From: an uncultured Clostridia bacterium
Lineage (GTDB): Bacteria > Bacillota > Clostridia > Oscillospirales > Ruminococcaceae
Assembly (NCBI GenBank): GCA_947177545.1
Contig: CAMWVF010000020.1
Location: forward strand, 1-10,159
Length of the DNA: 10,159 nucleotides
Direction: 5' to 3'
Shown: piece by piece, positions 1 to 10,159 of the stretch
Numbering within the stretch: position 1 is the stretch's first letter
How the letters are laid out: every line of letters starts with the position of its first letter
Position numbers and translations under genes: made by a program
Notes under the pieces: generated by a model
Database searches by the model: none
What the model saw: the letters and a program-made list of their open reading frames with translations, nothing else
Told to the model about the DNA's origin: nothing

Positions 1-370
1 TTGTTACGACCCGCATATGCAACACGGTTATAAGTATGAATACTATAAAACCGATAAGCGCGTTTCCGCTCATAACGAAATCGCCGAAGGCTTTAACGAT
101 ATGTCCCGCAAAGCCCTGGTTTGAAAGTATCTGACGGGTGGACGAAATGTTCAAACCCAATCGGAAAATCGTGGTGATAAGGAGCATTGACGGGAAAATT
201 GAGAATTCCAGCGGCTCCTTTATGTACATGGTTATAAGAAGAATAACCAGTGATAAAGCGATATTAACAACAAACAGCATATCCAGCAGCCATGTGGGCA
301 GCGGTATGATAATAAGGAAAATAGCAAGGATAACGAATACCGTTACCATGTTATTCATTATTTTTTTCAC
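1..370 (-). CDS. flhA: Flagellar export gate protein FlhA, N-terminal part (gene runs off the left edge)
   Basis: FlhA is the large membrane protein of the flagellar type III export gate; its cytoplasmic domain forms a nonameric ring that receives substrates and chaperones. About 123 codons are present, covering the first membrane segments. Family hallmarks are visible: IIPLPTWLLD near residues 21-30, FSIFPSMLLITTIFRLGLN around residues 57-75 and the following SSTR. The best start is GTG at 370-368, in frame with later ATGs at 358 and 349 and preceded by AGGAAGG about 13 bases upstream; the ATGs have no better ribosome site. flhB ends at 456, leaving an 85-base gap with no terminator that I can see, so the two are probably cotranscribed. 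The last visible residues (LHMRVVT) differ from the usual LQFVVIT of the family. Identity is sure; the exact start is fairly sure. Confidence 0.95.
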   Translation of the reverse strand, partial: MKKIMNNMVTVFVILAIFLIIIPLPTWLLDMLFVVNIALSLVILLITMYIKEPLEFSIFPSMLLITTIFRLGLNISSTRQILSNQGFAGHIVKAFGDFVMSGNALIGFIVFILITVLHMRVVT

Positions 371-455
371 GGTATATACGTAACCTTCCTTCCTATCGGA
401 TACAAAACACGTGAACCTGTCTCAATCGCATGGCTCCGTTTTCTGTTTTCCGATG

Positions 456-1577
456 TCAGTAATTGGGGTAATTTCTAACATTATTCTGTTCCAGTCCCTT
501 GGGCTTTCTGCCGCTCATATCGTAAACGAACGCCAGAACCTGCGCGACCTCCTGATAAAAGTTATACGGTATTGCTCTGCCCAAGTCCACCGATTTATAA
601 AGACCTCTTGCCAGCGGCACGTTTTCAATGATAGCAACGCCGCTGTCCTGCGCCTTTTCTATAATTTTAAAAGCCAGATTATCCGCTCCCTTTGCAACAA
701 CAACTGGAGCAATGTCATTTTCTTCGTTATATCTTATTGCAACCGCAAAGTGGGTAGGGTTCCTTACAACAACGTCCGCAGTGGGGACGTCCTGCATCAT
801 ACGGTTCATAGCCATTTGCTGCTGCTTCTGACGGCGTTTGCTCTTGATCTGAGGGTCGCCCTCCATTTGCTTGTACTCTTCCTTGACCTCTTGCTTGGTC
901 ATTTTCATGTCCTTGTCAAACTTATATTTCTGGAACAGGAAGTCTATAGCGGCAACCGCCACGAAAACTACCGCAATTTTCATACATATAACGTAAATCG
1001 CGTCCATAGTATAAAGAAGCCCCGAGGACAGTTCCATTTGAAAAAGCCTTGCAAATTCAGGTATTCTTGAAGAGACCTCTTTGTAAACCACCACGAAAAG
1101 GATAACAAGCTTTACAACAGATTTGAATAGCTCAAAAATCGATGTGATAGAAAACATCTTTTTTATTCCCTGAAAGGGATTGAGCTTGCTTAACTTAAAC
1201 TGAAAGGATTTTTTTGAAAAGATAAATTTTGTCTGTATTCCCGTAACAATGACAGGTACAAGTATCGAAGCCAAAAGCACAGGTCCCGCTATGAAGAGAG
1301 TGGCTTTTCCCGTTTCGAGGATAAGCTTTGTGGAAACTCTCATTCCGTCAAGCTTGCCGTTCTCTATTCCGCCTCCCGCAATGCTGATCCAGTATGTCAC
1401 ACAGTCCGCAGCAGTTCGGTACATAAGCTTCGCCATTATTCGCAATATAAAGAAAACCAACAGTACAAACGCAGCCGTGACCACGTCCTTGCTCTGCATG
1501 ACGTTGCCCTCTTTTCGCTGCTCACGCAGCTTATGGGGGGTCGCCTTTTCGGTTTTTTCACCGGTGCTTTCTTGAAT
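456..1577 (-). CDS. flhB: Flagellar export switch protein FlhB, apparently started from an ATT codon
   Basis: FlhB is the membrane component of the export gate that switches secretion from hook to filament subunits after cutting itself at an NPTH motif. The protein has four hydrophobic segments, then a basic cytoplasmic linker (QIKSKRRQKQQQ) and NPTH at residues 273-276 of the long form, matching Salmonella 269-272. The first in-frame ATG (1499) would remove the conserved family N-terminus, but the frame stays open upstream and encodes EKTEKATPHKLREQRKEGN, typical of FlhB. Between an upstream in-frame TGA (1637-1635) and ATG 1499 there is no ATG, GTG or TTG. A strong AAAAAGGAG lies 7 bases before ATT at 1577-1575, giving 373 residues, the normal family length. 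I therefore call ATT the start. It begins 26 bases after the fliR stop. A sequencing error is the main alternative. Confidence 0.92.
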   Translation of the reverse strand: MQESTGEKTEKATPHKLREQRKEGNVMQSKDVVTAAFVLLVFFILRIMAKLMYRTAADCVTYWISIAGGGIENGKLDGMRVSTKLILETGKATLFIAGPVLLASILVPVIVTGIQTKFIFSKKSFQFKLSKLNPFQGIKKMFSITSIFELFKSVVKLVILFVVVYKEVSSRIPEFARLFQMELSSGLLYTMDAIYVICMKIAVVFVAVAAIDFLFQKYKFDKDMKMTKQEVKEEYKQMEGDPQIKSKRRQKQQQMAMNRMMQDVPTADVVVRNPTHFAVAIRYNEENDIAPVVVAKGADNLAFKIIEKAQDSGVAIIENVPLARGLYKSVDLGRAIPYNFYQEVAQVLAFVYDMSGRKPKGLEQNNVRNYPNY

Positions 1578-1584
1578 TTTAACA

Positions 1585-1593
1585 CTCCTTTTT
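1585..1593 (-). promoter_or_regulatory. Strong ribosome binding site that sets the flhB ATT start
   Basis: On the minus strand the sequence is AAAAAGGAG, followed by seven bases and then ATT (1577-1575). It lies in the short gap between the fliR stop (1604) and flhB. No standard start codon in the flhB frame follows at a usable distance, so this site is the main argument for AUU initiation. Confidence 0.7.
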
Positions 1594-1603
1594 AACGTCC
1601 GTT

Positions 1604-2389
1604 CTATTGGGCGTGCATAATTGTTATAAAGGATTCAAGGGTGTCAAGCCAGGTGTTCAGGTAACCGTCGATATATTCGGACAGCGGCACCGCTACCAAA
1701 AACAATATCGCAAAGCCGAATGCGACCTTCATCTGAATGTTTATCACCATTATCTGTATCTGCGGTACCGATTTCATCAGCACGCCCATGCAGAACTCAA
1801 GTATAAGCTCCGCTGCAATGACAGGCATTGCAAGCTTTATGACAATACCGATAAGCACTGAGAAATACGCCGCTATGCTGTACCCAAGATCGGGATTGAA
1901 CCCGCCGCTCCCTATGGGAAGTATATCGTAGGACAGCAAGAACAGCCTTATATATGACATATGGGAATTCGTCGCCAAAAAATAAAGATACAGCATAAAA
2001 CTGATGAACGAACCCATAATTGACATCTGCACATTGGTTTCAGGGTCAAAGACCTTAGCCATACCGAGACCCGACTGCATATCCATGACCTCGCCCGCCA
2101 CCTGAACCGAATAAAAGAACAGGTCGGTAATGAACCCGATAACAAGTCCGATAAAGGTCTCGCGCAGTATCATCATAAGGTATATGCCCGCCGTACTTCC
2201 CGTGTCCACAGGCTCGGGCTGGAGCACCATAATTATCACATATGTAATAAAAATGGATATTCCCACCTTTGCGATAACAGGAATGTTCCGTCTCGACAAA
2301 ATGGGGTTAAAGGCAAATATGCAAAGTATTCGGGCGAAAACCAGCAAATTGGTCTCAAAGCTCCGAAACAGGACAACAAAGAAATCCAA
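1604..2389 (-). CDS. fliR: Flagellar export gate protein FliR
   Basis: FliR is one of the three proteins (FliP5, FliQ4, FliR1) that form the helical export gate in the centre of the basal-body membrane ring. The 261-residue product has the usual family length and is almost wholly hydrophobic, with about six membrane segments. Family features include the early ARILCIFAFNPILSRRNIP, the METFIG-like stretch (MMILRETFIGLVIGF) and the central VQVAGEVMDMQSGLGMAKVFDP near residues 90-115. The start is TTG at 2389-2387: GGGGAGG lies about 9 bases upstream, overlapping the end of fliQ, and no ATG is near. The fliQ stop is only 18 bases away, so translation is probably coupled. flhB follows after 26 bases. 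Identity is certain; the TTG start is likely. Confidence 0.96.
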   Translation of the reverse strand: MDFFVVLFRSFETNLLVFARILCIFAFNPILSRRNIPVIAKVGISIFITYVIIMVLQPEPVDTGSTAGIYLMMILRETFIGLVIGFITDLFFYSVQVAGEVMDMQSGLGMAKVFDPETNVQMSIMGSFISFMLYLYFLATNSHMSYIRLFLLSYDILPIGSGGFNPDLGYSIAAYFSVLIGIVIKLAMPVIAAELILEFCMGVLMKSVPQIQIMVINIQMKVAFGFAILFLVAVPLSEYIDGYLNTWLDTLESFITIMHAQ

Positions 2390-2407
2390 AATCCTCTGCC
2401 TCCCCGC

Positions 2408-2695
2408 TTACCAGCCGCTGCCCGTCTGCTGACTGACCTGATTGATGATGTCGAAGATGTGGGTAACAAACTCGCTGCACCAGTTCATCATCATCGGCGC
2501 CATAAGCAGCAGCAGTACAACGATAGTCAGCGCCTTGGGTACAAATGTAAGGGTCTGCTCGTGGACCTGTGTCGCCGCCTGAAGTATAGCGATAACAAGC
2601 CCCACTATCATGCTTATCAGCAGCAGCGGTCCCGCAAGCTTTATTGAAAGTATAAGAGCTTCTCTGAAAATATCCAGAACCATTGCTTCCGACAT
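2408..2695 (-). CDS. fliQ: Flagellar export gate protein FliQ
   Basis: FliQ is the small two-helix subunit that packs around the FliP/FliR core of the export gate. The 95-residue product is a little longer than the usual 89 or so. It has two hydrophobic helices (about residues 17-38 and 53-70) joined by the family loop ATQVHEQTLTFVPK, with the conserved Gln and Thr-Phe-Pro pattern. ATG at 2695 is preceded by AAAGGA about 11 bases upstream. The gap to fliP is 44 bases and to fliR 18. The C-terminal tail (INQVSQQTGSGW) is slightly extended. No doubt about identity. Confidence 0.97.
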   Translation of the reverse strand: MSEAMVLDIFREALILSIKLAGPLLLISMIVGLVIAILQAATQVHEQTLTFVPKALTIVVLLLLMAPMMMNWCSEFVTHIFDIINQVSQQTGSGW

Positions 2696-2739
2696 AGCCG
2701 TAATTTTCCTTTCCCGAAAAGCTGCTCAAAGGTGCACCG

Positions 2740-3705
2740 CTACGTGTACATATGAAAGCCGCTGACAAGCGAGCCTATAAGCAGCGTCCAGCCGTCGCAG
2801 AGTATAAACAGCAGCAGCTTGAACGGCACCGAAATGGTGGTCGGCGGCAGCATCATCATACCCATTGACATAAGCAGCGTTGAAACTACAATATCTATTA
2901 TCAAAAACGGAATGTACAGCAAAAAGCCTATCTCAAATCCGATCTTGATCTCGCTTAATACAAATGCCGGGACGACCAGCGTAAAGCTGATCTCCTCGAT
3001 AAATTCCTCCTCTGTCTCGGCAGCCATTTCTGTACCCGTCAGACCGAGGAAAAAGTCCATTGAATCGTTGCTTGTATTTGCAAGCATCCATTTTTTTAAC
3101 GGCACCGAAGCCGCCTGTACCGCTTCCACCGAGGTATACTCTCCGTTTTTATAGGGGACGTAAGCCACTTCGTTCATTTCACCGATAACAGGCGTCATGA
3201 TAAACAGCGTCAAAAACAGCGCAAGCCCTATCATTACCTGATTGGGCGGAGTTTGCTGGACGCCCATGGCGTTCCTTAAAAGGGAGAATGAAATTATTAT
3301 TCTCGTAAAGCAGGTGAGCATCACCAGTATCGACGGCGCAAGCGATAATATCGTTATCAGCAGAATAAGGTCGATAGTGGTGGAGCTTTGATTTAAGTTC
3401 AGCAGATCAAGCAGGTTGTCGACTTCCTCGGGGTCGTCCGTTTCGGGACCGTCATAGGGTACCGTCGTAACTACCGTGGTCTCTACAGGCTCGCCGTTTG
3501 CGTCTGTCTGAACAGGAGCAGTCCCGTACTGGGTCTGAGTGGTCTGAGGTACGGAGGTTTCAACATTCGGGATAGTGGTAACTATCCCCGTCACGCCCTG
3601 CTCGGGGTCAGCCGTTGCAAAGGCAATCAGACCCGGAAATGAAACCGCCATGACGGTACCGCAAATAAAAACTGCGGCAATTTTTTTAAAAATCATCCTT
3701 TTCAT
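2740..3705 (-). CDS. fliP: Flagellar export gate protein FliP with a long Thr/Pro-rich N-terminal insert
   Basis: FliP forms the pentameric core of the export gate and is one of the few gate proteins with a cleaved signal peptide. From ATG 3705 (AGAGGA 8 bases upstream) the product has 321 residues against about 220-245 in Bacillus and E. coli. Residues 1-32 look like a signal peptide (basic start, hydrophobic core, AFATA). Residues 33-105 are a Thr-, Val- and Pro-rich, then acidic, segment with no counterpart in well-known FliP. The conserved body follows: TCFTRIIISFSLLRNAMG at 131-148, TPPNQVMIGLALFLT at 152-166, and the C-terminal MGMMMLPPTTISVPFK and DGWTLLIGSL. The gene overlaps fliO by 20 bases. 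A TTG at 3753 could give 16 more residues but has no ribosome site and would bury the signal peptide. Confidence 0.95.
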   Translation of the reverse strand: MKRMIFKKIAAVFICGTVMAVSFPGLIAFATADPEQGVTGIVTTIPNVETSVPQTTQTQYGTAPVQTDANGEPVETTVVTTVPYDGPETDDPEEVDNLLDLLNLNQSSTTIDLILLITILSLAPSILVMLTCFTRIIISFSLLRNAMGVQQTPPNQVMIGLALFLTLFIMTPVIGEMNEVAYVPYKNGEYTSVEAVQAASVPLKKWMLANTSNDSMDFFLGLTGTEMAAETEEEFIEEISFTLVVPAFVLSEIKIGFEIGFLLYIPFLIIDIVVSTLLMSMGMMMLPPTTISVPFKLLLFILCDGWTLLIGSLVSGFHMYT

Positions 3706-4096
3706 TCCGTCCGTCCTCTTTATTTTGGATATTCTCTTTATTTCTTTCAGCAAAAGCCCTTTTGAGGCTCCGCATGAAGCCTGATTCTGCGGGAACGGCA
3801 GGCACGGTATCTCCGCTTTCGTAAAGCTCGATGTCCTCCCTGTCCAGATCGCAGATCTTATTTACAGCATTAGGAGTAACACCGATAAGCATGCACTTGT
3901 TACCGACCTCAACGATCATAAGCTGCTTATCAGGAGCCACCCCGATACATTCTATAATTTTTATCATTTTACGGCTGCCGCCGAAGCCGCCGCCGTTAAA
4001 ATGTTTGTTAAGCCACCTTGATGCGTAAAACGCAAGGAACATCAGTCCGATAATTCCAAGCAAGGCGCATACAACGGTAAAAACCTCACCGAACAT
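3686..4096 (-). CDS. fliO: Flagellar biosynthesis protein FliO (FliZ of Bacillus)
   Basis: FliO is a small membrane protein that helps the FliP ring assemble. The 136-residue product has one hydrophobic segment (about residues 6-25, VVCALLGIIGLMFLAFYASRW), then a compact cytoplasmic domain with the typical KMIKIIECIGVAPDKQLMIVEVGNKCMLIGVTP pattern split over residues 43-75, and a charged tail (about residues 112-136). Its ATG lies two bases after the cheY TGA (TGATAATG), suggesting coupled translation. Its end overlaps the start of fliP by 20 bases. Assignment rests on the domain pattern and its position just before fliP, which is the usual place. Confidence 0.88.
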   Translation of the reverse strand: MFGEVFTVVCALLGIIGLMFLAFYASRWLNKHFNGGGFGGSRKMIKIIECIGVAPDKQLMIVEVGNKCMLIGVTPNAVNKICDLDREDIELYESGDTVPAVPAESGFMRSLKRAFAERNKENIQNKEDGRNEKDDF

Positions 4097-4098
4097 TA

Positions 4099-4461
4099 TC
4101 AGCCGAGAACCTTCTGAACAGTCTGAAGAATTCTGTCTGCCTTAAAGGGCTTAACGATAAAGTCAAGCGCACCCAGCTTGATAGCCTCAACAACCATGGA
4201 TTCCTGACCCATAGCGGAACACATAACGATCTTTGCAGCGGGATCGGCAGCCTTGATATCTCTCAATGCTTCGATACCTGTCTTGTTGGGCATAGTGATG
4301 TCCATGATAACAAGGTCGGGCTTTTCCGCTGCATATGTATTGCAGGCGATCTCGCCGTCAGCAGCCTCAAGAATATTGTTGTATCCGTTCTTTGTGAGAG
4401 CGTCCTTTATCATCATTCGCATGAAAGCCGCGTCGTCAACAAGCAAAATTTTCTTATCCAT
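4099..4461 (-). CDS. cheY: Chemotaxis response regulator CheY
   Basis: CheY is the single-domain receiver that carries the chemotaxis signal from the kinase CheA to the flagellar switch. The 120-residue product consists only of a receiver domain. The acid pair is D9/D10, the phosphorylation site is D54 (VIMDITMP), the switch Ser is S82 (MCSAMG) and the conserved Lys is K104 (IVKPFK). There is no output domain. ATG at 4461 is preceded by GGAG six bases upstream. The gene sits between fliY and fliO, as in Bacillus, where FliM and FliY are its targets. The 96 bases towards fliY hold only a small GC-rich inverted repeat (GGCG/CGCC, about 4516-4527). Confidence 0.96.
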   Translation of the reverse strand: MDKKILLVDDAAFMRMMIKDALTKNGYNNILEAADGEIACNTYAAEKPDLVIMDITMPNKTGIEALRDIKAADPAAKIVMCSAMGQESMVVEAIKLGALDFIVKPFKADRILQTVQKVLG

Positions 4462-4557
4462 AGTAAACTCCGTTTCTCCGCCTCGGAAGATATTGTTTTA
4501 ACACGAAAGCGACGGGCGGTATCGCCTCCGCAAGGTTTTCATTTTGGTCAACAGGGA

Positions 4558-5811
4558 TTAATCCTTTCCTCCGAGGGAATCAAGGAATTTCGATTTGATA
4601 ATTTCGGTAATTCTTACCGCAAAATTATCATCTATAACAACAACATCGCCTTTGGCAATGAGGTTGCCGTTTACGATAATATCAACAGGCGCGCCCGCCT
4701 GACGTTCAAGCTCAATAATGGTACCCTGCGTAAATTCAAGTATCTCCTTGACCTTTTTAACGCAGGAGCCTATCTCAACAGTAACATTGAGCGGTACGCC
4801 CATAAGAAGCTTGAGGTTGTCGTTCTGCTCCTGAGTAAGAGAAGCATTCTGATAATTTCCGAAGCTCTGAAGCTGTATCGGCTGGATATTCATAGGCGGC
4901 ATCTGGTAACCCTGCTGCGGGTACATTCCATACATACCTGCCATATTCGGATCGGGATAAGCCATAGGCTGACCGCCGTAAGGCATCTGAGGCATCGGCA
5001 TACCCTGCTGGGGATTTCCCTGCATTGGCATACCCTGCTGCGTCATTTGAGGTGCCGCCTGCGCCTGCGGTGCGGAAGCTCCGCCGCCCATAAGCTTTTC
5101 TATCTCGTCCTGAGACATTGTTCCTCCTGATGAAGCTGCGGGAGCGGGAGCAGGCTCCGGTGCAGCAGCTGCCGCCTCCTCTTGAACATTGTTGTAGCTT
5201 GACATCATCTTGGAAGCCATATCCTTCGCCAAATCAATTGTAAGCACCGAAATAAACTCGGACTTGATAACGCCATCGATAGTAAGGTCGAACTTTACAG
5301 TACAAACATAATCCTGCCCCGCAAGCTCATATATCTCCGACCTGATATCTTGGTCGCCTTCCTGAACAATAGCCTCCGGAGTTGAAATATCGACTGTAGT
5401 TTCAATTATCTCCGAAAGAGCCGTTGCTGAAGCGCCCATCATTTGGTTCATGACCTCGCAAACCGCAGAGATGTTCAGTTCATCAAACTGAAAATCCTCC
5501 GAGATCTCAAGAGGCAGCCCCATAAGCTGATTAAGAATAAGCTGTACATCGTTCTGTTTCAAAACCAGAACATTTTGACCTGAAATACCCTGTGTGTACT
5601 TAATACGAACCATAATTGACGGCTCGAGTTCGGGAAAATTCATTTCTCCCGTAGGAATAACATTAACTGTCGGAGTAGTGATCCAAACCTTTGCAGAGAG
5701 CATATTTGACACAGCTGTTGCGGCGGACCCCATAGTTATATTCATTATTTCGCCTATGGCGTCCATTTCCACGTCGCCGAAGCCGTCAATCGTAATTTTC
5801 TCATCGCTCAT
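4558..5811 (-). CDS. fliY: Flagellar switch protein FliY: CheC-type phosphatase domain fused to FliN domain
   Basis: FliY is the Gram-positive C-ring protein that replaces FliN and also dephosphorylates CheY-P. The 417-residue product has a CheC-like region (about 1-205) with two active-site motifs of the E-x-x-N type: E21/N24 (AIGEIMN) and E119/N122 (AVCEVMN). A linker (about 206-325) is rich in Ala/Pro and then Met/Pro/Gln, with QQGMPM twice. A FliN/SpoA domain (about 328-412) has the typical LLMGVPLNVTVEIG and GAPVDIIVNGNLIAKGDVVV patterns. Bacillus FliY starts with a CheY-P-binding peptide like that of FliM; here the N-terminus lacks it, but a similar peptide (MSQDEIEKLMGG, 232-243) lies in the linker. 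ATG 5811 follows GGAAAGGATGG about 12 bases upstream. fliM ends 70 bases before. Confidence 0.95.
   Translation of the reverse strand: MSDEKITIDGFGDVEMDAIGEIMNITMGSAATAVSNMLSAKVWITTPTVNVIPTGEMNFPELEPSIMVRIKYTQGISGQNVLVLKQNDVQLILNQLMGLPLEISEDFQFDELNISAVCEVMNQMMGASATALSEIIETTVDISTPEAIVQEGDQDIRSEIYELAGQDYVCTVKFDLTIDGVIKSEFISVLTIDLAKDMASKMMSSYNNVQEEAAAAAPEPAPAPAASSGGTMSQDEIEKLMGGGASAPQAQAAPQMTQQGMPMQGNPQQGMPMPQMPYGGQPMAYPDPNMAGMYGMYPQQGYQMPPMNIQPIQLQSFGNYQNASLTQEQNDNLKLLMGVPLNVTVEIGSCVKKVKEILEFTQGTIIELERQAGAPVDIIVNGNLIAKGDVVVIDDNFAVRITEIIKSKFLDSLGGKD
4882..5073 (-). repeat. Met/Pro/Gln-rich low-complexity linker in fliY with a 14-bp direct repeat
   Basis: The stretch encodes about residues 247-310 of FliY, rich in Met, Pro, Gln, Gly and Tyr. 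Within it the 14-base sequence ggcataccctgctg occurs at 4997-5010 and 5027-5040, a period of 30 bases or ten residues, giving QQGMPM twice. Such linkers vary by repeat gain and loss. Confidence 0.7.
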
Positions 5812-5815
5812 TATA

Positions 5816-5832
5816 TGTAACCATCCTTTCCG
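5816..5832 (-). promoter_or_regulatory. fliY leader with ribosome site, almost identical to the fliM leader
   Basis: Read on the minus strand this is CGGAAAGGATGGTTACA, which matches 16 of 17 bases upstream of fliM (6898-6914). It contains the likely Shine-Dalgarno sequence AAAGGA, at a rather long distance (about 12 bases) from the fliY ATG. Confidence 0.5.
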
Positions 5833-5881
5833 TTCTGTGGCTTTTTTGTTTTTCTTGTATTGTATGCCCCAAAACCAGGTT

Positions 5882-6892
5882 TTATTTTCCTAAGTCCTTA
5901 TAAATATTGTCTATTTTAACAGCTTTTTTATTATTTTTCGTACCGAGTTTTCCGTCAAACCATAGATTACTTCCAATATTAACGGTAATATTGCTGTCAA
6001 TAGGCACATTAAGCGGGATAATATCGTTGACCTGCATGGTCAGTACGTCATACAAATCAAGCTTTGTTTCGCCCAGAACGGCGCTGATCTTAAGCTCTGA
6101 ATCCTTGATGGCCTCAAGCAGCGAGACCCGTCTTTCTTTTTCCCTCTTCGGATCGAGCTTCTTGGTCGTTCTCGACCACCTGTCGCCGAACTTGGACATG
6201 ATAGACTCAAGGTTCATAGCCGGGATACAGAACGTCATCGTGTTTTTAACATCTTTTATCTCCATTTCCAGCACCACGAGGATAACAACCTCGTCGGGTG
6301 AAATGGACTGCATAACTCTTGCGTTTGTCTCAATTGTGGTAATAACCGGGTTTATGTCGATGTATGTTCCCCATGGCTCTTTCAGAAGCGCAGCCATTTT
6401 GTTCAGCACCGTCGTAAACAGTCCCACCTCTATTTCGGTAAAATCCCTGTTCTGCTCATAGTAGGCCCCCTCGCCGCCCATGAGACGGTCCATCATCGTG
6501 AACGCTATCTGGTTCGATACCTGCATAATGCTGTTTGTTTCAATAACATCGTCATCGGTTATACCCATGTTAACCATAGACATCATTACATAGTCAGGAA
6601 GCGCATTGTTGAACTCGTAATATAACTGCTCCTCTATCTGAAGAACCTCAACCTTGCAGAAAATTCTCATAAGTCCTGTAAGATAAGATGAAAGCACTCG
6701 GGAATAGTTTTCAAAAATACCGTCTATAACTTTAAGCTGCTCCTTTGTGAACTTTTTAGGCATCTTAAAGTCATAGGTCTTCACTTTCTGTTCCTTTGCC
6801 TGCTCTTCAATTTCTTCAAAGGCTTTCGTTCCTTCAGACGAAAAGCTGTTCAACAGCGCGTCAATCTGGCTTTGCGACAGTACGTCAGCCAT
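5882..6892 (-). CDS. fliM: Flagellar motor switch protein FliM
   Basis: FliM is the C-ring subunit that binds CheY-P and passes the signal to FliG. The 336-residue product has the family layout: the N-terminal CheY-P-binding peptide LSQSQIDALLN (residues 5-15), a charged flexible stretch to about residue 40, a CheC-like middle domain (about 45-235) with the FliG-contact loop GGEG (139-142), and a C-terminal SpoA domain (about 260-330, ending IGSNLWFDGKLGTKNNKKAVKI). Length is normal. The ATG at 6892 is preceded by AAAGGA some 13 bases upstream in a leader shared with fliY. motB ends 48 bases upstream and fliL, common in this place, is missing. The CheC-like domain has no E-x-x-N motif, as expected for FliM. 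Confidence 0.97.
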   Translation of the reverse strand: MADVLSQSQIDALLNSFSSEGTKAFEEIEEQAKEQKVKTYDFKMPKKFTKEQLKVIDGIFENYSRVLSSYLTGLMRIFCKVEVLQIEEQLYYEFNNALPDYVMMSMVNMGITDDDVIETNSIMQVSNQIAFTMMDRLMGGEGAYYEQNRDFTEIEVGLFTTVLNKMAALLKEPWGTYIDINPVITTIETNARVMQSISPDEVVILVVLEMEIKDVKNTMTFCIPAMNLESIMSKFGDRWSRTTKKLDPKREKERRVSLLEAIKDSELKISAVLGETKLDLYDVLTMQVNDIIPLNVPIDSNITVNIGSNLWFDGKLGTKNNKKAVKIDNIYKDLGK

Positions 6893-6897
6893 ATCTT

Positions 6898-6914
6898 TGC
6901 AACCATCCTTTCCG
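6898..6914 (-). promoter_or_regulatory. fliM leader with ribosome site, almost identical to the fliY leader
   Basis: On the minus strand the sequence is CGGAAAGGATGGTTGCA, differing at one base from that before fliY (5816-5832). It holds AAAGGA, the likely ribosome site for fliM. A small inverted repeat, CCGGAA/TTCCGG (6912-6917 and 6927-6932), abuts it. Confidence 0.5.
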
Positions 6915-6940
6915 GAAGCATTATCGTTCCGGTTTTATTC

Positions 6941-7867
6941 TTATGATCTGTTTTCGGCAAGCATATCTTCCTTTGAATAATAAACTCTGTCAGGATCGGT
7001 ACGCTGTGAATCAATGTCCGGGACTGCTTCCTCGGCAGCCTCGCCTCCGCCCGATATCTCGCCGTTTTCGTCGGAGGGCTGAACAAAGCCCTTGCCGTAT
7101 TCAAGCTGAAGCAGCTCGTTTACAACCTCCGGATCGGTAAAATCAACGTCGTTTCTGACAAAGATTATCTCAACACGCCTGTTCTGACGCCTGCCTTCTT
7201 CCGTATCGTTTTCGTCCACGGGACGGTACTTGCCGTAACCCGCCGAAGAAAATTTATCAGGTTCGCACACGTCGCGCCCCAACATATAGTTTATAACCGA
7301 ATTAGCTCGCCCCGAAGAAAGCGACCATTCGTTTACGTCCGAATTTGAAGCGCCCGCGGTATGACCGCTGACCTTTATGGCGTAAATTCTTTCGTTTACG
7401 CTCCGTATACCGTCGGATATAATATCCAATATGTATTTTCCCTCATCAAGCAGCACATCGCTGTCTCCCCCAAAGAATATGTTGTCCCTGAAGCGCATAT
7501 ACACGCCTGTGTTTGACATCTCAACGCTTACGCTTTCCTGTAGGTTGTTAGTGACCACGACCTCTTTGAGGTACATATAAAAATCTTCAAAGTCCACAAT
7601 TTCAGCGGCGTCGTCCACCTCGGGGACTTCATTGTCATAAATAGCGGTAGGATCGTTTTCCGCATTAGGCTCAAGCACAACCTGCGCTTTTTCTTCTATA
7701 GCGGGGCTTTTTGATAAAGCAGAAGCAAGATACTGCCACTTGCTCTGATCCATAGATGACATTGAATACAGCAGCACGAAAAACGTAAGAACCAGCGTTA
7801 TCATGTCGCCGTAGGTGTCCATCCAGCTGCCGCCCTCTTCTTCCTGGGATTGTCTTCTTTTTGCCAA
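6941..7867 (-). CDS. motB: Flagellar stator protein MotB, MotS/PomB-like
   Basis: MotB anchors the stator to peptidoglycan and holds the ion-carrying Asp of the channel. The 308-residue product has one membrane segment (about 21-38) preceded by WMDTYGD; D21 is the expected channel Asp. The segment continues MITLVLTFFVLLYSMSSMD, closer to sodium-type MotS/PomB than to E. coli MotB. After a plug and acidic linker (about 40-100), an OmpA-like domain (about 108-237) shows SGHT (167-170), NEWSLSSGRANSV (179-191) and GRRQNRRVEIIF. The usual GHTD Asp is Ala171. An acidic tail of about 70 residues follows. The start is TTG at 7867-7865, with AAAGGGGG about 8 bases upstream; a nearby ATG is out of frame. 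Unusually, 231 bases separate it from motA. Confidence 0.95.
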   Translation of the reverse strand: MAKRRQSQEEEGGSWMDTYGDMITLVLTFFVLLYSMSSMDQSKWQYLASALSKSPAIEEKAQVVLEPNAENDPTAIYDNEVPEVDDAAEIVDFEDFYMYLKEVVVTNNLQESVSVEMSNTGVYMRFRDNIFFGGDSDVLLDEGKYILDIISDGIRSVNERIYAIKVSGHTAGASNSDVNEWSLSSGRANSVINYMLGRDVCEPDKFSSAGYGKYRPVDENDTEEGRRQNRRVEIIFVRNDVDFTDPEVVNELLQLEYGKGFVQPSDENGEISGGGEAAEEAVPDIDSQRTDPDRVYYSKEDMLAENRS

Positions 7868-7962
7868 AGCATATTCCCCCTTTCGTAAATCGGGATAACC
7901 TTATTTTATTAGCAAACCATTAAATTTAGTACCATTAATCTTTCTGCAATATCAGATAGTAT

Positions 7963-7991
7963 ATTATAACATATTTTCACGCAAATTTAAA
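7963..7991 (-). promoter_or_regulatory. Predicted vegetative promoter between motA and motB
   Basis: On the minus strand, TTTAAA (7991-7986, four of six consensus bases) is followed by a 17-base spacer and TATAAT (7968-7963, perfect), with an extended TGT just before the -10 box. It points towards motB, whose TTG start is about 95 bases downstream. It sits in a 231-base AT-rich gap (7868-8098) with no credible gene. AT-rich sequence raises the chance of false hits, but the full match and spacing are good. Confidence 0.5.
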
Positions 7992-8098
7992 GCACATTTT
8001 AAAAATTATGTTCACTAACTATGCTGAAATTTACGCCAACTTTTAGTGATATTGCACATTTAGCACGCAATTTCTTCCAATATACGAAAAATTTGGAA

Positions 8099-8899
8099 TT
8101 ATTCTCCCTCGCTTGCGGCAGCCGAGCCTTTCTTCGGAACGTGCGTTCCGGGGAGCATCATTCTCAGCTTCTCCTCAACGTAACGGGGGTTAGCTCCCGA
8201 AATAATAGCAAGAGTACCCTCTTCAATGATCTGGAGACAGAGAATTTCCTGATTATGGTTATACTTACAAAGGTTGCCTATAGGCGTAAATATAAGGTGG
8301 GCAAGGATACAGCCGTAGAACGTTGTAACCAGCGCCGTTGACATACCTGCGCCAAGGGTCGTCGCCGAGTTCGGGTCGGTAGGGTCAAGAGCCGCAAGCA
8401 TGTTGATAAGACCGATAAGGGTACCGATCATACCGAGGGCAGGAGCGATAGCCGAACCTCTTACCCAGAGAGCGTAGTTGCTCTCGTGACGCTCGCATAT
8501 GAAGTTTATGGACTGGTCAAGCATAGTCTGGACCTTGTCCGAATCGTTTGCGTCAACGATAAGCATTAGGGACGATTTCATAAACGGGTCGGGGCAGGCA
8601 TTCGCCGCCTCTTCAAGAGCAAGGATACCTTTCATACGCGCGGTCTTACAATGCTCCACCATTTGGGATATGTACGCATCGGGGTCATACTTTTTGGGTA
8701 AAAATGCCACCTTGAGCATTTTGGGTATCTTTGTCAGTACCGACAGCGGATAAATAAATACCAGCGCACCGATAGTACCGCCCACAACGATAGCGATAGA
8801 AGCAGGATCGATAAATCCGCTCAGCTCACCGCCGCTCGTAATACCCCAGACTATAAGTCCGATAGCAAGAACAAAGCCTATAATACCTGAAATATTCAT
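8099..8899 (-). CDS. motA: Flagellar stator protein MotA, PomA/MotP-like
   Basis: MotA forms the five-subunit ring that turns around MotB and pushes on FliG. From ATG 8899 the product has 266 residues and four membrane segments (about 3-21, 29-51, 145-169 and 180-206). The cytoplasmic loop carries R88 and E96 in RMKGILALE, at the spacing of E. coli R90/E98, and the prolines corresponding to P173 and P222 are P153 (IAPALGMIGTLIG) and P206 (IFTPIG). The IGTLIGLINML and GTLAIISGANPR patterns resemble PomA/MotP rather than E. coli MotA. GGAGG lies 8 bases before ATG 8899 but only 2 bases before the alternative ATG 8905, so the later start is preferred. flbD ends 59 bases upstream; motB is 231 bases downstream. 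Confidence 0.95.
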   Translation of the reverse strand: MNISGIIGFVLAIGLIVWGITSGGELSGFIDPASIAIVVGGTIGALVFIYPLSVLTKIPKMLKVAFLPKKYDPDAYISQMVEHCKTARMKGILALEEAANACPDPFMKSSLMLIVDANDSDKVQTMLDQSINFICERHESNYALWVRGSAIAPALGMIGTLIGLINMLAALDPTDPNSATTLGAGMSTALVTTFYGCILAHLIFTPIGNLCKYNHNQEILCLQIIEEGTLAIISGANPRYVEEKLRMMLPGTHVPKKGSAAASEGE

Positions 8900-8958
8900 A
8901 AACATTTCCTCCGATAAAAATTTTATCTATAAAAAAGCAGCACAAGCTACATTTTGTT

Positions 8959-9147
8959 CTATTCAGAAGCTCTCGTTTCCTTTCGGAAATCCTTTATCAT
9001 TGTCACTATGTCGTCAAGCTTTTCCTGCACAAGATATCTGTGTCCGTTTTCCATTGTTATGACTGTATCGGGAGTTTCCTCTGCAAGCTCAATGAAGTTC
9101 TCATTTATAAGTATAACCGTTCCGTTGAGTCTTGTCAATTTAATCAT
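8959..9147 (-). CDS. flbD: Small flagellar protein FlbD/SwrD
   Basis: The 62-residue protein matches the FlbD family: it starts MIKLTRLNGT, continues VILINENFIELAEETPDTVI and has the GHRYLVQE stretch near residues 35-42. In Bacillus subtilis the homologue SwrD is needed for full motor power and swarming, which fits its position directly before motA. It has no signal peptide or membrane segment. ATG 9147 follows AAAGGA at about 10 bases. The frame extends upstream to 9216, but that part has no ribosome site and is unlike the family. The upstream gap to flgE is long (268 bases) and structured. Confidence 0.9.
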   Translation of the reverse strand: MIKLTRLNGTVILINENFIELAEETPDTVITMENGHRYLVQEKLDDIVTMIKDFRKETRASE

Positions 9148-9233
9148 ATAAAATTTTTCCTTTCGGCATACTTTTAATACTTTTTGTACATTTATTAAAA
9201 ATTCAACTCTCCGCAAAATCGCAGTAATAACTG

Positions 9234-9270
9234 CTTTACGGAGCAGTTTTTTGAGTACTGCCCCGTAAAG
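9234..9270. repeat. 14-bp inverted repeat downstream of flgE
   Basis: Arms CTTTACGGAGCAGT (9234-9247) and ACTGCCCCGTAAAG (9257-9270) are complementary at 13 of 14 positions, the odd pair being G-U in the minus-strand RNA. The nine-base loop is A-rich on the minus strand. It is the strongest stem in the gap. Confidence 0.75.
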
Positions 9271-9278
9271 GTTATCAT

Positions 9279-9316
9279 ATACTGATTTTTAACCAAAGTA
9301 CTGACAAAATCAGTAT
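9279..9316. repeat. Exact 11-bp inverted repeat downstream of flgE
   Basis: ATACTGATTTT at 9279-9289 is exactly complementary to AAAATCAGTAT at 9306-9316, with a 16-base spacer. As DNA it could be an operator; as RNA it would be a moderately stable, AU-rich hairpin. Confidence 0.65.
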
Positions 9317-9415
9317 CAATAATAGTTATACAGAGGGATCGGCAGCGGTGTACGCCGCCATACCGTTTAATGGAAAGACCCGCCAAAGTCAGTCCATATT
9401 ATCTAATGATCGGGA

Positions 9416-10159
9416 TTATCTCTTAAGGTTTACAAGCTCCTCAAGCATGGAGTCGGAGGTTGTGATTATTCTCGCGTTAGCCTGGAAGCCTCTCTGGGTG
9501 ATGATCATATCGGAGAATTCGTCAGCAAGGTTTACGTTGGACATCTCAACATAGCCCGACTTTATCGCTGTAGTAGTAACTCCGGGGTCAACGCCCGCTC
9601 TCTTCAGACCTGCTTCGCCCGAAGCCGCGCTCTCAGCGAACTGTGTATTGCCGTCCTCTGAAAGACCCTCGGGGTTCTCAAAAACAGCAATGTCGATTCT
9701 GCCCAAGAACTTTGTCTCGCCTGCATAGTTTACCATGATACGTCCGTCCGAACCTATGTCAAGGGCGTCTGCGTCCTTGAATCTTACCTCGCCGACAATA
9801 GCGCCCGCGTTACCTGCCGCAGCCTTTGCAGCCTTAAGAGCATCGCCCGTCTGGGGAACGCCGTTATTAAAGAACTGATCATAAATAGATGTTGTAGTTG
9901 TTCCGCCTGCACCACCTGTGCCGCCGCCTGTGCCTGTTCCACCGCTGTATACAGGAGAATTGCCGTCCTCGTCAACAATTTTCTTACCGGAATTGTCAAC
10001 GTAGTATCTAAACTGTGCACCAGCAGCCTTTGCGTCAGTGTTGCTTGTGGGAGCATTGAGCTTTTTCAGAGTTTCCTGAATGTCAACGTACTTTTTCTTT
10101 TCCTCGTCGGTAATAGCCGTACCTGTTGTAGTACCACCGCCTGTACCGCCGCCTGTTCC
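9416..10159 (-). CDS. flgE: Flagellar hook protein FlgE, C-terminal 247 residues (gene runs off the right edge)
   Basis: FlgE is the subunit of the hook, the flexible joint between rod and filament, exported through the gate encoded further down this operon. The in-frame reading continues from the right edge to TAA at 9418-9416. The end NVNLADEFSDMIITQRGFQ followed by NARIITTSDSMLEELVNLKR is the family C-terminal D0 signature. Further upstream, GSDGRIMVNYAG, KFLGRIDIAVFENPEGL and FAESAASGEAG match the usual part before it. Two Gly/Thr-rich stretches (10118-10159 and 9890-9943) flank a segment with YVDIQETLKKLN and FRYYVDNSGKKIVDEDG. This lies in the variable outer domains, so its structure is uncertain. 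The N-terminus, start and promoter lie outside the window. Confidence 0.95.
   Translation of the reverse strand, partial: GTGGGTGGGTTTGTAITDEEKKKYVDIQETLKKLNAPTSNTDAKAAGAQFRYYVDNSGKKIVDEDGNSPVYSGGTGTGGGTGGAGGTTTTSIYDQFFNNGVPQTGDALKAAKAAAGNAGAIVGEVRFKDADALDIGSDGRIMVNYAGETKFLGRIDIAVFENPEGLSEDGNTQFAESAASGEAGLKRAGVDPGVTTTAIKSGYVEMSNVNLADEFSDMIITQRGFQANARIITTSDSMLEELVNLKR
9890..9943 (-). repeat. Gly/Thr-rich low-complexity segment in flgE (inner copy)
   Basis: The 18 codons read GGTGTGGGTGGAGGTTTT, built from GGC/GGT/GGA and ACA/ACT codons. It resembles the segment at the right edge and ends in a run of four Thr. It is in frame within FlgE. Confidence 0.8.
10118..10159 (-). repeat. Gly/Thr-rich low-complexity segment in flgE (outer copy, cut by window edge)
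   Basis: The visible 14 codons read GTGGGTGGGTTTGT, the same composition as 9890-9943. The segment continues beyond the window, so its full length is unknown. Confidence 0.75.

Follow-up and report, generated by a model that had tools for sequence, protein, structure and literature searches.

The flhB locus and its start site

The window, that is, the whole stretch of 10,159 nucleotides that was analysed, is one entire contig of a MAG that is 55% complete and comprises 386 contigs. On its minus strand, fliR is followed by a frame that encodes FlhB, and the features around the beginning of this frame are the following:

456..1577, minus strand: flhB coding frame as read from ATT, with 373 codons plus the stop
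1575..1577, minus strand: ATT, putative flhB start codon, whose homologous codon is ATG in 17 same-genus relatives
1585..1593, minus strand: AAAAAGGAG, a Shine-Dalgarno (SD)-like site that ends 7 nt before the ATT
1572..1574, minus strand: CAA (Gln), flhB codon 2, which is a Pro or Ala codon in the 17 relatives
1497..1499, minus strand: first in-frame ATG of flhB, from which a start would entail the loss of residues 1-26, including EKTEKATPHKLREQRKEGN
1604..2389, minus strand: fliR, with a TTG start that is common to L122 of genome G001 and to L070

The protein of the flhB frame passes the equivalog model TIGR00328 with 385.4 bits (cut-off 349.25), which assigns it to FlhB, and reaches 403.4 bits against PF01312, in agreement with the claim of the earlier note that a conserved FlhB N-terminus is encoded upstream of ATG 1499. 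The frame is open on the minus strand from the TGA at 1637-1635 onward and, as had also been stated and was confirmed on the sequence, it holds no ATG, GTG or TTG between that stop and ATG 1499. The codons that lead up to the ATT are, in a first part, ATC CTT TAT AAC AAT TAT GCA CGC CCA ATA and, in a second part, GAA CGG ACG TTA AAA AGG AGT GTT AAA ATT. Two properties that a functional AUU start should have are found in this gene, namely the lack of a canonical codon at the homologous position and an SD at a workable distance, AAAAAGGAG being indeed placed at the 7 nt previously reported. The stop codon of fliR (TAG, 1606-1604) is located 26 nt upstream of the ATT.

The flhB start within the genus

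flhB is present in 18 of the 21 genomes of the window's genus, the window's own counted, and in each of the 17 relatives the start position is ATG, at exactly the codon that reads ATT in the window, so that the latter is seen in none of them. G001 is the nearest genome compared (89% identity between the FlhB proteins), and the 16 bases upstream of the start codon, AAAAAGGAGTGTTAAA, are identical in it and in the window; they are followed by ATT CAA GAA in the window versus ATG CCC GAA in G001, which means that codon 2 differs together with the start codon. Just upstream, an in-frame TAA in G001 corresponds to TTA in the window. A protein that is 94% identical to the window's FlhB, P0001, begins with MPESSGEKTEK (i.e., Met-Pro, as read from the protein record alone), and codon 2 encodes Ala or Pro in 107 of the 109 listed homologues having the N-terminal motif, the window encoding Gln. 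Furthermore, codons 7-26 accumulate, against the 17 relatives, 100 synonymous and 22 non-synonymous codon differences in sum, which indicates that the stretch before the next ATG is translated in the clade.

The ATG of the 17 relatives, the shared context in G001 and the Met-Pro of P0001 argue that the ATT occupies the homologous start position and that ATG is the ancestral codon. In the given sequence, ATT 1577 is therefore likely to be the position at which flhB starts, on the basis of homology and of the retained SD. Nonetheless, the rule in the genus is an ATG start for flhB, and since all 17 relatives follow it, the ATT is not a conserved regulatory start; it is a private change of the start codon and codon 2 in a single MAG of 55% completeness. 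The proposal of the earlier note that flhB starts at AUU consequently survives as regards the position and fails as regards conservation: the alignment of relatives' upstream regions that it had called for, in which a canonical codon at 1577 would speak against it, returned ATT in 0 of 17 and ATG in 17 of 17.

Other features of these genomes were recorded alongside. Within the genus, every one of the 18 fliR loci (window 2389 and L003-L019) has TTG or GTG as its start codon, and all 18 flhA loci (window 370 and L003-L019) have GTG, 15 of the latter without SD according to the script. A second, short match to the C-terminal part of FlhB is found in 16 of the 21 genomes (e.g., G000:C142:2226-2549).

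Near-cognate starts in infC and in other bacteria

AUU starts are very rare, and infC and pcnB of E. coli are examples of them; all 64 start codons were reportedly dealt with by Hecht et al. in 2017. The E. coli cases resemble the window's flhB in the combination of AUU with an SD and in a presumably low initiation, but they are established starts, whereas the window's flhB comes from one MAG and lacks conservation in the genus. infC served as a control within the genus itself. In 23 loci from 19 genomes (L203-L225), its start is ATA in 22 and ATT in one (L225), and GGGGGTG is found upstream of the start in 20 of the 23, although in some loci an in-frame GTG or TTG overlaps the SD and may be an alternative start. 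The ATA of these 22 loci suggests that the ribosomes of the genus can handle a near-cognate start. This is how a conserved near-cognate start looks in the genus, and the ATT of flhB is not of that kind.

Several systems offer a comparison. In Borrelia burgdorferi, the AUU start of pncA/BBE22 is backed by genetic, biochemical and structural evidence; as in the window's flhB, a conserved N-terminus had been missed owing to the AUU, leaving a truncated annotation, while the window's gene, unlike pncA, is known from sequence (PMC13398362). The RcsD-Hpt protein of Y. pestis is produced from a functional AUU with a predicted RBS, which is again the arrangement seen in the window, and replacement by AUG enhanced its function; that start, however, lies within a frameshifted gene and was tested by mutation (PMC10191623). 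In S. aureus, another Firmicute where near-cognate starts are accompanied by an SD, cvfC1 starts naturally at AUU with about 10% of the AUG level, and infC and ccpN start at AUA with an extended SD, the first of them having its counterpart in the ATA of infC in the window's genus; the cvfC1 start is nevertheless conserved among staphylococci, in contrast to the ATT of flhB in its genus (PMC13009471).

flhB starts across the wider family

flhB was sought in 297 genomes of the family, a sample taken from a larger group; 101 of them matched, five belonging to the window's genus. In 93 of the remaining 96 the FlhB-like match was more than a short one; starts were read in 91 of these and parsed in 89. 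Under a rule-based assignment, which covered 65 of the 91 loci and parsed 62, the start is ATG in 36, TTG in 16, GTG in 8 and none of these in 2, so that TTG or GTG starts flhB in 24 of 62 parsed loci. With start codons picked by eye, ACG or CTG occupies the start position in 4 of the 89 loci from other genera:

L240 (genome G243): flhB start ACG
L269 (genome G035): flhB start ACG, with an in-frame GTG overlapping the SD
L257 (genome G061): flhB start CTG, with canonical codons upstream of the SD
L239 (genome G287): flhB start CTG, with an in-frame GTG overlapping the SD

The last three are less certain because of the GTG over the SD or the canonical codons upstream of it. Among congeners seen with flhB, the CTG start recurs in none of three in g42 (all TTG) and not in the single one in g43 (ATG), and G151, a congener of G035, has ATG.

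For comparison, the starts of three other flagellar genes, fliQ, fliR and flhA, were examined, each in 38 loci of the wider family and 18 of the window's genus (one flhA is absent), and only one of 167 has no canonical codon in place (fliQ of L304). Non-canonical starts thus amount to 5 of 107 for flhB, window included, versus 1 of 167 for these neighbours (p = 0.035, or 0.076 excluding the window), an excess that is suggestive only, having been judged by eye and on partly different loci. The fliQ in question (L304, genome G151) shows an apparent CTG start after AAGGGAGG on a 2.69-Mb contig, with an in-frame TTG upstream of the SD. As a separate observation, in L054, L295 and L305 flhB is in frame with flhA and separated from it by a single TAG, readthrough of which would fuse FlhB to FlhA. 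Regarding the literature, no paper on flhB start codons was among the matches listed, nor does the accessible part of PMC9307174 contain anything on them, and no title among the matches listed for ACG start codons concerns a bacterial chromosomal gene starting at ACG.

The clearest of the non-canonical cases belongs to genus g65, in which 7 of 11 genomes have flhB. The start is ACG in four of these seven species (G243, G314, G317 and G318; loci L314, L315, L317 and L318), ATG in G084 and G176 and TTG in G316, and G314 is a single-contig genome. G243 and G314 lack any canonical codon in the stretch from the upstream in-frame stop to the ACG, and the next ones after it come at residue 72 and residue 35, respectively; in G317 and G318 a single in-frame ATG or TTG precedes the flhB SD, at a place that differs between the two. 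Codons 2-34 carry 4 synonymous and 0 non-synonymous changes between G314 and G243, and 5 and 0 between G317 and G318, and the two sub-groups have different SD contexts, with a nucleotide identity of 66-67% between them (66% for G314 versus G317). The best public match to the FlhB of G314 is P0121 (291 aa, cluster with 67 members), which aligns to 82% of that protein with about 100% identity and begins at its residue 63, as would be expected if gene callers miss the start. On the other hand, the N-terminus is kept in 116 of the 120 homologues listed (115 by motif and P0139 by eye), which makes a canonical start the rule around g65 too. The pattern of ACG followed by (Ala/Pro)-Gly-Glu-Lys-Thr, which is blind to N-termini like that of G035, matches in 3 of 396 family genomes, all of them in g65. 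The ACG common to four g65 species is apparently a real start, judging from these sequence comparisons, and it is a more interesting lead than the ATT of the window.

Reliability of the sequence around the start

To place the change in context, 40 contigs of the window's MAG (448,814 bases) were compared with 80 contig stretches of G001 (985,116 bases), keeping 128 gene pairs, of which 109 were usable. The 87 ATG starts chosen in G001 align in the MAG to 82 ATG, 2 GTG, the ATT of flhB, one AGG and one gap, and among these last three an SD is present only at flhB. In the mirror control, 85 ATG starts chosen in the MAG align in G001 to 83 ATG, one ATA without SD and one gap with SD, the latter due to an apparent one-base frame change in G001; this broken start region (1 of 85) implies that MAGs of such kind can err near starts. 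A further candidate for a start loss in the MAG, at L104 (TTG to ATA), was dropped, as an ATG further upstream is common to both genomes.

Private changes at otherwise invariant sites were counted in seven genes of the contig, on 6 to 17 loci per gene, giving 7 for the window and 0-21 (median 5) for 16 relatives; flhB alone has 3, codon 1 excluded, which is also within the relatives' range. Neither general error nor decay is therefore visible in the compared genes of the contig. The clustering of differences at the start is not exceptional in itself either, since 24 clusters of three differences in four bases occur in the 5,189 bases aligned to G001. The bases ATTCAAG (1577-1571) and CTTGAAT (1639-1633) are reverse complements and pair with each other in the predicted fold (z -1.21); an origin of the lesion by template switch was nonetheless discarded, because the length of this inverted match, 7 nt, ranks second among the 24 three-in-four clusters and is hence nothing out of the ordinary.

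Alternative explanations for the ATT codon

Inefficient initiation at AUU 1577, with AAAAAGGAG as the SD-like site that has been kept, yielding full-length FlhB after a private loss of the ATG, is the explanation that we favour, with a probability of about 0.5. It has to be weighed against a base or assembly error, in which the true genome would have ATG (probably ATG CCN) and the consensus of the MAG would be wrong over some 4 bases. That the ATT is private to one fragmented MAG, while the relatives keep ATG and P0001 has Met-Pro, is what an error would produce, and the joint change of the start codon and codon 2, with Gln at an Ala/Pro position, suits a local one; the comparable MAG G001, moreover, has its own broken start region among 85. 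However, the compared genes of the contig look clean (open frames, private changes in the span seen among relatives), flhB alone among the 87 ATG starts shows a loss with an SD in place, and an ACG start of the same gene is common to four species elsewhere in the family. An error is accordingly a serious contender, although on the unlikely side. A real loss of the start that largely silences flhB in a non-motile lineage or variant, with the AUU not meaningfully used, would equally appear as one private change; initiation at AUU is poor (about 10% of AUG for cvfC1, PMC13009471), and the open frames of the adjoining fliR, fliQ, fliP, cheY and fliY would fit a recent loss. The retention of the SD and the count of only three private changes in flhB, within the relatives' range, count against such silencing and render it improbable.

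Two explanations dispense with the ATT. Translation from ATG 1499 would produce an FlhB without its first 26 residues. In its favour, GAGGG is found 7 nt ahead of this codon, and among the 120 FlhB representatives listed, 9 have their first residue at the corresponding Met (MQSK or MQSR). Database starts, though, are choices of gene callers, and those nine may reflect missing starts, such choices or cut contigs alike, as far as protein records alone tell. The stretch that would be lost is highly conserved, and a structural paper puts the FlhB N-terminus, at the export gate, near the point where the cytoplasmic domain begins (PMC7064499); a start at 1499 is thus very improbable. The accessible part of PMC3708937 shows no N-terminal truncation of FlhB. 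Even less credible is a single FliR-FlhB protein, for which ribosomes would have to shift by -1 within the 28 nt (1634-1607) where the two open frames overlap. The flhB frame does reach back to 1634 without a stop, in contrast to G001 with its TAA just upstream of the SD, and a natural FliR-FlhB fusion is described for Clostridium (PMC7064499; model NF009411). Yet no slippery site of the X XXY YYZ type was found by eye in the overlap, that same TAA forbids such a fusion in G001, and the window has both an SD and the homologous start position.

As regards the favoured reading, i.e., initiation at AUU 1577, the ancestral ATG would have been lost by a small private change, from ATG CCC to ATT CAA judging by G001. 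Provided that the sequence is correct, AAAAAGGAG would most likely position 30S subunits for initiation on the AUU, with a fraction of the efficiency of AUG and perhaps aided by fliR translation that terminates 26 nt upstream, and full-length FlhB would still be made, presumably at a lowered output. The ACG and CTG starts of flhB in the wider family raise the odds that the ATT is real.

Implications for flhB and its family

If the ATT proves to be an error, the case shows that a start codon taken from a single MAG needs to be checked against the reads; if it is real, it adds one more of the rare AUU starts, on a flagellar assembly gene. Beyond the window, the frequency of weak flhB starts (TTG, GTG) in the family, together with the ACG common to g65 species, suggests that this gene is tolerant of poor starts. 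The idea of the earlier note that a poor start may hold flhB expression down would draw indirect support from this level, given TTG or GTG in 24 of the 62 parsed loci and the ACG of the four g65 species, the window's own genus keeping to ATG. A more far-reaching and doubtful reading is that the flhB start acts in the family as a translational brake kept weak by evolution, TTG and GTG being common and ACG, CTG or ATT appearing in several lineages; the ACG of g65 would then be real, FlhB, of which the export gate has few copies, would be held scarce at initiation, and the ATT of the window would be a fresh instance of it. Very weak starts of flhB would, in addition, account for truncated FlhB entries. 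More broadly, the comparison singles out flhB of this family as tolerating very weak starts, among them the ACG of four species, a tolerance that is, to our knowledge, unusual for bacteria.
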